Positions 1-64,000 of a stretch of 64,000 bases of DNA are shown in pieces; positions within the stretch are counted from its first letter, which is position 1, and each line of letters starts with the position of its first letter. The notes under the pieces were generated by a model. The model worked only from the letters and a program-made list of their open reading frames with translations, was not told the origin of the DNA and did not search any database. The stretch is from Sinorhizobium saheli. GTDB taxonomy: Bacteria; Pseudomonadota; Alphaproteobacteria; Rhizobiales; Rhizobiaceae. The stretch spans positions 5,130 to 69,129 of the forward strand of contig NZ_LNQB01000083.1 of assembly GCF_001651875.1 (NCBI RefSeq), in the 5' to 3' direction. The position numbers were made by a program, and so were the translations under genes.

Positions 1-1488
1 GCCCTTGTGGGTGTTCGAACGCAGCACCATGCGCGTCTTGTTGGCCGGCAGGTCGTAGGGCACCGGATTGGCCGGGTTCGGCACGACGCCGACGACCAGC
101 GGCCGGTCCGGGTCGCCGTCGATAAAGGCGACCATCACCTCCATGCCGATGCGCGGGATCACCTGCGCGCCCCAGGTGCCGCCGCCCCAGCTTTGCGCCA
201 CCCGCACCCAGCAGGTGTCGGAGCCGTCCTTCCTGGCCTTGCGGTCCCAGGGGAACCACAGCTTGATGCGGCCGTATTTGTCCGGGTGGATTTCCTCGCC
301 CGGCGGACCGGCGACGATCGCCACCTGCGTGCCTTCGATCCGCGGCCGCTTCGTCTGCCGGTGCGGCGTCAGCGGCACCCGCGATGGCACCGCCTCGAAG
401 CTGTTCACATATTCCGGGTCGTTCGAGTTCGTCTCGTAGGAGCGGTCGACCACCGTCTGGCGCATTGAGACGACCACGTGCTCCTCATAGGCGTGCTCGG
501 GATGGGCGACCTCGTAAGGGGTGAAGCGGCGGCCGACCTCGATGACGCGCGAGGTGGAGCGGCCGAAGACGCGGTCGTGGTCGGCCTCGCTTGCCTGTGC
601 GCGCAGCTTCTGCGCCCGCTCGGCCTCGGCGACGGTCGAAATGCGGGCGGGATATTCGTAGAGCTCGCGCTTCATCGCGTCCGGCATCTGCACCAGCGAG
701 GGCGTGGCGTTTCCCGGCACCATGCGCGGCGTCTCGAAGTTCCAGTCGGCGCCCGCCCGCTGGCCCGGCACATAGGAGAAGCGCCGCCCCCAGTCGTTGA
801 TGTGGTTGCGGTCGGACGATCCCTGCGCCAGACGCACCCGCCCCTCCCCTTGCGCGGAAGCCGACGGCTTCGCCCAGGAGATGGCGCTGTCTGCGACGTG
901 GAGGCGATGGCTGCCCTTGTCGTGGCTGAACCAGAAGTAGAGCCCGTCCTCCTCGAAGCGGCGCATGAGATAGTCGAGGTCGGTCTCGTTCCATTGCACC
1001 GAATAATGCTGCGGCGGCGGGCGCGAGACGATGCCGGAGACGTCCGGGGCGGGAATGCCGTGTTCGGAAAACAGCGTCTCGACGATGTCGATCGCCGTCT
1101 TGTCCATCCAGATGCGGCAGTCGGAGCGGCGCGAAAGCAGCCACATCTGGGGCTTAAGCACCAGCGAATAGGAACGCAGGCCGCGGCTGACCGGCGGGCC
1201 CTCGTTGAGTTCCGTGACGAGACCGTTGAACGGACGGCGCACGCCGCCGTCGTCTTCCTCCCCCTGCTGTACCTCGATGGAGACGTCGACGAGCCGGCCG
1301 ATCAGCTCCTCGGGCTTCACCGCCTCGCGCTTGGCACGCACCGCGAGGCGGATCTCGAAGAGTTTCGACACCGCCTCTTCGATCTCGACACGCTCGGGCA
1401 GCAACTGGTCCCCACCGAGCGGCGAGGAGACCGTGAGGATACGGCTCGCCTGGATGAAGTCAGATGCAAAGGATTGAAGATCGTCCAT
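1..1488 (-). CDS. vgrG: Type VI secretion tip protein VgrG (3' end outside window)
   Basis: VgrG forms the trimeric spike on the Hcp tube and carries effectors out of the cell. The 496 visible codons cover the gp27-like base and the start of the gp5-like spike. Recognisable parts are the N-terminal gp27 segment with SDCRIWMDKT, the NETDLDYLMRRFEEDGLYFW stretch typical of VgrG, and WVRVAQSWGGGTWGAQVIPR followed by GMEVMVAFIDGDPDRP, the gp5 OB-fold entry. The ATG at 1488 gives MDDLQSFASD and lies 30 bases after the lipoprotein stop, so the gene is the last visible member of the clpV-hcp operon. The C-terminus is off the window, so a fused effector domain cannot be excluded. Family assignment is secure. 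Confidence 0.96.
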   Translation of the reverse strand, partial: MDDLQSFASDFIQASRILTVSSPLGGDQLLPERVEIEEAVSKLFEIRLAVRAKREAVKPEELIGRLVDVSIEVQQGEEDDGGVRRPFNGLVTELNEGPPVSRGLRSYSLVLKPQMWLLSRRSDCRIWMDKTAIDIVETLFSEHGIPAPDVSGIVSRPPPQHYSVQWNETDLDYLMRRFEEDGLYFWFSHDKGSHRLHVADSAISWAKPSASAQGEGRVRLAQGSSDRNHINDWGRRFSYVPGQRAGADWNFETPRMVPGNATPSLVQMPDAMKRELYEYPARISTVAEAERAQKLRAQASEADHDRVFGRSTSRVIEVGRRFTPYEVAHPEHAYEEHVVVSMRQTVVDRSYETNSNDPEYVNSFEAVPSRVPLTPHRQTKRPRIEGTQVAIVAGPPGEEIHPDKYGRIKLWFPWDRKARKDGSDTCWVRVAQSWGGGTWGAQVIPRIGMEVMVAFIDGDPDRPLVVGVVPNPANPVPYDLPANKTRMVLRSNTHKG

Positions 1489-1518
1489 AACATCAAGTCC
1501 CGTCGTGGAAGCGGTGCA

Positions 1519-2454
1519 TCACTGTTGTTGCGGCCGAGGGTGGGTTTTGAGGTGATCCGCCAGGGCGGAGAAATAGTCCTGCAGCATTTTGGTGTTGGCC
1601 TGGTTGGCGAGCTGCGTATAACTGTCTACGAGCGCCTGGCGTTTGGCTTTCCCGCCGGCACTCTGATAGAAGTCCGACAGCACCGACAGGTCTTCCGAAG
1701 GTAAAGCCGCCAGAATGAGGCTCAGCCGCGCCTGCTCGTCCAGGCGCGCTACCTGTTTCGGAACCGGCTTTTCGTTTTCGTTGCTGGAACGCAACGAGGC
1801 GATCGCTTCCTGCGTATCGGCCTTCCGTTTCACTTCAGGAGCGGAAGCCAGAGCCGCCGTGCCGGCGCCGGAGAACGCCTCGACGGCGCGATACATGAGT
1901 TGCGCGGTGAACGCGGTCTCGACGGCGAGGTCCGGCGCGGCCATCCGTTCCGTGAGCTCTCTGATGCGCTGTCCGTACTCGGCGTCGGCAAGATGCGCCT
2001 CGATGTCTTTCGCTGCCGTCCGGTCCTGCGTCTCGTAGATATGCGCAACTTTCGCCCGGGCGTCTTCGAATGCATCTGCCGCCCTGGCGAAAGCCTCCGC
2101 ATCGACGGTCTCGCCACCGACGCGTTCGAGCGCCTCCAGGATCTCGGCGCTCGCTACGTCCGCGTCGAATGAAGACCGGACCGCTTTTTCAAGCATGGCT
2201 TCTGCGTCCGCGGTGTTCGACGCTCCGTCCGCGGTAGCAGCCTTGACGACATCCTTGACGGACGCAGGGATGCCGGAGAAGCGCGCGCTCACTTGCTCGA
2301 TCCGCACGAGGGCTTGATCGATTGCGCTGGCGGCATCCGCCGCGGGGCCGCATCCGGCCGCGGCCAGAGCCAGGACGGCCAAGGCCAGGAGCGGGAGCAT
2401 ACGGCGCCGCAATGCGCGTGGCTTCGAGAAAGGGTCCGTCACCGCCATAAGCAT
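1519..2454 (-). CDS. Lipoprotein of the T6SS hcp-vgrG island, candidate immunity protein
   Basis: Not recognised as a named family. The 311-aa product starts with a basic stretch (RALRRR), a hydrophobic segment and a lipobox LAAAGC with Cys35, so export and lipidation are predicted. The rest looks alpha-helical, rich in Ala/Glu/Lys and without further cysteines. It starts 3 bases after the stop of the upstream 358-aa gene, indicating translational coupling; a second in-frame ATG lies 6 bases further in. It does not resemble TssJ, which is shorter and beta-rich. A membrane-anchored periplasmic protein coupled to an unknown gene between hcp and vgrG fits an immunity protein against a periplasm- or membrane-acting effector. 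That role is inference. Confidence 0.8.
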   Translation of the reverse strand: MLMAVTDPFSKPRALRRRMLPLLALAVLALAAAGCGPAADAASAIDQALVRIEQVSARFSGIPASVKDVVKAATADGASNTADAEAMLEKAVRSSFDADVASAEILEALERVGGETVDAEAFARAADAFEDARAKVAHIYETQDRTAAKDIEAHLADAEYGQRIRELTERMAAPDLAVETAFTAQLMYRAVEAFSGAGTAALASAPEVKRKADTQEAIASLRSSNENEKPVPKQVARLDEQARLSLILAALPSEDLSVLSDFYQSAGGKAKRQALVDSYTQLANQANTKMLQDYFSALADHLKTHPRPQQQ

Positions 2455-2457
2455 CGC

Positions 2458-3534
2458 CTAGATCATCCGGATGTCGGTGAGCTGCTTGGGGCGCGCATCG
2501 GCAGCAAGTCGGTTGATGATCTGCTCGGCCTTCACCAGCTGCGCGCTGCCCGTCGGGTCGACCAGCAGCTTCTCGGCAAAATTCTGCTCGGGATAGAACG
2601 AAGAACCGGCCAGCATACGGCTGAGCGTATCGGTGCGCTCTCTTACGGCAGATCCGATGTTCGCGTATTCGACGCGCTTGCCGGGCTCGAAGGGCTGGAA
2701 CATCTTGCCGGTGAAGCGGGGCACGACTTCCTTGGGGTAATCAGCCGCCGAGGGCATTTGCGGAATGGCTTCCTTGCCATAGACCAGTTCCCTTGCGGTT
2801 CCCGGAGCGCTGCCGCCTGCGGGCGGCGAGTAGGTCACGAGCCGGTCGGAGTCCAGCACCGCGCTCATGTAGAAGAGCAGCTCCATTTTCTGGGCCAGCC
2901 TGTTCTCATCCACGCGCCTGGTCGCCGGCGGGTTGCAGAAGGGGGTCTTTCCGACCAGATCGGCAAGCTTCAGCTTGTCGGCCTCGGAGATCGACCCGTC
3001 GTCCCGCACGCCCGCCGTGAAATCATGAACGCAGATGTGATTGACGCTGACGAAGTCTTCGATCCGCGTCATGAAGTTGATGGCGGTCGGCGAAGAGGCG
3101 ATGGGCGCACTGCTCGTGAGTTTTTCCGCAGCACTCATGACCTGCTTGCCGGCAATCTTCTTGGCCTCGTCCAGGATACCGCCCAGGGCAAACATGACTG
3201 TCTTGCTGCTGGCAGCCGCATGCATCAGGTCGAAAGTGCGGTTGAGATTGTTGTTGCAGATGACGCGAAGGGCTGCGCGGCCGGCCAGCACGCGCAGCGA
3301 GGCCGTTGCGAAGGCAGCCATCATGACGCTGCCTGTCAAAACGGACGCGGCGAACACGAAAAGCTCCGCCGTCATCCGATCGCGCGCTTCCTGAGCCTTC
3401 AGCGTCCGCTGGAAATTCTCGACCGCAAGGTCATAGGCCCGCACATAGGGGTTGGCCACGTTCAACTGCCATTGCGATTTGTATTTGGGCAGTTCGACGA
3501 GAATGTTGTTCAAACGATCGGTTGCGGACGACAC
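2458..3534 (-). CDS. Unknown protein with hydrophobic helix between hcp and vgrG, candidate T6SS effector
   Basis: Not recognised. The 358-aa product has a soluble N-terminus of about 55 residues, a strongly hydrophobic Ala/Gly/Met-rich stretch at about residues 57-86 (core VLTGSVMMAAFATAS), then a long mainly hydrophilic region. There is no signal peptide, PAAR motif or catalytic signature I can name. The start is GTG at 3534: an in-frame stop lies immediately upstream, and GGAG sits 7 bases before the GTG. Position between hcp and vgrG and tight coupling to a lipoprotein gene are the usual arrangement for a T6SS cargo effector and its immunity gene. A pore-forming or membrane-targeting toxin is possible; an adaptor or chaperone is the main alternative. 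Confidence 0.82.
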   Translation of the reverse strand: MSSATDRLNNILVELPKYKSQWQLNVANPYVRAYDLAVENFQRTLKAQEARDRMTAELFVFAASVLTGSVMMAAFATASLRVLAGRAALRVICNNNLNRTFDLMHAAASSKTVMFALGGILDEAKKIAGKQVMSAAEKLTSSAPIASSPTAINFMTRIEDFVSVNHICVHDFTAGVRDDGSISEADKLKLADLVGKTPFCNPPATRRVDENRLAQKMELLFYMSAVLDSDRLVTYSPPAGGSAPGTARELVYGKEAIPQMPSAADYPKEVVPRFTGKMFQPFEPGKRVEYANIGSAVRERTDTLSRMLAGSSFYPEQNFAEKLLVDPTGSAQLVKAEQIINRLAADARPKQLTDIRMI

Positions 3535-3629
3535 GGGTCATCTCCATTGTCCAAGGAAACTTGTCGCCGCCGCGCGCCGACAGGGCCTTCAGGATGCGAT
3601 CTGCCTGGATAAGGTGCGCAGAAACGGGA

Positions 3630-3659
3630 CGCCGTCGGCGCGATGTCGCGCCGACGGCG
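3630..3659 (-). other. Perfect 14-bp hairpin just downstream of hcp
   Basis: Arms 3630-3643 (CGCCGTCGGCGCGA) and 3646-3659 are exact reverse complements with only TG between them. The element starts about 10 bases after the hcp stop on the transcribed strand and is followed by TCCCGTTTC, not a true T-run. It looks like an mRNA-stabilising or partial-termination hairpin that could keep hcp transcript above that of the downstream genes. Confidence 0.6.
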
Positions 3660-3668
3660 ATGCCGCAA

Positions 3669-4145
3669 TCAGGCAGCCTTGGTGGTTGCGAGATCGTAGG
3701 AGGCGATCATCGGCGACTGCGGCGAGTGGTTGTCGTCATAAGGCGTGTACTTCACTTCGAGCTTGGTGAAGTTGAGCTTGATCGTCTCGACCGGACGATC
3801 ACCGTTCGAATCGATCGAGTAGCTGGCAATCAGCGTGTTCGTGAGCGCGTATTCGATATAGGTGTCGCCCGGATTGCCGGTCGTCACCAGGTGGATGGTG
3901 GCGCGCTTGCCGGTGCGTCCGGAGCAAGCCTCCTGGAAAAGCTTGGTCGAGGAGGAATCGCTGACCTTGGTCAGGATCACTTCCGAAACGGTCGGCTCGG
4001 AGGCCTCGCGGTTCGCGGCAGAACCGGCGGTCGTGTTCATGTTGCGCGAAACGTTCCAGTGGATCGCTTCGATATCCATCCACTTGCGGTGCTGCTCATG
4101 GGTGGCATCGCCCTGGATACCGTCGATCTGCAGATAAATCGGCAT
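3669..4145 (-). CDS. hcp: Hcp, type VI secretion tube protein
   Basis: Hcp hexamers stack into the inner tube that is fired out of the sheath and can carry small effectors. The 158-aa sequence has the family N-terminus MPIYLQIDGIQGDATHEQH, the central segment GKRATIHLVTTGNPG, and the C-terminal NFTKLEVKYTPYD strand before a short tail. Length matches the Hcp1 family. The ATG at 4145 is preceded by AGGAGAG six bases upstream. It lies 36 bases after clpV, so the two are probably co-transcribed, and a strong hairpin follows its stop. Confidence 0.97.
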   Translation of the reverse strand: MPIYLQIDGIQGDATHEQHRKWMDIEAIHWNVSRNMNTTAGSAANREASEPTVSEVILTKVSDSSSTKLFQEACSGRTGKRATIHLVTTGNPGDTYIEYALTNTLIASYSIDSNGDRPVETIKLNFTKLEVKYTPYDDNHSPQSPMIASYDLATTKAA

Positions 4146-4181
4146 GTCTTACTCTCCTGTTGGTTCGTTTGCCCTGCCGCC

Positions 4182-6953
4182 TCAGGGCGTGGTTGCCTTT
4201 CGGGTTGTCGCCGCGCTCGGGCGATCAACTTGCGGGACTGCTGCATCCGCTCGTCCTTGCCCGGACGAGGCGAATTCCGTCTGATCCGTCGCGCCCGCAT
4301 GCGGGGCGTCGACGGTGAAGATCCGGCCGTCAAAGCCGATCTCGATATGGGCGACCTTGCGCTTGTCGGCGACCAGATCGAGGAAGAAGGTCGAAAGCAC
4401 AGGCAACAGGTCGCGCGCGATCATCACTTCGATGGCACGCGCGCCCATTTCGGAAGACTTCGCACGGGCGATGAGCGCCTCGCGCGCCTCGGCCGTCAGC
4501 GCGGCCGTGGTGCCGTAGGCGGCCGAAAGCCGATCGCGAATGCGGCCGATCTGGATGTCGACGATGCCGGACAGGGTCTCGTGCCCGAGCGGCATGAAGG
4601 GAAGAATGATGGCGCGGCCGAGGAAGGCCGGCTTGAACTGCTTCTTGAGTTCCGGGAGGAGCAGCTCTTCGAGCGCCTCGCCTTCCGGCATCGTATCCGG
4701 ATCGGCCGAAAGCGCAGCCAGGAGTTCCGCGCCGGTATTGGCGGTCATGAAGATCGTCGTGTTCTTGAAGTCGATGTCGCGGCCTTCGCCGTCGCGCAGC
4801 GTCCCCTTGTCGAACACCTGGTAGAAGATCTCCTGGACGCCGGGATGCGCCTTGTCGATCTCGTCGAGAAGCAGGACGCCGTAGGGCCGCCGCCGGACAG
4901 CCTCCGTCAGCACCCCGCCCTCGCCGTAGCCGACATAGCCGGGCGGCGAGCCGAGCAGCATCGAAACCTTGTGCTCCTCCTTGAACTCCGACATGTTCAA
5001 GGTCGTCAGGTGCTGGCTGCCGCCATAAAGCATATCGGCCAGCGCCAGCGCCGTTTCGGTCTTGCCGGTGCCCGACATGCCGACGAGCAGAAACACCGCC
5101 GGCGGCTTGCGCGGGTCCGACAGCCCGGCGCGTGCCGCGCGCATGGTCGAGGCGATGCGCTCCAGCGCAAGGTCCTGCCCGATCACCCGTTCCTTCAGGC
5201 GCGATTCCAGGGTCTTGACGGTCTCGACCGCGTCCGAGAGCAGCTTGCCGACCGGAATCCCCGTCCAGCGGGAAACAACGCTGGCGACGACGTCGCGGTC
5301 GACGACACGCGGCACGAGCGGCTTCTCGCCGGTCAACGCCACGAGCCGCGCTTCGGCCGCCGCGAAGGCCTTGCGGGCAGTCTCGGCGGAATGCTCCGTC
5401 AGCGGCAGTTGTGCCACATTGGCGCCGGCCGCTTTCGCTTCCGCGGCAGTCGCAGTAGATAGCGCCTCGCCGGAAAAGGCTGCCTCGCTCCGGTCGACCT
5501 CGCCGAGCAGCCGCAACTCCTCGGAAAGCCTGTCGTCGAGCGCCCGTATTTCTTCGCCCAGCCGCTGCCGCTCCGCCTCGATGCGAAGCAACCGTTCGGC
5601 AATCTCGGCCGTCTGCGGCTCGGCCTCGAGCCAGAGCGCCTCGCATTCCAGGAGTTCCAGCTCGTTCCTCAGCGTCGTCAGAGCCTCTGGCGTCGTCTGG
5701 CGGGCAAGCGATACGGCGGCGGCCGCCGTGTCGATGAGGCTGATCGCCTTGTCGGGCAACTGCCGCGACGGAAGATAGCGGGCCGAAAGCCGCACAGCCG
5801 CGGCGATCGCCTCGTCGCGAATGCGGACCTTGTGGTGGGTGGAAAAGGCCTTCGCGACACCGCGCAACATGCGGATGGCCGTTTCCTCGTCCGGCTCGCG
5901 CACCTGAACGACCTGGAAGCGCCGGGTGAGCGCCGTGTCCTTCTCGATATGGCGCTTGTATTCGCTCCAGGTGGTCGCGGCGATGGTGCGCAGTTCGCCG
6001 CGCGCGAGCGCCGGCTTGAGAATGTTTGCGGCATCCCCCTGCCCCGCCGGTCCGCCGGCGCCGATCAGCCCGTGAGCCTCGTCGATGAACAGGATGATCG
6101 GCTGCTGCGATTTCCTGACCGCGTCGATGACGCCATGCAGGCGCCGCTCGAACTCGCCTTTGACGCCGGCGCCCGCCTGCAACAGGCTGAGGTCGAGCAG
6201 CAGCAGGCGAATGTCGCGCAGTCTCTCCGGCACGCTGCCGGCGGCGATGGCGAGCGCCAGCGCTTCGGCAACCGCGGTCTTGCCGACCCCCGCCTCGCCG
6301 ACGAGAATCGGGTTGTTCTGGCGCCGGCGCATGAGAATGTCGATCACCTGCCGCAATTCGCCGTCGCGGCCGATGACGGGATCGATCCGACCGCCGCGCG
6401 CGTCCGCGGTCAGGTCCTGCGTGTAGAGCCGCAGGAATTCGCTGTCGCCTTCCGCGCCGTTCGCGACCCGCATGGCCGCCGCTTCGCCGGAGGGGGTGTC
6501 AGCCGCTTTCAGCCGCGCCTCGAGTGCCTTGAGGTCGATGTCGCGGATCGACGGCGCGATCGCGCGCACCACGATCCGCAAGGACTGTTCGCTCGTCAGC
6601 GCCGACAGAAGATCGGCGAGGCCGACGGTCTGCCGGCCATATTGCAGCGAAGCGACGATCCATGCTTCCCGGGCAAGCGTCAGCAGGTTCTGCGAGAGCG
6701 AGAGCGCCGCGGCGCCATCGGCCCTGATGTCCTCGATCGCCGCGTCCAGTTCCTGCCGCAGGGCGGCAGTCGGCAGGCCGACGTCGTCAAACAATACGAC
6801 GGCTTCCTCGAGGTCGAGCAACGACCTCAGCCAGTGAGATATATCCACAGTTGTATGTCGATGGCGGGCCGCCAGGGAGGCGGCAGCCTCAAGGCCGATA
6901 CGCAAGCTGGGCACCAGCGTTCTTATCAGCCGGTTGAGATCGATATGCGACAT
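4182..6953 (-). CDS. clpV: ClpV (TssH), T6SS sheath-recycling AAA+ ATPase
   Basis: ClpV disassembles contracted TssB/TssC sheaths so the subunits can be reused. The protein has a Clp N-terminal repeat region, a first AAA+ module with Walker A GEAGVGKT near residue 222 and Walker B ILFIDEAH, a coiled middle domain, and a second module with Walker A GMSGTGKT near residue 625, Walker B GVLLLDEIDKAH and the conserved SRWTGIPVGKLL. An upstream ATG at 7010 would add 19 residues. I chose 6953 because MSHIDLNRLIRTLVP resembles family N-termini and AGGA lies about 8 bases before it. The product is 923 aa, a usual length. It is the first gene of the minus-strand operon and is transcribed away from tssA. 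Confidence 0.96.
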   Translation of the reverse strand: MSHIDLNRLIRTLVPSLRIGLEAAASLAARHRHTTVDISHWLRSLLDLEEAVVLFDDVGLPTAALRQELDAAIEDIRADGAAALSLSQNLLTLAREAWIVASLQYGRQTVGLADLLSALTSEQSLRIVVRAIAPSIRDIDLKALEARLKAADTPSGEAAAMRVANGAEGDSEFLRLYTQDLTADARGGRIDPVIGRDGELRQVIDILMRRRQNNPILVGEAGVGKTAVAEALALAIAAGSVPERLRDIRLLLLDLSLLQAGAGVKGEFERRLHGVIDAVRKSQQPIILFIDEAHGLIGAGGPAGQGDAANILKPALARGELRTIAATTWSEYKRHIEKDTALTRRFQVVQVREPDEETAIRMLRGVAKAFSTHHKVRIRDEAIAAAVRLSARYLPSRQLPDKAISLIDTAAAAVSLARQTTPEALTTLRNELELLECEALWLEAEPQTAEIAERLLRIEAERQRLGEEIRALDDRLSEELRLLGEVDRSEAAFSGEALSTATAAEAKAAGANVAQLPLTEHSAETARKAFAAAEARLVALTGEKPLVPRVVDRDVVASVVSRWTGIPVGKLLSDAVETVKTLESRLKERVIGQDLALERIASTMRAARAGLSDPRKPPAVFLLVGMSGTGKTETALALADMLYGGSQHLTTLNMSEFKEEHKVSMLLGSPPGYVGYGEGGVLTEAVRRRPYGVLLLDEIDKAHPGVQEIFYQVFDKGTLRDGEGRDIDFKNTTIFMTANTGAELLAALSADPDTMPEGEALEELLLPELKKQFKPAFLGRAIILPFMPLGHETLSGIVDIQIGRIRDRLSAAYGTTAALTAEAREALIARAKSSEMGARAIEVMIARDLLPVLSTFFLDLVADKRKVAHIEIGFDGRIFTVDAPHAGATDQTEFASSGQGRADAAVPQVDRPSAATTRKATTP

Positions 6954-7010
6954 CCAGAAGTCCTGTTTCTGCGACAATTGCCAGGGCAACCATGAGATGC
7001 GGGGAGACAA

Positions 7011-7185
7011 CTACGGCGATTGATGGGGGTTGTCCAGACGGAAGGTAAAAAAAATAGCGATACCCCAAAAATCTAAGGGTATTTCACAAATTTGTCATAC
7101 TGCCATCGTGGTTGACAACATGCATCTGCATAACCAATGTATAAACCCCATACTTGATGGGGCATGCCCGGGGAGACTGACGTCG
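7011..7185. promoter_or_regulatory. Divergent T6SS control region
   Basis: This AT-rich stretch between clpV and tssA contrasts with its GC-rich surroundings. It holds an ATACCC/GGGTAT dyad (7060-7065 and 7077-7082, 11-bp spacer), a perfect 10-bp palindrome ACAAATTTGT at 7086-7095, and TTGACA at 7112-7117 with a weak AATGTA 18 bases further on. GGGAG at 7171-7175 is the likely ribosome-binding site of tssA. The dyads are candidate regulator sites for both operons; no specific regulator can be named. Confidence 0.5.
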
Positions 7186-8229
7186 GTGACGCACCGAGAT
7201 ATTATCACATCGCTAGATGAATATACGCCATGCGGAGAAAATCTTCGCATTGATGCCGCGCATAAGGAACTATACTTTAGAATTAAAGACGCCAGGAACG
7301 TGGCTCGCGCGGCTGAGCGAGGCATTGCGCCGGGAGAAAGACTTGCGATTTCGCCAGCATGGGTTGATGTGAGCAACCTCGGGATGCACATCCTTGCTTC
7401 CTTGAGCAAGGACATCGAAGTATTGGCGTGGGTGGCGGAGGCGCAATTACGCTTGCACGGTTTCCGTGCACTCGGCGAGATCTACGCCGCAACGGCGACG
7501 CTCCTTCGCAACCACTGGGAGCATGTGCATTCGATCGGAGACGAGGCGGAGGAACGCTTCGCACCGCTCGCAGGCCTGAACGGCGTCGGCAGCGAGGGCA
7601 CGATCATCCAGGCGATCCGACTCGCACCGCTCGTTCCCGGCGCCAAATTCGGCCAGTTTTCGCTTTGGGATTTCCAGCTCAGCCAGCGCAGCGGCGAGGC
7701 CGAGCGGCGCGGCGAGCTGCAGGAGGCGGTCGACGGCGCCGGGCGTGCGGCCATGACAGCCCACCTCGCCGATCTCAACCAGTGCATCGCCGATTTCGAC
7801 GCACTCATGGCACTCATCGACGAGCGCTGCGGGGACGCGGCGCCGCCGAGCTCCAACACCAGAAACGTGCTGCTGGAGGCGGCCGCTGCGATTCGCGCGC
7901 TCGCCGGCATCGACGCGACGGCCGACACCGGGTCCGAGGCGGAGGCCGGGGTCCCGGAAGCGGCCGGCCGGCAACCGGTGGTCGTCAGGCCGGCGACCCA
8001 GGGCCACGGCATCGCTTCGCGGGAGGAGGCTTTCGAACTGCTGCTGACGGTCGCTCGCTATTTCCGCAAGAGCGAACCGCATTCGCCGATTTCACTGTCG
8101 ATCGAAACGCTCGTGCGGCGCGGCCGGATGGACTTCTCCGAACTGCTCGCGGAGCTGCTCCCCGAGCAGAACACCAGGAACGCCGTGCTGACTGCCGCCG
8201 GCATACAGCCGAGAGCCGAGGGCCGCTGA
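7186..8229 (+). CDS. tssA: TssA (ImpA), T6SS cap and baseplate assembly protein
   Basis: TssA primes assembly of the baseplate, tube and sheath. The ImpA N-terminal domain is visible from DIITSLDEYTPCGENLRID through WVDVSNLGMHILASLSKDIE to RNHWEHVHSIGDEAEERFAPL. The C-terminal part contains YFRKSEPHSPISLSIETLVR, typical of short TssA proteins. The frame is open back to an ATG at 7030, with another ATG at 7120, but the family similarity starts just after a GTG at 7186, which has GGGAG 10 bases upstream, so I use that start (347 aa). It opens the 14-gene plus-strand operon. Confidence 0.92.
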   Translation: MTHRDIITSLDEYTPCGENLRIDAAHKELYFRIKDARNVARAAERGIAPGERLAISPAWVDVSNLGMHILASLSKDIEVLAWVAEAQLRLHGFRALGEIYAATATLLRNHWEHVHSIGDEAEERFAPLAGLNGVGSEGTIIQAIRLAPLVPGAKFGQFSLWDFQLSQRSGEAERRGELQEAVDGAGRAAMTAHLADLNQCIADFDALMALIDERCGDAAPPSSNTRNVLLEAAAAIRALAGIDATADTGSEAEAGVPEAAGRQPVVVRPATQGHGIASREEAFELLLTVARYFRKSEPHSPISLSIETLVRRGRMDFSELLAELLPEQNTRNAVLTAAGIQPRAEGR

Positions 8230-8290
8230 CGGTCCCGCCCGATGAACAGTCCGAATCACACAACGAGTTTTCGCATCAAGGAGAATTCCG

Positions 8291-8812
8291 ATGGCAAGCG
8301 TGCATGAGAAACTGGAGCGGGTCCGCAAGCCGCGCGTCCACATCAAATACGAGGTGGAGACCGAGGGGGCGATGGTGGTCAAGGAACTGCCTTTCGTCGT
8401 CGGCGTGCTCGGCGACTTCTCCGGGGATCCGACCGAGCCGCTCAAGCCTTTCGGCGAGCGCAAGTTCGTCCAGATCGATCGCGACAATTTCGACGAGGTC
8501 ATGCGCCGCATGACGCCCGGCCTCGAAATCACCGTCGACAACACGCTTGCCGATGACGGCTCGCAACTGCCCGTCTCGCTCAAGTTCGAAAGCATGAAGG
8601 ATTTCGAACCCGGCTCCATCGTCAACCAGGTGCCGGCGTTGAAAGCGCTGCTCGACGCCCGCAACGAACTGCGCGACCTGATGAGCAAGGCCGACCGATC
8701 CGAGGAGCTCGAGCGTCTGCTCGAAGGCATCCTGCAGAACCGCAACGATCTTTCGAAACTGGTCTCCGAGCTCTCCGGCGCCGACAGGGCCGGCAAGGAT
8801 TCTGAGAACTGA
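8291..8812 (+). CDS. tssB: TssB (ImpB/VipA), T6SS sheath small subunit
   Basis: TssB pairs with TssC to build the contractile sheath. The 173-aa protein shows the family hallmark [20 protein letters not shown], then [25 protein letters not shown] and the C-terminal helix region with [23 protein letters not shown] lies about 6 bases before the ATG. It precedes tssC by 92 bases, the standard order. Confidence 0.97.
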
Positions 8813-8904
8813 CGATCGACGGCATAGCCGGCCCATCATCTCCCGAGCACCAGAGCAGAGATCGCCACGGCTGATCCTGCTGCTCTTTCCGAAAGGATCG
8901 ACAC

Positions 8905-10383
8905 ATGAATGCCGAAACGCAACTCAAGGCCAAGGACGACGCGGTCTACGCCGAGGACAACCTCTTGTCCAAGGTTGTTGCCGCGACGCGCCAGACCGAA
9001 CCGGACCGGGCGCAGGACCTGCTGCGTACCCTGACCGACCAGGCCCTCAAGGGCACCGTCAAATACGACCGCAATCTCACGGTCACGCTCAACAACGCCA
9101 TAGCCGAGCTCGACAGGGCAGTTTCGCGCCAGTTGGCCGTGATCATGCAGTCACCGGAATTCACCAAGCTGGAGGGCACCTGGCGAGGCCTGCACTACCT
9201 GGTCAAGAACAGCGAGACGAGCGCCAACCTGAAGATCCGCGTGCTCAATGCCTCGAAGCGGGATCTTGCCAAAGACCTCTCCAAATCCGTGGAGTTCGAC
9301 CAGTCGCGGCTGTTCAAGTCGATCTACGAGGACGAGTTCGGCACCCCCGGCGGCGAGCCGATGGGCACGATCATCGGCGACTACGAATTCGACAACTCGT
9401 TCGAGGACGTCGAATTGCTCCAGGGCATCTCCTCGATCGCCGCCGCCGCCTTCGCCCCCTTCATCTCGGCTGCGAGCCCGCGCATGTTCGGCTTCGAGGA
9501 TTATCGCGAGCTGTCGCGTCCGCGCGACCTGGAAAAAATCTTCGAGACCGTCGAATACGCCAAATGGCGCAGCCTGCGGGAGAGCGACGATTCCCGTTTC
9601 GTCACGCTCGCCCTGCCGCGGGTTCTGTCGCGCATGCCCTATGGCCCGAAGACGAACACCATCGACGAATTCAACTTCGACGAGACGCGCGGTTCGAAGA
9701 CCGGCGAACTGCCGCATGACGCCTATTGCTGGATGAATGCGGCTTACGTCATGGGCACACGGCTGACCGAAGCCTTTGCAAAGAGCGGCTGGTGCACCTC
9801 GATCCGCGGTGCGGAGAATGGCGGCAAGGTGGAGAACCTGCCGATGCACATCTTCTCCAGCGATGACGGCGATCTCGACCTGAAATGCCCGACCGAGGTC
9901 GGCATAACCGACCGCCGCGATGCGGAGCTCGGCAAGCTCGGCTTCCTGCCCCTGTGCCATTACAAGAATACCGACTATGCGGTGTTCTTCGGCGCCCAGA
10001 CGACCCACAAGCCGAAGATCTACGACAAGCCCGAGGCGACCGCCAATGCCGCGGTTTCGGCCCGCCTGCCTTACATGATGGCAACCTCGCGTTTTGCCCA
10101 CTACCTGAAGGTGATGGGCCGCGACAAGATCGGTTCCTTCATGGAGGCGAAGGACTGCGAAACGTGGCTGAACCGGTGGATATCCAACTACGTCAACGCC
10201 AATGACGAGGCGGGCGAGGAGTCCCGCGCCAAGTATCCGCTGCGCGATGCCAAGGTCACCGTGCAGGAAATCCCCGGCAAGCCCGGCTCCTACAATGCCG
10301 TCGCCTGGATGCGCCCCTGGCTGCAGATGGAGGAACTGACCACCTCGCTGCGCATGGTCGCCCGCATTCCATCGAAGAACTGA
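8905..10383 (+). CDS. tssC: TssC (ImpC/VipB), T6SS sheath large subunit
   Basis: The large sheath subunit, 492 aa, the expected length. Family motifs include WRGLHYLVKNSETSANLKIR, FDQSRLFKSIYEDEFGTPGG, IIGDYEFDNSFEDVELLQGI, the FAHYLKVMGRDKIGSFMEA region and the C-terminal PGKPGSYNAVAWMRPWLQME. AAAGGA lies upstream of the ATG. It is followed after 5 bases by a second TssC-family gene. Confidence 0.97.
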   Translation: MNAETQLKAKDDAVYAEDNLLSKVVAATRQTEPDRAQDLLRTLTDQALKGTVKYDRNLTVTLNNAIAELDRAVSRQLAVIMQSPEFTKLEGTWRGLHYLVKNSETSANLKIRVLNASKRDLAKDLSKSVEFDQSRLFKSIYEDEFGTPGGEPMGTIIGDYEFDNSFEDVELLQGISSIAAAAFAPFISAASPRMFGFEDYRELSRPRDLEKIFETVEYAKWRSLRESDDSRFVTLALPRVLSRMPYGPKTNTIDEFNFDETRGSKTGELPHDAYCWMNAAYVMGTRLTEAFAKSGWCTSIRGAENGGKVENLPMHIFSSDDGDLDLKCPTEVGITDRRDAELGKLGFLPLCHYKNTDYAVFFGAQTTHKPKIYDKPEATANAAVSARLPYMMATSRFAHYLKVMGRDKIGSFMEAKDCETWLNRWISNYVNANDEAGEESRAKYPLRDAKVTVQEIPGKPGSYNAVAWMRPWLQMEELTTSLRMVARIPSKN

Positions 10384-10388
10384 TCGGC

Positions 10389-11828
10389 GTGCCCGCGCCG
10401 ACACCCGCGCGGGCCGCCCGTCACTCCGTGGCATCGATGACCGAGACATCAAACATCGTTTGGCGGCGGCGCGTCGATCAGCTCATCACGCTGATCGACG
10501 ATGCGCTCACCCGCCAGGTGAACGCGATCCTGCACAATCCCGATTTCAAGGCGATGGAGGCGAGATGGCGCGGCCTCGCCATGCTCGTCGGCGAGGCGGG
10601 CCGGGCCTCCGACGTCAAGGTCAAGCTTCTGAGCGTCGACTGGCAGACGCTTGCGCGCAGCATGGAAAGGGCGGCGGACTTCGACCAGAGCCACCTTTTC
10701 GAACTCGTCTACAGCCGCGAATTCGGCATGCCCGGCGGAGAGCCCTTCGGCCTCCTCGTCGGCGACTATCATTTCTCGCCAGTCGATCCCGCCGGCGACG
10801 CGATCGGGACGCTCGGCCAGATCGGCATGGTCGCCGCGGCGGCATTCTGCCCCTTCGTCGCCGGCGCCTCGCCGCGCGCCGTCGGGCTCGAGCATTTCGG
10901 CGAACTCGACCGGGTCCATGATTTCTCGTGGCTCGAGCACGACCCTGAGCGGCTGCGCTGGAACAGCCTTCGCCGGCGCGACGATTCCCGCTTCATCGGC
11001 CTCGTCGCCCCTCGCATCCTGATGCGAACGCCGCTTCGGCCGATGGTGCGCGGGCGCGCTGACGGCTTTCCGTTCCGCGAGCACGTCGCGGCAGACGGTT
11101 CGACGCTGCTTTGGGGAAACGGCGCCTTCGCCTTCGCGATGATCGTCATCCGCAACTTCATCGAGTCGGGCTGGTTCGCGGACATACGCGGCGTCAGCCA
11201 GGACGCCGTCGACGGCGGCATGCTGGCGGCCGACCAATTGCCGCCCTATGACTTCGCCACCGAAAGCGAGGGGCTATCGGCGCAGCCACCCGTCGAAGTG
11301 CGCCTGACCAGCGGCCAGGAACAGCAGTTCTGCGACCTGGGGCTGATCCCGCTTTCGACGACCTATCTGTCCGCGGCGGCGATCTTCAATTCCAACCAGT
11401 CGCTTCATGCGCCGCAGACCCTTGGCAACGAGCATGCCCGGCAGAACGCGCGGATAGCGGCGATGCTGCAATATGTGCTCTGCGCCTCGCGCTTCTCGCA
11501 CTATCTCAAGGTCATCATGCGCGACGAAATCGGCCAGCTGGCCGATGCCATCTCGATCCAGCGCCGGCTCGAAGACTGGCTTTCCGGCTATACGCTCGGC
11601 AACGACGACGCCGATCTCAGTCTTCGCGTTCGCCGGCCGCTGCGCTCGGCCGGCGTGACCGTCGCGGAAGTCCCGGGCAAGCCGGGAACCTATTACTGCA
11701 CCGTCCGGCTTCAGCCGCATTTCCAGCTCGACGACGTCTCGACGAGCTTTCATCTCATCGCCGAAACCGCGCAGGCCGGCCGGTCCGCGCCGCCGCCTTC
11801 GGCCTCCGTTCAAAGGATGTCCGCATGA
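10389..11828 (+). CDS. impD: ImpD-type second TssC-family protein
   Basis: A divergent paralogue of the gene just upstream. The shared core is clear: FDQSHLFELVYSREFGMPGG, then EPFGLLVGDYHF, SRFSHYLKVIMRDEIGQL and VPGKPGTYYCTVRLQPHFQL match the TssC equivalents. The N-terminus is about 60 residues shorter than TssC, so the part that contacts TssB and neighbouring subunits is reduced. This second copy corresponds to ImpD of the Rhizobium leguminosarum imp cluster. The start is uncertain: GTG at 10389 follows tssC by 5 bases, while an ATG at 10437 begins MTETSNIVWRRR; neither has a strong ribosome-binding site. The stop overlaps tagJ by 4 bases. Its exact role in the sheath or baseplate is not known to me. 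Confidence 0.9.
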   Translation: MPAPTPARAARHSVASMTETSNIVWRRRVDQLITLIDDALTRQVNAILHNPDFKAMEARWRGLAMLVGEAGRASDVKVKLLSVDWQTLARSMERAADFDQSHLFELVYSREFGMPGGEPFGLLVGDYHFSPVDPAGDAIGTLGQIGMVAAAAFCPFVAGASPRAVGLEHFGELDRVHDFSWLEHDPERLRWNSLRRRDDSRFIGLVAPRILMRTPLRPMVRGRADGFPFREHVAADGSTLLWGNGAFAFAMIVIRNFIESGWFADIRGVSQDAVDGGMLAADQLPPYDFATESEGLSAQPPVEVRLTSGQEQQFCDLGLIPLSTTYLSAAAIFNSNQSLHAPQTLGNEHARQNARIAAMLQYVLCASRFSHYLKVIMRDEIGQLADAISIQRRLEDWLSGYTLGNDDADLSLRVRRPLRSAGVTVAEVPGKPGTYYCTVRLQPHFQLDDVSTSFHLIAETAQAGRSAPPPSASVQRMSA

Positions 11829-12655
11829 GTTTTGCCGCCCGGGTCGCTGAATTCCTCGCTAACGATGCACTGCTCGACGCCATGGACGCGGCGAAATCGC
11901 ATGTGAAGTCGGCGCCGACGGACAAGGCGGCGCGCCACCTCTATATCGACCTTCTGGTCCTCCTCGGCGAATACGAACGCGCGGACGCGCAATGCAGTCT
12001 GGCGGCGGGTTTTGCGCCGGAGGAGACGATGGGATTTGCGCTGCTTCGCAATCAGCTTCGCGCCATGGCGGCGCGTGACGCCTGGTTTGGCGACGCAGCC
12101 GTGCCCGCCTTCCCGCAGGGCCCGAGCGACCTCGACAAGGCCGCCGTCAAGCTCGGCATCGCCCATCGTGCAGGGGCTGCGAGCGAGGCGGTCGTCGCGC
12201 TCGACGAACTGGAGCGCCTGCGCGGCGAGCGGGCGATGCTGTGGAACGGCAAGCCGGTGACGGACCTCCGCGATCTCGACGATCGCACCCCGCACGCGCT
12301 CGAGGTGATCATGACGGGGGGTGCCTATCTCTGGGTCGACTTCACGAAGATCGCCTCGGTCCGGGTCGAGCCGATCGCCCGGCCGCGCGATCTCGCCTTC
12401 CGCCGCGCCGAGTTGACGCTGAACGACGGGGCGGTGGCTTCCGTGCTGCTGCCGGCCATCTATCATGGAACGACGGCGGACGAGCGGCTGCTGCTCGGGC
12501 GCGAAACCGTCTGGATCAGCGAAGGATCGGGCATCACCACCGGCCGTGGCCAGCGTTGCCTGCTCGCCGGCTGCGAACTCGTGTCTTTCCATGACGCCGT
12601 CACCCTCGCGGCCGCTGGAGGCGAAACCGCCGATGCGAGGATTGCCCATGGCTGA
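11825..12655 (+). CDS. tagJ: TagJ (ImpE), T6SS accessory protein
   Basis: TagJ/ImpE proteins associate with the sheath, in some systems binding TssB and aiding ClpV action. The 276-aa protein has an N-terminal TPR-like helical half (KAARHLYIDLLVLLGEYERA) and a C-terminal ImpE domain with ALEVIMTGGAYLWVDFTKIA, RDLAFRRAELTLNDG and LLGRETVWI. The ATG overlaps the preceding stop (ATGA) and the 3' end overlaps tssE by 8 bases, so translation is coupled. Confidence 0.93.
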   Translation: MSFAARVAEFLANDALLDAMDAAKSHVKSAPTDKAARHLYIDLLVLLGEYERADAQCSLAAGFAPEETMGFALLRNQLRAMAARDAWFGDAAVPAFPQGPSDLDKAAVKLGIAHRAGAASEAVVALDELERLRGERAMLWNGKPVTDLRDLDDRTPHALEVIMTGGAYLWVDFTKIASVRVEPIARPRDLAFRRAELTLNDGAVASVLLPAIYHGTTADERLLLGRETVWISEGSGITTGRGQRCLLAGCELVSFHDAVTLAAAGGETADARIAHG

Positions 12656-13160
12656 TCCGCTCGAGCGCTACCGGCCGCGCGATCGCGTCCTTGCACGGTC
12701 GATTCTCGACAGGCTCATCGACGACAGTCCGGATCTCGCCGCCGATCCGCCGGCGAGTCTTGCCGAGCAGGTGCGCGAGATGCGCGAAGCGATCCGCCGC
12801 GACATCGAGGCCCTGCTCAACACCCGGCGTTGCCCGAGGACGCCGCCGACGGTGCTGACCGAACTCGGCGACGCGCTCGTCAACTACGGCGTCGACGGCA
12901 TGGTTTCGGCCAATCTCGTCACCGACGAGTCCAAGGCAAGGCTCGCCCGGATCATCGAGCGGCGGATCGCCCTCTTCGAGACCCGCCTGACGCAGGTCCG
13001 GGTCACCATCCTGAAGAGCCGCTCGCTCGCCGAGCGGGCGCTGCGACTGCGCATCGAGGCGAGCTTCCGGCTGATCGACGGCATGCCGCCGATCAGCTTC
13101 GAATCGGTCATCGATCCCTCCACGCAGCGTTTCATGGTGGAGGGCGCGGCGAATGGCTGA
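12648..13160 (+). CDS. tssE: TssE (ImpF), T6SS baseplate gp25-like protein
   Basis: TssE is the gp25-like wedge component that nucleates sheath polymerisation. The 170-aa product contains EAIRRDIEALLNTRRCPRTP, the conserved TELGDALVNYGVDG, and the C-terminal LRLRIEASFRLIDGMPPISF with SVIDPSTQRFMVEG. The frame is open further upstream inside tagJ, but MADPLERYRPRDR at 12648 matches family starts and gives the usual 8-base overlap arrangement of this operon. Confidence 0.95.
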   Translation: MADPLERYRPRDRVLARSILDRLIDDSPDLAADPPASLAEQVREMREAIRRDIEALLNTRRCPRTPPTVLTELGDALVNYGVDGMVSANLVTDESKARLARIIERRIALFETRLTQVRVTILKSRSLAERALRLRIEASFRLIDGMPPISFESVIDPSTQRFMVEGAANG

Positions 13161-14937
13161 AGGCTTCCTGCAGCGCTACAGCGATGAACTGGCGGCGCTC
13201 CGCCGGCGCGCGGCGCGCTTTGCCGATGCCTTCCCCAAGATCGCCGGCCGCCTGCGCATGACCGGCGACGTCGCCGACGATCCCCATGTCGAGCGGCTGA
13301 TCCAGAGTTTCGCCTATTCCGCGGCCCGTGTGCGCCAGAAGCTCGACGACGAGTTTCCCGAACTGACCGACGGGCTGCTCGAAACGCTCTATCCGCACTA
13401 TCTGGCCCCGTTGCCGTCGATGAGCATCGTCCGTTTCGAGCCGAGCGAGGCCCTCGCGTCAGTGCAGGTGGTCCCGCGCCACACCGAGATCATCGCCGAA
13501 CCGGTGCGCGGCGAAGCCTGCCGGTTCCGTACCACCCAGGATGTCGGGATGGTGCCTGTCGAGATCGCGGCCGCCTCGCTCACCGGCCAGCCGATCGCTG
13601 CACCCGCCTCGCCCTTTGCCGGTGCGGCCGGCTGCCTCCGGCTGTCAGTCCGGCCACGCGACCCGCGTATGGCGCTCGGCGACACCGGCCTCAAGTCCTT
13701 GCGCCTCCATGTCACCTCGCCCTGGCAGCAGGCCGTCCCGCTCCACGAACTCATGGCCAATCACACAATCGGCATCGCGCTCGCCCGGCATGCGGACGAT
13801 ACCGCCCCGGTGTTCCTGCCCGCGACGAGATTGAAACCGCTCGGGTTCGATGCCGACCAATCGATGCTGCCCTACCCGGCCCCGAGCTTCAGCGGCTATC
13901 GCCTGCTCACCGAATTCTTTGCAATGCCGCGCAAATTCCTGTTTCTGGACATTGACGGCCTCGACGCCTGGCGGAGCGCCGCGCCCCTCGACATCTTCAT
14001 CTATCTCGACGCAAGCGACGCCAAACTGGAACGGTCGGTTTCGGCCCGCGATTTCGCGCTGAATGCGACGCCGGTCGTAAACCTCTTCAGGCAGACCTGC
14101 GAACCGGTGCCGCTAGACGGCACCCGCACCGAATATCGGCTGCTGCCGGACGCGCGGCGGCAGACGACGCGCGAGATCTACATGATCGAAAAGGTGCTGC
14201 TCACCGGGCCTGAGGGCAAAGAGGAGAGCTGCCAGCCATTCTTCGGGCGCAGCCAGCGGAGCGGTTCGGCCTCGGTCCACTGGCAGGCCTGCCGACGTTT
14301 CGACGAAGAAGACGGCACATCCGACATGGACATCGCCTTCGTCGATCGGGCGCGCCGATCCGCCGGCCCCCTCGACGCGGTCGCGAGCGTCGATGCCATC
14401 TGCCTCAACCGCGACCTCCCCGAGCAACTGCCCTTCGGCGGCGGCCATCCCTATCTGCAGCTTGTCACCGGCAACGAGGCCGTTTCCACGGTTCATGCCC
14501 TGCTGCCGCCGACCGCGTCGGTCCGGATGAACGAGGAACCGGGGCGCAACTGGCGGCTGATGTCGCACCTCATGCTGAACCACCTCTCGATCTTCGACAA
14601 CGAAGGCGCGGCACTGAAGGACATCCTCTCGCTCTATGCCTTTCGCGACAGTGCGGAAACGCGCCAGCTCATCGACGCCATCCTGCGCATCGAGGCGAAA
14701 GGCTCGGTCGCGCGGCTCGCCGGCGGCGCCATGGTGCCCGGCACCGAGATCGAGCTCACATTCGACCCGGCGGCGATCGACCGCGGCTCCGCCTATCTTT
14801 TCGGCGCGGTGCTGGACCGGTTCTTCTCGCTTTACGCCTCGATCAACAGCTTCACCCGCCTCACCGTGTTGCTGAAGGGCCAGTCGGCGCCGCTTGCGCG
14901 CTGGCCGGCGCGCGCGGCCGAGCGGCCATTGCTCTAG
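13153..14937 (+). CDS. tssF: TssF (ImpG), T6SS baseplate protein
   Basis: Core baseplate wedge protein, 594 aa. The N-terminus FLQRYSDELAALRRRAARFA, followed by DPHVERLIQSFAYSAARVRQ and LTDGLLETLYPHYLAPLPSM, is diagnostic. Later YLQLVTGNEAVSTVHALLPP and RLMSHLMLNHLSIFD match the family. It overlaps tssE by 8 bases and is followed by tssG after 10 bases, as usual for this inseparable pair. Confidence 0.97.
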   Translation: MAEGFLQRYSDELAALRRRAARFADAFPKIAGRLRMTGDVADDPHVERLIQSFAYSAARVRQKLDDEFPELTDGLLETLYPHYLAPLPSMSIVRFEPSEALASVQVVPRHTEIIAEPVRGEACRFRTTQDVGMVPVEIAAASLTGQPIAAPASPFAGAAGCLRLSVRPRDPRMALGDTGLKSLRLHVTSPWQQAVPLHELMANHTIGIALARHADDTAPVFLPATRLKPLGFDADQSMLPYPAPSFSGYRLLTEFFAMPRKFLFLDIDGLDAWRSAAPLDIFIYLDASDAKLERSVSARDFALNATPVVNLFRQTCEPVPLDGTRTEYRLLPDARRQTTREIYMIEKVLLTGPEGKEESCQPFFGRSQRSGSASVHWQACRRFDEEDGTSDMDIAFVDRARRSAGPLDAVASVDAICLNRDLPEQLPFGGGHPYLQLVTGNEAVSTVHALLPPTASVRMNEEPGRNWRLMSHLMLNHLSIFDNEGAALKDILSLYAFRDSAETRQLIDAILRIEAKGSVARLAGGAMVPGTEIELTFDPAAIDRGSAYLFGAVLDRFFSLYASINSFTRLTVLLKGQSAPLARWPARAAERPLL

Positions 14938-14947
14938 GGGTGACGGC

Positions 14948-15988
14948 ATGAGCGATCCTGCTGCAGAAGAGACGGAGATGCTGGCCGCGCTGCTCGAGCG
15001 GGACCCCGGTCGCTTTGAGCCGACCACCGCCTTCCGCGTCGCTCAGTCGGCGGCCGAACTGGCCTTCGAGGGCGTGAATCTGGACGTCAGGTCGCATTCG
15101 GGCGTCTCGCCGGCGGCATTGCCGGTCGGCGCCTTTCGCCGTCGCAAGGGCAAGGCGTCGCTGACGAGCACGCTCGCCGCCCTCACCGGACCGCTCGGCT
15201 CCCTGCCTCCGTTCTACAACGACCTGGTCATGCGCGAGGAGCGCAACCGGTCTCGGGCACTCGGCGCCTTCTTCGACCTGTTCAGCGCCCGCATGAGCGA
15301 ACTCTTCGTGGCCGCCGGCGAAAAATATCGCCTCGCCCGCCGCCTGCGCTGGAGTCGCGACCGCAGCGACAACGCCTTCATCACCAGCCTCTTCGCCCTC
15401 ACCGGTTTCGGTACGGCTCGGCTCAAGGAGAGGAGCGGTGTCGACGAGGACCTGATCCTGCGCTTCAGCGGCTTTTTCGCCGCGCGCACCCGCAACGCCG
15501 CCAACCTTCGCGCGATGCTCCGGGAGTTCACCGGCCTTCCCATCGAAATAGAGCAGTTCCGCGGCCGCTGGCTGGCGATCCCGGTCGAGGAGCGAAGCCA
15601 GCTCGGGCAGCCAGGCGGCATCCAACTGGGCGTAAATGCATCTGCCGGGGCCTTCGTGCAGAATTTCAGCGGCAGTTTCCGCCTCGTCGTCGGTCCGCTC
15701 GACTACCCCGATTACCAGGCGCTCGCACCCGGCGGACGCCGCGTTTCGGAGATATTCGCGCTGACGCGACTCTATGTCGGCGCTGGCCTCGATTTCGACG
15801 TCCAGGTGATCCTGAAGAAGGAACAGATCCCTGAGTGCAGGCTCGGCGATCAAAGCGAACCGGCAAGGCTCGGCTGGAACAGCTGGGCGCGCGTCGCCCC
15901 GGCGGCACAGGACAGCGGCGACGCAATCATCCCCGAGCCGGTCCGCCTCGAGGCCGGCAGCCAGAGCGAGGTCGATAATGCGGCTTGA
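14948..15988 (+). CDS. tssG: TssG (ImpH), T6SS baseplate protein
   Basis: Partner of TssF in the baseplate wedge, 346 aa. Visible family segments are LLERDPGRFEPTTAFRVAQS, LTGPLGSLPPFYNDLVMREE, RSRALGAFFDLFSARMSELF and LDFDVQVILKKEQIP near the C-terminus. I chose ATG 14948 (MSDPAAEETEM), 10 bases after the tssF stop, over an earlier in-frame codon at 14894 that overlaps tssF and does not match the family. The 3' end overlaps tagH by 11 bases. Confidence 0.96.
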   Translation: MSDPAAEETEMLAALLERDPGRFEPTTAFRVAQSAAELAFEGVNLDVRSHSGVSPAALPVGAFRRRKGKASLTSTLAALTGPLGSLPPFYNDLVMREERNRSRALGAFFDLFSARMSELFVAAGEKYRLARRLRWSRDRSDNAFITSLFALTGFGTARLKERSGVDEDLILRFSGFFAARTRNAANLRAMLREFTGLPIEIEQFRGRWLAIPVEERSQLGQPGGIQLGVNASAGAFVQNFSGSFRLVVGPLDYPDYQALAPGGRRVSEIFALTRLYVGAGLDFDVQVILKKEQIPECRLGDQSEPARLGWNSWARVAPAAQDSGDAIIPEPVRLEAGSQSEVDNAA

Positions 15989-17186
15989 ACTCAGGCAGAT
16001 CGCCGGCGAGGCCGTTCGCGCCGGTCAGGAGGGCTGGGCTTTCGAGCGCGGCCGCCGGACGATCGGGCGCGGCGCCGATTGCGATTGGCAGACGCCGGAC
16101 CCGCGCCGTCTCGTCTCCAAGCACCATTGCACCATAGAGCGCGACCGGGAGGGCTTCATCCTTCGCGACCAGAGCGCCAACGGCTCGCTTGTCGACGGGG
16201 TTCAATTGCGCGAAGGCGACTCCGCCCGGTTGAGCGACGGGTCGCGGATCGCATTCGGCGGGCTCGCCTTCTCGGTCCGCATCAGCGGCGAACCCGACCG
16301 CGATCTCGATGATCCCGATACCAGGCTCACGCTCAGCGATGAACCGCTGACCATATCCTCGATCCTCGCCGACGTGGCGCCGGGCGGGTACACGGGCGAC
16401 GGCATTCTCGGCCGGCGCGGCGCCGACTTGACGGATTTGCCGCCCGCCGCGCCGTCGAAAAAAGCCGGCGTCAAGTCCTCGCGCGATGTCGAGATCGGCT
16501 GGGAGGGAGCGCCGCCGATCGACGGCCTGGCGCGGCCGATCCTGCCGGACGACTGGAATGCGGACTTCGACAACAGCAACCGCTACGAACACCAGCCGGC
16601 GCCGCATGTCGCCATTCCCGAGCCCAAGCGGCGGCAAAAATCCGTGCCGGCACCCGACGAGGAAGCGGCGGACGCGACGGTCATCGCGCCAGTCGCCGGC
16701 AAATCCGCCGGCGCTGCCATGTCACCGAGTGCTGCGCTGCACGACGCCTCGCCGCTGCTGAAGCGTCTCGAAAACCTGCTCGACCAGATGGATGAGGCGC
16801 TTGCCGGCGCCTATTCCACCTTCGAGCTCGCTCCTCCGGCCGCGACCGGCGACGACGATTTCCTTGCGGATGATCGGGAGCAGGCGCTTCTCGACCGCCT
16901 TCAAGGGCTGATCGCGCTTCAGATCGGCCTCAACGAGCGGCTGGGGCGGCTCGTCAATGAGGCGAGCCACATGCTGGAGCCGCGCATCATCGAGGCCCGG
17001 GTCGATGCCGAACCGCGCAGGCTGCCGTGGCTCAACGACCGCAGCTATTGGCAGGCCTATCGCGCCCAGTTCGAAAAGGATGAGCGGCAACTCTCCCTGC
17101 GCGAGCTGTTGCGAGCGGCCATGCTCGGAACCGGCGAGGGAGAGGACCACCGTGATACCGCAGGAAGGACACGTCCGGATAAATGA
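15978..17186 (+). CDS. tagH: TagH/Fha (ImpI), T6SS FHA-domain protein
   Basis: A phosphothreonine-reading protein of the T6SS post-translational switch. The N-terminal FHA domain (about residues 20-105) shows RRTIGRGADCDWQTPD, the SKHHC core and QSANGSLVDGVQL. A long low-complexity linker follows, then a C-terminal T6SS-FHA domain with PLLKRLENLLDQMDEAL and LPWLNDRSYWQAYRAQFEKD. Total 402 aa. In Agrobacterium tumefaciens the homologous Fha binds phosphorylated TssL. Its neighbours ppkA and tagF-pppA supply the kinase and phosphatase. The 3' end overlaps tssK by 4 bases. Confidence 0.94.
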   Translation: MRLELRQIAGEAVRAGQEGWAFERGRRTIGRGADCDWQTPDPRRLVSKHHCTIERDREGFILRDQSANGSLVDGVQLREGDSARLSDGSRIAFGGLAFSVRISGEPDRDLDDPDTRLTLSDEPLTISSILADVAPGGYTGDGILGRRGADLTDLPPAAPSKKAGVKSSRDVEIGWEGAPPIDGLARPILPDDWNADFDNSNRYEHQPAPHVAIPEPKRRQKSVPAPDEEAADATVIAPVAGKSAGAAMSPSAALHDASPLLKRLENLLDQMDEALAGAYSTFELAPPAATGDDDFLADDREQALLDRLQGLIALQIGLNERLGRLVNEASHMLEPRIIEARVDAEPRRLPWLNDRSYWQAYRAQFEKDERQLSLRELLRAAMLGTGEGEDHRDTAGRTRPDK

Positions 17187-18523
17187 GACACGAAAACAGA
17201 GTGGCCTGGAGCGAGGGCATGTTCCTTCGCGTACAGCATTTCCAGCAGTCCGATCGCTGGACGGAACGGCTCGTCCGCAGCGCGACCCGTCCCCTCAGCC
17301 CCTATCCCTGGGGCATCGCGGAGATCGGCATCGATCGCAGTGCGCTAGCGATCGGCCAGTTCGCGTTATCGACCCTGCGCGGTATCATGCCGGACGGGAC
17401 CCCCTTCGAGGCGCCGGTCGATGCCGACCTGCCGCCGCCGCTCCCGCTCGACGAGGCGACGAAGAACGCCATCGTCTACCTCGCGCTCCCCGCGCGCCAG
17501 CCCGGCAAGGCGGATATCGCGCTCAATGGTGGCGGCAAGCTCAATCAGGTCCGCATCGTCGCCAGCCACTACGAAGCGCCGGATGCCAATGTGGATACGG
17601 ATTTCATGGCGCCGATCGACGTCGGCCGGCTCGGTCTGAGGTACCTCAAGTCCGGCGACGAGCTTTCCGGCTATGACCTGATCGGGCTTGCCCGCGTCAT
17701 CGAAGTGCGTTCCGACAGGGCGGTCGTGCTCGACCCGGACTATATCGCGCCGAGCCTCAGCTGCGCGGCCGAGCCGCGGCTCAACGAGTTGATCACCGAA
17801 CTGCTCGGCATCGTCCGCCATCGCGCCGCGGCGATTGCCGAGCGCATCGGTGACCCGACGATCCGCGGCACCGCCGAAGTCGGCGACTATTTCCTGCTGC
17901 AGATCCTCAATCGCGCCGATCCGATGCTCAAGCACATCGCCTCGAACGCGACACGGCTGCACCCGATCGTCTTCTACGAGCAATGCATCCAGCTCGCGGG
18001 AGAGCTGGCGACGTTCACCACCGACAGCAAGCGAGCAAGCGACTTTCCGCCCTACCGCCACGACGACCTCAAGGGGACATTCGCCGCGGTCTTCGACGAC
18101 CTGCGCGCCTCGCTGTCGTCGGTGCTGGAGCAGGCCGCCGTTTCGATCGAGCTCATCGAACGCCGCCATGGCGTTCGCGTCGGCATGGTCAACGACCGCT
18201 CGCTCTTGAAGGACGCCGGCTTCGTGCTGGCCGTCAGGGCCGAGATGGAGGCGGAAGAGGTCAGGCGCAAGCTGCCGGCGCAGATCAAGGTCGGACCGGT
18301 CGAGCGCATCGCCGATCTCGTCAATGTGGCGCTCGCCGGCATACCGGTGCGGCCGCTGCCGGTGCTGCCGCGGCAGCTGCCCTACCGCTCCGGCACCGTC
18401 TATTTCGAACTCGACACCAAGAACCCGCTTTGGAAGCAGCTCGACACCTCGGGCGCGATCGCGCTCCATCTCGCCGGCGAGTTTCCCGGGCTTGAAATGG
18501 AACTGTGGGCGCTAAGAGAATGA
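17183..18523 (+). CDS. tssK: TssK (ImpJ), T6SS baseplate-membrane complex linker
   Basis: TssK trimers connect the TssFGE baseplate to the cytoplasmic parts of TssL and TssM. The 446-aa protein starts with the family signature VAWSEGMFLRVQHFQQSDRW and ends with GTVYFELDTKNPLWKQLDTS before ALHLAGEFPGLEMELWAL. The ATG lies inside the end of tagH and the stop overlaps tssL (ATGA), so translation is probably coupled on both sides. Confidence 0.97.
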   Translation: MRHENRVAWSEGMFLRVQHFQQSDRWTERLVRSATRPLSPYPWGIAEIGIDRSALAIGQFALSTLRGIMPDGTPFEAPVDADLPPPLPLDEATKNAIVYLALPARQPGKADIALNGGGKLNQVRIVASHYEAPDANVDTDFMAPIDVGRLGLRYLKSGDELSGYDLIGLARVIEVRSDRAVVLDPDYIAPSLSCAAEPRLNELITELLGIVRHRAAAIAERIGDPTIRGTAEVGDYFLLQILNRADPMLKHIASNATRLHPIVFYEQCIQLAGELATFTTDSKRASDFPPYRHDDLKGTFAAVFDDLRASLSSVLEQAAVSIELIERRHGVRVGMVNDRSLLKDAGFVLAVRAEMEAEEVRRKLPAQIKVGPVERIADLVNVALAGIPVRPLPVLPRQLPYRSGTVYFELDTKNPLWKQLDTSGAIALHLAGEFPGLEMELWALRE

Positions 18524-20046
18524 CAAACGAACGCTCAACTTCCTGGCAGGACCTGCCGACCGTCGTCGAGATCACCGAGGAAGGCGCCCGCAAGGCGAAG
18601 ACCGCCCGCAAGATGGCGGAAATGCTGGACGACATCGTCGAGTTCAAGGGCGCCGCGGATGCGGGCGGCCAGTCGTCGCCGCGTGGCTGGTCCGTCCAGT
18701 CACTGGTCAAGGACTTCGATTTCGGCGGCGAGGGTATTCCGACTCTCGTCAAGTCGGGCGCGCCGCTTCTCAACCTTGCCCATGCACTGCGCCATGCCGA
18801 AACCGAGCCGGACATTCAGGATCTGCGCCGCACGGCGGTCGGGGCGATCACCCGCTATGAGCGCGACCTGGCGTCGGCCCGCATCAGCCCGGAACGGGCG
18901 CGCGCCGCCCATTACATCGTCTGCGCCACGGTGGACGACGTCGTTCTCAGCAAGCCTTGGGGCGTTCGCGCCGGCTGGGCGCGCTCCGGCCTCGTCTCGA
19001 CCTTCCACATGGACGTGACCGGCGGTGACCGCGTCTTCGACCTGCTCGATCACTTCCACCAGAGCCCGGGCGCCAACAAGGACCTGCTGCTCCTCATCTA
19101 TCTCAGCCTGTCGCTCGCCTTCGAGGGACGTACCCGCATCTCGGATCGCGGCACGCTGGAGCTCGGCCGCATCCGCGACGGACTCTACAAGACCCTGCTC
19201 GGCCAATATGGCGTCTTCGAGCGGGAGCTTTCACCGCATTGGCAGGGGGGTTCGGCCCGTCACGAGCCGTTGCGCACCGCCGCGGCGCTCTGGACGCTCC
19301 TGTCGGCGCTCGTCCTGCTTCTGGCGATCGGCTACGTCGTCGTGACCTATTCGCTGAACGACAGTTCCGACGGCACCTTCCGCCGGCTGGCCAATCTGCC
19401 GCCGCGCGAAGCGCCGAGCCTCTTGGTCGAAGCGCCGCCGCCGGCCGAGCCGCCGCCGGTCGTCGCGGCACGGCCGGCACCGCCCCCGCAACCGCCGCAG
19501 CCGGAACCGCCTCCGGCCCCGAGCCGGCTTGAAAACCTGCTCGCCTTCCTGCAGCCGGAAGTCGACCGCAAGCTCGTGACGCTGTCGAACGCCGAGGGCC
19601 GCCTGCTCGTCCGCATCAACAATTCGGGGCTGTTCGATGTCGGAAGCGCCGAGGTCCGCGAGACCTTCCGCGGCCTCATCGAGCGGATCGGCGGTGCGCT
19701 CGCCGCCGAGAAGTTCCGTGCGATCGTCATCGGCTATACGGACAACGTCCCCATCCGGACGGTCGAATTCCCCTCCAACTGGCATCTGTCGGAAGCGAGG
19801 GCAAAGGCGGTCGGCCGGATTCTCGCGGCCTATACCGGAACCGATGCGATTCTGACCGACGGGCGCGCCGACAGCGATCCGATCGCAAGCAACGACACGC
19901 CGGAAGGCCGAGAGATGAACCGGCGCACGGAAATCCTGGTGCTGACCGATCCCGAAGAACGGCTCGACGACGCCGGGATTGGGTCGGCGCCGGTCCGCAC
20001 CGCGCCCCCCACCGGCACGCCCGACGCAGGAAACGCTGCACCATGA
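18520..20046 (+). CDS. tssL: TssL (ImpK/DotU) with C-terminal OmpA-like domain
   Basis: Inner-membrane anchor of the T6SS. Order of parts in the 508-aa protein: cytoplasmic N-terminus, DotU domain (about 70-245; AHYIVCATVDDVVLSKPWG, SGLVSTFHMDVTGGDRVFDL), one transmembrane helix at about 254-279, a Pro/Ala-rich periplasmic linker, and an OmpA-like peptidoglycan-binding domain (about 375-470; IVIGYTDNVPIRTVEFPSNW, LSEARAKAVGRIL). The start overlaps the tssK stop (ATGA). An in-frame codon 15 bases earlier is less likely. Residue 14 is threonine (LPTVVEI); in A. tumefaciens TssL the PpkA target is Thr14, which makes this position worth testing. Confidence 0.96.
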   Translation: MTNERSTSWQDLPTVVEITEEGARKAKTARKMAEMLDDIVEFKGAADAGGQSSPRGWSVQSLVKDFDFGGEGIPTLVKSGAPLLNLAHALRHAETEPDIQDLRRTAVGAITRYERDLASARISPERARAAHYIVCATVDDVVLSKPWGVRAGWARSGLVSTFHMDVTGGDRVFDLLDHFHQSPGANKDLLLLIYLSLSLAFEGRTRISDRGTLELGRIRDGLYKTLLGQYGVFERELSPHWQGGSARHEPLRTAAALWTLLSALVLLLAIGYVVVTYSLNDSSDGTFRRLANLPPREAPSLLVEAPPPAEPPPVVAARPAPPPQPPQPEPPPAPSRLENLLAFLQPEVDRKLVTLSNAEGRLLVRINNSGLFDVGSAEVRETFRGLIERIGGALAAEKFRAIVIGYTDNVPIRTVEFPSNWHLSEARAKAVGRILAAYTGTDAILTDGRADSDPIASNDTPEGREMNRRTEILVLTDPEERLDDAGIGSAPVRTAPPTGTPDAGNAAP

Positions 20047-23000
20047 ATCCATTAAGCTATTTCTACACGCTCCGGTCCTATGTCGAGTCCTATGCGGGGC
20101 TGCTCGGACGCCGCTTCCTGTCGGTCATCTGGGTGGCGGCGATCTGTGTCGTCATCTGGTTCTACGGCTATCTTCTCGGCTTCGGCGAATTCAAGCCGCT
20201 TGCGAGCGTCACCGCCCGGCTCGTGGCGATCGCCGTGGTTCTAGTCGGCTGGGCCGCCTATCTCGCCTATTCGTTCTATCAGGCGCGCAGGCGCGACACG
20301 GAACTCGTCGAGGGTCTGGCCGGAGGTGCCGAGGCAGATGCGGCCGCGAGCCAGCAGGCGGAGGTCGCGGAGATCCATGGCCGGCTGAAGGAAGCCCTGG
20401 CGCTGCTTCGGCGGGTTACGCGCAAGCGGTTCGGCTATGTCTACGAGCTGCCCTGGTACGTGATTTTCGGTGCCGCCGGCTCCGGCAAGACGACGGCGCT
20501 TACAAATGCGGGACTGAAGTTCCCGCTCGGCGATGCGCTCGGCAGCAACGCTGTCCAGGGCGTCGGCGGCACGCGGAACTGCAATTGGTGGTTCACCGAC
20601 GAGGCGATCATCGTCGATACGGCCGGACGCTACACCACCCAGGACGACCTCAACGGCGCCGCCAAGGCGGGGTGGGAGGGTTTCCTGAACCTCCTGCGCA
20701 GATATCGCCGTGCACAACCGGTCAATGGCGTGCTGGTAACGATCTCGATCGCCGACCTCAAGTGCCGCGACCACGAGGCGCAACTGGAGGAGATCCGGGC
20801 GATCCGCCAGCGCCTCGCCGAGCTCGACGAATTCCTCGGGGCCCGCGTGCCGGTCTATATCGTGCTGACCAAGGCCGACCTCCTGGCCGGTTTCGTCGAA
20901 TTCTTCGACGGCTTCAGCAAGACCGACCGCGACCAGGTCTGGGGCATGACCTTCGGCCTCGATGAAAGCCACAAGGCGACCGGCCTACCCGAGCGCTTTC
21001 TCGAGGAATTCGCCCTCCTGCAGGAGCGTGTCGACAAGATGCTGATCGAGCGGCTGCAGCAGGAGCCGGATGCCGAACTGCGCGGACGGATCTTCCGCTT
21101 TCCGGCCGAGCTCGCCGCGCTCAGGGACCGCCTGCACGCGGTGATGAGCGAACTCTGCACCGGCTCGAAGCTCGTTGATCCTCCCCTCTTGCGCGGCGTC
21201 TATCTTGCGTCGGGAACGCAGTCGGAAACCAGGGGGGCCACACCGCGCCTGAAGCGAAGCTATTTCCTGTCGCGCCTTTTCAAGGAGGTCATCTTCGGCG
21301 AAGCCTCGCTCGTCGCGAGGGACCGCCGGCTTTCGCGCCGGCAGTTGCTCCTGCGGCGCGGCGCCTACGGAGCGGCGACCGCCATTCTCGTCGTCGTTCT
21401 GGCGAGCTGGGTTTCGAGCTATGTCCAGAATGCCGGCGCGCTCGCGGATGCCGAAAGGCGCCTCGATGCCTATGAACAACTGGCGCGCGGCATCTCGGTC
21501 CGCGACGTCTCCGATGCTGATTTCCTGCGCGTCCTACCGGCGCTCGATGAACTGAGGGCGGTGCCGTCGGGCTTCGCGCAGGCGAGCTTCTGGCCCTTCA
21601 GCTTCGGCCTCAGCCAGGAAAGCAAGATCGCCGGGCGCCACCGCGACGCCTATCAGCGTGCGCTGAACGCCCTTCTCCTGCCCCGCATGCTGGTCCAGTT
21701 GCAGAAGGAGATGAAGGCGGGTGGCGACACGGCGCGGACCTTCGACGCGCTGAAATTCTACGGCATGCTCGGCGGGCTCGGCCCCATCGACGACGAGTTC
21801 GCGGCACTCGAAGCGGAGGACATGTTTGCGGCCCTCTATCCCGGCGAGGGACGCGCCGCGGCGCGGCACGCGCTCCTCGATCACGTAACGGCGATGGCGG
21901 CGGGCGCGCTGCCGCCGGTCGACCTCGACCCGCGGCTGATCGCCGAGACCCGCGAGAAGATCCGCGTGCAGGGTCTTGCGGCCCGGGCCTTCGACATTGT
22001 CGCCAATTACCGCGAGGCGCGGGCGCTGCCCGCCTGGAACGCGGCCGACGCACTCGGCCCGCTCGGTGAAAAGGTCTTCGTCCGGGCCTCGAAGGCGCCA
22101 CTGCGGCAAGGCATTCCGGGTCTGTTCACCGCTCCCGGCTACCGCACCGTCGTCCTGCCGCGCATCACCGATGCGGCGCGCGAGGCGGTGGAAGAGCATT
22201 GGGTGCGAGGCGGCAAGGACGAGTTTGCGGGGATGACCGTCGACGCCGTGGCGCAGGCGGCGCTGCAGCTCTATTTCGATGCCTTTCGCCAGCATTGGAC
22301 CGGATCGCTTGCGGATATCCGCGTCCGTTCGTCCGAAACGCCGGCCGAGGCTACGGAAACGGCGCGGATCCTCGCGAGCGATCCGAGCCCGGTGGAGGCG
22401 GCGGCGAGATCGATCATCGCTGCCACGGATCTTCGCACCTTCACGGGCGGCGAAGTGGCGTCGACCGCCGCCGAGACGACCAGCGCAGCGACGACCGCAC
22501 TTGCCAGCGCAGCAAATGCACCGGACCTCTATGCCGGACTGCGCGAGGCGCTCGAGGTGCCGCAGGGGACCGGCGACGCCGCAGGCGAGGAGAAGCCCCG
22601 CTCGCAGGTCCAGGCGCTGCGGCCGCTGCTGCAGAATGTCTACAACCAGCTCTCGCGCGCCTCCACGGCCTCGGCCGAGATTGCCAAGGTCTTCGACGTC
22701 GACGGTCAGTTGACGAGCGCCAATCAGGACCTGCTGCAGGAGGCGCGCCGCCTGCCGGCGCCGCTTGATGCCTGGATGGCGGGCGTTGCCGTCGACATCG
22801 GTTCGCTTGCGGTGAAGACCGCCAGGACACGTGTCGCCGACTTGTGGGCGAGCGAGGGCGCAGGTCTTTGCTCCAGCATCATCTCCGGCCGCTATCCCTT
22901 CGACCGCGCCTCGCCGCGCGACGTGCCGATGGGGGATTTCGTGCGCCTTTTCGGGCCGGAGGGCCTGTTCCACACCTTCTTCAAGGAGCGGCTGGAAGCC

Positions 23001-23519
23001 TTCGTCGATACCACGTCGAGCCCCTGGGGATGGCGCGGCACCTTTGGTGCCGAAGGCATCCCGAGCGCCGGAATTGCCGCTTTCGAAAAGGCTGACGCGA
23101 TCCGCCGCGCCTTCTTCCCGACGTCCGACGCCGGCCCCACCGTCGCGATCAAGATCAAGCCATTGTCGCTCACGCAATCGGCCAACGCCGTGCTGCTCGA
23201 GATCGAGGGCGAGAGGGTGGTCTACTACCATGGCCCGATCCAGGCGAAATCGATCGCCTGGCCTGCGAACGAGGGCAGCAAGGTTTCGCGCATCGCGTTT
23301 CAGCCCGGCGGCTGGCAGCAGGCACTGACGGAGAACGGCGACTGGTCGCCGTTCCGGCTGTTCGACCGGGCCAAGCTGACGGAGGAAGGGCGGGATCTGT
23401 TCCGCGCCCGCTTTGAAAACAACGGCCAGGCGGCGGAATTCGAGGTGCAATTCGGCACCGTGCTCAACCCCTTCCGCTTGCCGGCGCTCGCTGATTTCTC
23501 CTGCCCCGTCCAGTTCTGA
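20043..23519 (+). CDS. tssM: TssM (ImpL/IcmF), T6SS membrane-complex ATPase-fold protein
   Basis: The large membrane-spanning channel component, 1158 aa. Two transmembrane helices lie near residues 23-50 and 58-80, and a third near 441-460. The cytoplasmic domain between them has an intact Walker A GAAGSGKT near residue 143 and a DTAGR Walker B-like motif near 192. The periplasmic part carries the IcmF-related and C-terminal domains, ending with FNNGQ-like ENNGQAAEFEVQFGTVLNPF and a final SCPVQF. It overlaps tssL by 4 bases. Intact nucleotide-binding residues suggest the ATP/GTP site is functional, which is not true of every TssM. Confidence 0.97.
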   Translation: MNPLSYFYTLRSYVESYAGLLGRRFLSVIWVAAICVVIWFYGYLLGFGEFKPLASVTARLVAIAVVLVGWAAYLAYSFYQARRRDTELVEGLAGGAEADAAASQQAEVAEIHGRLKEALALLRRVTRKRFGYVYELPWYVIFGAAGSGKTTALTNAGLKFPLGDALGSNAVQGVGGTRNCNWWFTDEAIIVDTAGRYTTQDDLNGAAKAGWEGFLNLLRRYRRAQPVNGVLVTISIADLKCRDHEAQLEEIRAIRQRLAELDEFLGARVPVYIVLTKADLLAGFVEFFDGFSKTDRDQVWGMTFGLDESHKATGLPERFLEEFALLQERVDKMLIERLQQEPDAELRGRIFRFPAELAALRDRLHAVMSELCTGSKLVDPPLLRGVYLASGTQSETRGATPRLKRSYFLSRLFKEVIFGEASLVARDRRLSRRQLLLRRGAYGAATAILVVVLASWVSSYVQNAGALADAERRLDAYEQLARGISVRDVSDADFLRVLPALDELRAVPSGFAQASFWPFSFGLSQESKIAGRHRDAYQRALNALLLPRMLVQLQKEMKAGGDTARTFDALKFYGMLGGLGPIDDEFAALEAEDMFAALYPGEGRAAARHALLDHVTAMAAGALPPVDLDPRLIAETREKIRVQGLAARAFDIVANYREARALPAWNAADALGPLGEKVFVRASKAPLRQGIPGLFTAPGYRTVVLPRITDAAREAVEEHWVRGGKDEFAGMTVDAVAQAALQLYFDAFRQHWTGSLADIRVRSSETPAEATETARILASDPSPVEAAARSIIAATDLRTFTGGEVASTAAETTSAATTALASAANAPDLYAGLREALEVPQGTGDAAGEEKPRSQVQALRPLLQNVYNQLSRASTASAEIAKVFDVDGQLTSANQDLLQEARRLPAPLDAWMAGVAVDIGSLAVKTARTRVADLWASEGAGLCSSIISGRYPFDRASPRDVPMGDFVRLFGPEGLFHTFFKERLEAFVDTTSSPWGWRGTFGAEGIPSAGIAAFEKADAIRRAFFPTSDAGPTVAIKIKPLSLTQSANAVLLEIEGERVVYYHGPIQAKSIAWPANEGSKVSRIAFQPGGWQQALTENGDWSPFRLFDRAKLTEEGRDLFRARFENNGQAAEFEVQFGTVLNPFRLPALADFSCPVQF

Positions 23520-23533
23520 AGGGACATGATGCG

Positions 23534-24961
23534 ATGAGCCAGTACCGGACGAGCGAAATCAAGGCGGCGGAAGTCGACCGGATCGGCTTCTTCGGAAAGC
23601 TCCCGACCCATGGCGATTTCGTCGCGACCGGCATCGGACAGGTTCTCCAGCGCGAGCTCGACGATTGGCTCCAATCCGGCTTGAGAGCCGGCGAGGAACG
23701 CCTTGGCAGCGGCTGGCGTGCCGTCTTCCATGCCATGCCGCCCTGGCGCTTCATCGTCGAAAAAGGACTTTGGGGGCCGGCGACGGTCGCCGGCATCCTG
23801 TTGCCGAGCACGGATCGGGTCGGTCGCAGCTTCCCCCTCGTCATCGCGGCGCAGCTCCATTCCTTCGACGATCATCCGCGGCAGCTTTATCTCGATGCCG
23901 CCTGGTTCACCGCGGCGGAAGCGCTGGCGGAAACCTCATTTGCCCGCGACTTCGACATCGCCACGTTCATCGCCAGCCTGAAGCGGCTCCGCCTGCCGCA
24001 CGCCGAAAAATCTCCGATCGCCGGCTGGTTTTCCGCGCAGCGGCGGGAGGGCAGCACGCTTTGGTGGAAGGCGGAGGCGATAGACCGTGACGTCAAGGCG
24101 TTCCGCACTGCTTCGGCGCCGACGACCATGGACTTCCTGCGGCTGATCGACGGCGTGCGGGCCTCCAAAGCGGCGGAGGCCCAATCCCGCGACGACGCCG
24201 AGCCGGCGGCGGCATTGGCGTCCCCGCGGGCGACGGGGACGGAGGCTCCTGCCGCCGTACCGCCGGTATGGGGAACGGAGCCGGCAAGGCCGCTTTCCGA
24301 CATCGCCCATAGCCATGCCACCCATCCCGGTACACGGCTTTCGCTTAACGCGGACGCACTCGTTCTATCCGACGCCGCAGGCCTGTTCGCCCTTGCCGAC
24401 GGCATAGGCGACGATGTGGCCGCGGTCGAAGCGGCACGCCTCACGGCAGCGACGCTTGCCGAAGCGAACCGACATGACGCCATCGAAGACAACGCGCAGG
24501 AGATCAAGGGAAAGCTCGGTCGCGCCCACGGGCTGCTGCAGTCCATCGGACACTCCGGACAGCGCCAGACGCCGGCCGCGAGCGTCGTGGTGCTTTCCGT
24601 CAGGAACGACGCTTTCGCCGTGGTCTGGGCCGGCGACGCGCGGTGCTATCTACTGCGCGACGGCCTGATGCGCTGCCTCACCCGCGACCACGTGGAGATC
24701 GGCATGAAGCGAAGGCTGACGCGCCATCTCGGCGCCGAGCGCCAGCTCGTTCCGGAAACGCATGTCGGCCGGCTCGCCTCTGGCGACCGCTTTCTCCTGT
24801 GCAGCGGGAGCCTGCCGCGCGTGCTGAGCGAACGGGCAATCGCCGAGGTGCTCCTCGACATCGAGTTGGGGCGAGCGGCAAGCGTCCTCGTGCAGGACGG
24901 GCTGATCGCCAATTCGCGCGACAATCTCAGCGCAATCGTCGTCGAAGCGAGCCTGGCATGA
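23534..24961 (+). CDS. tagF: TagF-PppA fusion (ImpM), T6SS repressor and PP2C-type phosphatase
   Basis: A two-domain regulator of 475 aa. The N-terminal TagF domain (about 1-160) begins IGFFGKLPTHGDFVATGI and includes MPPWRFIVEKGLWGP; TagF represses T6SS activity after translation. After an Ala-rich linker, a PP2C-like domain (about 250-470) has LNADALVLSDAAGLFALADG, a GDARCYLLRDG core and the C-terminal SRDNLSAIVVE. The putative metal-binding aspartates in NADA, ADG and RDN are present, although NED has become NAD and the usual DGxGG reads DGIGD. The same fusion is known in Agrobacterium. It overlaps ppkA by 4 bases. Confidence 0.93.
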   Translation: MSQYRTSEIKAAEVDRIGFFGKLPTHGDFVATGIGQVLQRELDDWLQSGLRAGEERLGSGWRAVFHAMPPWRFIVEKGLWGPATVAGILLPSTDRVGRSFPLVIAAQLHSFDDHPRQLYLDAAWFTAAEALAETSFARDFDIATFIASLKRLRLPHAEKSPIAGWFSAQRREGSTLWWKAEAIDRDVKAFRTASAPTTMDFLRLIDGVRASKAAEAQSRDDAEPAAALASPRATGTEAPAAVPPVWGTEPARPLSDIAHSHATHPGTRLSLNADALVLSDAAGLFALADGIGDDVAAVEAARLTAATLAEANRHDAIEDNAQEIKGKLGRAHGLLQSIGHSGQRQTPAASVVVLSVRNDAFAVVWAGDARCYLLRDGLMRCLTRDHVEIGMKRRLTRHLGAERQLVPETHVGRLASGDRFLLCSGSLPRVLSERAIAEVLLDIELGRAASVLVQDGLIANSRDNLSAIVVEASLA

Positions 24962-25875
24962 GCGATGCGGCAGACGATCTCGCCATCGTCTCGGCGCGGT
25001 TCTCGGCGCTCTGGGATGCGATCATCGACGCCGGTGCGGCTTCGCCGGAGAACCGGCTGTTGTTGGTCGACCGCGTCCGCGACGCACTCGACCGAGGCCA
25101 TTCGAGGCTCTCTCCGCTCGCGCCCGAACTCATCGCCAACAGCTTCGCCGTCGAAGACATCGTCCATGCCGGCGATCGCACCCTCGTGCTCAGGCTCCGC
25201 CACCGGGACCTCGGCACCGTTCACGCCTTGAAGACCCTGCCGCCGGAACGGCGCGACGATGCGGTCCTTCGGGGATGGTTGCTGCACGAGGGTCGACTCG
25301 CGGGCGCTCTCGACCATCCGAACATCGTCACACCTCGCGCCGTGCTGCGGCTTTCCGATGGCCGGCCGGCACTTCTCTCGGACTGGATGCCGGCGACTTT
25401 GTCGTCGCGGCTGACGGGAGGCCGCTTCAGCGCGTCAGAGATCGCCGATCTCCTGCACCCGCTGCTGACGGGTCTCGGCTATCTTCACGGCAAGGGCATC
25501 GTTCACGGCGATATCTCCCCGGCGAACCTGTTCTTCGCCGACGCGGCCTCTGCCCAGGTCATGATCGGTGATTTCGGTCTGGCACTTCGAGAGGGCGAGC
25601 GGCCGGGAGACCTCGCCGTGGCGCGAGGCGCCCATCCGCATTTCGCCGCCCCGGAACAACTGGCCGGCGCGCGCCCCGACCCGAGGTCCGACCTCTACTC
25701 ATGCGGCCGCATTCTCGATCTGCTGATGACACGATGCGGCACGGCCGCGGCAGCAATCCCGGAGCTCACCTCACTTGCGTCCCGGCTCACGCAGCCGGAT
25801 CCCGCTCATCGACCGGCCGACGCGGCTGCGGCACTGGCTTGGCTCGGCAGCTCATTGCAGCAGGCCCGGCGTTAG
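24958..25875 (+). CDS. ppkA: PpkA-type Ser/Thr protein kinase of the T6SS (ImpN)
   Basis: Kinase that opens the T6SS threonine-phosphorylation switch. In the 305-aa protein the kinase fold spans about 65-285: the ATP-anchoring Lys in VHALKTL near residue 91, a catalytic loop HGDISPANL near 183 (Asp and Asn kept, HRD Arg is Gly, DxK Lys is Ser), DFG near 205, and an APE-like APEQL. No GxGxxG loop is obvious. There is no transmembrane segment, so it is a short soluble kinase. It is the last gene of the operon, and its TAG shares bases with the stop of the convergent export gene. Activity is likely but some catalytic positions are unusual. Confidence 0.9.
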   Translation: MSDAADDLAIVSARFSALWDAIIDAGAASPENRLLLVDRVRDALDRGHSRLSPLAPELIANSFAVEDIVHAGDRTLVLRLRHRDLGTVHALKTLPPERRDDAVLRGWLLHEGRLAGALDHPNIVTPRAVLRLSDGRPALLSDWMPATLSSRLTGGRFSASEIADLLHPLLTGLGYLHGKGIVHGDISPANLFFADAASAQVMIGDFGLALREGERPGDLAVARGAHPHFAAPEQLAGARPDPRSDLYSCGRILDLLMTRCGTAAAAIPELTSLASRLTQPDPAHRPADAAAALAWLGSSLQQARR

Positions 25876-27005
25876 TTCGACCCCGGAAGCGGCGCCGCCG
25901 CGGTGGGCGCGCTCTTCTGGAACACCGTGATCAGCTTGGCGGCGTCGACGAGGCCGGCATTGCTGGCGTAGAGCATGTCGCCGTCCTGCATCTTGAACTG
26001 CTGCATCAGCCCGAAATTGGCGACGTCATGCAGGTTGACCCGGTAGATCACCGGCTTCGAGGTCACGACCGGGACGGCGGCGGATTTCAGGTCGCCGCTC
26101 GTCGGCTGGATGAAGACCTGCTGGTTGCGGAAGACATAGAAGTTGCGTGCATCGGCGCGGTCGTCGAGCAAGCCGCCGGCCCGGGCGAGCGCCTGCGCCA
26201 GGGTGAGTTTGCCCTGCTCGAAGTCGAATTCGCCGACGCTCTTGAACGCGCCGATCGCGGTGAAGGTCGGCGCGTCGTTCTCGACGAACACCTGGTCGTC
26301 CGGCAGCAGGTAGACGTTCTGGCTGCTGTCCTCCAGCAGGCGGGCGAGCGGCACGCTGGCGCGCTGCTTTCCGCGGATGAGCGTGACCGTCGTCGAACCC
26401 GGGGCCGAGGAGGCGCCGCCGGCAAGCGCGATCGCGTCGAGCACCCGTTCCTTGCGTGCCGTCAGCGGAAAGCGTCCGGCTGCCCTTACATCGCCGTTGA
26501 CGACAATACCCGTGGTCGGCTTTTCGACCACGTTCACGATCGCCTGCGGGTTGACGGCAGTGCCTCGCAGACCGCTGACGATCTGGGCCTGCAGACCTTC
26601 CGGGGTCGACTCGAGCACGCGCTGGCGACCGACGAAGGGAAGAGTCACGAAGCCGCTCGAATCGACGGTGAAACGACCAAGGTTGAGGGTCTTGCTGTTG
26701 GCGGAGGAAAACAGGGCCTCCTCGCCCGAATCGATGATCGTCACCTCGATCACGTCGCCCTTGCGCAGCCGCTGGTCGAGGTAGCCTGCGGAGCGCATCA
26801 CGCTCAGGCCTTTGTCGCTCGGAAAATAGGACAGCGTCGCCGCGGACGTGACACCGACGGGAGCCTTCGACAGGTCCACGACCTGGATGCGTTCGCCCGT
26901 GCCGGCAACCTTCGCGTTGTAGATATCGCTTGCGTTCGGCCCGTCGGAGGGACGCGCGCAGGCGCTCAACACGAGGCAAATGGCGACCGGCAGCAACTCC
27001 CGCAT
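25872..27005 (-). CDS. Wza/GumB-type polysaccharide export lipoprotein
   Basis: Outer-membrane polysaccharide export protein of 377 aa. It has a lipoprotein signal (LLPVAICLVLSAC, lipidated Cys16), a Poly_export domain (about 75-180; YLDQRLRKGDVIEVTIIDSG), and SLBB-like repeats (GIVVNGDVRAAGRFPL, AIGAFKSVGEFDFEQGKLTL). The frame is open 65 codons further upstream, but ATG 27005 gives the signal peptide and has AGAGGA about 8 bases before it. It lies outside the T6SS operon and converges with it, the stop codons overlapping by 4 bases. No glycosyltransferase, copolymerase or polymerase gene sits beside it, so it may serve a pathway encoded elsewhere. Confidence 0.92.
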   Translation of the reverse strand: MRELLPVAICLVLSACARPSDGPNASDIYNAKVAGTGERIQVVDLSKAPVGVTSAATLSYFPSDKGLSVMRSAGYLDQRLRKGDVIEVTIIDSGEEALFSSANSKTLNLGRFTVDSSGFVTLPFVGRQRVLESTPEGLQAQIVSGLRGTAVNPQAIVNVVEKPTTGIVVNGDVRAAGRFPLTARKERVLDAIALAGGASSAPGSTTVTLIRGKQRASVPLARLLEDSSQNVYLLPDDQVFVENDAPTFTAIGAFKSVGEFDFEQGKLTLAQALARAGGLLDDRADARNFYVFRNQQVFIQPTSGDLKSAAVPVVTSKPVIYRVNLHDVANFGLMQQFKMQDGDMLYASNAGLVDAAKLITVFQKSAPTAAAPLPGSN

Positions 27006-27080
27006 GGCATATCCTCTTGGTAGATTCGCGCGACGCAGAAATACCAGCCATGCGTGTTCTGACAATATGCTCAATCGGCA

Positions 27081-27108
27081 ATTATGAAGTGTGACAACTT
27101 TAAGGCAA
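27081..27108 (-). promoter_or_regulatory. Candidate sigma-70 promoter of the polysaccharide export gene
   Basis: On the minus strand TTGCCT (27108-27103) and CATAAT (27086-27081) are separated by 16 bases in an AT-rich patch. The predicted transcript would begin about 70 bases before the ATG at 27005. Spacing and the 5/6 match of the -10 support it; no experimental evidence. Confidence 0.45.
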
Positions 27109-27206
27109 GCCAATGTGGCACAAACGCAACCACCCATCCTGCGGCCCCTCCGAGCCGGCAAGATGAGGTCTTCGCCGTTCGACACTTTAGCGCGCTGCAA
27201 CCCGTA

Positions 27207-28526
27207 TCATCGGGATCGATTCGCAGGGGATGCGCGGCTTACTCGTCCCGCCTTGTCGGCCGGCAAGGGAGCATCGGCCCCACCGTCTTCGCCGTGGTGC
27301 GGCTCCCAACCGAAAACGCTGCGCCCGCCGAAACGGGCCGAGTCCCGGAATTCGCCCGCCACGATCTCCTTGAGGTCCGGACCCGTGACGTAGCGCTCCA
27401 ATCGACGCGACTGGTCATCGAGCCGCTTCAAGGCTGCGAGCTCTTCCTCCCGCCCGAGCCTGCCGTTCCTGACGGCCGACTTCATGACGTTGATCGTCTC
27501 GTCATAGACCTTCAAGGGGACAGGAAACGGATGCCGGTCCTTGCCGCCATGGGCAAGCGAGAAGCGGGCGGGATCGGAGAAGCGGCACGGCGCACCGTGC
27601 ACGACCTCGGCGACCATCGCCAGCGCCTTGACGGTGCGCGCACCGACGCCGGGCACCATGAGCAGCGCCTGGAAATCCTTCGGCCCGCGATCGGCGGCGG
27701 CCGCGAAATTGCCGTGCAGGCGCCTGAGATTGACGTCGCTTTCACGCACGTCGTGATGCGCCGGCATGATCAGATGCGGCAGGAGCGGCTGCGCCGGCGC
27801 GGCCGGTTCGACGCCGCGCTGCTCGATCGAGGCGAATTCCCGCACCAGGCCGTCCGGCCCCAGCGAGTGGAGGAGGTCGAGCTGCAGCGCCCGCGAGGCG
27901 GCCGCGCGGCGATCGGCGAGGTTGACGATCTCGCCCTGCCCTCTGCCTTCGATCGCGGCATGCGGCGAATCGACGAAACTCGTGAAGCCCTCCGACAGCC
28001 AGTGATAGCGCCTCGCCTGCCGCCGCTCGCCGTTCATGCCTTGCTGGACGACGACCCACTTGCCGTCGTCGGTGACGATGAAGCCGTGCAGATAGAGATC
28101 GAAGCCGTCCTGAACGGCGGCACTGTCGACCTTGGCGACAAGGCGGCTCGCATCGGCGAGCGCGCTGCCGTCGAAACCGACCCGCTCGCCGATCGAGACG
28201 AGTTCGCCCGGTGTCTTGCGGGAGTGCTGGCCGCGGCCGCCGCACACATGGATTCCGAGTTCACCGGCACGCGGCCCGAGTCCGCGCTTCAGCGCCCCGA
28301 CGACGCTGGTGGTGATACCGGAGGAATGCCAATCCATGCCCATGACGGCACCGAAGGATTGAAACCAGAAGGGATGTGCAAGGCGCCGCAGAAACTCGTC
28401 ACGCCCGTAATGCTGCACGATCGCCTCGGCAATCAGCGCGCCGAGCCGCGTCATGCGATCGCCGAGCCATTTCGGGACCTGCCCGCCATGCAGCGGAAGA
28501 TCCGCATTGCCTGTTCTCTGTGCCAT
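27207..28526 (-). CDS. DUF763 domain protein
   Basis: A conserved protein of unknown function, 439 aa. The N-terminus MAQRTGNADLPLHGGQVPKW is the hallmark of DUF763. A helix-hairpin-helix-like element, FQALLMVPGVGARTVKALAM, lies near residues 290-310; such elements bind DNA without sequence specificity in repair enzymes. HGGKDRHPFPVPLKVYDETI follows and is conserved in the family. The gene is transcribed divergently from a 3-methyladenine DNA glycosylase, so a link to DNA repair is a reasonable inference only. Confidence 0.92.
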   Translation of the reverse strand: MAQRTGNADLPLHGGQVPKWLGDRMTRLGALIAEAIVQHYGRDEFLRRLAHPFWFQSFGAVMGMDWHSSGITTSVVGALKRGLGPRAGELGIHVCGGRGQHSRKTPGELVSIGERVGFDGSALADASRLVAKVDSAAVQDGFDLYLHGFIVTDDGKWVVVQQGMNGERRQARRYHWLSEGFTSFVDSPHAAIEGRGQGEIVNLADRRAAASRALQLDLLHSLGPDGLVREFASIEQRGVEPAAPAQPLLPHLIMPAHHDVRESDVNLRRLHGNFAAAADRGPKDFQALLMVPGVGARTVKALAMVAEVVHGAPCRFSDPARFSLAHGGKDRHPFPVPLKVYDETINVMKSAVRNGRLGREEELAALKRLDDQSRRLERYVTGPDLKEIVAGEFRDSARFGGRSVFGWEPHHGEDGGADAPLPADKAGRVSRASPANRSR

Positions 28527-28680
28527 GATTTTCCCGTTCGCTTCGCCGCCACGCTACCATGGCCGCAAGCGGCACCGGAAGCACGCGCTGCGTGCGGGCG
28601 CCAGTTCCGTCAGCGCGCCCATCGTGGGCTGCAGCCCTGTGAATTGCCGCCTGGCTTCCCTAAATCGGTTCTTATCCTAC

Positions 28681-29256
28681 ATGGAGGCAACGACCCTGCT
28701 CAATCAAGTGACGTGGGATACCAGTTTCTTCGAACGCCGCGCCACCGAGGTGGCGGCGGACCTCATCGGCGCCGAATTCGCGGTGTCGGGCATCGGCGGC
28801 ATCATTGTCGAGACGGAGGCCTATCTCCCCGATGATGCCGCGTCCCACAGTTTTTCCGGCGCGACCGACCGCAACCGGGCGATGTTCGGTCCGCCGGCGC
28901 ATGCCTATGTCTATCTCTCCTACGGCCTGCATTGGTGCCTGAACTTCGTCTGCCTTCCCGGCAGCGCCGTGCTGATCCGCGCCATCGAACCGAGGTGGGG
29001 CATCGAGACGATGCAGGCGAGGCGGGGTGTCCGCGAAGAAAGGCTCCTATGCTCCGGCCCGGGACGCCTCGGCCAGGCGCTGGCGATCAGCAGGACACAG
29101 GACGGCCTGCCGCTCTCGAAAGAACCGTTCCGCCTCCACCTGCCCGCTCGTCGTCCGCCGATCTCAACCGGCATCCGCGTCGGGATCACCAGGGCCGTCG
29201 AGCACCCCTGGCGTTTCGGGCTTGCGAACTCGCGCTTCGTCAGCCGAAAATTCTAG
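28681..29256 (+). CDS. DNA-3-methyladenine glycosylase (AAG/MPG family)
   Basis: Base-excision enzyme removing alkylated purines. The 191-aa protein has the AAG-family core: GGIIVETEAYLPDDAASHSF with the catalytic Glu in VETEAY, TDRNRAMFGPPAHAYVYLSY, GLHWCLNFVC, and later LLCSGPGRLGQALAIS. C-terminal PWRFGLANSRFVS fits the family end. An open frame extends upstream to 28453, but ATG 28681 starts near the family N-terminus and gives a normal length. It stands alone on the plus strand, divergent from the DUF763 gene. Confidence 0.94.
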   Translation: MEATTLLNQVTWDTSFFERRATEVAADLIGAEFAVSGIGGIIVETEAYLPDDAASHSFSGATDRNRAMFGPPAHAYVYLSYGLHWCLNFVCLPGSAVLIRAIEPRWGIETMQARRGVREERLLCSGPGRLGQALAISRTQDGLPLSKEPFRLHLPARRPPISTGIRVGITRAVEHPWRFGLANSRFVSRKF

Positions 29257-29373
29257 CAACGAGAAACGCTTGCACGGGGTCCCCCGCGCAGGCTCGACTT
29301 ATCGGAGTCGATCGCGTTCAATGATTCCGTGACGACCCCGAACACCGGACAGCCAATCACAGGAGGGAGACCA

Positions 29374-30261
29374 ATGACGAAAGCGAATGTGGGCTTCATC
29401 GGACTCGGGCTGATGGGTCAGGGCATGGCGGCGAACATCCTGAGGAAGGGCTGGCCGCTCTGCGTGATGGCGCATCGCAACCGCGCGCCGGTCGACGCGC
29501 TCATCGCCGAGGGCGCGACGGAGGCAAGGACAGCGCGTGAGCTGGCGGAGCATTGCGACATCATCGTCCTTTGCGTCACCGGCTCGCCGGAAGTCCTCTC
29601 GGTCGTTGAAGGCCCGGACGGCATCGCGGCCGCCGGCAAGCCGGTCACCATCGTCGACTGCTCGACCTCCGATCCCTCCGTCACCACGAAACTTGCCGCT
29701 GACCTCGCCGGCCGGTCAATGACCCTCATCGACGCGCCGCTCAGCCGCACGCCGGCGGACGCCGCTGCCGGCACGCTCGACGTCATGGTCGGCGGCGGAG
29801 ACGAGGACGTGCGCCGCGTCCGGCCCGTGCTCGAATGCTTCGCCGGGCGCATCGTCCATACGGGTCCGACCGGCACCGGCCACACGATGAAGCTGCTCAA
29901 CAACTTCCTCGCGATGGGCTATGCGGCGCTCTATTCCGAGGCGCTGATGCTCGGACGCAAGGCCGGGCTCACCCCGGAAGTCTTCGACAGCGTCATCCGC
30001 GGCGGCCGCATGGATTGCCCCTTCTACCAGACCTTCTTCCGCTGGGTGCTGGAGCGCGACCGGAACGCGCACAAGTTCGCGATCCGCAACGGTTTCAAGG
30101 ACATGAGCTATCTCGCCGCCTTTGCCAATGCGAGCGGCGCCGCCAACCCGATCGGGGCCGCGGTCCGAAACGCCTTCGCCCAGGCGGTGGGCGCCGGCCG
30201 GGGTGAGGACTACGTGCCGATGCTGTCGGACTTTATCGCCGAGGCGAACGGGATCCGTTGA
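29374..30261 (+). CDS. NAD(P)-dependent oxidoreductase, 3-hydroxyisobutyrate dehydrogenase family
   Basis: A beta-hydroxyacid dehydrogenase of 295 aa. The Rossmann nucleotide-binding motif NVGFIGLGLMGQGMAANIL is at the N-terminus, the substrate loop DAPLSRTPADAAAGTLDVMV matches the family signature, and the catalytic lysine is K173 in TGHTMKLLNNF. The ATG at 29374 follows a strong GGAGGGAGACC ribosome site; an earlier in-frame codon at 29329 lacks one. Close relatives act on 3-hydroxyisobutyrate, tartronate semialdehyde or related hydroxyacids; the substrate here cannot be told from sequence. No operon partner is evident. Confidence 0.92.
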   Translation: MTKANVGFIGLGLMGQGMAANILRKGWPLCVMAHRNRAPVDALIAEGATEARTARELAEHCDIIVLCVTGSPEVLSVVEGPDGIAAAGKPVTIVDCSTSDPSVTTKLAADLAGRSMTLIDAPLSRTPADAAAGTLDVMVGGGDEDVRRVRPVLECFAGRIVHTGPTGTGHTMKLLNNFLAMGYAALYSEALMLGRKAGLTPEVFDSVIRGGRMDCPFYQTFFRWVLERDRNAHKFAIRNGFKDMSYLAAFANASGAANPIGAAVRNAFAQAVGAGRGEDYVPMLSDFIAEANGIR

Positions 30262-30325
30262 CCAGCCAAAGACCGATGTCCTCATCGCGCGGAAACAGTG
30301 TTTCGCCGGCCGCGCAGCGCCAACA

Positions 30326-30838
30326 TCATGCCTTGAGAAGCGCCTCCGACGGGCTCCCCTGATTGTCGTTCGCTCCGTCTTGTCGGTCGATAAGGTAACG
30401 TGTGGCGAATGCTATATGGCGGGGGATCGGCTTGGTACCTCGGTAATCGGCAACCAAGCGGCGCGAGATATCCAGAGCCGCGGCCATGCCTTCCAAGCTC
30501 ATGCCCAACTCGTCCATGGCTCTCACAAAGTCTTGGTTACTAAAGATCGCCGGTGGCAATTTACTCAGCCAGACTGCAGAAAAGTCCAGGCCATTACTCC
30601 ATTCGATCGAGTCACCAAACTCGCTCACACGAAGGGTCTGAAACAAGGCGTCATCGGTTCGAAGCGGTATGTAAATTCGCCGGCTTTCAAGTGCCGGCGC
30701 TAAATCGACTATTCTTTCCTGGCCGGACTGCCAACGAACGTGCACGAGACGAGCCTCGCGCGCTTCAGCTTTCAGTATCCGTGGAAGCGGCGAGCCTACA
30801 GAAATGACGTCATTGTTCGTTGAGTCGATGCCACTCAT
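30326..30838 (-). CDS. DUF2442 domain protein with C-terminal helix-turn-helix-like region
   Basis: A 170-aa protein. The N-terminal half (RILKAEAREARLVHVRWQSG, ERIVDLAPALESRRIYIPL, EFGDSIEWSNGLDF) is a DUF2442 domain. The C-terminal part (MDELGMSLEGMAAALDISRR) resembles a helix-turn-helix of antitoxin-type regulators. The ATG at 30838 has AAGGAG 7 bases upstream and lies inside the end of the preceding DUF4160 gene, a 29-base overlap. This pair architecture is common and is often treated as a toxin-antitoxin-like module, but the biochemical role is not established. The extension to a GTG at 30862 is less likely. Confidence 0.85.
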   Translation of the reverse strand: MSGIDSTNNDVISVGSPLPRILKAEAREARLVHVRWQSGQERIVDLAPALESRRIYIPLRTDDALFQTLRVSEFGDSIEWSNGLDFSAVWLSKLPPAIFSNQDFVRAMDELGMSLEGMAAALDISRRLVADYRGTKPIPRHIAFATRYLIDRQDGANDNQGSPSEALLKA

Positions 30839-31039
30839 CTTCCAACTCCTTCCGGTGCTCACGGGCCCAATCTACAGCAGCGCGCAAACTTGCCGAGTCG
30901 ATGCTGCCCTGAATGACAATCAAGTCCGAGATCGTAATCATCGCCTGATGGTCAGGCGTCACGACGTGGAAATGGGGGGATTATGGTCGTTCGAGAAAAT
31001 TCTGATGTGAATATTCCCGATGCGCTTAACAGTCGGCAT
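30810..31039 (-). pseudogene. DUF4160 gene broken by a one-base frameshift
   Basis: Reading from ATG 31039 gives MPTVKRIGNIHIRIFSNDHN, then PP, and then runs into a stop at 30961-30959. After one added C in the six-C run at 30979-30974 (G6 on the plus strand) the frame continues HFHVVTPDHQAMITISDLIV, through AAVDWAREHRKELEDEWH, to a TGA at 30812-30810. The restored 76-aa product is a full-length DUF4160 protein, whose family shows NDHxPPHFHV at this point. The frameshift may be a real loss, a phase-variable homopolymer or a sequencing error. GAGATGAGAG lies before the ATG. Confidence 0.85.
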
Positions 31040-31063
31040 TCTCTCATCTCCACCGCGAAGCAG

Positions 31064-31112
31064 CTTAATGCACGACATGCACCATTTCAAGACTCAGTGC
31101 ATAGCGTGCACT
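31064..31112. promoter_or_regulatory. Candidate operator of the DUF4160-DUF2442 pair
   Basis: A perfect dyad AGTGCA-TAGCG-TGCACT (31096-31112) lies 57-73 bases upstream of the DUF4160 ATG, and two direct TGCAC repeats (31069-31073, 31078-31082) lie between. Four TGCA half-sites in 45 bases suggest binding of an autoregulatory protein, possibly the helix-turn-helix part of the DUF2442 product. Confidence 0.45.
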
Positions 31113-31270
31113 ATTTATTCCGCGGATCGTTGTTCGGGCGGAGGACATTCGCTAGGCGTGAGAGAATTCCATCATTGTCGGATTACTATCTTGCAGGAAT
31201 GCGATGACCTTGGTCCCCTGAAGCTTTGACTGACACCTGCTAACTGGCGAATGTGCCATGAGCCCGAAAT

Positions 31271-31284
31271 GGAACAAACGTTCC
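31271..31284. promoter_or_regulatory. GGAA-N6-TTCC palindrome, IolR-type site
   Basis: GGAACAAACGTTCC lies 47 bases before the TIM-barrel gene. It matches the GGAA-N6-TTCC motif reported for the RpiR-type repressor IolR of inositol catabolism in Sinorhizobium meliloti. A weak promoter TTGACT-N17-GAATGT (31226-31254) would place the site just downstream of the transcription start, a good position for repression. Confidence 0.6.
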
Positions 31285-31330
31285 GAGTTGCCGCGGCAAT
31301 CATTCCAAGCATTCCTGGAGGACTTCTCAA

Positions 31331-32140
31331 ATGACCGCCCTTGCCTTCGCCCTCAACCATATGGCCGCGCCCGGCCTGCCACTCGACGCATTCTTCGCGC
31401 TGGCGAAGTCGCTCGGCATTTCGGCGGTAGAGATCCGCAACGACCTCTCCGGCAACGCCATCCTCGACGGTACGACGCCCGCGGCGGTGAAGGCGCTTGC
31501 TGAAAAGCACGGCGTGACGATCATCTCGATCAATGCGCTGCAGGGCTTCAACGAATGGAACGAAGCGCGGGAAGCGGAGGCGCGCGACCTCATTGCCTAT
31601 GCGCGCGACTGCGGCGCCAGGGCACTGGTGCTCGTGCCGGTCAACGACGGCAGCGGCCAGAAGGACGGCGAGCGCCAGGAGAATCTTCGCATTGCCTTGA
31701 GGGCGCTGAAGCCGATGCTCGAGGCGGCCGGCATCCTCGGCCTCGTGGAACCGCTCGGTTTCGATATCTGCTCGCTTCGTTCCAAGGCCGAAGCGGCAGA
31801 GGCAATCCGTGAGATCGGCGGCGCGACCTTCCGTCTGGTGCACGACACGTTCCACCATCACCTCGCGGGCGAGGACGCATTCTTCCCGGAGCTGACCGGT
31901 CTCGTGCACATTTCCGGCGTCGCCGACAGGCACGTCGCGGTCGGCGACATGCGCGACCCGCACCGCGTCCTCGTCGATGCGGAAGACCGGTTGGACAATG
32001 CAGGGCAGATTCACCGTCTTCGGGCGGAAGGCTATCAGGGCCCCTTCTCTTTCGAGCCGTTCGCTCCGCCGGTGCATGCACTCGGCGAGCCTGCGGTCGC
32101 CCTCCGCGAAAGCATGGAATACCTCCGGTCCCGCGCCTGA
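31331..32140 (+). CDS. Sugar isomerase/epimerase, TIM-barrel (AP endonuclease 2 fold)
   Basis: A 269-aa xylose-isomerase-like TIM barrel. It contains SLGISAVEIRNDLSG, GVTIISINALQGFNEWNEAR, GLVEPLGFDICSLRSK, RLVHDTFHHHLAGE and LVHISGVADR; the Glu, His and Asp residues in these strands fit a metal-binding active site of this superfamily. Such enzymes isomerise inososes and other sugars. The IolR-type palindrome upstream and the inositol-type ABC operon downstream suggest a step in inositol or related polyol metabolism, for example an IolI/IolE-like isomerase. The exact reaction is inferred. Confidence 0.85.
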   Translation: MTALAFALNHMAAPGLPLDAFFALAKSLGISAVEIRNDLSGNAILDGTTPAAVKALAEKHGVTIISINALQGFNEWNEAREAEARDLIAYARDCGARALVLVPVNDGSGQKDGERQENLRIALRALKPMLEAAGILGLVEPLGFDICSLRSKAEAAEAIREIGGATFRLVHDTFHHHLAGEDAFFPELTGLVHISGVADRHVAVGDMRDPHRVLVDAEDRLDNAGQIHRLRAEGYQGPFSFEPFAPPVHALGEPAVALRESMEYLRSRA

Positions 32141-32213
32141 TCATGGCCGCCCGGGAAAGAGGATAAATTCACCGGGGCGCCGCATGATGCACTTGACGGC
32201 GCCCGGATAAAAT

Positions 32214-32227
32214 GGAATACATATTCC
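32214..32227. promoter_or_regulatory. GGAA-N6-TTCC palindrome before the ABC operon, IolR-type site
   Basis: GGAATACATATTCC is a perfect palindrome with the GGAA-N6-TTCC spacing reported for IolR. It overlaps the -10 region of a possible promoter (TTGACG at 32193-32198, then AATACA at 32216-32221 after 17 bases) and lies about 150 bases before the binding-protein gene. Confidence 0.6.
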
Positions 32228-32377
32228 GTAATAGTGAACCACTGGTTTGTTTGTTCCGTTTTCATCGGATGCGCAGCGGGAGTGCCGCATCCGGTTGGCA
32301 ATGAGCTCGATCAGAGAAAATCGAGTTTCCGGCGTGAGAGAGGGTGTTGCCGGCACCAGGTGTGGAGGAGAAATAAT

Positions 32378-33307
32378 ATGAAGAAATTCATTCTGGGCAC
32401 CGCGATGGCCGTCATGATGTCGACGGCTGCGCATGCGGAGACGATCGGCGTCTCGATGGCGCTCTTCGACGACAACTTCCTGACGGTTCTGCGCAACGGC
32501 ATGCAGGACTACGCCAAGACGCTGAACGGCGTCGAGCTGCAGATCGAAGACGCGCAGAACGACGTCGCCAAGCAGCAGAGCCAGATCCAGAACTTCATCG
32601 CCGCCGGCGTCGACGCGATCATCGTCAACCCGGTCGATACCGACGCCACCGCAGCCATGTCGAAGATCGCCGCGGATGCCGGCGTCCCGCTGGTCTATGT
32701 CAACCGCGAACCGGTGAACATCGACTCGCTTCCGGACAATCAGGCCTTCGTCGCCTCGAACGAAGCCGAGTCCGGCACGCTGGAGACGCAGGAGATCTGC
32801 AAGATGCTCGGCGGCAAGGGCAAGGCCGTCGTGATGATGGGCGAGCTCTCCAACCAGGCGGCCCGCATGCGTACCAAGGACGTCCATGACGTGCTTGCTA
32901 CCGATCAGTGCAAGGGCATCGAAATCGTCGAGGAGCAGACCGCCAACTGGTCCCGCACCCAGGGCGCCGACCTCATGACCAACTGGCTTTCCGCCGGCCT
33001 CGAGTTCGACGCAGTCATTGCCAACAACGACGAAATGGCGATCGGTGCCATCCAGGCGCTGAAGGCTGCCGGCCGGTCGATGGACTCAGTCGTCATCGGC
33101 GGCGTCGATGCCACCCAGGATGCGCTCGCCGCCATGGCCGCCGGCGATCTCGACGTGACCGTGTTCCAGAACGCTGCCGGCCAGGGCCAGGGCTCGGTCG
33201 ACGCCGCGCTGAAGCTCGCCAAGGGCGAGAAGGTCGAGAAGAAGGTCTACATCCCCTTCGAACTCGTCACGAAGGAAAACCTGGACAAGTACCAGACCAA
33301 GAACTGA
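32378..33307 (+). CDS. ibpA: Periplasmic sugar-binding protein, probably for myo-inositol
   Basis: Substrate-binding component of a ribose-class ABC importer, 309 aa. A signal peptide (MKKFILGTAMAVMMSTAAHA) is followed by the class-I periplasmic-binding fold: SMALFDDNFLTVLRNGM, VDAIIVNPVDTDATAAMSKI, VPLVYVNREPVN and AVIANNDEMAIGAIQALKAA. GGAGGAG precedes the ATG at 32378. Sequence feel and context (IolR-type site, iatA/iatP-like genes) fit IbpA of rhizobial inositol transport. A related pentose or hexose ligand is possible. Confidence 0.85.
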   Translation: MKKFILGTAMAVMMSTAAHAETIGVSMALFDDNFLTVLRNGMQDYAKTLNGVELQIEDAQNDVAKQQSQIQNFIAAGVDAIIVNPVDTDATAAMSKIAADAGVPLVYVNREPVNIDSLPDNQAFVASNEAESGTLETQEICKMLGGKGKAVVMMGELSNQAARMRTKDVHDVLATDQCKGIEIVEEQTANWSRTQGADLMTNWLSAGLEFDAVIANNDEMAIGAIQALKAAGRSMDSVVIGGVDATQDALAAMAAGDLDVTVFQNAAGQGQGSVDAALKLAKGEKVEKKVYIPFELVTKENLDKYQTKN

Positions 33308-33449
33308 TCGTTCTCTATGGGGGTGCGGTCAGGCCCGCGCCCCCTTTCTAAAACGAGTCCCGCCGAGGCCCCGATGGGTCTAAAGAAGGCACACTCCGCC
33401 CGCCGCGTGGACGTTCCGGCCAATGCCCGGAAAATGGGGAGGCAAGAGA

Positions 33450-34991
<1,542 letters not shown>

Positions 34992-35025
34992 CCGCGTGCA
35001 ATGCCGACCGCAGGGAGGAACGAAA

Positions 35026-36051
35026 ATGGATACCAATATCGCTGCACAGGGCACGACTTCGACCCTCGGCGGGTCGAGGCGGCGCATGCCCCCCGAACTC
35101 AACATCTTCCTGGTGCTGATCGGGATCGCGCTCGTTTATGAAGTTCTCGGCTGGCTTCTCGTCGGCCAGAGCTTCCTGATGAACCCGCAACGCCTGACGA
35201 TCATGATCCTGCAGGTGTCGGTGATCGGCATCATCGCGGTCGGCGTCACCCAGGTCATCATCACCGGCGGCATCGATCTTTCGTCGGGCTCGGTGGTCGG
35301 CATGACGGCGATGATCTCGGCCAGCGTCGCGCAGGCCTCCACCTGGCCGCGCGCCCTTTATCCGTCGCTCACCGACCTGCCGGCGATCGTGCCGATCGGG
35401 CTTGGCGTCGGCATCGGTCTCATCGCCGGCATCATCAACGGCCAACTGATCGCCAGGACCAGGATTCCGCCCTTCATCGCGACGCTCGGCATGATGGTAT
35501 CGGCCCGCGGCATCTCCAAGTGGTACACCAAGGGCCAGCCGGTCTCGGGCCTCACCGAACAGTTCAACTTCATCGGCACGGGCATCTGGCCGGTCATCGT
35601 CTTCCTCGTCGTCGCGCTGATCTTCCACGTCGCTCTGCGCTATACCCGCTACGGCAAGTTCACCTATGCGATCGGCGCCAACGTCCAGGCGGCACGCGTC
35701 TCGGGCATCAATGTCGAAGCGCACCTGGTCAAGGTCTATGCGATTGCCGGCATGCTGGCGGGCCTCGCCGGCGTCGTCACCGCGGCGCGCGCCCAGACCG
35801 CACAGGCCGGCATGGGCGTCATGTACGAACTCGATGCGATCGCCGCGACAGTCATCGGCGGCACCTCGCTCACCGGCGGCGTCGGCCGCATTACCGGCAC
35901 GGTGATCGGCACGATAATCCTCGGTGTGATGACCTCCGGCTTCACCTTCCTCAGGGTCGACGCCTATTACCAGGAGATCGTCAAGGGCGTTATCATCGTT
36001 GCCGCCGTCGTCGTCGACGTCTACCGCCAGAAAGGCCGGAAAAAGAGCTAA
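35026..36051 (+). CDS. iatP: Sugar ABC transporter permease (IatP/RbsC type)
   Basis: An inner-membrane permease of 341 aa with about eight to ten hydrophobic segments. Family motifs are ITGGIDLSSGSVVGMTAMIS near the N-terminal third, ARTRIPPFIATLGMMVSARG, YTRYGKFTYAIGANVQAARV and ATVIGGTSLTGGVGRITGT. GGGAGG lies before ATG 35026, 34 bases after the ATPase stop. It is the last gene of the operon, with a strong terminator 30 bases downstream. Confidence 0.92.
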   Translation: MDTNIAAQGTTSTLGGSRRRMPPELNIFLVLIGIALVYEVLGWLLVGQSFLMNPQRLTIMILQVSVIGIIAVGVTQVIITGGIDLSSGSVVGMTAMISASVAQASTWPRALYPSLTDLPAIVPIGLGVGIGLIAGIINGQLIARTRIPPFIATLGMMVSARGISKWYTKGQPVSGLTEQFNFIGTGIWPVIVFLVVALIFHVALRYTRYGKFTYAIGANVQAARVSGINVEAHLVKVYAIAGMLAGLAGVVTAARAQTAQAGMGVMYELDAIAATVIGGTSLTGGVGRITGTVIGTIILGVMTSGFTFLRVDAYYQEIVKGVIIVAAVVVDVYRQKGRKKS

Positions 36052-36081
36052 AAAAGACTACTCCTCCCAGTGCAGTGACTG

Positions 36082-36112
36082 GCCGGGATGACGATGGGCA
36101 TCCCGGCTTTTT
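36082..36112 (+). terminator. Rho-independent terminator of the inositol-type ABC operon
   Basis: A perfect 9-bp stem GCCGGGATG / CATCCCGGC (36082-36090, 36099-36107) with an 8-base loop is followed directly by TTTTT. It lies 30 bases after the permease stop. Confidence 0.9.
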
Positions 36113-36409
36113 CTTGTCTGCCCGTCGGGCAGCGAGATCGTCCCTCCTTTGCGGGGAGGATCGGCTGGGCGATCGGCGGCATGAAGCCCCGCGCTTAATT
36201 GCGCAGTAATAATTGTCATATAATTATGCTCGCTATACGAGAACGCCACCAAGTTTCGCCTTTAGCGGAAGGCTTGGTCTGCATGACGCTGGACGTTCGG
36301 CGCCGGGGTTAGCCCGGATATTTTCATCACTTGCTACTGATTTGCCGATCCCTCGGGGCATCGCGTCAGCGGTGGCGCCTCGAGCGCCCGGGTATTTTTG
36401 GAGAGATTG
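36113..36409. other. Region before the chemoreceptor gene
   Basis: No gene is seen. A short palindrome CTGCCCG-T-CGGGCAG (36119-36133) comes first. Then an AT-rich patch contains a perfect TATAAT (36219-36224) without a convincing -35 at normal spacing, and TTGTCA at 36213. One of these probably serves the chemoreceptor gene. Confidence 0.4.
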
Positions 36410-38221
36410 ATGAAGGTGACCATTGCACGCGGCCTGGCGATCTTCGGGATCATCGTTACCGCCGGCCTGATGATTTCGATCGGAATAAAGACCTATGCCT
36501 TCGACAAGCTTCGGGTGAACGGCAGCGTCTACACCCAGGTCGTTTACGGGAAGGACCTGATCGCCGACATCCTGCCGCCGCCTCTCTACACCGTCGAATC
36601 CTACATGCTGGCGATGGAAGCGGTATCCAATCCGGAGCTTGCCGGAGGCAATCTCGAAAAGATCGCGACCCTGAAGCGCGCATTCGACGAGCGGCGTGCC
36701 TATTGGAAAACATCGACGGCCCCCGAGGCGCTGAAGGCGAAGCTCGCGAACGACGTCATCGGCAGGGCCGACGTCTATTGGGCGACGATGGATGAAAACT
36801 TCCTCGCGCCGTTTCGCAACGGCGATCCGGCGTCCGCCGCGCAGGCGCTCGGAGAACTGAAGACGACGTTCCATCACCACGAGACCGCCGTCAACGAGCT
36901 GGTGGCGATGGCGGACAGCTTCCTCAAGGGGCAGGAAGCGGGCGCGGCGTCCGACACGGCCACGCTATCGCTCGCCGCAAACGTCAGTTCGGTGGTTTCC
37001 GTGCTTCTGCTCTTGACCGGCCTTTGGTTTTTCCGCCAGCGCGCGGTGAAGCCTCTGGCCGCCATGTCCGGCTACATGGAGATCTTGGCGGCCGGCGACT
37101 ACAGCCGCGATGTCCCCTATGCGGAGCGTTCGGACGAGATCGGCGCTGTCGCGCGCTCCGTTGCCGTTTTCCGGACGGCGGCGATCGAGCGTCGCAATGT
37201 GCGCGAGCGGACCGAGGAGGAACGGCGCCTTCGCGACGAGCAGGAGGCCGCGCAGAGGCAAAGGAAGGCGATCGAGGAACAGGAGCGGTCGCAGGTCATA
37301 ACGCATCTCACCCATGGCCTCGGGCGTCTCTCCGCCGGCGATCTTTCGGTTCGCATCGAGGAAAGCTTCGCACGGGAGTACGAGGAACTCAGGGGCGAAT
37401 TCAACGCGAGCGTCGAACGGCTGGCAGAGACCATCTCCACCGTCCTCAACGCGACCGCAAGGCTGCGCACGAGCTCCTCGGAAATTGCAGGCGCCACCGA
37501 CGATCTCGCCAGGCGGACCGAACAGCAGGCGGCTTCGCTAGAACAGACCGCCGCTGCCTTCGACGAGATCACCGCGACGGTGCGCAATTCCTCGGAGCGC
37601 GCGCAGGAGGCAAGCGTCGTCATGGGGGCGGCGAAGGAGCGCGCCGAGAAATCCGCCATGGTCGTGAAGAGCGCGGTGGCGGCGATGGAGCGCATCGCCG
37701 GATCCTCCGCACAGATCCAGCAGATCATCAATGTCATCGACCAGATCGCTTTCCAGACCAATCTCCTGGCGCTCAACGCCGGCGTCGAAGCCGCGCGCGC
37801 CGGCGACGCCGGCAAGGGCTTTGCGGTCGTCGCCCAGGAGGTGCGGGAACTCGCCGGCCGCTCGGCCAATGCCGCCAAGGAGATCAAGGCGCTGATCGAG
37901 ACATCGTCGCAGGAGGTCGCCGGCGGCGTCGAGCTCGTCAACCGCACGGGCGAGGCACTGACCGGGATCGAGGAACACGTCCAGCAGGTGACGCATCTGA
38001 TCGCGGCCATCGTAACCGCCGCGGGCGAACAGTCGAGCGCCCTGTCCGACATCAACGCCGCCCTCCATCGGATGGATGAGGTAACCCAGCAGAATGCGGC
38101 CATGGTCGAAGAGACCAATGCCGCCTGCCGCGAGCTCAGCGATGAGGTCCAGGACCTCGACCGCATCGCCGGCCGCTTCGAGGTGCAGGACCATGGCGAC
38201 AGGAGAGGGCGCGCGGCTTGA
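36410..38221 (+). CDS. Methyl-accepting chemotaxis protein
   Basis: A transmembrane chemoreceptor of 603 aa. It has a first membrane helix at about residues 8-28, a periplasmic sensor region of about 150 residues, a second helix at about 185-208, a HAMP region ([20 protein letters not shown]) with a long coiled coil, and the cytoplasmic signalling domain with the hairpin tip [20 protein letters not shown] and [20 protein letters not shown]. No C-terminal pentapeptide for CheR/CheB is seen. ATG 36410 has GGAGAG upstream; a TTG 12 bases earlier is possible. The ligand is unknown; neighbouring sugar transporters suggest, but do not show, a sugar or polyol attractant. Confidence 0.93.
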
Positions 38222-38263
38222 TACATGTCGCCCGGCGGGGCACACCGGCCCCGCCATCGCGGC

Positions 38264-39295
38264 CTATCTTGCCAGCCACCGCGCTGAAGGCACCGACACC
38301 GAATTGCGGACAACCAGGTCCGGCCGGAGCAGGATTTCCGTTTCCGCCGGCTGCCTGCTGGAAAGCAGGTCGAGCAGAAGCGCCATGGCGTGTTTCCCGA
38401 TCGACGTGCGCGGCTGACGGATCGTGGTCAGTGCCGGGGTCATGAACGTCGCCTGCGGCACGTCGTCGAAGCCCGTCACCGAGAAGTCGCCGGGTATGTC
38501 GTAGCCGCGCGCTTTCAGCCCGATCATCACGCCGAGTGCCGTCTGGTCGTTGACGCACATGAAAGCGGTCGGCAGCGTGTCGCGCACGAACAGCCGCTCG
38601 ACGGCGGCCCGCCCGCTCTCGAGCGTGCCGTCGCCCTCCTGGACCAGGCGAAGCTCCGCCGGCACGCCGGCTGCATCGAGCCCTGCGTCGTAGCCGGCAC
38701 GCCGCCGCTTGTAGGCGAGCCGGGTGCGGGAATCGCCGATAAAGGCGATCTTGCGGTGGCCTTCGGCAATCAGCAGGTCGACCACCTTGCGGGCCCCCTC
38801 CATGTCGTCGACGCCGACATAGGGTATGCCGCCGTTGAAGACGGGCTCGAAGATGCCGACGCTCGGCGGCAGCCGCGCCGTCATGGTATCGTGGCCGAAG
38901 GGCAGGATGCCGGTGAAGAGGATCAGGCCCGCCGCCTGGTTGGAGTTCAGGAATTTCAGATATTCGAGCGCGCGCTGGGCGTCGTTCTGCGTATGGCCGA
39001 TCAGCACGCCATAGCCGTGCGACCGCGCCTCGTTTTCGAGACCGACGAGGATGCTGGAAAAATTCGGGTCGCCGATGTCGGGGGCGACAACCAGGATCAT
39101 GTTCGACCGGCCGAGCCGAAGACTGCGGGCCATGGCATTGGTCGTGTAGCCGGTGATCGCGATGGCCTGATTGACCTTCAAGCGCGTGGACTTTGCCACT
39201 TTCTCGGGATTGTGGATGGCCCGCGACACCGTCGCGATCGACACTTCGGCGATCCTGGCGACGTCTTCGATGGTTGCGGGCGTGGAATCCGACAC
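38264..39295 (-). CDS. LacI-family transcriptional regulator
   Basis: A 343-aa repressor. The N-terminal helix-turn-helix TIEDVARIAEVSIATVSRAI and hinge region TGYTTNAMARSLRLGRSN are typical, followed by a periplasmic-binding-protein-like sensor domain (ILVVAPDIGDPNFSSILVGL, YVGVDDMEGARKVVDLLIAE, VTGFDDVPQATFMTPALTTI). The start is GTG at 39295. It is divergent from a ribose-class ABC operon, and a double operator with LacI-type symmetry lies just before that operon, so it very likely controls it in response to the transported sugar. Confidence 0.93.
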   Translation of the reverse strand: MSDSTPATIEDVARIAEVSIATVSRAIHNPEKVAKSTRLKVNQAIAITGYTTNAMARSLRLGRSNMILVVAPDIGDPNFSSILVGLENEARSHGYGVLIGHTQNDAQRALEYLKFLNSNQAAGLILFTGILPFGHDTMTARLPPSVGIFEPVFNGGIPYVGVDDMEGARKVVDLLIAEGHRKIAFIGDSRTRLAYKRRRAGYDAGLDAAGVPAELRLVQEGDGTLESGRAAVERLFVRDTLPTAFMCVNDQTALGVMIGLKARGYDIPGDFSVTGFDDVPQATFMTPALTTIRQPRTSIGKHAMALLLDLLSSRQPAETEILLRPDLVVRNSVSVPSARWLAR

Positions 39296-39457
39296 TCTCG
39301 CTCTGCCTTAGGTCTCGTCTACTGCATGCATCCCGGAACCGAGGATAAAAATACGCAGCGATTCAAAGTGCTACAGCGGCTCCTCACGCATCTCGAAGAT
39401 GCAGAAACGCTGTAGCCGCGGGACACTACACACAGTTTTCCCAACGTCAAAGGCCAT

Positions 39458-39519
39458 GGGAAAATTTCCCGCGTTGCACATGATGTAAACCTTTACATCG
39501 AGAGTGTAAAGGTTTACAT
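39458..39519 (+). promoter_or_regulatory. Tandem LacI-type operators before the second ribose-class ABC operon
   Basis: TGTAAACCTTTACA (39484-39497) and TGTAAAGGTTTACA (39505-39518) are each near-perfect palindromes. Together they form one 15-bp inverted repeat with a 7-base centre. Their centres are 21 bp apart, about two helical turns. A possible promoter (TTTACA 39492-39497, TACATA 39515-39520) would be covered by both. A further dyad GGGAAA-A-TTTCCC lies at 39458-39470. Confidence 0.8.
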
Positions 39520-39556
39520 AACAAAGGAAGCGGATGGGAGCCGCAAGGGGGAATCG

Positions 39557-41083
39557 ATGAGTCCGGAGACTGCCGAGGCAGCGGGCGTCGTCTTGGAGGC
39601 GCGCCGCATCAGCAAATCCTTCAGCGGTGTGCAGGTGCTCTTCAGCGTCAATTTCGAGCTGCGCGCCGGCGAAATCCACGCCCTCATGGGCGAGAACGGC
39701 GCCGGCAAGTCCACGCTCGTCAAGATCCTATCGGGCTTCGAACAGCCCACCTCGGGCGAAATCCTCCTCGACGGCAAGCTGGTAACGCTTCCGCCGAACG
39801 GTGCCGCCGAGGCGCTCGGCATCGTCATCATTCACCAGGAATTCAATCTTGCCGAACACCTGACCGTCGCCGAGAGCCTTTTCCTCGGCCGCGAGGTGAC
39901 GCGCTTCGGCGTTCTCGACCGCAAATTCATGCGCGCCGAGGCGCGCCGGGTCCTCGACCTTCTCGGCTGTCGCGTCGACGCCAATGCGCTGATCGGCAGC
40001 CTGTCGATCGCCGAAAAGCAGATGGTGGAGATTGCCAAGGCGATCAGCCGCGACGCGCGGATCATCTTCATGGACGAGCCGACGGCCGTTCTCTCCCGCG
40101 AGGAGACGAACTTCCTCTTCCGCCAGGTGCGCAAGCTGCGCGACCAGGGCACGAGCTTCGTCTTCGTGTCGCACAAGCTCGACGAGGTCATCGAACTCAG
40201 CGATCGGGTGACAGTCTTGCGCGACGGGCAATGGGTGAAGACCGCCCCGACCGCGATGCTCGACGGGGAATCGATCGCCCAGCTCATGGTCGGCCGCGAG
40301 ATGTCGAGCCTCTACCCGGCCAAGACCGAGCCGGATGTGGACGAAGAAATCGTGCTCCGCGTCGACGCCGTTTCGACCGACTATGTGAGCGACGCCAGCT
40401 TTGAGGTGCGCAAGGGCGAGATCCTCGGCTTCTCGGGCATGATCGGCTCGGGAAGAACCGAGCTGATGGAGGCGATCGCCGGGCTCAGGCCGCGGCTTGC
40501 GGGAGAGGTGGTGATCCGCGGAGAAGCCGTGCCCTCGGGCGACGTCCACGCCGCCAATCGGCGCGGCCTCGCCTATATGACCAAGGATCGCAAGGCAAAG
40601 GGCCTGCTCCTGAATTCGGGCATGGCGGCGAACCTCACCTTGCAGTCGCTCGACCAGCATACGCGCCTCGGCTACCTCAACCCCACGAGCGAGGCCGCCG
40701 CGCTCGAGAAGGCCCGGCGCCGCTTCGACATTCGCGTGCGCGACGGCAACGTGGTCGCAAGGCGCATGTCCGGCGGCAACCAGCAAAAGCTGCTGCTCGC
40801 CAAGGTGATGGAAACGGAGCCCGATATCATCATCATCGACGAGCCGACGCGCGGCATCGATGTCGGCACCAAGCAGCAGATCTACCATTTCATCTCGGCG
40901 CTGGCGCGCGACGGACGCTCGATCATCGTCGTCTCCTCCGAAATGCCGGAAGTCATCGGGCTTTGCACACGCGTTGCCGTCATGCGCGAGGGACGCATCG
41001 TCGGCATGCTCGAGGGCGACGAGATCTCCGAGCAGGAGATCATGCGCTACGCCGCGGGACTGAAGCGGATGGCTGCGGCCTGA
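39557..41083 (+). CDS. Sugar ABC transporter ATP-binding protein (RbsA type)
   Basis: A duplicated ATPase of 508 aa. The first domain has Walker [15 protein letters not shown] and IIFMDEPTAVLS; the second has IGSGRT at the P-loop position, MSGGNQQK and [11 protein letters not shown]. It is the first gene of an operon with permease and binding protein downstream, in the order ATPase-permease-binding protein, unlike the inositol-type operon. The ATG is 38 bases after the double operator, with AAGGGGG nearby. The sugar transported is not identifiable. Confidence 0.9.
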   Translation: MSPETAEAAGVVLEARRISKSFSGVQVLFSVNFELRAGEIHALMGENGAGKSTLVKILSGFEQPTSGEILLDGKLVTLPPNGAAEALGIVIIHQEFNLAEHLTVAESLFLGREVTRFGVLDRKFMRAEARRVLDLLGCRVDANALIGSLSIAEKQMVEIAKAISRDARIIFMDEPTAVLSREETNFLFRQVRKLRDQGTSFVFVSHKLDEVIELSDRVTVLRDGQWVKTAPTAMLDGESIAQLMVGREMSSLYPAKTEPDVDEEIVLRVDAVSTDYVSDASFEVRKGEILGFSGMIGSGRTELMEAIAGLRPRLAGEVVIRGEAVPSGDVHAANRRGLAYMTKDRKAKGLLLNSGMAANLTLQSLDQHTRLGYLNPTSEAAALEKARRRFDIRVRDGNVVARRMSGGNQQKLLLAKVMETEPDIIIIDEPTRGIDVGTKQQIYHFISALARDGRSIIVVSSEMPEVIGLCTRVAVMREGRIVGMLEGDEISEQEIMRYAAGLKRMAAA

Positions 41084-41089
41084 CGCAAT

Positions 41090-41108
41090 GGACGGCCGCA
41101 GGCCGTCC
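41090..41108 (+). other. Intercistronic hairpin between ATPase and permease genes
   Basis: A perfect 8-bp stem GGACGGCC-GCA-GGCCGTCC starts 7 bases after the ATPase stop and has no T-run. It could protect the upstream message or adjust permease expression. Confidence 0.5.
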
Positions 41109-41147
41109 AGGAATGAAATTCCCGGGCTCCGGGGCGGGAGGTCAAGT

Positions 41148-42164
41148 GTGGATATGAGCGTGAACGAGGAAAGCCTTCAAGCAACAAGTCACCGCCGTAC
41201 CTGGCGGGACATCGATCTGAGGGCCGTGGCGCCCTTTGCCGCGCTCGCCTTGCTGTTGATCGTCGGCGCGATCGTCAACCCCAACTTCATTGGCCTCAAC
41301 AATCTCGCCAATGTCGCGACCCGCTGCGCCTTCATCGCCATCATCGCGGTCGGTGCGACCTTCGTCATCTCGGCGGGGGATCTCGATCTTTCGGTCGGAT
41401 CGATGGTCGCCTTCGTGGCGAGCCTGATGATCCTGTTCATGAATTTCGGCGTCATCGCCGACCCGGCGCTGATGCTGACGGCGGCAATCGTCTTTGCCGT
41501 CGCGGCCGGCGCGGCCTGCGGGCTTGCCAACGGGCTGATCACCACCGTCGGCAGGATCGAGCCCTTCATCGCCACGCTCGGCACCATGGGCATCTATCGC
41601 GGGCTGACCACCTGGCTTTCGCAAGGCGGCGCGATCACGCTGCGCGAGCCGGCGATACAGGAACTCTATCGCCCGGCCTATTTCGGCAGCATTCTCGGGG
41701 TCCCTGTGCCGATCGCGATCATCCTCGCGGTCACCGCCGTCGCCGCCTTCATCCTCTATCGCACCCGCTACGGCAGGCACGTGGTGGCGGTCGGCTCCAA
41801 CAGCGACGTCGCCCGCTATTCCGGCATCGCCGTCAACCGTGTGCGCACCATCGCCTTCGTCATCCAGGGCCTCTGCGTCGCGATCGCGGTGCTGCTCTAC
41901 GTGCCGCGCCTCGGCTCGACCTCGGCGACCACCGGCATCCTCTGGGAACTGCAGGCGATCACCGCCGTCGTCGTCGGCGGCACGGCGCTCAAGGGCGGCG
42001 CGGGCCGCGTCTGGGGCACGATCTGCGGCGCCTTCATCCTCGAATTGGTCGGCAACATCATGCTCCTGTCGAACTTCATCAGCGAATACCTGATCGGCGC
42101 GATGCAGGGTGCGATCATCATCATCGCGATGCTCGTCCAGCGCTCGCTGGTGCGAAAGTCGTGA
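41148..42164 (+). CDS. Sugar ABC transporter permease (RbsC type)
   Basis: A hydrophobic permease of 338 aa. Motifs: ISAGDLDLSVGSMVAFVASL, TTVGRIEPFIATLGTMGIYR, YRTRYGRHVVAVGSNSDVAR and AVVVGGTALKGGAGRVWGT. Two starts are possible: GTG 41148 with GGGAGG 6 bases upstream, or ATG 41154. I use the GTG on spacing. It belongs to the LacI-controlled operon. Confidence 0.9.
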   Translation: MDMSVNEESLQATSHRRTWRDIDLRAVAPFAALALLLIVGAIVNPNFIGLNNLANVATRCAFIAIIAVGATFVISAGDLDLSVGSMVAFVASLMILFMNFGVIADPALMLTAAIVFAVAAGAACGLANGLITTVGRIEPFIATLGTMGIYRGLTTWLSQGGAITLREPAIQELYRPAYFGSILGVPVPIAIILAVTAVAAFILYRTRYGRHVVAVGSNSDVARYSGIAVNRVRTIAFVIQGLCVAIAVLLYVPRLGSTSATTGILWELQAITAVVVGGTALKGGAGRVWGTICGAFILELVGNIMLLSNFISEYLIGAMQGAIIIIAMLVQRSLVRKS

Positions 42165-42220
42165 CCCCGCCGGGGTGACCCGGCCATATCAAAGACCTGA
42201 CACATTGGGAGGAAGAAATC

Positions 42221-43171
42221 ATGCGAAAGGGATTAATGGGCATCGCTGCCATCGCGATGATGGCACTGACGGGCGTCGCCCACGCGCAGGAAAAGAAGGT
42301 AACGATCGGCGTGTCGATTCCGGCGGCCGACCACGGCTGGACCGCCGGCGTCGTCTTCCATGCCGAGCGCGTCGCCAAGCAGCTCATGGAGCAGCATCCG
42401 GGCCTCAACGTCATCGTCAAGACCTCGCCGGATCCGGCAAGCCAGGCCAATGCCGTGCAAGACCTCGAAACCCAGGGCATCGACGCGCTGGTGATCCTGC
42501 CGACCGATCCCGATCCGCTGGTCAACGCCATCAAGGAGGTCAAAGGCAAGGGCACGTTCGTGGCGCTCGTCGACCGTGCACCCTCGGTCAACGACAACAG
42601 CGTGCGTGACCTCTATGTCGCCGGCAACAACCCCGCCCTCGGCCAGGTCGCCGGCGAATACATCAAGGCAACCACGCCCGAAGCCAAGGTAGTCGTCATC
42701 CGCGGCCTGCCGATCCCGATCGACCAGCAGCGCCAGGACGGCTTCGACGCGGGCATCGCCGGCTCGAAGGTCGAAATCCTCGACCGCCAATACGGCAACT
42801 GGAACCGTGACGACGCCTTCAAGGTGATGCAGGACTACTTGACCAAGTATCCGCAGATCGACGTCGTCTGGTGCCAGGACGACGACATGGCCGTCGGCGT
42901 GCTGCAGGCGATCGAACAGGCCAAGCGCACCGACATCCAGTACGTGGTCGCCGGCGCCGGTTCGAAGGAGATGATCAAGAAGGTCATGGACGGCGACAAG
43001 ATGATCCCGGTCGACGTGCTCTACCCGCCGGCAATGGTGGGCACCGCGCTCGAAATGACGGCCGCCAACTTCTACGGCCAGGTTCCGGTGCGCGGCACCT
43101 ATACGATCGACGCGACGCTCATCACCAAGGACAATGCGAAGGACTTCTATTTCCCGGATTCGCCGTTCTGA
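42221..43171 (+). CDS. Periplasmic sugar-binding protein of the LacI-controlled operon
   Basis: A 316-aa class-I substrate-binding protein. A signal peptide ending GVAHAQ precedes KVTIGVSIPAADHGWTAGVV, ALVILPTDPDPLVNAIKEV and VWCQDDDMAVGVLQAIEQA. The aromatic and acidic residues in these positions are those that contact sugars in this class. GGGAGGA lies before the ATG. The ligand is unknown; it differs clearly from the inositol-type protein at 32378. Confidence 0.9.
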   Translation: MRKGLMGIAAIAMMALTGVAHAQEKKVTIGVSIPAADHGWTAGVVFHAERVAKQLMEQHPGLNVIVKTSPDPASQANAVQDLETQGIDALVILPTDPDPLVNAIKEVKGKGTFVALVDRAPSVNDNSVRDLYVAGNNPALGQVAGEYIKATTPEAKVVVIRGLPIPIDQQRQDGFDAGIAGSKVEILDRQYGNWNRDDAFKVMQDYLTKYPQIDVVWCQDDDMAVGVLQAIEQAKRTDIQYVVAGAGSKEMIKKVMDGDKMIPVDVLYPPAMVGTALEMTAANFYGQVPVRGTYTIDATLITKDNAKDFYFPDSPF

Positions 43172-43338
43172 TCGAGGGCACTGGGGATCACTCAAGCTCG
43201 GCCTGCCCGCGGATTTCCGGGGCGGGCCGTTTGCTCGAGGGCGGACTTTGATTTGACGGAGGCGATCGGATTGCCGCCTCAGAGCGGGTGCAGCGCCCGA
43301 TGACCCGAAAACGCATCGCCTGCCGCTCCGTCATGCCC

Positions 43339-44718
43339 TCACCCCGCCGGAAAGGCGATCGCCACCCTGAGGCCCCGGCCGCCCTCGCCTTCCTCCAGGC
43401 GCATCGTCCCGCCGTAGAGTGTCGCGATCTCCTCGACGATCGGCAGGCCGAGACCGGTGCCGGGGGCCTCGTCGCCGCCGCGGCGGAAGCGCTGGAGTGC
43501 CGCCTCGCGCAGCTCCGGCCGGATCCCGGGGCCGTTGTCCTCCACTTCCAGAACGACAGTCTCCTCGCGCCCTTCGACGCGGACCGTGACCTCGGCGCCG
43601 CGCCCGGCATAGAGGAGCGCATTGCCGATCAGGTTCTTCAGGAGTTCGCCGACGAGCAGCGGCTCGGCGCGCACCCAATGCTCGCCCTCCCCCGCAAATC
43701 CGAGGTCGATGCCGGCATCGCCCGCCGCCGGAACATGGTCGGCGGTGATGGCGCGGGCGAGGCCGGCGAGCTCGATGCGCTCCGAGCCTCGCGCCTCGTC
43801 CCTCCCCGCCGCGTCGATCTTCGCCATCAGGAGGAGTTGCGCGAGAATGCGCTCGGCATTGGAGACGGCTTCATCGGCCTTTGCCGCCGCCGCCCGCGTT
43901 TCCTCGATCGTCGTCGCCCGCTGTGCCAGCGCGAGCTGCGTGCGGATGATCGCGAGCGGCGTTCTCAGCTGATGGCTGGCATTGCCGGTGAAGTGGCGAA
44001 GGGCGTCGAGCGCCGATTGCAGGCGCACCATGAAGGAGTTGACCGTGTCGACGAGCCCCTGGACCTCGTTCGGCACGCGCTCGCGGATCGGGTGCAGGTC
44101 GTCGGGACTGCGCTCGGCGATCGCATCGCCCAGGCGGTAGAGCGGACGCAGCGAGAAGGTGACGGCGACCCAGACGATCATCGCCGCGCCGGCGATCATC
44201 ATCCCGAGGCGCAGGGCCGAGCGCAGAAGAATGGTCTCGGCCAGTTGGCGCCGCGCGATAGTCGTCTCGGCGACGGTCACGACGAAGGGAACGGAGTTGA
44301 CACCTGTCGACGCGGAACGCCTGAGCGCTGCCACGCGGATCGGCTCGCCGCGGAAGACCGCATCGGCGAAGCTCGTCGGCTGACCGGAACTCTCGGGTAG
44401 CGAGGGGAGCGTCTGGTAGCCGGTGATGAATTCGCCCGGCGGCCCGTCCACCCGATAGAAAACCCGGTCCTGCGCGGCCGAGGTCAGCATTTCGAGCGCC
44501 ACATAGGGGATGTCGACCTGCAGCGAGCCGTCTTCGGCGACGACCACGCGCTCGGCGATCGCGAGCGCCGATCCGGCGAGCACCCGGTCCGAGACGGCAT
44601 TCGCCGTCTTCACCGCCTCCCGGTAGGTGTCGACCAGCGCAACGACGCCGATGACCGCGGTCGATATCAGCAGCCAGGCAAGCAGCCTTCGCCGCAGCGA
44701 ATAAACGGCGCTCTTCAT
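43339..44718 (-). CDS. TctE-type sensor histidine kinase
   Basis: A membrane sensor kinase of 459 aa. It has transmembrane helices near residues 9-30 and 165-188 around a periplasmic domain of the 2CSK_N type, a HAMP-like region, the phosphoacceptor box NASHQLRTPLAIIRTQLAL near residue 247, N-box LLKNLIGNALLYAG, and G-boxes VEDNGPGIRP and GTGLGLPIVEEI. The ATG overlaps the response-regulator stop by 4 bases. Position beside tctCBA suggests it senses a tricarboxylate or similar acid, perhaps with help of the neighbouring binding protein. Confidence 0.9.
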   Translation of the reverse strand: MKSAVYSLRRRLLAWLLISTAVIGVVALVDTYREAVKTANAVSDRVLAGSALAIAERVVVAEDGSLQVDIPYVALEMLTSAAQDRVFYRVDGPPGEFITGYQTLPSLPESSGQPTSFADAVFRGEPIRVAALRRSASTGVNSVPFVVTVAETTIARRQLAETILLRSALRLGMMIAGAAMIVWVAVTFSLRPLYRLGDAIAERSPDDLHPIRERVPNEVQGLVDTVNSFMVRLQSALDALRHFTGNASHQLRTPLAIIRTQLALAQRATTIEETRAAAAKADEAVSNAERILAQLLLMAKIDAAGRDEARGSERIELAGLARAITADHVPAAGDAGIDLGFAGEGEHWVRAEPLLVGELLKNLIGNALLYAGRGAEVTVRVEGREETVVLEVEDNGPGIRPELREAALQRFRRGGDEAPGTGLGLPIVEEIATLYGGTMRLEEGEGGRGLRVAIAFPAG

Positions 44719-45392
44719 TCGGATGCGGCCGTCTTGTCGAGATAGTAGCCGATGCCGCGCGCGGTGCGGACGGTAAGACCATAGGGCGCAAGACGCTTGC
44801 GCAGCCGGCTCACATATTGCTCGATGGCGTTGGGGCTCAGATCGTCGTCGAGGCCGGTCAGCGACTGTACGATCGCATCCTTGGCGACCACTTTGCCGGC
44901 GCGCATGAACAAGAGCTCGAGCAGGCCGAGTTCGCGGGCGGGAATCTCGATCGGTACGCCGGCTGCCGAAAAGCTTCGGGCGGTGAGGTCCAGCGAGACG
45001 TCGCCGTAGCTGACGACGGAGGCACGCAATCCCGCCTGGCGGCGCAAGAGCACGCGCACCCGCGCCTCGAATTCGCCGATGTCGAACGGCTTGATCAGGT
45101 AGTCGTCGGCGCCGAGGTCGAGGCCCTTGATGCGCTCCTCCGGCGTCCCACGCGCCGTCAGGATCAGCACGGCGGCGCGATTCTGGCGCGCCCGCATGGC
45201 GCGCAGCACGTCGAGGCCGTCCATTTCCGGCAGGTTCAGGTCCAGGATCACCAGATCGAAGCTCTCGGCCGCGGCGACCGCATGCGCGGAGGCGCCGTCG
45301 CTGACGACGTCGACGGCATAGCCGCTACCGCGCAACAGCGTCGAGAGACCCTCCGCCAGGGCCCGGTTGTCTTCAACAAGCAAGATTCGCAA
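44715..45392 (-). CDS. TctD-type OmpR-family response regulator
   Basis: A 225-aa regulator. The receiver domain has the acidic pair ED at 7-8, phosphoacceptor Asp51 in LVILDLNLPEMDGLD, and the switch lysine in DDYLIKPFDIGE. The winged-helix DNA-binding domain includes IPARELGLLELLFMRAGKVV and YVSRLRKRLAPYGLTVRTAR. The start is TTG at 45392, giving (M)RILLVEDN, with GGGAGAG six bases upstream; the frame stays open to 45578 but nothing upstream resembles the family. It shares a 76-base divergent region with the binding-protein gene. The direct repeats before tctC are its likely target. Confidence 0.92.
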   Translation of the reverse strand: MRILLVEDNRALAEGLSTLLRGSGYAVDVVSDGASAHAVAAAESFDLVILDLNLPEMDGLDVLRAMRARQNRAAVLILTARGTPEERIKGLDLGADDYLIKPFDIGEFEARVRVLLRRQAGLRASVVSYGDVSLDLTARSFSAAGVPIEIPARELGLLELLFMRAGKVVAKDAIVQSLTGLDDDLSPNAIEQYVSRLRKRLAPYGLTVRTARGIGYYLDKTAASE

Positions 45393-45468
45393 ATGCCACT
45401 CTCCCGGCCACACTCTATCGGGCGCGAGCTTGCTTGTGAACGGCGGCGGCGTGAGGCATTGTGAATTT

Positions 45469-46536
45469 ATGCGGTTCTTGATTTCCCTTGCTTTTCTGGT
45501 GCTCTTTTCCACGTCGGCGCACGCGGCGATCGCGTTCTTTCCGGCCCCTTCCGGCAATTCCGCCGCCCCCGTTCTCACCGTCTATTCTTCGCTCGACGAA
45601 CCCCTGGCACGGCCGATGATCATCGGCTTCCAGAAGGCCAATCCGGACGTGGCCGTGCGCTACGAGGACATGCTGACCGGCGAGATCTACGACCGGATCG
45701 TCAAGGAGACGGACGCCGGCCAGAAGACGGCCGATTTCGCCTTCTCGTCCGCCATGGACCTGCAGGTCAAGCTCAGCAATGACGGCTATGCGCAGCGCAG
45801 CGAGCTGCCGATGAGCGGCCGCTGGCCGGCCTGGGCCAACTGGCGCAACACGGCCTATGCGCTGACCTTCGAGCCGGCGGTCTTCGTCTATCACAAGCCG
45901 AGCTTCCGGAACGAGCGTCCGCCGGCGACGCGCGCCGAATTCGTCGACTACCTCAAGCGGCAGGGAAGCGCCGTATTCGGCCGCATCGGCACCTACGACA
46001 TCGAGCGCTCCGGGGTCGGTTTCCTGTTCATGTCGCGCGACCAGGAGCAGTTCGGCGACATCTGGACGGTCATCCAGGCCATGGGGGCCGCGGGCGTGAA
46101 GCTCTATTCGACGAGCCAGGCGATCCTGGAAAGGGTCTCGGACGGGCGATTCGTGCTCGGCTACAATATCCTCGGCTCCTATGCCGCCGACTGGGCCTCG
46201 CGGCATCCGGACGTCGGCATCGTGCTTCCCAAGGACTATACCGTGGTGATGTCGCGCATCGGCCTCGTGCCGGAGGCCGCCGCCTCGCCCGAACTCGGCC
46301 GGCGCTATCTCGAATTCTTCATGTCGAAGGAGGGCCAGACGATCATGGCGCGCGAGCTGCAGATCCCGGCGGTGAGCCCCGACGTCGCCGGCGAGAACAC
46401 CGCCAACACGATGCAGGAAATGCTCGGCGGACAGCTCAAGCCGGTGCCGGTCAGCCCCGGTCTGATGGTCTATCTGGACCAGGTCAAGCGCGCGCGGCTG
46501 ATTGCCCGCTGGAACGAGGTGCTGCGGCTGCAGTGA
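45469..46536 (+). CDS. Periplasmic binding protein of the ferric-type class next to tctDE
   Basis: A 355-aa exported protein: the signal peptide MRFLISLAFLVLFSTSAHAA is followed by a class-II binding fold (VLTVYSSLDEPLARPMIIGF, FQKANPDVAVRYEDMLTGEI, FEPAVFVYHKPSF, VLGYNILGSYAADWASRHPD). Relatives bind iron, thiamine or small anions. No permease or ATPase of an iron-type importer is adjacent. Placed between tctDE and tctCBA, it more likely works as an auxiliary ligand-capture protein for the sensor kinase. ATG 45469 starts the signal peptide; a GTG at 45451 is an alternative. Confidence 0.82.
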   Translation: MRFLISLAFLVLFSTSAHAAIAFFPAPSGNSAAPVLTVYSSLDEPLARPMIIGFQKANPDVAVRYEDMLTGEIYDRIVKETDAGQKTADFAFSSAMDLQVKLSNDGYAQRSELPMSGRWPAWANWRNTAYALTFEPAVFVYHKPSFRNERPPATRAEFVDYLKRQGSAVFGRIGTYDIERSGVGFLFMSRDQEQFGDIWTVIQAMGAAGVKLYSTSQAILERVSDGRFVLGYNILGSYAADWASRHPDVGIVLPKDYTVVMSRIGLVPEAAASPELGRRYLEFFMSKEGQTIMARELQIPAVSPDVAGENTANTMQEMLGGQLKPVPVSPGLMVYLDQVKRARLIARWNEVLRLQ

Positions 46537-46579
46537 ATATTTCGGCAAGTAAACAAGTGATTTACGCGAAGCCGAGTTG

Positions 46580-46608
46580 ATGTCAGGTTAATGTCAGCTT
46601 TCTGTGAT
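46580..46608 (+). promoter_or_regulatory. 11-bp-spaced direct repeats before tctC, candidate TctD site
   Basis: ATGTCAG occurs at 46580-46586 and again at 46591-46597, exactly 11 bp apart, and a weaker CTGTGAT follows at 46602-46608 with the same period. OmpR-family regulators bind such direct repeats. The site lies about 170 bases before tctC. Confidence 0.55.
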
Positions 46609-46773
46609 GGCTTAAAGCCGCTGGCGACCGTGGAGGCGGAATCGCCGGCAGCGTTCGGGAGGAAATCACCAATCCGGTCGGAGGTCGCGCTTACGCGGTC
46701 GCCATCGCCTTTCTCCCGTTCGCGACGATAATCAACGTGCGCGTGGCGAAACGCGCCTCACGGAGGACCGACC

Positions 46774-47718
46774 TTGAAACATTTCTTCATCGCATCCATT
46801 CTCGCCGGCGCGCTGGCGCTTCCGGCCTACGCCGCCGACTACACGATCATCGCGCCGGCGAACCCCGGCGGCGGCTGGGACCAGACCGCCCGTTCGCTGC
46901 AGACCGTCATGCAGCAAGAAGGCATTTCCGGCAACGTCCAGGTGCAGAACGTGCCCGGTGCCGGCGGCACGATCGGCCTTGCCCAGTTCGCGAGCCAGCA
47001 GAAGGGCAACCCGAATGCGCTGCTCGTCGGCGGCTACGTCATGGTCGGCGCCATTCTCACCAACAATTCGCCGGTGACGCTCAAGGACGTCGAGCCGATC
47101 GCGCGCCTGACCGGCGAATATGAGGCGATCGTCGTTCCGGCTGCTTCCGAGATCAAGTCGATGGCCGACCTCGTCGAGGCGCTGAAGAAGGATCCGGGCA
47201 CCGTCTCCTGGGCCGGCGGCTCGGCTGGCGGTGTCGACCACATCGCCGTCGGCCTCATCGCCAAGGCCGCGGGCGTCGATCCGACGAAGATCAACTACAT
47301 CGCCTATTCCGGCGGCGGCGAAGCGCTCGCCGCGATCCTCGGCAGCCAGGTGACCGCCGGCATCTCCGGCTACGGCGAGTTCGAATCGCAGGTCAAGGCC
47401 GGCACGCTCCGGTTGCTCGCGGTCACCAGCGCCGAACGCATCGCCGGCGTCGACGCTCCGACGCTGAAAGAATCGGGCCTTGACGTCGTCGTCGAAAACT
47501 GGCGCATGGTTGCCGCCGCCCCCGGCCTGACCGAAGAGCAGAAGGCTGCCGTTACGGCCGACATCGAGAAGCTCGCCAAGTCCGCCGGCTGGCAGGAAGT
47601 GCTGAAGACCAAGGGCTGGCAGGATACCTATCTCGCCGGCGACGCCTTCAAGGAACAGCTCTCCAAGGATGTTTCCGCCACCGAAGCCGTCCTTAAGGGC
47701 ATCGGACTGGTCAAATGA
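46774..47718 (+). CDS. tctC: TctC, tripartite tricarboxylate transporter binding protein
   Basis: The periplasmic receptor of a secondary tripartite transporter, 314 aa. A signal peptide ([14 protein letters not shown]) precedes [20 protein letters not shown], the family's ligand-binding start, then [13 protein letters not shown] and [20 protein letters not shown]. The start is TTG at 46774 with GGAGG 7 bases upstream. The stop overlaps tctB (ATGA). Substrate is probably citrate or a related di- or tricarboxylate. Confidence 0.93.
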
Positions 47719-48206
47719 ACAAGGGAAACACCCCTTCCGTCGAAACGCGCCGCCCTGACAGGGCGGCGCTGATCATCGCCGCCGTGCTGGCGGTCATCGC
47801 CGGCGTGATCTTCTGGGACGTTTCCCGCCTGACCGGCCTTGCCGGCTACTCGCAGGTGGGTCCGACCACGGTGCCCTACGTCATCGCCTGCTGTCTCATC
47901 GGCCTCGCAATCTGGACGGCCGCCGAGGGCATCAGAGGCGACTTCGCCGAGCGGGAACCGCAGCAGTTCGGCCCGGTCATCTGGATCGTCGCGGGGCTCG
48001 CGGCGCAGATGCTGCTGCTCAACATTCTCGGCTTCTCGATCGCCACCGGCATCCTCTTCGCCCTGACGGCGGGCGGGTTCGGAAAACGCAGGCTTTGGCT
48101 CACGATTCCCATCGGTATCGCCTTCAGCTTCTTCGTCTGGGTGATTTTCGCCAAGCTCCTGCAATTGTCGCTGCCGGCAGGACCGTTTGAACGCCTGTTC
48201 TTCTAA
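47715..48206 (+). CDS. tctB: TctB, small membrane subunit of the tricarboxylate transporter
   Basis: A 163-aa membrane protein with four hydrophobic segments, the normal TctB layout: [60 protein letters not shown] and [20 protein letters not shown]. The sequence of TctB proteins is poorly conserved, so position between tctC and tctA carries much of the assignment. Translation is coupled to tctC. Confidence 0.92.
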
Positions 48207-48220
48207 GAGGGCCGACGACC

Positions 48221-49738
48221 ATGGCTACTTTTGAATTCCTTCTGCAGGGGCTGCTGGTCGCTGCCCAGCCGATGAACCTGCTCTACGCCCTCATCGGCGT
48301 GACGCTCGGCACCGCCGTCGGCGTGCTGCCCGGCATCGGGCCGGCATTGACGGTCGCGCTGCTGCTCCCCGTCACCTACCAGCTCGACCCGGGCGGCTCG
48401 CTCATCATGTTCGCCGGCATCTATTACGGCGGCATGTACGGCGGTTCGACGACGTCGATCCTGCTCAACACGCCCGGCGAAAGCGCCTCGATCGTCACCG
48501 CGCTCGAGGGCAACAAGATGGCGCGCGCCGGTCGCGGCGGCCCCGCGCTCGCGACGGCGGCGATCGGCTCCTTCGTCGCCGGGCTCATCGCGACGCTCGC
48601 GCTCGCCTTCATCGCTCCCTTCATCGTCAAGCTCGCGCTCGTCTTCGGCCCGCGCGAATACTTCGCGCTGATGGTGCTCGCCTTCGTCACCGTCTCCTCC
48701 GCCTTCGGCGACTCGACGCTGCGTGGCCTCACCTCGCTTTTCGTCGGCCTGACGCTCGCCTGCATCGGCATCGACCAGTTGACCGGCCAGGCGCGGCTTT
48801 CCTTCGGCGTTCCGGACCTGCTCGACGGTATCGAGGTGACGACGCTTGCCGTTGCGATGTTCGCCATCGGCGAAACGCTCTATATCGCCGCGCAGGGCGA
48901 CAAGGGCCCCGAAACGGTTGAAGCGGTCCGAGGCTCCGTCTGGATGAGCGCGATGGACTGGGCACGCTCCTGGAAGCCGTGGCTGCGCGGCACCTTCATC
49001 GGCTTCCCGATCGGCGCCATGCCGGCCGGCGGCGCCGAGATCGGCACCTTCCTCTCCTACGCCGCTGAGAAGCGCCTGACCAAGCATCCCGAGGAATTCG
49101 GCAATGGCGCGATCGAAGGCGTGGCCGGTCCCGAAGCGGCGAACAACGCTTCGGCTGCCGGCACGCTGGTGCCGCTCCTGACGCTTGGCCTGCCGACAAC
49201 GGCAACCGCGGCGATCATGCTCGCCGGCTTCCAGCAATACGGCCTGCAGCCGGGGCCGCTGCTCTTCGCGACCAACCCGCAGCTCGTCTGGGGCCTGATC
49301 GCGAGCCTGTTGATCGCCAACTTCATGCTGCTCGTCCTGAATCTGCCGCTGATCGGGCTTTGGGTGAAGCTGCTGACGATCCCGAAGCCGTGGCTCTATG
49401 CAGGCATCCTGCTCTTCGCCACGCTCGGCACGATCGGCGCCAATCCGTCGGTGTTCGAGCTCGGCATGCTACTTGCCTTCGGCCTGCTCGGCTACGTGAT
49501 GCGGGTTTTCGGGTACCCGATCGCCCCGGTCGTCGTCGGCCTGATCCTCGGACCGCTCGCGGAACAGCAGTTGCGCCGCGCACTTTCGATCAGCCAGGGC
49601 GACGTCACCGTGCTCTTCACCTCGCCGATCGCGGCGGTGCTTCTGGTGATCGCGGCGCTGGCCTTCATCGTGCCGCTCATCCTCAGGGCCCGCGGGCGCG
49701 GCGAAGTGCTCGCACAGCTCGCCGCCAGCGAAGACTGA
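48221..49738 (+). CDS. tctA: TctA, large membrane subunit of the tricarboxylate transporter
   Basis: A 505-aa permease with about twelve hydrophobic segments. Family signatures are [60 protein letters not shown] and [20 protein letters not shown]. It completes the tctCBA operon; two hairpins follow its stop. Confidence 0.96.
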
Positions 49739-49765
49739 CGCTTTCGCCTCCCAAGGCGCTTTGAA

Positions 49766-49837
49766 GAGCGGGACGTGGAGGGGCAGCCCGTCCCGCTCGA
49801 TTGCAGGCCCGGTCGGCTGACAGCCGACCGGGCCTGC
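49766..49837. terminator. Two hairpins downstream of tctA
   Basis: The first has arms GAGCGGGACG / CGTCCCGCTC (49766-49775, 49789-49798). The second is a perfect 17-bp inverted repeat GCAGGCCCGGTCGGCTG around a single A (49803-49837), followed by TTCC rather than a T-run. They begin 27 bases after the tctA stop and probably mark the transcript end, though not as classical U-tract terminators. Confidence 0.6.
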
Positions 49838-49937
49838 TTCCATTGCATGGCTGGACTGAGGTTTTGTGCATTGCAAAAGGACCGCCGCAGGCCCATCTTC
49901 TGCTCATCGAATTGAAACGGAAAAGTGAGCAAAGACA

Positions 49938-50102
49938 ATGACTAGCAATCACCGCATGGGCTTCATTGGCCGCGCCTTCGCCGTTCTCGGCGCAGCGACC
50001 GCCGCAGCCGCGGCAGTCGAAGGTCACCGCCGCCCGAACGCCCGCGACCTCCACACCCTCGGCATCAATCCGGCCAACTTCCCGGACACCCGCCGCGGCT
50101 GA
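49938..50102 (+). CDS. 54-aa DUF1127-like small protein
   Basis: A short frame encoding MTSNHRMGFIGRAFAVLGAA, an Ala-rich helix and the C-terminal segment ARDLHTLGINPANFPDTRRG. The second half resembles the (R/A)xL.dLGI...dF pattern of DUF1127 small proteins, which are numerous in rhizobia and Brucella. The start has only a weak ribosome site (GTGAGC). It is flanked by hairpins after tctA and by a CGGCGGC/GCCGCCG hairpin at 50142-50161, so it is probably a separate transcript. It is too short for confident family assignment by eye. Confidence 0.6.
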   Translation: MTSNHRMGFIGRAFAVLGAATAAAAAVEGHRRPNARDLHTLGINPANFPDTRRG

Positions 50103-50279
50103 CGCGGAGCCCTGCCGCGGGCGGGGCGACTGTAGAACATACGGCGGCTGTTCGGCCGCCGCCGGGCTGAGGTTCTTCGATTGCGCCTGACGGCGCGGCC
50201 CTCGCCCGCCCGGTACAGCAGACGATGGCAACCGAGCCTCGCCCCTTGACCGGCTCCAGCCACATGTCATCCTCAGCAC

Positions 50280-51062
50280 ATGATCAGCGCTGTGCTGTTG
50301 GATCTTGCCGGCGTCATCTATGATGGCGCGGAAGCCTTGCCCGGAGCGGCGGAAGCCGTTGCGCGCCTGCGCGGGGCCGGGCTGCCGATACGCTTCGTCA
50401 GCAACACGACCCGATCGAGCAAGCCGTCGATCCTTGCCAAACTCGAAAGACTGGGGCTTGCGGTGACGGGCGATGAGCTCTTCACGCCGGCTGCGGCAGC
50501 CTGCAACTGGCTTCGCGAGCGTGGCCGATCGGCACATCTTCTCGTCCACTCCGATCTTCTCTCCGAATTTCAGCATCTGCCTGCCGGCAGCCGCGGCACG
50601 GCGGTCGTCGTCGGCGATGCCGGCGACGCCTTCGACTACCGGTCGCTCAACGATGCCTTCCGGCAACTGGTCGATGGCGCCGAATTGCTGGCGCTTGCAC
50701 CGAAGCGCTCCTTCAGGGACGCCGACGGCCGGTTGAGCCTCGACGCGGGAGCCTTTGTCGCCGCACTGGAATTCGCCAGCCAGAAAAAGGCGATCGTCCT
50801 CGGCAAACCGGCTCCGGGCTTTTTCCGCTCGGCCCTTGCCACCATACCTTGCCCGGCCGCGGCGGCCGTCATGGTCGGGGACGATGCGGAAACGGATGTT
50901 GCCGGTGCGCTGAGCGCCGGTCTCGGCCATGCGCTGCTGGTGCGGACGGGAAAATACAGGGCGGGAGATGAAGCGCGCTTTTCGCCGCAGCCGACGGCAA
51001 CGGCCGGCGACATCGTGGCGGCCGTCGAGTGGATTCTCGCCGAGCGGAGCGGCGCCACCTGA
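50280..51062 (+). CDS. HAD-superfamily class IIA phosphatase
   Basis: A 260-aa hydrolase of the HAD-IIA (NagD/LHPP-like) group. Motif I is LLDLAGVIYDG (nucleophile Asp8; the second DxD Asp is replaced by Ala, as DxSG occurs in LHPP relatives), motif II RFVSNTTRSSK, motif III Lys in VLGKPAPGFF, and motif IV VMVGDDAETDVAGALSAGLG. Substrate unknown; relatives act on small phosphomonoesters or phosphohistidine. It converges with glnII. Confidence 0.9.
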   Translation: MISAVLLDLAGVIYDGAEALPGAAEAVARLRGAGLPIRFVSNTTRSSKPSILAKLERLGLAVTGDELFTPAAAACNWLRERGRSAHLLVHSDLLSEFQHLPAGSRGTAVVVGDAGDAFDYRSLNDAFRQLVDGAELLALAPKRSFRDADGRLSLDAGAFVAALEFASQKKAIVLGKPAPGFFRSALATIPCPAAAAVMVGDDAETDVAGALSAGLGHALLVRTGKYRAGDEARFSPQPTATAGDIVAAVEWILAERSGAT

Positions 51063-51098
51063 AAAAAGCATGGCGCCGACCATGAGGTCGACGCCATG
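51062..51098 (-). terminator. Rho-independent terminator of glnII
   Basis: On the minus strand a 13-bp stem starting CATGGCG and ending CGCCATG (51098-51069), with a TCAT loop and one U-G pair, is followed by CTTTTTT. It lies 15 bases past the glnII stop. Confidence 0.85.
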
Positions 51099-51112
51099 TA
51101 GAGGCTTGGGAG

Positions 51113-52147
51113 TTACGCTACCTTCGAAACTTCCGTCGGGACGGAATCGATCGTCTTCAGCACGCGCGAAGCGATCTGGTAGGGGTCGCCCTGGGAGTTC
51201 GGACGACGATCTTCCAGATAGCCGCGGTAGCCGTTGTTGACGAAGCTGTGCGGAACGCGGATCGACGCGCCACGGTCGGCAACGCCGTAGCTGAACTTGT
51301 TCCACGGAGCCGTTTCATGCTTGCCGGTCAGGCGCAGGTGGTTGTCCGGGCCGTAGACCGCGATGTGCTCCTGCAGGTTCTTTTCGAATGCTGCCATCAG
51401 CGCCTCGAAATAGTCCTTGCCGCCGACTTCGCGCATGTAGGCGGTCGAGAAGTTGCAGTGCATACCGGAGCCGTTCCAGTCGGTGTCGCCGAGCGGCTTG
51501 CAGTGCCATTCGATGTCGATGCCGTATTTTTCCGTCAGGCGCTGCAGCAGGTAGCGCGCCATCCAGACTTCGTCGGCGGCCTTCTTGGAGCCCTTGCCGA
51601 AGACCTGGAATTCCCACTGGCCCTTGGCGACTTCCGCGTTGATGCCTTCATGGTTGATGCCGGCAGCCAGGCAGATGTCGAGATGCTCTTCGACGATCTG
51701 GCGGGCGATGTTGCCGACGTTCTTGTAGCCGACGCCGGTGTAGTAGGGGCCCTGCGGTGCCGGATAGCCCTGCTCCGGGAAGCCGAGCGGACGGCCGTCC
51801 TTGTAGAAGAAGTATTCCTGCTCGAAACCGAACCAGGCGCCTTCGTCGTCGAGGATCGTGGCGCGGCTGTTCGACGGATGCGGCGTCTTGCCGTCCGGCA
51901 TCATGACTTCGCACATCACCAGCACGCCGTTGGTGCGGACCGGATCCGGGTAGACGGCAACCGGCTTCAGCACGCAATCGGAGCTGCGGCCTTCGGCCTG
52001 GTTCGTCGAGCTGCCGTCGAAGCCCCAGAGCGGAAGCTGGTCGAGCGTCGGAAACGCATCGAATTCCTTGATCTGCGTCTTGCCGCGGAGATTGGGTACC
52101 GGCGTGTAGCCATCGAGCCAGATGTACTCGAGCTTATACTTTGTCAT
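51113..52147 (-). CDS. glnII: Glutamine synthetase II
   Basis: ATP-dependent ligation of ammonium to glutamate by the eukaryotic-type enzyme characteristic of rhizobia and some actinomycetes. The 344-aa protein shows MTKYKLEYIWLDGYTPVPNL, LPLWGFDGSSTNQAEGRSSD, FGFEQEYFFYKDGRPLGFP, the metal/ATP region GINAEVAKGQWEFQV, NGSGMHCNFSTAYMR and GVADRGASIRVPHSF. Length fits GSII. Expression is probably NtrC- and sigma-54-dependent, since a -24/-12 promoter lies 100-116 bases upstream. A terminator follows. Confidence 0.97.
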   Translation of the reverse strand: MTKYKLEYIWLDGYTPVPNLRGKTQIKEFDAFPTLDQLPLWGFDGSSTNQAEGRSSDCVLKPVAVYPDPVRTNGVLVMCEVMMPDGKTPHPSNSRATILDDEGAWFGFEQEYFFYKDGRPLGFPEQGYPAPQGPYYTGVGYKNVGNIARQIVEEHLDICLAAGINHEGINAEVAKGQWEFQVFGKGSKKAADEVWMARYLLQRLTEKYGIDIEWHCKPLGDTDWNGSGMHCNFSTAYMREVGGKDYFEALMAAFEKNLQEHIAVYGPDNHLRLTGKHETAPWNKFSYGVADRGASIRVPHSFVNNGYRGYLEDRRPNSQGDPYQIASRVLKTIDSVPTEVSKVA

Positions 52148-52248
52148 CAGCGAATCTCTCTAACGTGGTGCTGCGAGGTTTGAGCCAATCCTGAAGCGGC
52201 CTCGACACGCGAAACGATGCTCGACCGCCAGGGATCCACTCCCCCCAA

Positions 52249-52263
52249 GCATCAAGTGTGCCA
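52249..52263 (-). promoter_or_regulatory. Sigma-54 (-24/-12) promoter of glnII
   Basis: On the minus strand TGGCACACTTGATGCT matches the TGGCAC-N8-TGC pattern, with GG and GC at the required spacing. The transcript would start near 52237, about 90 bases before the ATG. glnII of rhizobia is known to be NtrC-controlled. I did not find a clear NtrC site pair upstream. Confidence 0.8.
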
Positions 52264-52645
52264 GTTCGCCGGCGGACCCGACTCTTTTTTGCGGCGGCCA
52301 ACGGATTTGAACCGGACCGCCTGGCTGCGATTGCGTGGGCAAAGCCGGCAAAGCCAGGACGCGCCGCCCGGCATTGCATTGATTTTGCTGCGACTCCCAA
52401 GCTTTGCCAGCCGCCGGCCTTTGGAAGAGCACGCCGCTCACATTAGATTCGCGCCGCAAAAGGCATCAGGCGGGTGCTGCTGCCTAAAAAATCACACCGC
52501 GCGCGATGCTCCGCACGGAAAAGGCGAGGAGTGCTTGCGATTCCGGCAGGCAATTGAATATTTTTTCGGCATTTCGCGTAAATGATGTGCAAATCCCGCC
52601 GGCCCGTATTATCTTTCTCAAGCAGAACTCACGGGAGACCAGAAC
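52264..52645. other. Intergenic region between glnII and the DUF2735 gene
   Basis: No coding region is recognised. The part near 52540-52620 is AT-rich (TTGAAT at 52554, TATTAT near 52606) and probably holds the promoter of the small gene at 52646. Enhancer sites for glnII would be expected here but none is convincing. Confidence 0.4.
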
Positions 52646-52837
52646 ATGGCCACGAGTTTTCACGGCAAGTCCGCGAAGATCCTGCAGTTCCCGACGCGAG
52701 TTCCGCGGCGGGGTGAGGAACGCCGATCCGACGCGCAGTGGAAGACGGATCCCGCCGCGTCGGAGGTATGTGCCGCCATCGATGGCTGCTGGTATCACGA
52801 GGAAGCGGTTCGAGACGAATCGAGCACGAAGCACTGA
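52646..52837 (+). CDS. Small DUF2735-like protein
   Basis: A 63-aa protein, MATSFHGKSAKILQFPTRVP at the N-terminus, then a charged middle and an acidic segment AAIDGCWYHEEAVRDE. The SAKI(L/Y)QFP motif is typical of DUF2735, a small family found almost only in rhizobia and often beside glnII. GGGAG lies 9 bases before the ATG. It is divergent from glnII; the pairing suggests a role in nitrogen regulation, but none has been shown to my knowledge. Confidence 0.75.
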   Translation: MATSFHGKSAKILQFPTRVPRRGEERRSDAQWKTDPAASEVCAAIDGCWYHEEAVRDESSTKH

Positions 52838-52883
52838 GCGGGCGGTCTTCGCCGGTCCTCGCACCGTTTATAGCCCCCGAGAC

Positions 52884-52903
52884 GTCAGGTGTTTCCACCT
52901 GAC
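52884..52903. repeat. GTCAGGTG hairpin repeat, copy 1 (partial)
   Basis: GTCAGGTG-TTTC-CACCTGAC followed by TGCAAAA matches the ends of the two longer repeats at 59219 and 59695. Here only about 35 bases of the element remain, next to the stop of the propeller-like gene. Confidence 0.75.
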
Positions 52904-52915
52904 TGCAAAAACGCC

Positions 52916-53911
52916 CTAACGTTTCAGAAAATGAAGGTTGCCGACCAGATCGGAAACGACGAGTTGGCGCTCGTCCCACACGAGGACGGATACCGGCCGC
53001 GTCAGGCCGGCAAGGACGGTCTCCCGGCGGCGCGTCTTGCCATCGAACTTCAGCAGACGACCGGTGCCCTCCCCGAAACCGCGGCTTTGATCATAAGTCC
53101 CGTGCTCCAGGACGAGCATCGTCCCATCGTCGGCGAAGGTGATCGCCACCGGCGCATTCAGGCCCTGCGCCTCGACCCGCGGCGCTGATCTATCGCCGGT
53201 CTCCGGGACCGAGACGACCTTACCCGCGCCCGCCGCGAAAGGAAAACCGCTGAAAAGGGTGATATAAAGCCGGCCGTCGCGCCGCGCGATGCCGGCCGGT
53301 ACCGCGTCGGTCTCGTACTCCTCGTCTTCCGAAAACTCCGTCGGCGACAGGCGCTGCAGCGTTCGCGCCGCCTGCTTCATGCGCTTGAAGCTGACGACGG
53401 TATTTCGCTCCCCATTTGCGCGCAGGTGCTCGACGCTGTTGCGCGCGGCGTCGACCACGTAAAAGCCATCGGCGGCCGCGACGAAATCGAAGGGGTTCCA
53501 GAAATCGTTGCCGACGACGCGGGTTCCGCCGGCCTCGTCAAGCGCGACGAGCGCGTGGTCGAGCCGCCCCGGCTCCGCATTGGCCGGCGTCCAGCCCTGG
53601 GCGACGACGAACACGTCACCCACCCGGGCGACACGGTACGGCCCGGTCGGATCGCCGATCACGTCCTTGCCGTGCGGGAAGATCGGGCCAAATGCGGCGA
53701 GGCGGCGCTCCGCGTCGCGGCGGTAAAGCCGCCCGCCCGCGAGATCGGTTACAAGCAGCGCATCGCCGTCGCGAGCGAGGCCTCCAAAGGCAGCAGCCGG
53801 CACATGAACGGTCTCGAGCCTGTAGTTCGGCGAACCCGACGGTCCGGCACCCGCATGGGGTGCCAGGAAGACAAGCACGGCGGCAGCGATCAGGGCGCGG
53901 AGCGTAGGCAT
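52916..53911 (-). CDS. Secreted beta-propeller-like protein (ScyD/ScyE type)
   Basis: A 331-aa exported protein. A signal peptide (LIAAAVLVFLAPHAGAG) is followed by repeated blade-like segments: GGLARDGDALLVTDLAGGRL, RVARVGDVFVVAQGWTPANA, DFVAAADGFYVVDAARNSVE, ITFADDGTMLVLEHGTYDQS and VLVWDERQLVVSDLVGNLHF. This pattern fits ScyD/ScyE or NHL-type propellers. The start overlaps the preceding SUMF1-like gene by 22 bases, so it is the last gene of the ABC operon. A role in handling an extracellular sugar or in a periplasmic complex is inference. Confidence 0.8.
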   Translation of the reverse strand: MPTLRALIAAAVLVFLAPHAGAGPSGSPNYRLETVHVPAAAFGGLARDGDALLVTDLAGGRLYRRDAERRLAAFGPIFPHGKDVIGDPTGPYRVARVGDVFVVAQGWTPANAEPGRLDHALVALDEAGGTRVVGNDFWNPFDFVAAADGFYVVDAARNSVEHLRANGERNTVVSFKRMKQAARTLQRLSPTEFSEDEEYETDAVPAGIARRDGRLYITLFSGFPFAAGAGKVVSVPETGDRSAPRVEAQGLNAPVAITFADDGTMLVLEHGTYDQSRGFGEGTGRLLKFDGKTRRRETVLAGLTRPVSVLVWDERQLVVSDLVGNLHFLKR

Positions 53912-54708
53912 CGGAAGCCGCCATTGGCAGAGAAACGGAAATCCGGATCGTAGGCGAGCCGGTAGGTCGCCGTCAGGTGACGTGGATCGCTGTTCCAGGC
54001 GCCGCCGCGAAGCACGCGGAACACAGCCCCGCCCTGCTGCGGGGCTTCTCCGGCCGGCTCGTCAGGGGCGTAGACATCGCTTGTCCACTCCCAGACATTG
54101 CCGACGAGATGGAGCACGCCCTCGCTGCTCGCGCCGCCCGGGAAAGAGTCTGCCGGCGCCGTCATCGCATAGCCGTCGCGCGCGTCTCCAGCGCAGCAGA
54201 CCTCGGCACCGGCGTTGACCCGGGTCGCGTCCGGTGGCGCCGCCCCCCACGGAAACGGTTGGCCGGCAGTACCCCGCGCGGCCCGCTCGTATTGCTCTTC
54301 CGACGGCAGCGAGAGACCATAGTGGCGGCAGAAGGCGTCGGCATCGGCCCAACTGACGCCAACGACGGGACGCTCGTCGAGCCCAAGCACCGGGTGATCG
54401 GCATAGAAGGCGGGCCGATGACCGGTTTCGGCAACGAAGTGGGCATATTGCCGGTTGGTGATCTCCGTGCGGTTGATCGCGAAGGGCCGCCCCTCTACCA
54501 CGAGGCGCGGGCGCTCGTTGTCGGGCCCGTCGTCGCGGCCGAAGACGAAAGGCCCGGCCGGGATATCGACAAGCGGGTTGCCGGTGATCGGCCCGCTCTC
54601 GCCGGCGAGCGCACCGGAGGCAATGAAGAGAGCGACTGCGGCTGCCCCTGCCCCTCTCCTAGGGACTATCGCGACAACCGCCGCGCCTTGTCCACCCGCA
54701 TCCGGCAT
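53890..54708 (-). CDS. SUMF1/formylglycine-generating-enzyme-like exported protein
   Basis: A 272-aa protein of the FGE-sulfatase fold, with an N-terminal hydrophobic segment suggesting export. Motifs: NPLVDIPAGPFVFGRDDG, RTEITNRQYAHFVAETGHRP, VVGVSWADADAFCRHYGLSL, SEEQYERAARGTAGQPFPWG, HLVGNVWEWTSDVY and the C-terminal NGGFRC. The segment RGGAWNSDPRHLTATYRLAY lacks the two cysteines that catalyse formylglycine formation in FGE, so sulfatase activation is unlikely. The ATG at 54708 starts one base after the ABC ATPase stop, with GGAGGG inside that gene. No sulfatase gene is nearby. Confidence 0.88.
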   Translation of the reverse strand: MPDAGGQGAAVVAIVPRRGAGAAAVALFIASGALAGESGPITGNPLVDIPAGPFVFGRDDGPDNERPRLVVEGRPFAINRTEITNRQYAHFVAETGHRPAFYADHPVLGLDERPVVGVSWADADAFCRHYGLSLPSEEQYERAARGTAGQPFPWGAAPPDATRVNAGAEVCCAGDARDGYAMTAPADSFPGGASSEGVLHLVGNVWEWTSDVYAPDEPAGEAPQQGGAVFRVLRGGAWNSDPRHLTATYRLAYDPDFRFSANGGFRCLRSAP

Positions 54709-54709
54709 C

Positions 54710-55783
54710 TCAACCCTCCGGCTTGAAATCGACACGCCGCTCTGTGTCGGCATCGAACAGGAACATGCGATCCCTGGCGATCTTGACGCCGGCGGGCTGG
54801 TCGATCTGCCCGGCGAAATTCTTGTCGGCGCGCAAGGTCATGAGCCGGCCGCCCAGTTGCAGGCTGACGAGCGTATTCTCGCCGGTGAGCTCGACCGAAT
54901 AGATCGGCGCGACCAGGTTGGCCTGGGCGTCGTCTGCAGCGGTGACGAGAGCGTCTTCGGGACGTACGCCGAGAACCGCGCGCGGGATGGTGACGCGGCC
55001 GGCACCGCCCACCCTCAAGCCCGCGCTCTCGAAGACGCCGTCCTTCACCTCGCCCGGGATCAGGTTCATCGACGGCGAACCGATGAAGCCGGCGACGAAC
55101 AGGGTGCGCGGATCATTGTAGATTTCCCGCGGCGTCCCGAGCTGCTCGATCACGCCCTTGTTCATGACCGCCACACGGTTGGCAAGCGTCATCGCCTCGA
55201 TCTGGTCGTGGGTGACATAGATCGTCGTCACCTGCAATTCGTGCTGCAGGTGCTTCAGTTCCGCGCGCATCTGCGTCCTGAGCTTGGCATCGAGGTTCGA
55301 CAGCGGCTCGTCCATCAGGAAGACGCGCGGCGTGCGCACGATGGCGCGCGCGAGCGCCACGCGCTGGCGCTGGCCGCCGGAAAGCTCCTTCGGCAGGCGC
55401 TTGAGCATGGTATCGAGCTCGACCCGCCGCGCCACCTCGCTCACCCGGCGCTTGTATTCCTCCGGCGGCACTTTGCGGATCTTCAGCGGGTAGCCGATAT
55501 TGTCCTCGACCGTCAGGTGCGGGTAGAGCGCGTAGGACTGGAAAACCATGGCCACGTCGCGGTATTTCGGCAGGACGTCGTTGATACGGTCGGCATCGAT
55601 ATAGATGTCGCCGGAGGTCGCCTCCTCGAGGCCCGCGACCATGCGCATGGTCGTCGTCTTGCCGCAGCCCGATGGCCCGAGCAGCACGAGGAACTCCTTG
55701 TCGCGGATCTCGAGGTCGAAGTCGTGGACGGCGACGAACTCGCCGAACTTCTTTGTGACTCTCTCGAACCTGACGGACGCCAT
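54710..55783 (-). CDS. CUT1 sugar ABC transporter ATP-binding protein (MalK/UgpC type)
   Basis: A 357-aa ATPase: Walker A GPSGCGKTT, Q-loop VFQSYALYPHLTV, signature LSGGQRQRVALARAIV, Walker B VFLMDEPLSNLDAKLR, switch His in VTHDQIEAM, and a C-terminal TOBE-type regulatory domain (VLGVRPEDALV, SVELTGENTLVSLQLGG). It serves the two permeases encoded just upstream. The frame continues upstream through permease sequence in another frame; ATG 55783 (MASVRFERVTKKFG) is the family start. Confidence 0.94.
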   Translation of the reverse strand: MASVRFERVTKKFGEFVAVHDFDLEIRDKEFLVLLGPSGCGKTTTMRMVAGLEEATSGDIYIDADRINDVLPKYRDVAMVFQSYALYPHLTVEDNIGYPLKIRKVPPEEYKRRVSEVARRVELDTMLKRLPKELSGGQRQRVALARAIVRTPRVFLMDEPLSNLDAKLRTQMRAELKHLQHELQVTTIYVTHDQIEAMTLANRVAVMNKGVIEQLGTPREIYNDPRTLFVAGFIGSPSMNLIPGEVKDGVFESAGLRVGGAGRVTIPRAVLGVRPEDALVTAADDAQANLVAPIYSVELTGENTLVSLQLGGRLMTLRADKNFAGQIDQPAGVKIARDRMFLFDADTERRVDFKPEG

Positions 55784-55803
55784 AGGCCTCGACCCCTCTC
55801 CCT

Positions 55804-56667
55804 TCACCCCTTGACGGCACCGAGGGAAAGCCCCCGGACGAGATGCTTCTGGACGATGAAGGCGAAGATGACGATCGGCACGCAGGCCATGAAGCCGGCG
55901 GCGCTGATTTCGCCCCAATAGGTGTTGTACTGCGTCACCCGCCCTGCAATGCCGATCGGGAGCGTCTGTGACTGCTCGGTCAGCGTAATTACCAGCGACA
56001 GCAGGAATTCGTTCCAGGAGATGATCAGGGAGAAGATGGCCGTTGCCGCAAGTCCCGGCCGCGCGAGCGGCAGCGCCACATGCAGGAACGCGCCCCAGCG
56101 CGTATCGCCGTCGACGATCGCCGCTTCTTCGAGCTCGATCGGCAGGTCCTGGAAATAGCTCTTCATCATCCAGGTCGCAAACGGCAGGTTGAAGGCGGTG
56201 TAGGCGATGATCAATGCCGACTTCGTGTTGAGCATGTCGAAATAGTTGAAGAACAGGTAGAGCGGAATGATGCTTACGATCGGCGGCATCATCCGGGTCG
56301 ACAGGATCCAGAAGGAGATCTGCCTTCGCCACTGCCAAGGATAGCTGAACCGCGCGAGTGCATAGCCGGCCATGGTGCCGAAAGTCACGGAGACCACGGT
56401 CGTGCCGACCGCGACGAGGAAGCTGTTCAGCGCATAGCGCAGGAACGGACGCTCGATGAAGGCTTCGTCGTAATGTTTCAGCGTTGGGTTCCGCGGCACC
56501 CATTCTGGCGGCACCGCGAAGATGTCGATGTCGAATTTGAAGGAGTTCGCCGCGATCCAATAGACGGGGAAGAGCGTCAGAACGAGGGCGACGAGGATCG
56601 TAAGATAGGCAGCGATGCGCAGCGCCCTCTCCCAGGCGCGGCTGCGGGTTCTGATCGCGGTCGCCAT
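55804..56667 (-). CDS. CUT1 sugar ABC permease (MalG type)
   Basis: A 287-aa permease with six hydrophobic segments, ending in a loop and helix typical of MalG. The EAA loop that docks on the ATPase is ELEEAAIVDGDTRWGAFLHV. FPVYWIAANSFK near the N-terminus and MPPIVSIIPLYLFFNYFD are family features. GTG 56673 is in frame, but ATG 56667 has GGAG at better spacing. It nearly touches the preceding permease gene. Confidence 0.93.
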   Translation of the reverse strand: MATAIRTRSRAWERALRIAAYLTILVALVLTLFPVYWIAANSFKFDIDIFAVPPEWVPRNPTLKHYDEAFIERPFLRYALNSFLVAVGTTVVSVTFGTMAGYALARFSYPWQWRRQISFWILSTRMMPPIVSIIPLYLFFNYFDMLNTKSALIIAYTAFNLPFATWMMKSYFQDLPIELEEAAIVDGDTRWGAFLHVALPLARPGLAATAIFSLIISWNEFLLSLVITLTEQSQTLPIGIAGRVTQYNTYWGEISAAGFMACVPIVIFAFIVQKHLVRGLSLGAVKG

Positions 56668-56673
56668 CGCCAC

Positions 56674-57564
56674 TCACTCCGCCAGCCGCATGCGTTTCAT
56701 GAACCAGGTGCTGAGGATGATCGTCACGAACAGCACGAAGAGCGATATCGCCGCCGCATAGCCGGGATCGGCGAAGCGGTAGGCAACCTGGTAGATATAG
56801 AGGCTCAGGACCTTGGTCCGGTCCGCCGGCCCGCCTCCCGTCAGAATGAAGACAAGATCAAAGAGACGCAGCGCGTCCATCACGCGAAGCAGAAGCGCGA
56901 TGGCGATGACGGGCTTCAGGAAGGGGAGCGTCAGGTCCCAGAACTGCCGCCAGGATGAGGCGCCGTCGAGCGCCGCCGCCTCGTAGGGCTCGACCGGCAG
57001 GCTCGCGAGCCCCGCCAGCATCAATAGAAAGATGAACGGCGTCCATTGCCAGACATCCGCGACGATAATGGAGAACATCGCCAGGTTCACATCGCCCGCC
57101 CAGGCCTGGGTCGGAAGCCCGAGACGGAACATGATCTCGTTCAGGACGCCGAACTGCGGCTCATAGATAAGCTTCCAGGTGATCGCAACGGCGATCGGCG
57201 GCAGCATCATCGGAACCATCAGCACTGTCTTCAGAAACGTGAGCCGGCGGATGAACCTGTCGAGGAGCAGCGCCAGGCCAAGGCCGAGGAGGAACTCGAT
57301 CGATACCGCGATGATGGTGAAGACGGCGGTGTTGCGAAGCGCCACCTGAAACTGCGCGTCGACAAGAAGCCTGCCGAAATTGTCGAATCCCACGAACTGC
57401 CAGGGCAGGTCCGGATTGGGGCTGACACGGTGCACCGCCGCATAGAACATGTAGATGCTGGGGAAGATCGTCAGCGCCAGCAGGATGAGCACCGTCGGAG
57501 CGAGCATCAGGTAGCGCAGATGACGCTCCGCCCAGCACTCCAGACCGCCTCCCGCCTTCACCAT
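56674..57564 (-). CDS. CUT1 sugar ABC permease (MalF type)
   Basis: A 296-aa permease with six hydrophobic segments: LMLAPTVLILLALTIFPSIY at the N-terminus, MLPPIAVAITWKLIYEPQFG in the middle, and the EAA loop YEAAALDGASSWRQFWDLTL. ILTGGGPADRTKVLSLYIYQ is typical of this class. It pairs with the MalG-type gene immediately downstream. Confidence 0.93.
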   Translation of the reverse strand: MVKAGGGLECWAERHLRYLMLAPTVLILLALTIFPSIYMFYAAVHRVSPNPDLPWQFVGFDNFGRLLVDAQFQVALRNTAVFTIIAVSIEFLLGLGLALLLDRFIRRLTFLKTVLMVPMMLPPIAVAITWKLIYEPQFGVLNEIMFRLGLPTQAWAGDVNLAMFSIIVADVWQWTPFIFLLMLAGLASLPVEPYEAAALDGASSWRQFWDLTLPFLKPVIAIALLLRVMDALRLFDLVFILTGGGPADRTKVLSLYIYQVAYRFADPGYAAAISLFVLFVTIILSTWFMKRMRLAE

Positions 57565-57626
57565 CGGACCCTCCCGTGAGCCGTGCGGGGGGCGGAAAAG
57601 CCCCGCCCCCCGGGCACGTTGGTCGC

Positions 57627-58886
57627 CTATTTGAGCCCGGTGATCTGCTCGATCGCGGCCTGCGAGTTCTTCAGCGCCTCTTCCGGCGTGATCGTGCCGG
57701 CGACCGCCTTGGAAAGCTCGATGCCGAAGGCATTCTCGATCTCAGGCCATTTCGGGTGGCGCGGACGCGGCGTCGAGGCCTGGATCGCCTCCATCAGCAC
57801 CGGATAGTGCCGGAACTTCTCCTGCTTCGTCAGTTCCGGATCGGTGAAGACCGAGGCGCGGACGGGCGGATTGCCGCGCTCGGCGGAAACCTTGATCTGT
57901 TCGGCCGAGGTTGCCCAGAGCATGAAATCGAAGGCCTCCTGTTTGTTCTTCGAGGCTGCCATGATTCCCATGGTCCAGTGGCCGATTTCCGAGCTCCCCG
58001 GCTTGGTGCCGGCCGGGATCGGGCTGTAGGAAATCTTGCCGACCATCTTCGACTGGGTCGGATCCTCGAAGGTGGCGACCCAATTCGGCCAGTTGATCGA
58101 CGAGGCGGCGGTACCGGCGGCAAGCGCGGTTCCCACCTCGTTGGCGTTATAACTTTCAACTCCCTTGGGCGAGACGTCGCGTAGCGCCATGAATGTCTTC
58201 ATGGCCGCAGCGCCCTCGGGCGTGTCGATCGTCACCTTCGTCCGGTCCGCGTTGAACATGTCGGCCCCGTAGGACCAGAAGATCGGCATGAAATCGGCAA
58301 CGACCGGGTTGCCCTGGCCGCCGCGGAAGACGTAGCCGAAATAGCGGCCGCCGCCCTGCTCCGTCAGCGTCTTCGCAGCCTTCAATACATCGTCCCAGGT
58401 CTTCGGCGCGTCGACGCCAGCCTCCTTGAATTTCGCGGCGTCATAGAAGAACATCTGGGCGTTGCCCACATAGGGCAGGCATACATACGGCCCCGTGTTG
58501 TAGGGATTGCGGCAGATCGCCAGCGACTTCGACAGGAAGTCGTCATCCGGGCCTTCCAGGCCGGCCTTCTTGAAGTATTCGGTCAAGTCCTCGAGGTGCC
58601 CGTTCTCGGCGAAGAACGGAATCCACGGATCATCCATGAGAATGATGTCAAAGACGCCGGACTTCGTCGCGCCTGCATTGGCGCCCTGTTCGAAGACATT
58701 GGCATAGGGCGCCTGGACCGCCTCCACCTTCGTGCCCTTCATCTTGGCGTAGTCGGCGGCGGCGGCTCTCAAGCCGTCGCCTTCGCTGCCCGAGGGCACG
58801 AGGATCGTAATATCGGCCCAGGCTAGCCCGCTGATCGCGAGCGCCGATGCCCCTACCGCCAAGGCGAGACACAGTTTGCGCACCAT
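57627..58886 (-). CDS. CUT1 sugar-binding protein (family 1 solute-binding)
   Basis: A 419-aa periplasmic receptor. The signal peptide (LCLALAVGASALAISGLAWA) is followed by ITILVPSGSEGDGLRAAAAD, DIILMDDPWIPFFAENGHLE, YLPYVGNAQ-like CLPYVGNAQMFFYD, and YFGYVFRGGQGNPVVADFMP. Starts at 58889 and 58886 are both possible; the second lies 6 bases after GGGAGG. First gene of a six-gene operon with permeases, ATPase, SUMF1-like and propeller-like proteins. Substrate unknown. Confidence 0.92.
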   Translation of the reverse strand: MVRKLCLALAVGASALAISGLAWADITILVPSGSEGDGLRAAAADYAKMKGTKVEAVQAPYANVFEQGANAGATKSGVFDIILMDDPWIPFFAENGHLEDLTEYFKKAGLEGPDDDFLSKSLAICRNPYNTGPYVCLPYVGNAQMFFYDAAKFKEAGVDAPKTWDDVLKAAKTLTEQGGGRYFGYVFRGGQGNPVVADFMPIFWSYGADMFNADRTKVTIDTPEGAAAMKTFMALRDVSPKGVESYNANEVGTALAAGTAASSINWPNWVATFEDPTQSKMVGKISYSPIPAGTKPGSSEIGHWTMGIMAASKNKQEAFDFMLWATSAEQIKVSAERGNPPVRASVFTDPELTKQEKFRHYPVLMEAIQASTPRPRHPKWPEIENAFGIELSKAVAGTITPEEALKNSQAAIEQITGLK

Positions 58887-59113
58887 CATACACCTCCCAA
58901 TCCGAGCTCCCTTGCGGACCGCCCCATGGAGGCCCGCCCGATCCGGCCGGCGGAGATGCTGGTGCAACGTTGACGGCGGACCGACCCGAAACCGGGCAGG
59001 CCACCATCGGGCTTCTCCACAAGCCGGCGTTGCTCCCGTCCCAAATCTACCACAACGCGCCTTGTTTATCGCGCTTTGTTTAGAGTGCTCTCATGCAACG
59101 AGCCCTTGCCTTC
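58887..59113. promoter_or_regulatory. Upstream region of the CUT1 operon with 14-bp-period direct repeats
   Basis: No gene is seen. GCGCCTTGTTTA (59057-59068) and GCGCTTTGTTTA (59071-59082) are direct repeats 14 bp apart, one mismatch, and an 8-bp palindrome CAACGTTG lies at 58965-58972. Either may be a regulator site for the operon transcribed leftward. Confidence 0.35.
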
Positions 59114-59320
59114 TTGGCTAAAGCGCGTAGCAATTGAATTCATGCGATGCGCTTAGGTTTTTGTTCTCATGCATGGCGTCGTCCCAAAACCGCTGCGCAC
59201 TTTTGGGCGACATGCATTAGAGCGGGATGCGCTCACATGCGTTCGCGCCCGCCGCCCTATCTGTGTTTTGACGCATTGGTGCGACGTCAGGTGATTCCAC
59301 CTGACTGCAAAATGCTCTAG
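59114..59320. repeat. Rhizobial intergenic mosaic repeat, copy 2
   Basis: A block starting AGCGGGATGCGCTCACATGC (59221) and ending with GTCAGGTG-ATTC-CACCTGAC, TGCAAAATGCT (to about 59320) is repeated at 59695-59797 with several substitutions. Just left of it, GTCCCAAAACCGC to GCGCACTTTTGGGC (59180-59208) forms another dyad typical of rhizobial intergenic repeats. The element abuts the stop of the small secreted-protein gene. Confidence 0.75.
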
Positions 59321-59553
59321 AACCCAAACCCTCCAGGCGCGCCTTGGGAAACACTCGGGAGCCACAGGCCCTCGGCCCCACGCCAGCCGACAATCGGAAT
59401 GTCGCACTTGCGATCGAACTTGCCGATCGGCGCCCGGCGCACGCAATTCTCCGCAGTTCGGAATTTGTGGCCCGGGATCTGGATCGTCCTGTCTGCCGCA
59501 TGGGAGTTGGCCCACAATAGAAGGGCCAGCGCGCAAAGCGTGATCGTGCGCAT
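59317..59553 (-). CDS. Small secreted protein of unknown function
   Basis: A 78-aa precursor with a signal peptide MRTITLCALALLLWANSHAA and a mature part of about 58 residues, with two cysteines (AENCVRR, RKCDIP) that could pair, and a Gly/Phe-rich end (GAPGGFGF). GGAGG lies 8 bases before ATG 59553, which supports real translation. No family recognised. It lies between two copies of the mosaic repeat. Confidence 0.72.
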   Translation of the reverse strand: MRTITLCALALLLWANSHAADRTIQIPGHKFRTAENCVRRAPIGKFDRKCDIPIVGWRGAEGLWLPSVSQGAPGGFGF

Positions 59554-59694
59554 GCCGCGTTCCTCCGCTGTTTGAGCGAAAGCTGATATTACATCAGACG
59601 CGGGAGGTTGGCCCTTAGTCCTTCCGACGTAGCGCGGCGAACATCCGGGGGAGCCGTGGGACTACCCGAGGTTTGGTGAAGGTCACCCGGCAGG

Positions 59695-59797
59695 AGCGGG
59701 ATGCACTCACATGCGTTCGCGCCACCGCTCTACCTGTTTGCTTTTTTCCGCATTTGAGCGACGTCGGGTGATTCCACCTGACTGCAAAATGCTTCAG
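59695..59797. repeat. Rhizobial intergenic mosaic repeat, copy 3
   Basis: Starts AGCGGGATGCACTCACATGC, continues with a diverged middle, and ends GTCGGGTG-ATTC-CACCTGAC, TGCAAAATGCTTCAG. It parallels copy 2 over its whole length. Its last bases overlap the end of the glycosyltransferase gene, whose stop codon is within the repeat. Confidence 0.78.
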
Positions 59798-60858
59798 CCC
59801 ACGACGTGGCGGATGGTCCTGGAAAGCCTCGCGAGAACGGCGGGCCTCGAGGAAGCGACGAGCTTCCATGACAGGACCGCCTTCGCCATGCGCTGCGGCA
59901 GCAGCCCGACGGACAGGAACCATGCGGCGAGCATCGCGCGGCGGCGCAGCGAGACATTCATGTCCATGCTGGCGACGGCGCCGGCGGTCGCCAGCGCCAG
60001 GCGGGAATCCTCCGCCACCGGATGGCGCCGGCTGTCCACGCAAAGGGAAGCCAGGCGCTCCTCCAGATGCACCGGATCGCGCAGATTCGCGTCGGGGCGA
60101 ACCTCGAGCCCGACGTCGCCAGCCTGGTCCGCGAGCGCCTGCAGCCGGTGAAAGTCGTGCTCCACCCGCCAGCGCGCCCGCTGGCCGAGCTTCTCCGCGA
60201 AAACCGAATGATTGTTTCCGTGCATCCGATAGGCGCCGAGGCAGACGTCGAGCGACGTCACTTTCCCGTATAGTGGCGCGAGCGTGACCAGATAGCCGTC
60301 GGCCCCCTGCCGGAACTCGCTTTCCGGGACGGGAATGATGACATCGAGGGCCGAACGGGCGAAGGCGAGCCCGCTCGTGACGGTCGTCTGATAGCGCGCC
60401 CGGCGCAGCAATTGCGGCGTGACGTCGCCGGAATCGAAAGGCACTTGCGGCGGCGGGAAGATGTCCTTGATCCGCTGGCGCTCGTCGACGAGGTGCAGCC
60501 TGAATTGCATCTGCGCCGTGTCGTCTTCCCAGTTGGCGACGATCTCGGATACGGCCTCCGGGTACAGATAGTCGTCGGCGTCGAGGAAGAGAACGATCCC
60601 GCCCCGGCTTGCCGCGAATCCCGTGTTGAAAGCGGCGCCGTGGCCGCCATTCGCCTTTCGCCTGCACGCTTTGATCCGGTTTCCATAGGAGGCGATCACC
60701 TCGGCGGAGTTATCGGTCGATGCGTCATCGGCAACGATGACCTCGACATCGCCGTAATGCTGGGAAAGCGCACTGTCGATCGCGCGCGGCAGAAAGTGGG
60801 CGTAGTTGTAGTTGGCTATGATGATGGAGACGGAAGGGCGATCTTGGATGGAATGCAT
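59794..60858 (-). CDS. Family 2 glycosyltransferase
   Basis: A GT-A-fold glycosyltransferase of 354 aa. It begins with VSIIIANYNYAHFLPRAIDS, then VEVIVADDASTDNSAEVIAS, NGGHGAAFNTGFAASRGGIV and the metal-binding DADDYLYPEAV. The C-terminal 120 residues are more variable and contain a hydrophobic stretch near MLAAWFLSVGLLPQ. ATG 60858 has GAGG 9 bases upstream and starts at the family boundary; the frame remains open far upstream but that part is antisense to the next gene. The donor and acceptor cannot be inferred. The stop codon lies in a repeat element. Confidence 0.9.
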   Translation of the reverse strand: MHSIQDRPSVSIIIANYNYAHFLPRAIDSALSQHYGDVEVIVADDASTDNSAEVIASYGNRIKACRRKANGGHGAAFNTGFAASRGGIVLFLDADDYLYPEAVSEIVANWEDDTAQMQFRLHLVDERQRIKDIFPPPQVPFDSGDVTPQLLRRARYQTTVTSGLAFARSALDVIIPVPESEFRQGADGYLVTLAPLYGKVTSLDVCLGAYRMHGNNHSVFAEKLGQRARWRVEHDFHRLQALADQAGDVGLEVRPDANLRDPVHLEERLASLCVDSRRHPVAEDSRLALATAGAVASMDMNVSLRRRAMLAAWFLSVGLLPQRMAKAVLSWKLVASSRPAVLARLSRTIRHVVG

Positions 60859-61278
60859 CGCGGTGAACCTCGCATATGGGCTTTGGTCGCGGCGAACCTT
60901 CTCATTCAGGTCCTTGGGGATGGTGCCCGTTCCGGCAAACGCAACGATCTCGGATTGCGACAGGAACGACCGGCGACGATGCGCCGAAGTGGAACGGGCG
61001 ACGAAGATCGTACTCGATCCCGTGTGAGCCTCGTCAGTTTTGTGGCTTTTGATTGACGGAGGCGCGCTTTCGCCCTGCCGCGCCAACCCTACCGTGTCGA
61101 CGCTTGCCCGGCTCCCGGATAGGCAGCAAGGCTCTTCGGTTGACGCGGGTTTACGGGCTCGTATATCAGTGAAGCCGACATCGGTCACGAGGGGATCAGA
61201 GCGCACCGGCCATGATGCCGCCGCGCTTGTCCAGGTGAGCGCATCCCGTCGTAGACAGTTCAAAGCGAGGCGGACCCA
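60859..61278. other. Intergenic region between glycosyltransferase and dehydrogenase genes
   Basis: No credible gene. It contains the promoter noted at 61140-61167 for the rightward gene. No repeat or strong hairpin was seen. Confidence 0.4.
61140..61167 (+). promoter_or_regulatory. Candidate sigma-70 promoter of the mannitol-dehydrogenase-family gene
   Basis: TTGACG (61140-61145) and TATATC (61162-61167) are 16 bases apart, close to the rhizobial CTTGAC/CTATAT pattern. The transcript would have a leader of about 105 bases. Confidence 0.55.
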
Positions 61279-62745
61279 TTGACCAGACTTTCCAGACAGG
61301 CACTCGACCGCCTTCCAAATGCCGTCAAAGGACCGAACTACGACCCCGCACGGGTGACGGTCGGCATCGTCCATCTCGGCATCGGTGCCTTTCACCGGGC
61401 GCATCAGGCAGCCTTCACCGACGCGGTGCTCGCCGATGACCCCTCCTGGGGCATTTGCGGCGTTTCGCTCAGAAGCCCGGACACGCGAGACGCGCTTCAA
61501 CCGCAGGACGGTCTCTACACGCTTGCGGTCGTTGACGGAGAAGGCTCGCAACTGCAGGTGATCGGCAGTGTCGTCGAGCTCCTCTGCGCGCCGGAAGACC
61601 CGGAGGCCGTGCTGAGCCGCATGGCCGATCCCGCGACGCGCATCGTCTCGCTGACGATCACCGAGAAAGGCTATTGCCACAATCCCGCGACCGGCGCGCT
61701 CGACGAGAACCATCCCGACATCGTCCACGACCTTGCCAATCCGCGGCAAGCGCGTTCGGCGATCGGCTTCATTGTAGAGGCGCTCGCGCGCCGGGCAGCC
61801 TCCGGCGTCGAACCGTTCACCTTGCTCACCTGCGACAATCTCCCCTCCAACGGCCATGTGCTGAAACGCGTCGTCACGCGCTTCGCCGAGCTTCGCGATC
61901 CTGCGCTCGCCGCCCTCGCCGGCACCGTCGCCTCGCCGTCCACCATGGTCGACCGGATCGTCCCGGCAACGACCGATGCCGACCGCAGCAGGATCGCCGT
62001 GGCGCTCGGGCTTGAGGACGCCTGGCCGGTGATGACCGAGCCGTTCCGGCAATGGGTGATCGAGGACAATTTCCCGCTCGGCCGCCCGGCCTGGGAGAAG
62101 GCCGGGGCGCTTTTTGCCGACGACGTCTCCGTCTTCGAGATGATGAAGCTGCGGCTGCTCAACGGCAGCCACTCGACGCTCGCCTATCTCGGCTATCTCG
62201 CCGGTGCCGAGACGGTGGCCGAGGCGATGGCCCTGCCGGGCATGGAAGCGCTAATCGAGGGGCTGATGCGCGAAGAGGTGACCCCGACCTTGCCGCCCCT
62301 GCCGGGCATCGACCTCGCGGCCTACAGGGCCGAACTGCTCGACCGCTTCCGCAATCCGGCGCTCCGTCACCGCACCTGGCAGATCGCCATGGACGGTTCG
62401 CAGAAACTGCCGCAGCGCCTCCTCGGCACGATCCGCGACCGGATGAAGGCGGGAGCCGGCTACGATCGGCTGGCGCTCGGCGTCGCCGCCTGGATGCGCT
62501 ATGCGCGCGGCCTGGACGAGGCCGGCCGCGCGATCGATGTCCGCGATCCGCACGCGGCGCGCATCACCGGGCTCGCGCAGGGGATCGGCGAACCGGATGG
62601 GATCGTCGCGGCTCTCCTGACGATGACGGACGTCTTCGGCCCGGACCTCTCGACCAGTGAGCCGTTCCGGCTGGCGCTCGTCAAAGCCTTGACGAGACTT
62701 CTCGAGGATGGGGCGGCAGCGACCGTTCGCTCCTACGCTCCGTGA
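61279..62745 (+). CDS. Mannitol dehydrogenase family protein (mannitol 2-dehydrogenase or fructuronate reductase)
   Basis: A long-chain polyol dehydrogenase of 488 aa. The nucleotide-binding start is VGIVHLGIGAFHRAHQAAFT, followed by GVSLRSPDTRDALQPQDGLY, TLLTCDNLPSNGHVLKRVVT, VDRIVPATTDAD and the catalytic region KLRLLNGSHSTLAYLGYLAG. The likely start is TTG at 61279, with GAGG 8 bases upstream. Length suits both MtlK-type mannitol 2-dehydrogenase and UxuB-type fructuronate reductase, and the motifs visible do not separate them. It converges with a fructose-type ABC operon, which fits a polyol/fructose role. Confidence 0.9.
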   Translation: MTRLSRQALDRLPNAVKGPNYDPARVTVGIVHLGIGAFHRAHQAAFTDAVLADDPSWGICGVSLRSPDTRDALQPQDGLYTLAVVDGEGSQLQVIGSVVELLCAPEDPEAVLSRMADPATRIVSLTITEKGYCHNPATGALDENHPDIVHDLANPRQARSAIGFIVEALARRAASGVEPFTLLTCDNLPSNGHVLKRVVTRFAELRDPALAALAGTVASPSTMVDRIVPATTDADRSRIAVALGLEDAWPVMTEPFRQWVIEDNFPLGRPAWEKAGALFADDVSVFEMMKLRLLNGSHSTLAYLGYLAGAETVAEAMALPGMEALIEGLMREEVTPTLPPLPGIDLAAYRAELLDRFRNPALRHRTWQIAMDGSQKLPQRLLGTIRDRMKAGAGYDRLALGVAAWMRYARGLDEAGRAIDVRDPHAARITGLAQGIGEPDGIVAALLTMTDVFGPDLSTSEPFRLALVKALTRLLEDGAAATVRSYAP

Positions 62746-62782
62746 AGTAATCCGCACCTCATCCGCCTGCCGGTACCTTTCT

Positions 62783-62807
62783 CCCCGCAAGCGGTTCGCA
62801 AGCGGGG
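62783..62807. other. Short hairpin between convergent genes
   Basis: CCCCGC and GCGGGG (62783-62788, 62802-62807) can pair around a 13-base loop within a CTCATCCGCCTGCCGG-type rhizobial repeat region. It could act on either converging transcript; there is no T-run. Confidence 0.4.
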
Positions 62808-62866
62808 CGAAGGGGCGATGCCGCGCCGTCTCAGTCCCCTCTCCCGTCCTTGCGTTCAAGCGGCGC

Positions 62867-63655
62867 TTACGGCCGGCGCGGGCTGGCTTCGTCTGCGGTC
62901 AGCGCCGTTTCGCGCGTGCCCGAGACGATGATCTCCAGCACCTCGTGTTCGTCGGTGTTCCTGACGTAGCGATCGCCGACATATTCGCCGCGTTTCAGCA
63001 CCATCACGCGGTCGCCGACGGCGAAGATGTCGACGAGGCGGTGCGAGATGATGATCTGCGCCACGCCCTGGCGCTTGAGTTCGAGCATCGTCTCCAGCAG
63101 CCGTTCGGTCGCCATGGCGGAGAGGTTGGCGGTCGGCTCGTCGAGGATCACGACGGGCGGCTCGAAGGAGATCGCCCGCGCGATCGCCACGGATTGCTGG
63201 CGTCCGCCGGAGAGGCTTTCGACCTTCTGATAGACGGAGTTGACGTCGACCTTTAGCCGCTTCAGCACGCGGTCGGCTTCCTGATACATCCGCCGCCGGT
63301 CGACGAAGGGACCTCTGAGCGGCCAACGGCCGAGGAAGATGTTCTGGCCGACATCCATGTTCCCGCAGAGCGCAAAATCCTGGTAGATCATCTCGATTCC
63401 GGCCGCGCGGCTCTCGTGCGGGCTCCTGAAGTGCACCGGCCGGCCGGCGACGAGGATTTCGCCTGCGTCGCGCTGATAGGCGCCGGTGAGTATTTTCATG
63501 AGCGTCGACTTTCCCGCCGAATTGTCACCGACGAGGCCGAGGATCTCGCCGGGGTAAAGCACCAGGTCGACGTCGCGCAGCGCCTGCACGGCGCCGAAGG
63601 CCTTCTCGATGCCGCGCATCTCCACGATCGGCTCGATGGATGCCGCGTCAGCCAT
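62867..63655 (-). CDS. Sugar ABC transporter ATP-binding protein (FrcA-like, single domain)
   Basis: A 262-aa ATPase with one nucleotide-binding domain, unlike the duplicated proteins at 33450 and 39557. Walker A is GDNSAGKST, as in FrcA of rhizobial fructose uptake; the Q-loop is IYQDFALCGNM, the signature LSGGRQQSVAIARAI, Walker B VVILDEPTANLS and the switch His IISHRLVDIF. It overlaps the upstream permease gene by 8 bases. Fructose, mannose or ribose are plausible substrates. Confidence 0.9.
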   Translation of the reverse strand: MADAASIEPIVEMRGIEKAFGAVQALRDVDLVLYPGEILGLVGDNSAGKSTLMKILTGAYQRDAGEILVAGRPVHFRSPHESRAAGIEMIYQDFALCGNMDVGQNIFLGRWPLRGPFVDRRRMYQEADRVLKRLKVDVNSVYQKVESLSGGRQQSVAIARAISFEPPVVILDEPTANLSAMATERLLETMLELKRQGVAQIIISHRLVDIFAVGDRVMVLKRGEYVGDRYVRNTDEHEVLEIIVSGTRETALTADEASPRRP

Positions 63656-64000
63656 GCGTACCTCCTGGCGCCGAAGCGCGCTTTGCGATCCGAGCCCGCA
63701 GTTCTCCGAGAATGTTGGCCTGGCGCACCCAGATGTCGATCAGGACGGCGAGGATGAGGATGACGCCGATGAAGACGTTGATCCAGTGTTGCGGCATGCT
63801 GAAGCCCTGGACGTTCAATTGCAGCAGCGCCCGGATGAGGGTGATGACGGCCGCGCCTGCGAGCGAGCCGATCATGCTGCCATGGCCGCCGAAGATCGAA
63901 CCGCCGCCGATGATCACCGAGGCGATGGCGTCGAGTTCGCGGAACTGGCCTGCGACCGGGTTGAAGCTGCGGAAATAGGCGATGTTGATGATGCCGGCCA
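63648..64000 (-). CDS. Sugar ABC transporter permease (FrcC-like), 5' part outside window
   Basis: The last 117 codons of a ribose-class permease. GIINIAYFRSFNPVAGQFRE runs in from the window edge, followed by LDAIASVIIGGGSIFGGHGS, the conserved end motif of this class, and two hydrophobic segments (AAVITLIRALLQLNV, VFIGVILILAVLIDIWV). It is translated just before the FrcA-like ATPase. Confidence 0.9.
   Translation of the reverse strand, partial: AGIINIAYFRSFNPVAGQFRELDAIASVIIGGGSIFGGHGSMIGSLAGAAVITLIRALLQLNVQGFSMPQHWINVFIGVILILAVLIDIWVRQANILGELRARIAKRASAPGGTHG

Follow-up and report, generated by a model that had tools for sequence, protein, structure and literature searches.

The Sinorhizobium saheli contig NZ_LNQB01000083.1 carries, within the 64,000-nucleotide stretch analyzed here (the window; positions 5,130 to 69,129 of the forward strand), an importer operon whose last two genes encode a protein with the formylglycine-generating enzyme (FGE) fold and a beta-propeller, and the question it raises is what such a pair does beside an importer. 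Sinorhizobium-group nodule bacteria carry this conserved importer operon ending in two overlapping accessory genes, and the accessory pair is inherited together with the importer. The reading favored here, tentatively and at somewhat less than an even chance, is that the pair handles the importer's own small-molecule substrate in the periplasm. In the literature covered, by title and abstract opening and largely outside subscription journals, no description of the operon was found; PMC3687685, which concerns a purine intermediate, was dropped as a candidate.

Operon layout and inheritance

The profiles and the propeller model bear out the gene order proposed in the sequence-only reading, namely, binding protein, two permeases, and ATPase, followed by the FGE-fold protein and the propeller, on the minus strand from 58886 to 52916 (Table 1). 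The importer set (one SBP_bac_1 protein, two BPD_transp_1 permeases, and one MalK-type ATPase) is complete and, by gene content and by the nearest solved structures of the binding protein, which are sugar binders (top match 5iai, E 9.6e-35), it is assigned to the carbohydrate ABC type, CUT1. It has the binding protein, two permeases, and MalK/UgpC-type ATPase of other CUT1 importers, whereas the operon here adds two genes whose products, judged from their hydrophobic N-termini, are probably both exported. The start of the binding protein is the ATG at 58886, with a second in-frame ATG at 58889, and permease 2 begins with a GTG abutting the stop of permease 1. A single base separates the ATPase stop from the ATG of the FGE-fold gene (54708), and the 1-base junction reported earlier is thus correct for the window but not across loci, where the spacing, with starts chosen automatically, ranges from -59 to +172 and is 1 in only 6 of 35. 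The other junction, reported as 22 bases, is actually a 22-base overlap between the FGE-fold and propeller genes (53890-53911) and is identical in 35 of 35 loci.

Table 1. Features of the importer operon and its upstream region (window positions)
Feature	Coordinates	Strand	Basis
Substrate-binding protein SBP_bac_1, CUT1 type	57627..58886	-	PF01547, 183.7 bits
Permease 1	56674..57564	-	PF00528, 68.4 bits
Permease 2	55804..56673	-	PF00528, 72.7 bits
ATPase, UgpC/MalK type	54710..55783	-	NF008653, 447.2 bits (cut-off 432); PF00005 and OB_MalK
FGE-fold protein, hydrophobic N-terminus	53890..54708	-	PF03781, 157.3 bits (cut-off 23.3)
Six-bladed propeller, ScyD/ScyE family, hydrophobic N-terminus	52916..53911	-	NF033206, 107.5 bits (cut-off 80)
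Conserved, possibly structured 5' leader	58890..59037	-	Alignments; identity versus flanks; single copy per genome; weak covariation
Conserved promoter-like stretch with TGTGGTAGATTT	59038..59090	-	Alignment

The survey of conservation proposed in the sequence-only reading found orthologs of the binding protein, the FGE-fold protein, and the propeller in an identical set of 30 of 200 relatives, and none of these 30 genomes has only one part of the set. The six-gene order is intact in 13 of 13 named loci, and among plasmid records, all 22 in which the propeller occurs carry the binding protein too, pNGR234b of Sinorhizobium fredii NGR234 being one of them. Because the six-gene set is conserved, an arrangement unique to this strain, which had been raised as a reason to abandon the proposal, is refuted. 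The distribution is patchy, with the operon present in 28 of the 33 genus genomes and in few genomes elsewhere, and its neighbors in the Rhizobium loci mostly differ. All six genes are under purifying selection, with a dN/dS below 0.4 for each (11 pairs). At one locus, L006, the binding protein and permeases have been swapped for an allele that is 71-78% identical, and the ATPase, the FGE-fold gene, and the propeller are retained. No sugar-metabolism gene and no partner regulator is kept next to the operon across all loci. Binding proteins that are about 38% identical exist without the accessory pair; the neighbors of two of these (L038 and L046), searched for a hint of the substrate, include LacI-type regulators and nothing specific.

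The two accessory proteins

The PF03781 domain spans most of the FGE-fold protein, which aligns to many solved FGEs (for example, 6muj, E 2.5e-22) and in this resembles the formylglycine-generating enzyme (SUMF1; PF03781). It differs from that enzyme in lacking either catalytic cysteine, in having a vicinal cysteine pair of its own, and in the lack of a sulfatase in its operon. The catalytic residues of FGE, Cys336 and Cys341 in human numbering, correspond in the alignments to Ser240 and Leu245 here (numbered from the ATG at 54708); the first position is Ser in 35 of 35 loci, and the second is Leu in 34, the exception being the Thr of L018. The loss of the catalytic cysteines reported earlier therefore stands, but the description of the protein as cysteine-less was wrong, as Cys127, Cys171, Cys172, and Cys267 are invariant among 20 aligned rows. 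The vicinal Cys171-Cys172 pair recurs in other alphaproteobacterial relatives; the class-wide motif count left L066, L070, and L074 unread. The structure model of the protein, built on 14 sequences, has a poor mean pLDDT of 42.2, and against the curated NCBIfam models its scores fall far under the cut-offs for PvdO (56 versus 500 bits), EgtB (86.1 versus 360 bits), and SenA (94.1 versus 420 bits). PvdO, a dihydropyoverdine dehydrogenase (NF051459), shares the FGE fold, and its action on a small molecule is taken from the family name; siderophore genes are absent here.

The genome has two PF03781 proteins, neither of which has the usual catalytic pair. The other gene (L047, 8857-9771) adjoins NirK, and an FGE-fold protein beside a copper nitrite reductase is of the NirV type. 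The two proteins are alike in having the FGE fold without the catalytic pair and without a sulfatase, but they are only 25% identical, and the NirV-type protein lacks the vicinal cysteine pair. A NirV identity for the operon protein was ruled out, as the NirK neighbor is this different gene. FGE-fold relatives that adjoin ABC genes within the order (L044 and L045) were not counted as a link between FGE-fold and ABC genes, because they lie on the opposite strand or an opposite-strand gene intervenes. FGE-fold proteins that lack the catalytic pair occur widely, many of them with no known role. Here, one is linked both to a transporter and to another protein that is probably exported, which makes its role approachable through the growth and uptake of mutants in a tractable rhizobium.

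The beta-propeller-like protein noted from the sequence is confirmed, as a predicted fold, by a confident six-bladed model (pLDDT, 87.2) and by its fold matches. The best matches are structures of Cj1041c (Z 28.1); those of the SMP-30/gluconolactonase type include 2p4o (Z 25.7, rmsd 2.8, 249 aligned), 8djf (Z 25.6, rmsd 2.5, 247 aligned), and 3dr2 (Z 25.5, rmsd 2.5, 244 aligned). The protein shares the six-bladed fold with SMP-30/gluconolactonase-type propellers at a Z of about 25 but differs from them in sequence, with 10-15% identity; SMP-30-type lactonases are one among many groups with this fold. A Pfam search at E 0.001 found no family, SGL included, and a sequence search of the PDB found no match at E 1. 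The score for the ScyD/ScyE family (NF033206), which is rare in Alphaproteobacteria, exceeds the cut-off, but the aligned part is limited to profile positions 141-318 of 333, and the propeller here differs in having an importer as its neighbor; the genes scanned around the operon are of kinds other than scytonemin genes. ScyE is reported to be periplasmic and required for scytonemin, and a periplasmic small-molecule role has been proposed for it (PMC6282210). Six-bladed propellers serve many functions, and propellers in general are often binding domains.

Candidate roles of the pair

In the favored reading, the FGE-fold protein and the propeller, co-translated and probably exported, would act together in the periplasm, where they would bind the importer's small-molecule substrate or alter it chemically, for example, through oxidation or the opening of a ring or lactone, to yield a product that suits the binding protein. 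The co-inheritance, the constant six-gene order, the fixed overlap, the selection on the genes, and the hydrophobic N-termini were counted for substrate handling, as were the SMP-30-like fold, the ScyE precedent, and the weak similarity to PvdO. Counted against it were the multifunctional nature of the propeller fold, the low PvdO, SenA, and EgtB scores, the lack of a constant sugar-metabolism neighbor, and the L006 exchange of the binding protein and permeases without the pair, a looser coupling than would be expected if the two proteins were matched to a single binding protein. A more elaborate version is rather unlikely as a whole: a periplasmic pretreatment module in which a vicinal-cysteine branch of FGE-fold proteins, with a small-molecule oxidase activity or else a metal or redox function, and a ScyE-like propeller would convert a plant or soil compound and pass the product to the binding protein, with an undescribed leader RNA setting translation.

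Among the alternatives, the pair may consist of maturation or assembly factors, the FGE-fold protein aiding the folding or metal uptake of an exported protein, be it the binding protein or a different one, and the propeller serving as a scaffold. This account, less probable than substrate handling, gains from the genome's sole other PF03781 protein, which adjoins NirK and likewise lacks the catalytic cysteines, but the operon contains no metalloprotein, and the more distant binding proteins do without the pair. To our knowledge, the function of NirV itself has not been established. It is rather improbable, if less so than the accounts below, that the pair works in signaling or in the envelope, for example, as ligand sensors, and is merely co-expressed with the importer; the frequency of binding domains among propellers and the exchangeable importer half would agree with this, whereas the all-or-none inheritance of pair and importer and the lack of a constant adjoining regulator argue against it. 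A passenger status of the pair, kept by selection for a purpose unconnected to the importer, would suit the patchy distribution and the differing Rhizobium neighbors but is quite improbable in view of the fixed overlap and the lack of partial sets.

Activation of a sulfatase by the FGE-fold protein is unlikely, because the catalytic pair is absent and a choline-sulfatase-like protein also occurs in genomes without the operon (33 of 33 genus genomes, including 5 of 5 without it; matches were counted without checking the motif). The earlier statement that no sulfatase is present holds for the window, all six PF00884 sulfatase-family matches of the genome lying outside it, but not for the genome, where three of the six have Cys-x-Pro-x-Arg; activation of such a sulfatase elsewhere had been named as evidence against the original proposal. 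An unorthodox Cys-type activator, with vicinal Cys171-Cys172 replacing the usual pair, might be invoked for these three proteins, given that both PF03781 proteins lack that pair, but it is highly improbable, both in view of the choline-sulfatase-like proteins in genomes without the operon and because three PF00884-family N-termini that were inspected have no obvious signal peptide, whereas the FGE-fold protein looks exported.

The conserved leader

The feature was previously taken to end at 58886, but a conserved leader at about 58890-59037 also belongs to it. The leader terminates in the ribosome-binding site (58893-58898, GGGAGG) and occurs in one copy per genome, upstream of this operon only; no copy elsewhere was found in 100 genomes. 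An Rfam search returned only matches with E values of 1.6 and 2.2, far under the gathering scores. The leader was analyzed in two alignments. Alignment A8 comprises 28 of the 38 distinct aligned upstream stretches and omits L095, L099, L102, and L105 (insertions), L108, L011, and L012 (leader core missing), and L036 (divergent), as well as L089 and L097, for which there was no substantive reason; L097 entered alignment A9, which consists of 13 rows chosen by eye from the clade of the window, with L080 and L103 omitted as divergent. The leader possibly forms an RNA structure: the pairing signal is weak, with 94.2% of cells paired versus 92.9% in shuffles, a value reached by 0 of 500 shuffles, and covariation is likewise weak, with a score reached by 5 of 500 shuffles and three pairs changed on both sides, a number reached by 68 of 500. 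The probable function of the leader is to fine-tune how the operon is translated; it could serve as a reporter and may reveal the inducing compound. The promoter-like stretch upstream of it has an identity of 0.71 among 6 Sinorhizobium loci and 0.81 among 4 Rhizobium loci.

A conserved and co-inherited six-gene operon

The operon, which joins two extra genes to an importer, is conserved, co-inherited, and selected. On the minus strand of the window, six consecutive genes run from the binding protein to the propeller, and the description of this operon in the sequence-only reading stands once corrected: of its 1- and 22-base junctions, the former is the spacing that separates the stop codon of the ATPase gene from the start of the FGE-fold gene, and the latter is an overlap of the FGE-fold and propeller genes.

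Features of the operon and its surroundings in the window
Feature	Position	Strand	Assignment
Binding protein, family 1	58886-57627	minus	Pfam/NCBIfam
Permease, PF00528	57564-56674	minus	Pfam
Permease, PF00528	56673-55804	minus	Pfam
ATPase, UgpC type	55783-54710	minus	above its profile cut-off
FGE-fold protein, PF03781	54708-53890	minus	Pfam
Propeller, ScyD/ScyE (NF033206)	53911-52916	minus	above its profile cut-off
Leader	58890-59037	minus	
Mannitol-dehydrogenase-family gene, upstream	61279-62745		
RbsA-type ABC ATPase gene, upstream	62867-63655		
Short inverted repeat, GGTG...CACC type, flanking the operon	~52880-52905 and 59132-59323		

Close relatives with the operon were found among Sinorhizobium/Ensifer and Rhizobium species. 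A scan of named propeller-bearing genomes found the six genes in identical order and strand in 13/13 loci, the match to permease 1 being split into two pieces in one (L009), and the arrangement is thus not unique to one strain. Among 200 relatives, own genome counted, the propeller was matched in 30, comprising 28 of the 33 genus genomes and two others of the family. The binding protein (at least 78% identity in 29) and the FGE-fold protein (at least 67%) were matched in the same 30, and all three are missing from five genus genomes (G006, G009, G017, G025, and G031), G009 being a genome 70% complete. This co-occurrence and the shared order show that the genes of the set are inherited together. 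Elsewhere among the 200, binding-protein relatives of just 32% and 38% identity occur in two further genomes and weaker FGE-fold matches (34 to 47%) in 11. Each of the 22 plasmid records with a propeller match has a binding-protein match as well, and the propeller profile was matched in 3 of 397 sampled genomes of the order, own genome included, one of them weakly. In 11 locus pairs, dN/dS was below 0.4 for every operon gene (importer genes, 0 to 0.21; FGE-fold gene, 0.12 to 0.21; propeller, 0.13 to 0.38).

The neighbors vary more than the operon, with glutamine synthetase and HAD genes near 7/8 Sinorhizobium/Ensifer loci and 0/5 Rhizobium loci. In the flanks examined, the mannitol-dehydrogenase-family and RbsA-type genes occur in 6/13 and 3/13 loci, respectively, and are therefore not constant partners. 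At G095:C1:6472744-6473998 (L048), the binding-protein match consists of two overlapping pieces (89% and 68%) with a stop within one, so this gene may be broken; its upstream sequence fails to align with the other leaders. The upstream repeat region scored 30.0 and 23.1 bits against Rfam BASRCI27, under the gathering score of 59.8.

The FGE-fold protein, the propeller, and their possible role

Judging by its family, the importer probably takes up a sugar or polyol. The FGE-fold protein and the propeller would reach the periplasm, where the pair may act on this ligand and supply it to the binding protein. The complex of the two and the capture of substrate put forward in the sequence-only reading are likewise proposals. 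A model of the propeller from 14 sequences (mean pLDDT, 87.2; pTM, 0.86) falls among six-bladed propellers by Foldseek and VIA-align 2, matching Campylobacter Cj1041c (Z, 28.1; rmsd, 2.0; 241 aligned), the lactonase RPA3624 (25.6; 2.5; 247), the gluconolactonase XC5397 (25.5; 2.5; 244), designed Pizza6 proteins, and NHL domains; such modeled fold likeness is no demonstration of function. At an E value of 1e-12, NF033206 was matched in 1 of 337 sampled class genomes, the own genome, and in 2 of 14 control genomes from other groups. According to PMC6282210, ScyE is periplasmic, the scyE mutant accumulates the monomer, and oxidative dimerization is proposed for ScyE; the earlier PMC4870267 describes a scyE mutant with neither scytonemin nor the predicted intermediates.

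Structure prediction was poor for the FGE-fold protein. In a comparison with solved FGE structures, the segment aligned to the stretch with the two catalytic cysteines is GGAWNSDPRHL. Catalytic position 1 is Ser in 35/35 loci (27 distinct sequences), and position 2 is Thr at a single locus and Leu at the other 34, so that, as first read, the catalytic cysteines are lacking (0/35 loci keep either). The label "cysteine-less" is wrong, since an alignment of 20 rows shows no variation at Cys127, Cys171, Cys172, and Cys267; the first and last of these appear to correspond to a structural disulfide of human FGE. The vicinal Cys pair also occurs in the three nearest relatives found in the order (L043 to L045) and is absent from L047, L049, and L050. 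A class-wide search with a vicinal-pair relative found it in 12/12 readable loci among the best 14 and in 0/5 among the next 6, and the window protein thus belongs to a vicinal-cysteine group as one of its branches.

Rival roles are to be weighed against ligand supply. A NirV-like maturation role is brought to mind by the one other PF03781 protein of the own genome (L047, contig C101), which adjoins copper nitrite reductase and, like the window protein, lacks the catalytic cysteine pair; it also lacks the vicinal pair. A sensor or envelope role, with the pair only co-expressed with the importer, is a second rival, and a third is that the two are passenger genes. Exchange within the operon bears on ligand supply itself. 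L006 and L013 share 71 to 78% identity in the binding protein and the two permeases (dS, 1.0 to 1.3), against dS of 0.40 to 0.45 for the ATPase, FGE-fold gene, and propeller, and the L006 binding protein is 88 to 90% identical to those of Rhizobium loci L011, L012, and L036. It looks as if, at L006 5034-8200, the binding protein and permeases were swapped for a Rhizobium-like allele, with the ATPase and pair retained, making it less likely that the pair is matched to a single binding protein. G001 and G023 may show the same exchange (identity of 78%, the binding protein alone compared). Between L003 and L005, the FGE-fold gene has a dS of 0.40 against 0.05 to 0.10 for the other five genes, which suggests recombination in that gene.

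Sulfatases of the genome

The sequence-only reading had no sulfatase present, which holds within the window; six PF00884 matches lie elsewhere in the genome. Three of the six (contigs C50, C73, and C57; L053 to L055) contain Cys-x-Pro-x-Arg, and against these three the genome has just two PF03781 proteins, both without the catalytic cysteine pair. One of the three resembles choline sulfatase in its motif. Counted by similarity, motif in the matched proteins aside, this protein was matched in 41/60 relatives, including 33/33 genus members and thus 5/5 operon-less ones (93 to 95% in four, 70% in G009). Because this match persists without the operon, action of the FGE-fold protein on a sulfatase, including one elsewhere in the genome, is unlikely, and an unorthodox sulfatase activator is the least likely rival. 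According to PMC5870055, also the source for the choline-sulfatase motif comparison, Escherichia coli makes formylglycine by an unknown endogenous enzyme, so there is some precedent for sulfatases that do without a canonical FGE.

The leader of the binding-protein gene

With 30 further stretches 5' of the binding protein added, 38 distinct sequences were aligned, most of which conserve about 150 bases ending at the ribosome-binding site; the core is missing in L108 (G095), L011, and L012. Mean pairwise identity of the leader is 0.85 in six Sinorhizobium loci, compared with 0.58 shuffled, 0.58 downstream of the operon, and 0.71 to 0.72 in three stretches farther upstream, and 0.90 in four Rhizobium loci versus 0.55 to 0.59 past the promoter. 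A model of 13 leaders matched 28/100 genomes at an E value of 0.1, 13 of the 28 being expected by construction as model sequences; all are genus members with the operon, and each has its match nowhere but immediately 5' of the binding-protein gene (in G016 and G029 the match is split). Rfam gave no credible leader match. The leader is a cis element of the operon.

In 13 hand-picked sequences of the window's clade, minimum-energy folds contain a closing helix in 13/13, a hairpin in 12/13, and a helix including the Shine-Dalgarno sequence in 10/13. Covariation is weak, and the other clade's leaders yield a different consensus structure. Of five single leaders compared with shuffles, two are far more stable (z scores of -3.4 and -3.9), whereas the window's leader scores -1.5 and a pair from the other clade +0.7 and +0.9. 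The leader may act as a translational switch or be targeted by a small RNA. Foreign-looking insertions lie within or just 5' of the leader in L095, L099, L102, and L105 (G027, G010, G029, and G016), which retain the part proximal to the ribosome-binding site.
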